Origin: an uncultured Porphyromonadaceae bacterium
GTDB taxonomy: Bacteria > Bacteroidota > Bacteroidia > Bacteroidales > Muribaculaceae
DNA length: 6,531 nucleotides
Assembly (NCBI GenBank): GCA_947174155.1
Contig: CAMWHX010000058.1
Location: 1 to 6,531 of the forward strand
Direction of reading: 5' to 3'
The stretch's first letter is position 1. Each line of letters begins with the position of its first letter. The notes under the pieces are model-generated. The model made no database searches. It was not told the origin of the DNA and was given only the letters and a program-made list of their open reading frames with translations. Shown here piece after piece: positions 1 through 6,531 of this stretch. The translations under genes and the position numbers were made by a program.

Positions 1-1226
1 ACCATGACCCAGAAGGGGGAGAGACCTTCATGGAGACAAAGCCACGCAGCAGGGAGGGTGAGGATCTTTATCGAGTTGGTGACTACGGTATACACTCGGA
101 TATTGCCTATGGCGGCATTGGCCGCGGAGAGATTGGAGGTGGTCATGTCTGTAAGGGCCGAGATAAGAAGTGCGGAGCAGAAAAGTCCCGTATACTCGGG
201 AACCCGTCCCCGCCCGAGCCAGATAGTGAGTATATCTTCCATCTGACAGCATACCGGCACTACAAACATCGTCATCAGGAGAAATGATATCTTACAAGAG
301 CTTTCTGCCAGCATCAGCATTCTCCCTCTGTCCCTGGCTCCCTCGGCCTTCACGATCTGGGGATTTATGGCGGTGGTAAGCGACGTGGCCAGCACACTAA
401 TCTGTGCAGACACCTGAATGGCAAGACCGTAGGCGGCATTGATGACGGTAGAGTAGAAATGATTGAATATAATCTGCACACCCTGGTTGCGTGCCGCCAC
501 ACATCCGGTGCCATATACTGTCCATCCCATAAATGACATCATATCCCGCGTCTGCTTCCACCTGAAGTCTCTCAGCGAGAATACGCGACACTCTTCATAG
601 CGTCGGCAATATGCGAAATAGCATATGAAGTTGACTGCCGTAAGCGATCCGGTCATCACCGCGTACCAGGTCAGACGTCCTGAGGCTATCCATATGAGCG
701 AAAGGGCAATGGGTATCTTCAAAAGGGTATCTACGACCTGCACTGCCGATGAGAAGACGATATTCTCACGGGCTATCAGTACGGCCAGATAGGGGGTGGA
801 GAGGAGGTTGAAGACCAGAGATTCGACCGCAATATAGTAGACGGTCAGAGCCGTGGAGCGCTGCTGTGGGGGTATCCTGAAGAGTCCGGTGTCGAAGAGC
901 CACGGGCCGATGGCAGCCAATATCGCACATAGCGCTACGGTGATGACTATCTGTGTGATAAGGCTGTTGTTAAACAAGGAACGCAGCATATCGGCATCCT
1001 GCCGTCCGTGGTAGAACGACAGGAATCGCTGTATGCTGCGTGCGAGGTTTGACTGTATGAAGGCCAGCATCGAGAGGACCGCTCCGACGAGTGTATATAT
1101 ACCATAGTCATCGGCACCCAGGTATCTCAACACCAGTGAGGAGGTGTAGAGGGTGATGAGCACCGTCAGGCCTGTGCGCAGATACTGCGCGGCGGTGTTG
1201 ACTATGACTCGTGTGGCGGGCCTCAT
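1..1226 (-). CDS. wzx: Wzx-type oligosaccharide flippase (MATE/MOP superfamily), 3' end beyond window
   Basis: This is an integral inner-membrane protein that probably flips an undecaprenyl-linked oligosaccharide repeat unit from the cytoplasm to the periplasm. Translating the minus strand from the ATG at 1224-1226 gives 408 uninterrupted codons to the left edge, with no stop or frameshift. The N-terminus has the pattern of Bacteroidota polysaccharide flippases: a first membrane helix at about 18-35 followed by YLGADDYGIYTLVGAV (35-50). More hydrophobic segments lie near 88-110, 128-150, 160-181, 187-207, 312-328 and 346-363. Family-like stretches are MGWTVYGTG (233-241), NQGVQIIFNHFY (247-258), INAAYGLAIQVSAQ (262-275) and INPQIVKAEG (287-296). 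Related proteins usually have about 480-510 residues, so roughly 70-100 are missing. The gene starts 24 bases after the stop of the secreted propeller gene. AAAGGA lies only 2 bases before the ATG, too close for a normal Shine-Dalgarno site. A multidrug MATE exporter is less likely given the gene neighbours. Confidence 0.9.
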   Translation of the reverse strand, partial: MRPATRVIVNTAAQYLRTGLTVLITLYTSSLVLRYLGADDYGIYTLVGAVLSMLAFIQSNLARSIQRFLSFYHGRQDADMLRSLFNNSLITQIVITVALCAILAAIGPWLFDTGLFRIPPQQRSTALTVYYIAVESLVFNLLSTPYLAVLIARENIVFSSAVQVVDTLLKIPIALSLIWIASGRLTWYAVMTGSLTAVNFICYFAYCRRYEECRVFSLRDFRWKQTRDMMSFMGWTVYGTGCVAARNQGVQIIFNHFYSTVINAAYGLAIQVSAQISVLATSLTTAINPQIVKAEGARDRGRMLMLAESSCKISFLLMTMFVVPVCCQMEDILTIWLGRGRVPEYTGLFCSALLISALTDMTTSNLSAANAAIGNIRVYTVVTNSIKILTLPAAWLCLHEGLSPFWVM

Positions 1227-1250
1227 AATCCTTTAAGTCGAGGCCTGACG

Positions 1251-4136
1251 TTATCTTAGGAGAGTGATAGTCTCCAAAATATTGTTGTCGCTGTCGACCA
1301 CATGATATGCTCCTCCGGGCATGTTGAGTTCGGAGGGACGCCACTGGAGCGCTCCGGCTTTTGCCGCCGGCAGTTCGGCCACTCTGCTACCCTCTGAATT
1401 AATCAGGTAGAGCTGCACACCGGTGGGGACTCCGGAGAGTGTCACATATCCTGCATATCCAGGCTCGATACGACTCGGCACGGCGTGCACGTGTTCGGGT
1501 GTCGGGGTGTCCATACTGTCGGCGGGTGTAAACTCGTAGAGTCCGGTTCCGCAGGAGATCAGGATAGAGTTATTGTCGTAGTTCCACCCCAGTCCGTATA
1601 TGTAGTTGTCTCCAAGGGGGGAATTCTCTGCCGTGAAGTGACCGAGGAGATTCTCGGCTGTCTCATCGAGCCAATAGATACCGTTGACCGTTCCGATCCA
1701 GATACGTCCGAAGGCATCTGTCTTCATTGTGGTCACATACAGCTCATTAAGCGGGGTGATTCCTACGGCATTGGGATTGTCACCTTTCAGCTCTGCGCGG
1801 TGTATGGCCGGAGTGCCGTCAGGCATCAGGTCATTACGGCGGAACCAGTAGAGACCGTTGGGCGTGCCTACCCATATGCGACCGTCGGGTGTGTCAGTGA
1901 CGAGCGTCACCTTGGAGGAGGGGATGATGTGGCCGTGATAGTCCTTGATCATCTCGACGGTCATGATCTCGTCGTCAGATCTGTCATCAAGAGTCCCCTT
2001 GTGGTCATACATATAGACCGTCGGGGGGAAGGTATTGCTCTTGTTGGGGGTCGACACTACGATAGTTGAGTTGGCATCCGATTTCAAGGGTATGGCAAAT
2101 GTGCGGTCCCAGCTTACCCAGCCGTCGATATCGATATATTTCATCGGATGGGCGGCATAGTCCCCTGCTGTCTTCACAGCAAGGCGGTCCTCAGCGGGCC
2201 AGTAATAGAGTCGGGTGGCAAAATCGTTTTTGGCAGCTCGTGTGTAGAGCCAGTAGCCGGCCCAGAGGGTACCTTGATTGTCAAACGCCGGCCGGCTCAG
2301 CGGCACGATGGTATTCCATGTCTCAGCAGGGAAGGCCTCGACATATGACTTGAACTGACGCAGGTCTCCGTCATGGGCGTCCCCGTTAACCAGAGGACGG
2401 GAGAAATTGAGCAGTGCGTCCGGGTCTGAGAGGTCCTGACGGATTAGTCCATAACGACGCGACCACGTATAAACGTGATTGGGGTTCATCGGGTCTATGG
2501 CCAGTCCGGAGGGATTTGTGGCCACGGAGTTGCCGTAGCTGACATTGACTGTGGATCGGTGAGCGAAATATGAGAGCTCGGGGCTGAGAAGATTGGTGCT
2601 GTAGGAGGTCCATTTGCCGTCACGCAGGGCACATAGGGCGTCTGCGCTCTCAAGCGTGCGTATGGTGTTGACGTCGATACCGGCATTGCGCACCATCATG
2701 CCGTAGTCGGGATGCCACTCCATATCGTCTCCGGCAAATACCGTCGGAGCGTTGGGGAGGATACGGGCAGTCTGCTCACCCCAGGTCTTGGCGGTGGGAT
2801 TGTAGGTAATGCTGTAGAATCCGCGGAAGGGTTGATAGCTCCAGAAGTGTGTCAGGTCGTAGGAAGACTTCATGCGGTAGCGGTGGAGATCCTCGCTGTT
2901 CATTATCACACCGGTGGTGATAGTGCCCGAGGGGAGGGCAGGATAAGTGATTGCGCTGTAAGGGGTGGACTTCCAGGCTTTCTTGGTGTAATCATACGCC
3001 ACACCTTCGGTCTTCATCAGGAAGCCGACGTTAAGACCGTCAAACATATAGCCCTCACGGGTGAGATGTGCCACACCGTCAGCTGTGTTTTCTATGCACA
3101 TGGTCAGCCCCTTGTTGAAGACACTGATGGTGTTATGGCGCAATGTGCGCCATATGCCGTCAGGCATACGCACCACTGACCACAGATAATATGATGAAGT
3201 GGCGGAAGCCTCGGACGTAGATGTGCCGTTGCTTTGGCGGCGGTATTCGGATAGCAGGTAGAAGGCTCCTCCCTCGATACCGTCTACCGGATATATGGCG
3301 AAGGGTAGGGGCACCCTCCCCTGCTCGTAGATATCCCAGGCAGCCTTGGTGTAATTGCCGTTGGCATCCTTGACACCGGTGATATCATCGGGGAAGGAGT
3401 TCTCGTCGACTGTAAGGGGGGAGAACTCTTCGATTGATTTCGGGAAGTCTCCCCGGTCCTCGAGCTCATAGAGATTCTTGCCGTCGGAGAGGATCCAATA
3501 TCCGGCCACGCGGTTGAAATCCTGCACCTTGGAGTATGTGCGCATATAGTCCGTGATAGCTCCGTCAGTAGGATCGAGTGCATAGACACCGCAGTCGGTG
3601 GAGATGTAGACTAATCCACGCTGAAGGTCGAAGGATATGCTGTGCGGCTCATGACCGGTCGGCAGGAGCATCCCGGTCAGGCCGTCGCTGTGAGCAGCCT
3701 TGCCGTTGTCCCACAGTATATCGACGGTAGCATCGTCGTTGACGACGACCAGATATCCTTCACGGGAGTTGTAGTTGGCTTTGATGACATTTCGGGGCTC
3801 TATACCGTAGATATCTGCATAGTGCTTCGCTTCCTGATCATCACCGAGGGTCGTGTCGAGACGCCACAGGGTGTAATGAGGAACGTCAAAGGGAGTATTG
3901 GCGCTGTTTTTCAGCAGGGGAGATTCGGCTGCCCAGTAATACACGTAGCGTGGGCCGGCCAGCACCTTGGCCACGTGGGTGGTGTGAAGTGTGGTCTGGC
4001 TGGCATAGTCGAATGAAGGATAATGTTTCCAGGCTCCGCGAGCCGGGGGTGTCTCCTCGGCAATCGCTGCCGAAGCTGTCAGCGCTCCCGTCGACAGGAG
4101 CCCCGATACAAGGCATATGATGGTTTTATTGAGCAT
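1251..4136 (-). CDS. Secreted PorZ-like beta-propeller protein with a T9SS-type C-terminal domain
   Basis: This 961-residue exported protein is probably a multi-propeller surface protein related to PorZ. I chose the ATG at 4134-4136. The frame stays open to a TTG at 4196, but only the ATG puts a classic signal peptide at the N-terminus: MLNK, a hydrophobic core, then ASAAIA-EE, with cleavage after about residue 23 or 26. GAWKHYPSF (34-42) and the YNSREGYLVVVNDDATVDIL stretch (122-141) resemble the PorZ N-terminal propeller. Two-component-regulator-type propeller blades follow near the end: DGRIWVGTPNGLYWF (751-765), FGRIWIGTVNGIYWLD (809-824) and ISCGTGLYEF (860-869). The last ~80 residues (883-961) form a beta-rich tail, PSRIEPGYAGYVTLSGV (887-903) onward, laid out like the PorZ/T9SS C-terminal domain, with PSR where PNP is usual. 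P. gingivalis PorZ is shorter, about 780 residues. The family call rests on remembered patterns, not a search. A stand-alone carbohydrate-binding propeller is the main alternative. Confidence 0.9.
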   Translation of the reverse strand: MLNKTIICLVSGLLSTGALTASAAIAEETPPARGAWKHYPSFDYASQTTLHTTHVAKVLAGPRYVYYWAAESPLLKNSANTPFDVPHYTLWRLDTTLGDDQEAKHYADIYGIEPRNVIKANYNSREGYLVVVNDDATVDILWDNGKAAHSDGLTGMLLPTGHEPHSISFDLQRGLVYISTDCGVYALDPTDGAITDYMRTYSKVQDFNRVAGYWILSDGKNLYELEDRGDFPKSIEEFSPLTVDENSFPDDITGVKDANGNYTKAAWDIYEQGRVPLPFAIYPVDGIEGGAFYLLSEYRRQSNGTSTSEASATSSYYLWSVVRMPDGIWRTLRHNTISVFNKGLTMCIENTADGVAHLTREGYMFDGLNVGFLMKTEGVAYDYTKKAWKSTPYSAITYPALPSGTITTGVIMNSEDLHRYRMKSSYDLTHFWSYQPFRGFYSITYNPTAKTWGEQTARILPNAPTVFAGDDMEWHPDYGMMVRNAGIDVNTIRTLESADALCALRDGKWTSYSTNLLSPELSYFAHRSTVNVSYGNSVATNPSGLAIDPMNPNHVYTWSRRYGLIRQDLSDPDALLNFSRPLVNGDAHDGDLRQFKSYVEAFPAETWNTIVPLSRPAFDNQGTLWAGYWLYTRAAKNDFATRLYYWPAEDRLAVKTAGDYAAHPMKYIDIDGWVSWDRTFAIPLKSDANSTIVVSTPNKSNTFPPTVYMYDHKGTLDDRSDDEIMTVEMIKDYHGHIIPSSKVTLVTDTPDGRIWVGTPNGLYWFRRNDLMPDGTPAIHRAELKGDNPNAVGITPLNELYVTTMKTDAFGRIWIGTVNGIYWLDETAENLLGHFTAENSPLGDNYIYGLGWNYDNNSILISCGTGLYEFTPADSMDTPTPEHVHAVPSRIEPGYAGYVTLSGVPTGVQLYLINSEGSRVAELPAAKAGALQWRPSELNMPGGAYHVVDSDNNILETITLLR

Positions 4137-4210
4137 GATGTACAGGAGATTAAGTATGGAGATTGAAGTGAGGGATATGAGTGAAGAGCTACACAACGGT
4201 GTTAAGAAGC

Positions 4211-4228
4211 TCTGCCTGTCCAGGCAGA
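4211..4228 (-). terminator. Inverted repeat, possible weak terminator or processing hairpin after the epimerase gene
   Basis: TCTGCCTG and CAGGCAGA are perfect inverted 8-base arms separated by 2 bases. As RNA they would form a 7-bp stem with a 4-base loop. The hairpin starts 4 bases beyond the epimerase stop on the minus strand. It is followed by GCTTCTTAAC rather than a clean run of U, so it is at best a weak intrinsic terminator. It could partly uncouple the propeller gene from the genes upstream, or protect the 3' end of the epimerase message. The repeat is plainly visible; its function is inferred. Confidence 0.4.
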
Positions 4229-4232
4229 AATA

Positions 4233-5309
4233 TTATAATCCGTTGTAGTCGCGATACCACTTTGCAAACAGGCCGACCCCCTCAGGGAGCTCAACTTGGG
4301 CGCGATACCCCATATTCTCTTCCAGCTTGCGGGTATCGGCATATGTGGTGTAGACGTCTCCGGGTTGCATGGGTAGCATCTCCATGACAGCCTTGCGACC
4401 CAGTGCATCCTCGAGGGTATGGATGAAGTCCATCAGCTGCATAGGATGGCCGCATCCGATATTGTAGACCTCCGACGGAATCTCACCTGTCGGAGCGGAG
4501 TCAATGACACGGACCACTCCGGCCACAATATCCTCGATATATGTGAAGTCGCGAGAGAGATTACCGTTGTTGAAGACCTTGATCGGTTTCCCCGACATTA
4601 TGGCGTCTGAGAAGAGCATCGGAGCCATATCGGGTCTTCCCCAGGGACCGTAGACGGTGAAGAATCGCAGACCGGTCGCCGGCACACCGTAGAGCTTGCT
4701 GTATACGTTGGCCATGAGTTCGTTGCTCTTTTTGGTGGCAGCGTAGAGCGACACGGGATTGTCTACACGGTCCTCCTCGGCGAAGGGTGTCTTCTCGTTG
4801 CCGCCGTAGACGGAGCTGGAGGAGGCATAGACGAAGTGCCTCACCGGGTTGTGGCGTGCGCACTCGAGGAGTGTGACGAATCCGACAACGTTACTCTCCA
4901 CGTAGGCCATGGGATTTTCGATGGAGTATCTCACACCGGCCTGAGCCGCGAGATTCATGACCGCGTCAAACTTCTCTTCGGCGAATAGCCGCTCCATGGC
5001 TGTGGCATCGCATATGTCGAGGCGGCGGAACGATAGAGCGGGATAGAGGGTACTCGTCAGCGGAGTGTCGTAGGGGATATCGGCATATTCCACCTCGTCG
5101 CGCATCGTGCCGGCACAAGGCTTGGCGACACATTTCGGTGTCTCCGGGTCAATGGTGAATCCCATGCGCTCCAGACGTGCGATTTTAAGACGGGGATCGT
5201 AGTAGTTGTTGAGGTTATCGATACCGATCACTTCATCCCCGCGCGATACGAGGACCTCACAGAGTCGGCTCCCGATAAAACCGGCAGCGCCGGTGACAAG
5301 TACTTTCAT
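4233..5309 (-). CDS. NAD-dependent UDP-glucuronate 4-epimerase-like sugar-nucleotide epimerase
   Basis: This 358-residue cytoplasmic short-chain dehydrogenase/reductase probably interconverts UDP-glucuronate and UDP-galacturonate through a bound NAD, providing an acidic sugar donor for the polysaccharide. The Rossmann motif GAAGFIG is at 7-13 with the ribose-binding acidic D31. AAQAGVRYSIENP lies at 121-133, the active-site serine region YASSSSVYG at 161-169, and the catalytic YxxxK at Y189/K193. RFFTVYGPWGRPDMAP (215-230) and RDFTYIEDI (253-261) are typical of the UDP-GlcA 4-epimerase branch (CapI/LpsL-like) rather than plain GalE. The protein is about 20 residues longer than classic members because of a segment around 52-92, which I recall as common in Bacteroidota homologues. 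It starts 11 bases after the phosphatase stop, with only GAGAA as a ribosome-site candidate, so the two genes are probably co-transcribed. The exact sugar substrate (GlcA or an N-acetylated sugar) cannot be fixed from sequence alone. Confidence 0.93.
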   Translation of the reverse strand: MKVLVTGAAGFIGSRLCEVLVSRGDEVIGIDNLNNYYDPRLKIARLERMGFTIDPETPKCVAKPCAGTMRDEVEYADIPYDTPLTSTLYPALSFRRLDICDATAMERLFAEEKFDAVMNLAAQAGVRYSIENPMAYVESNVVGFVTLLECARHNPVRHFVYASSSSVYGGNEKTPFAEEDRVDNPVSLYAATKKSNELMANVYSKLYGVPATGLRFFTVYGPWGRPDMAPMLFSDAIMSGKPIKVFNNGNLSRDFTYIEDIVAGVVRVIDSAPTGEIPSEVYNIGCGHPMQLMDFIHTLEDALGRKAVMEMLPMQPGDVYTTYADTRKLEENMGYRAQVELPEGVGLFAKWYRDYNGL

Positions 5310-5320
5310 TTCTCTGACGA

Positions 5321-6046
5321 TTAAATGTCCGAATTGCGTGCCAGCATACCGAGCTGGGTATTGATGTCTCGTCGTGAGGGCGCGCGGTCAGCCAGCGTCT
5401 GAAGAGCTGCCAGACGGTGCACGTCGCTGCCGATGACCTCGGCATATCCCTGCTTCAGGAGCCACTCGGCACGTTTGCGTGCCGTCTCGCCATATCCTCC
5501 CGCCAGGGAGAGATAGTTGAGCTGGAAGTGCACCCCGCGTTCACGCAGGCGGTGGTAGTCATCATCGTTCATGTAGCGATAGCGCTCCGGATGAGCGAGC
5601 AGGGGGAAGTAGCCGGCATGAAATATGCGGTCTATTATGTCATCCATCCCCATCGGGGGGTTGAAGTAGGAGGTCTCGACGAGTAGATGATCCTTCTTCG
5701 GCCCGATCGGCAGGAGATCCTTCTTCTCCAGACGCTCCTCAAAGAGGGCGTCCATCATGTTTTCGGCTCCTAATTCGAGTTCGACATTCCCCTTCCATTT
5801 GGCTTGGAGCTGGTCGAAGAGGCGACGGAGCACGTCGGGGGAATTTGGGAAGTCCTCCATGATGTGAGGGGTCAGCCATACCTTGCGGACCCCGTGCTCA
5901 TCCATGAAGCGGAGCACATCGAGAGCGTCATCCATATTGCGGATACCGTCGTCTACCCCGGGAAGTATATGCGAATGCCAGTCGGTCATGCCCTGGAGCA
6001 TTCCCGACTTGGCAAGTGAGTCTACGTGTTTCTTAAAAGGCCACAT
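5321..6046 (-). CDS. PHP-family protein-tyrosine phosphatase (CpsB/CapC/YwqE type)
   Basis: This 241-residue metal-dependent phosphatase probably removes phosphate from the C-terminal tyrosines of the Wzc-type kinase encoded just upstream, resetting the polysaccharide export cycle. It is not the low-molecular-weight Wzb type. PHP motifs are in order: DWHSHILPGVDDG (22-34, metal ligands H24 and H26), TPHIM (59-63, H61), GAE (93-95, E95), VETSYFNPP (123-131, E124), AHPERY (151-156, H152) and GSDVHR (206-211, D208 and H210). All expected metal-binding positions look intact, and the length is normal for the family. The N-terminus (MWPFKK, then a short linker into the first motif) resembles other Bacteroidota members and supports the ATG at 6044-6046. 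The kinase gene ends 66 bases upstream and the epimerase starts 11 bases downstream. The leader directly before the ATG is rich in AC and has no Shine-Dalgarno sequence. Confidence 0.94.
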   Translation of the reverse strand: MWPFKKHVDSLAKSGMLQGMTDWHSHILPGVDDGIRNMDDALDVLRFMDEHGVRKVWLTPHIMEDFPNSPDVLRRLFDQLQAKWKGNVELELGAENMMDALFEERLEKKDLLPIGPKKDHLLVETSYFNPPMGMDDIIDRIFHAGYFPLLAHPERYRYMNDDDYHRLRERGVHFQLNYLSLAGGYGETARKRAEWLLKQGYAEVIGSDVHRLAALQTLADRAPSRRDINTQLGMLARNSDI

Positions 6047-6052
6047 ATTCAG

Positions 6053-6075
6053 CGTGTGTAGTGTGAGTGTGTGTA
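6053..6075. repeat. Short GT/AC-rich low-complexity tract in the kinase-phosphatase spacer
   Basis: The plus strand is almost entirely alternating G and T here, with single A interruptions; the minus-strand transcript therefore reads as an AC-rich leader ending a few bases before the phosphatase ATG. It is an imperfect dinucleotide repeat. It may keep the start region unstructured for a ribosome that does not use a Shine-Dalgarno site, or it may have no function. It is not a clean tandem repeat, so length-based phase variation is unlikely. Confidence 0.5.
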
Positions 6076-6087
6076 TTTAAGTTACCA

Positions 6088-6112
6088 CCCCTCGCGGGGC
6101 GTCGTCTGACGC
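6088..6112 (-). other. Two adjacent small hairpins just after the kinase stop codon
   Basis: GCGTC and GACGC (6099-6103 and 6108-6112) can pair as a 5-bp stem with a 4-base loop. Directly beside it, CCCC and GGGG (6088-6091 and 6096-6099) can pair around TCGC; the two stems share base 6099, so they would compete at that position. They lie immediately downstream of the kinase stop on the minus strand. TGGTAACTTAAAT follows, which is not a U-run, so a standard intrinsic terminator is doubtful. They could act as an mRNA stability or attenuation element between kinase and phosphatase. Confidence 0.3.
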
Positions 6113-6531
6113 TCAGGAGGAGTAATAGTCGCCGGAGGCGTAGTAGTTGCCCGTCTTGCTGTGGATCACTCCGTTGAGCATGACGGTGATGCCATTGTAT
6201 TTCTTGGCCTGACTGAACTTCTCGATGATCGGCACCAGACGTCGGTCTGCAAGTCCGGCACGCAGGATGAAGACGGTGCGTCCGGCATATTGTCCGATTA
6301 GCTGGGCGTCGACCACAATGTCGGAGGGGGGACAGTCTACCAGCACATAGTCGTATTCCTTTTTCGCCTCCTCCAGGAAGTCGGCAAAGGCTTTGGTATC
6401 AAGCAGCTCCGAGGGGTTTGGCGGGCGGTGTCCCACACCGAGCACTTCCATCGAGGGATACTCCTTGTGGGGGACGGTCAGCTTACGCCAATCCTTGGAG
6501 GGGTCGTTGAGATAATCGCTGAGTCCTCGTG
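6113..6531 (-). CDS. wzc: C-terminal part of a Wzc-type bacterial tyrosine autokinase, 5' end beyond window
   Basis: This is the cytoplasmic kinase end of an inner-membrane polysaccharide co-polymerase, which controls chain length and export by cycles of tyrosine autophosphorylation. The open frame reaches the right edge; 138 complete codons are visible, and the in-frame ATG at 6449-6451 is internal, not the start. Visible residues begin RGLSDYLND, the segment that normally follows the Walker A loops. VLGVGHRPPNPSELL (29-43) is a BY-kinase hallmark, and YDYVLVDCPPSD (59-70) holds the Walker B pattern, three hydrophobic residues then D65-x-x-P. The tail NYYASGDYYSS carries four tyrosines (129, 130, 135, 136), the expected autophosphorylation cluster, here short. 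The transmembrane and periplasmic Wzz-like parts and Walker A and A' lie outside the window. The PHP phosphatase encoded next is its likely partner. A MinD/ParA-type ATPase is excluded by the RPPNPSELL motif and tyrosine tail. Confidence 0.93.
   Translation of the reverse strand, partial: RGLSDYLNDPSKDWRKLTVPHKEYPSMEVLGVGHRPPNPSELLDTKAFADFLEEAKKEYDYVLVDCPPSDIVVDAQLIGQYAGRTVFILRAGLADRRLVPIIEKFSQAKKYNGITVMLNGVIHSKTGNYYASGDYYSS

Follow-up and report, generated by a model that had tools for sequence, protein, structure and literature searches.

What is a relative of PorZ doing among genes for polysaccharide biosynthesis? The question is raised by a 6,531-nucleotide stretch of DNA (hereafter the window) from an uncultured member of the Muribaculaceae, in which a gene for a PorZ-like protein lies inside a cassette of the capsule type (Table 1). 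In Porphyromonas gingivalis PorZ is described as a surface-located protein that binds A-LPS via phosphorylated branched mannan, and its binding to PorU is given as tighter in the presence of A-LPS (PMC8545088). The same source states that the PorZ of Tannerella forsythia does not bind the A-LPS of P. gingivalis and that PorZ ligands vary by species (PMC8545088), and in Flavobacterium johnsoniae deletion of porZ is reported to lower surface colonisation and to abolish biofilm formation (PMC10936215). A porZ relative that sits beside the genes for a possible glycan would name a ligand that can be tested, and would let genetics address the question of which surface glycan T9SS cargo is attached to. 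A porZ gene in a capsule operon is not named among the titles and abstract openings listed from the PorZ, T9SS, Muribaculaceae and capsule/exopolysaccharide literature, which is no proof of absence.

Table 1. Features of the window, with residues numbered along the PorZ-like protein
Feature	Position	Strand	Basis and remarks
MATE/Wzx-type flippase	3..1226	minus	PF01554, 37 bits (cut-off 24.9); runs off the window
PorZ-like gene	1251..4136	minus	Open reading frame, ATG at 4136, 961 aa
T9SS-type C-terminal domain, degenerate	1254..1487	minus	About residues 884-961; alignment and seven predicted strands
Reg_prop blade	1683..1751	minus	Residues 796-818; PF07494, 32.9 bits (cut-off 20.4)
Calcium-site motif, propeller 2	1971..1997	minus	Residues 714-722; pattern and alignment
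Enlarged middle region	2517..3416	minus	Residues 241-540; about 100 aa beyond canonical PorZ
PorZ N-terminal propeller match	3489..3842	minus	Residues 99-216; PF21544, 31.5 bits (cut-off 27)
Signal-peptide-like N-terminus	4062..4136	minus	About residues 1-25; by eye, Sec-like
Short perfect hairpin	4212..4227	minus	Sequence; in the 96-nt gap from epimerase to PorZ-like gene
NAD-dependent sugar-nucleotide epimerase	4233..5309	minus	PF01370, 198.3 bits
CpsB/CapC tyrosine phosphatase	5321..6046	minus	PF19567, 125.5 bits (cut-off 27); YwqE and CpsB structure matches
Wzc-type tyrosine autokinase, C-terminus	6113..6529	minus	TIGR01007, 73.5 bits; cut by the window

The five genes of the window are read from one strand in the order Wzc end, CpsB, epimerase, PorZ-like gene and MATE/Wzx flippase, with successive gaps of 66, 11, 96 and 24 nt and GC contents of 0.535-0.569. 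The co-directional combination of Wzc, CpsB, a sugar-nucleotide enzyme and a flippase is that of a Wzx-type capsule/EPS cassette, any polymerase or glycosyltransferase genes of which would lie beyond the window. An initial annotation of this DNA had placed the gene between a UDP-GlcA epimerase and a Wzx flippase on the same strand, near Wzc. The position is borne out by the open reading frames and Pfam matches, and the Wzc C-terminus is indeed present, its matches falling below the curated cut-offs (108.05 for TIGR01007) because only 138 aa lie inside the window. The epimerase is an SDR protein with YxxxK, and its UDP-uronate/UDP-GlcA specificity is a plausible guess. Of 30 plasmid-collection records that match the flippase, 27 are from Bacteroides, Parabacteroides or Phocaeicola, which points to the Bacteroidota. 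The five genes look like one operon, and shared transcription is favoured because cassette genes flank the PorZ-like gene on its own strand, wzx lies 24 nt away and GC content is similar throughout; a promoter could nevertheless fit into the 96-nt gap that precedes it. Bacteroidota-type promoters carry the motif TAnnTTTG, for which a scan gave no match in this gap and none on the plus strand, the lone match lying on the minus strand at 3048, within the PorZ-like gene. The predicted fold of the gap is not significant (z-score -1.0, with 30 of 200 shuffles equally stable). Its hairpin was considered as a terminator and rejected, having no U-run and no place in the terminator scan list.

For the PorZ-like gene, initiation at a TTG codon at 4196 would lengthen the product to 981 aa, and a plus-strand reading of the same interval is ruled out by 16 stops. 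Three metagenomic relatives (P0002, P0003 and P0004) are 72, 73 and 46% identical to the window protein (P0001), and these four proteins are treated here as a clade. The PorZ-like N-terminal propeller and the regulator-type blades that had been proposed for the protein are both matched above the Pfam cut-offs; in precomputed Pfam assignments PF21544 is listed for P0003 and P0004 and absent for P0002. Of the proposed signal peptide, what stands is a resemblance of the N-terminus to Sec signal peptides.

The window protein belongs to the PorZ family as a divergent lineage, and its descent from PorZ is highly probable. The interpretation given in the initial annotation is partly supported, namely as regards kinship with PorZ and location within a polysaccharide cassette, and the absence of any significant PorZ match can be excluded. 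The best sequence match in the PDB is P. gingivalis PorZ (5m11, E 2.4e-17, residues 704-921), and when a profile of the four clade sequences was compared with the PorZ of Parabacteroides distasonis, the match had a probability of 98.7% over 246 columns, reaching through the C-terminal domain. On the NCBIfam PorZ model NF052228 the window protein scores 125.5 bits and P0002-P0004 score 121.5, 131.9 and 101.8; because the equivalog cut-off of 260 is not reached, the window protein is filed only as a divergent relative and not as a PorZ equivalog. Scores below that cut-off are unspecific, since two of six Reg_prop signalling proteins that were scored, out of eleven found, reach 146.2 and 141.9 bits (P0006 and P0008; the other four score 59.5-79.9). 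As these two outscore the window protein, the total NF052228 score was rejected as proof of a PorZ identity.

Separate HMMs for parts of the protein were therefore built from 38 canonical PorZ rows and run against 215 sequences, including the 4 clade members, 11 Reg_prop proteins and 200 shuffles. It was found that the N-terminal HMM (1-260) detects all four clade members (35.6-52.2 bits) and none of the Reg_prop proteins or shuffles; a narrower version (20-140) gives 27.1-41.3 bits for the clade and also picks up, at 7.3-7.4 bits, two of the 11 Reg_prop proteins. With the HMM for the C-terminal domain, three of the four clade members are found (16.8-19.9 bits), the window protein being missed, and again no Reg_prop protein or shuffle, whilst the full-length HMM gives the clade 148.0-172.3 bits against at most 73.8 for the Reg_prop proteins. 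The Reg_prop-part and middle-region HMMs fail to discriminate the two groups: several sensors outscore the clade on the former, among the matches listed, and on the latter three of the 11 Reg_prop proteins reach 25-36 bits against 12.1 for the window protein (P0002-P0004 being unlisted).

The predicted fold points the same way. In four fold comparisons of two AlphaFold models, one of which was built without canonical PorZ in its alignment, 5m11 ranks first, and the next Foldseek matches are 4a2m/4a2l. Comparison with the P. gingivalis structure, as the initial annotation had suggested, thus returns PorZ as the top match, though both models have low confidence in the middle region. PorZ has two 7-bladed propellers, the second of them closed by an N-terminal strand; for the window protein such a closure is hinted at by alignment ranges in just one of the two models, the first. 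A calcium-site pattern is found in 4/4 clade members and 119/120 canonical PorZ proteins and in 0/11 Reg_prop proteins, with T715, D721 and D722 of the window protein aligned to T523, D529 and D530 of P. gingivalis PorZ, whose structural calcium site is given in a figure legend as D520-D530 (PMC5121618). The motif is not universal in the family, as P. distasonis PorZ is without it. PorZ of P. gingivalis (PG1604), a member of the T9SS attachment complex, has in common with the window protein the N-terminal propeller match, the calcium motif, the signal-peptide-like start and, if the prediction is right, a double propeller with C-terminal domain. At 776 aa it is 185 residues shorter than the window protein, which differs further in its score on the NCBIfam equivalog model, below the cut-off, in a C-terminal domain without a TIGR04183 match and in a gene that lies in a capsule-type operon.

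Canonical PorZ proteins, of about 790 aa, likewise share the N-terminal domain, the calcium-site motif and the position of the C-terminal domain, but have a middle region about 100 aa shorter and are only 19-23% identical to the window protein (37 rows). Six of the 120 listed canonical rows are named Muribaculaceae bacterium, and the one of these that was scored on NF052228 (P0062) passes its cut-off with 518.9 bits. The middle region occupies 300 aa at residues 241-540, against a median of 203 in the 37 canonical rows; it is 72, 78 and 43% identical to those of P0002, P0003 and P0004, and looks constrained because it is common to the clade yet has a mean identity of only 14% to canonical PorZ. 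The C-terminal domain that had been described as PorZ/T9SS-like does align with that of PorZ, has seven strands predicted at residues 883-959 and is of similar length (86 aa, against a median of 94), but the TIGR04183 model of T9SS sorting tails gives no match at E 0.1 and the C-terminal-domain HMM misses it, and it is best described as degenerate. PorZ, RgpB and HBP35 are reported to have a pattern G-V-Y-V/A-V-X-I/V in their C-terminal domains (PMC5121618); near its C-terminus the window protein retains the G, Y and V of this pattern, which in all four clade members ends in D.

Further relatives were sought in several collections. In a genome-contig collection, 7 pattern matches with P0001 and 35 with alignment A1 were obtained, none confirmed by tblastn, and in viral contigs there were 30 pattern matches with A1, 173 with A6 and a single one with P0001, again without confirmation; a protein search of the plasmid collection returned one record, a P. 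distasonis porZ. The apparent rarity of the clade, with three relatives, is not firm because the word-based protein search, which scored about 8000 candidates each time, probably misses relatives below an estimated identity of roughly 45%.

These observations are best accommodated by a divergent PorZ that acts in the T9SS on the glycan of its own operon, a reading to which we give a probability of about 0.4 from this one locus. The gene is most likely expressed with the Wzx-type capsule/EPS operon, whose product perhaps contains uronic acid. Its product would be a double beta-propeller protein that ends in a T9SS-type C-terminal domain, and this PorZ variant would be exported to the cell surface by the T9SS. 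There its propellers may bind what the operon makes, be it a polysaccharide or a lipid-linked glycan, and present it to a PorU-type sortase, such that T9SS cargo would be anchored to this glycan in place of A-LPS; the operon would in this way supply a glycan and its handler together. A more specific proposal is that a subfamily of PorZ has turned into a dedicated glycan receptor that the capsule/EPS operon itself encodes, with T9SS cargo attached to or displayed via a Wzx-made uronic-acid-type capsule glycan in place of A-LPS and with the enlarged middle region being glycan-specific, and this we consider unlikely.

It is possible, if somewhat improbable, that the protein is instead a PorZ paralogue outside the T9SS attachment complex, a surface glycan-binder that would hold or organise its own operon's capsule, with a canonical PorZ encoded elsewhere to serve the T9SS. 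A maximum-likelihood tree of 42 rows places the four clade rows on one side of a branch with support of 100/100, and their long stem (5.29 changes per column, 1.01 beyond the midpoint root, against 4.55 for P. distasonis PorZ) would suit a paralogue, as would the low identity to canonical rows, where P. distasonis PorZ is still 33% identical to P0005, and the degeneration of the C-terminal domain. Against this, the C-terminal domain is preserved in the predicted fold and approximately in length, and the tree is an unsure guide: paralogue and fast-evolving orthologue are indistinguishable in it because of long branches, the skewed composition of the four clade rows and an unsettled bootstrap. 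Duplication of porZ may occur in some relatives. Among 91 of the 120 canonical rows that were compared, eight credible pairs (P0018/P0107, P0019/P0117, P0020/P0114, P0021/P0049, P0025/P0103, P0026/P0109, P0039/P0061 and P0076/P0118) are 52-63% identical and share, within each pair, one value for the length of the longest contig, suggesting two porZ genes per contig in some Bacteroidota; equal contig size is no proof of duplication, because a ninth pair has a contig (3575 bases) too short for both genes.

Unlikely, too, is the alternative of an ordinary, fast-evolving porZ that a chance rearrangement has carried into a polysaccharide operon and whose function is unconnected with the glycan. The 96-nt gap ahead of the gene fits such an event, and so do capsule loci of similar order in which porZ does not feature. 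Three such loci were chosen from the best plasmid-collection matches, which is not a survey. The sugar genes of these loci differ from those of the window. In P. distasonis, locus L008 has Wzc, CpsB, rfb genes, a UDP-sugar dehydrogenase, an epimerase 48% identical to that of the window and then a flippase, which runs beyond the end of the stretch and hardly resembles the window flippase (18% identity over 160 aa, E 0.008). Locus L009 of the same species has Wzc, CpsB, an SDR protein 31% identical to the window epimerase, a dehydrogenase, an acyltransferase and a 'hypothetical protein' that is a flippase match. Locus L010, from Phocaeicola massiliensis, has Wzc, CpsB, another gene and MatE. The window arrangement differs from all three because a similar order occurs there with no porZ annotated or matched in the stretch seen. 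Between CpsB and the flippase of L010, at 5214-6821, lies a 535-aa open reading frame (P0136), without a Pfam match at E 0.001, in a slot resembling that of the PorZ-like gene. The strain that carries L009, P. distasonis TSDC17.2-1.1, has its porZ in a separate record (760.7 bits), in the order leuS, YitT, purine NTP diphosphatase, porZ and acyltransferase, with no capsule genes in the stretch seen, which also favours a rearrangement. The P. distasonis record L002 (NZ_OY725801.1, 6133-18069), of 255 kb and filed as a plasmid, looks chromosomal because it carries leuS, porZ and nadA. What argues against chance is that two cassette genes flank the window's gene on one strand, with a 24-nt gap to wzx and similar GC.

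The notion that the protein is a Reg_prop sensor-type propeller protein, unrelated to PorZ in function and resembling it through common blades only, is very improbable. In its favour, BT4663-type hybrid two-component sensors (4a2l) have Reg_prop propellers in common with the window protein, 4a2m/4a2l come next after PorZ in Foldseek, two of the six Reg_prop signalling proteins scored surpass it on NF052228, and the Reg_prop and middle-region HMMs do not separate the clade from Reg_prop proteins. Against it, Pfam matches down to E 0.1 include no Y_Y_Y, kinase, regulator or other sensor domain in the window protein, the whole clade and none of the 11 Reg_prop proteins are recognised by the 1-260 HMM and by the calcium pattern, and 5m11 leads every fold comparison.
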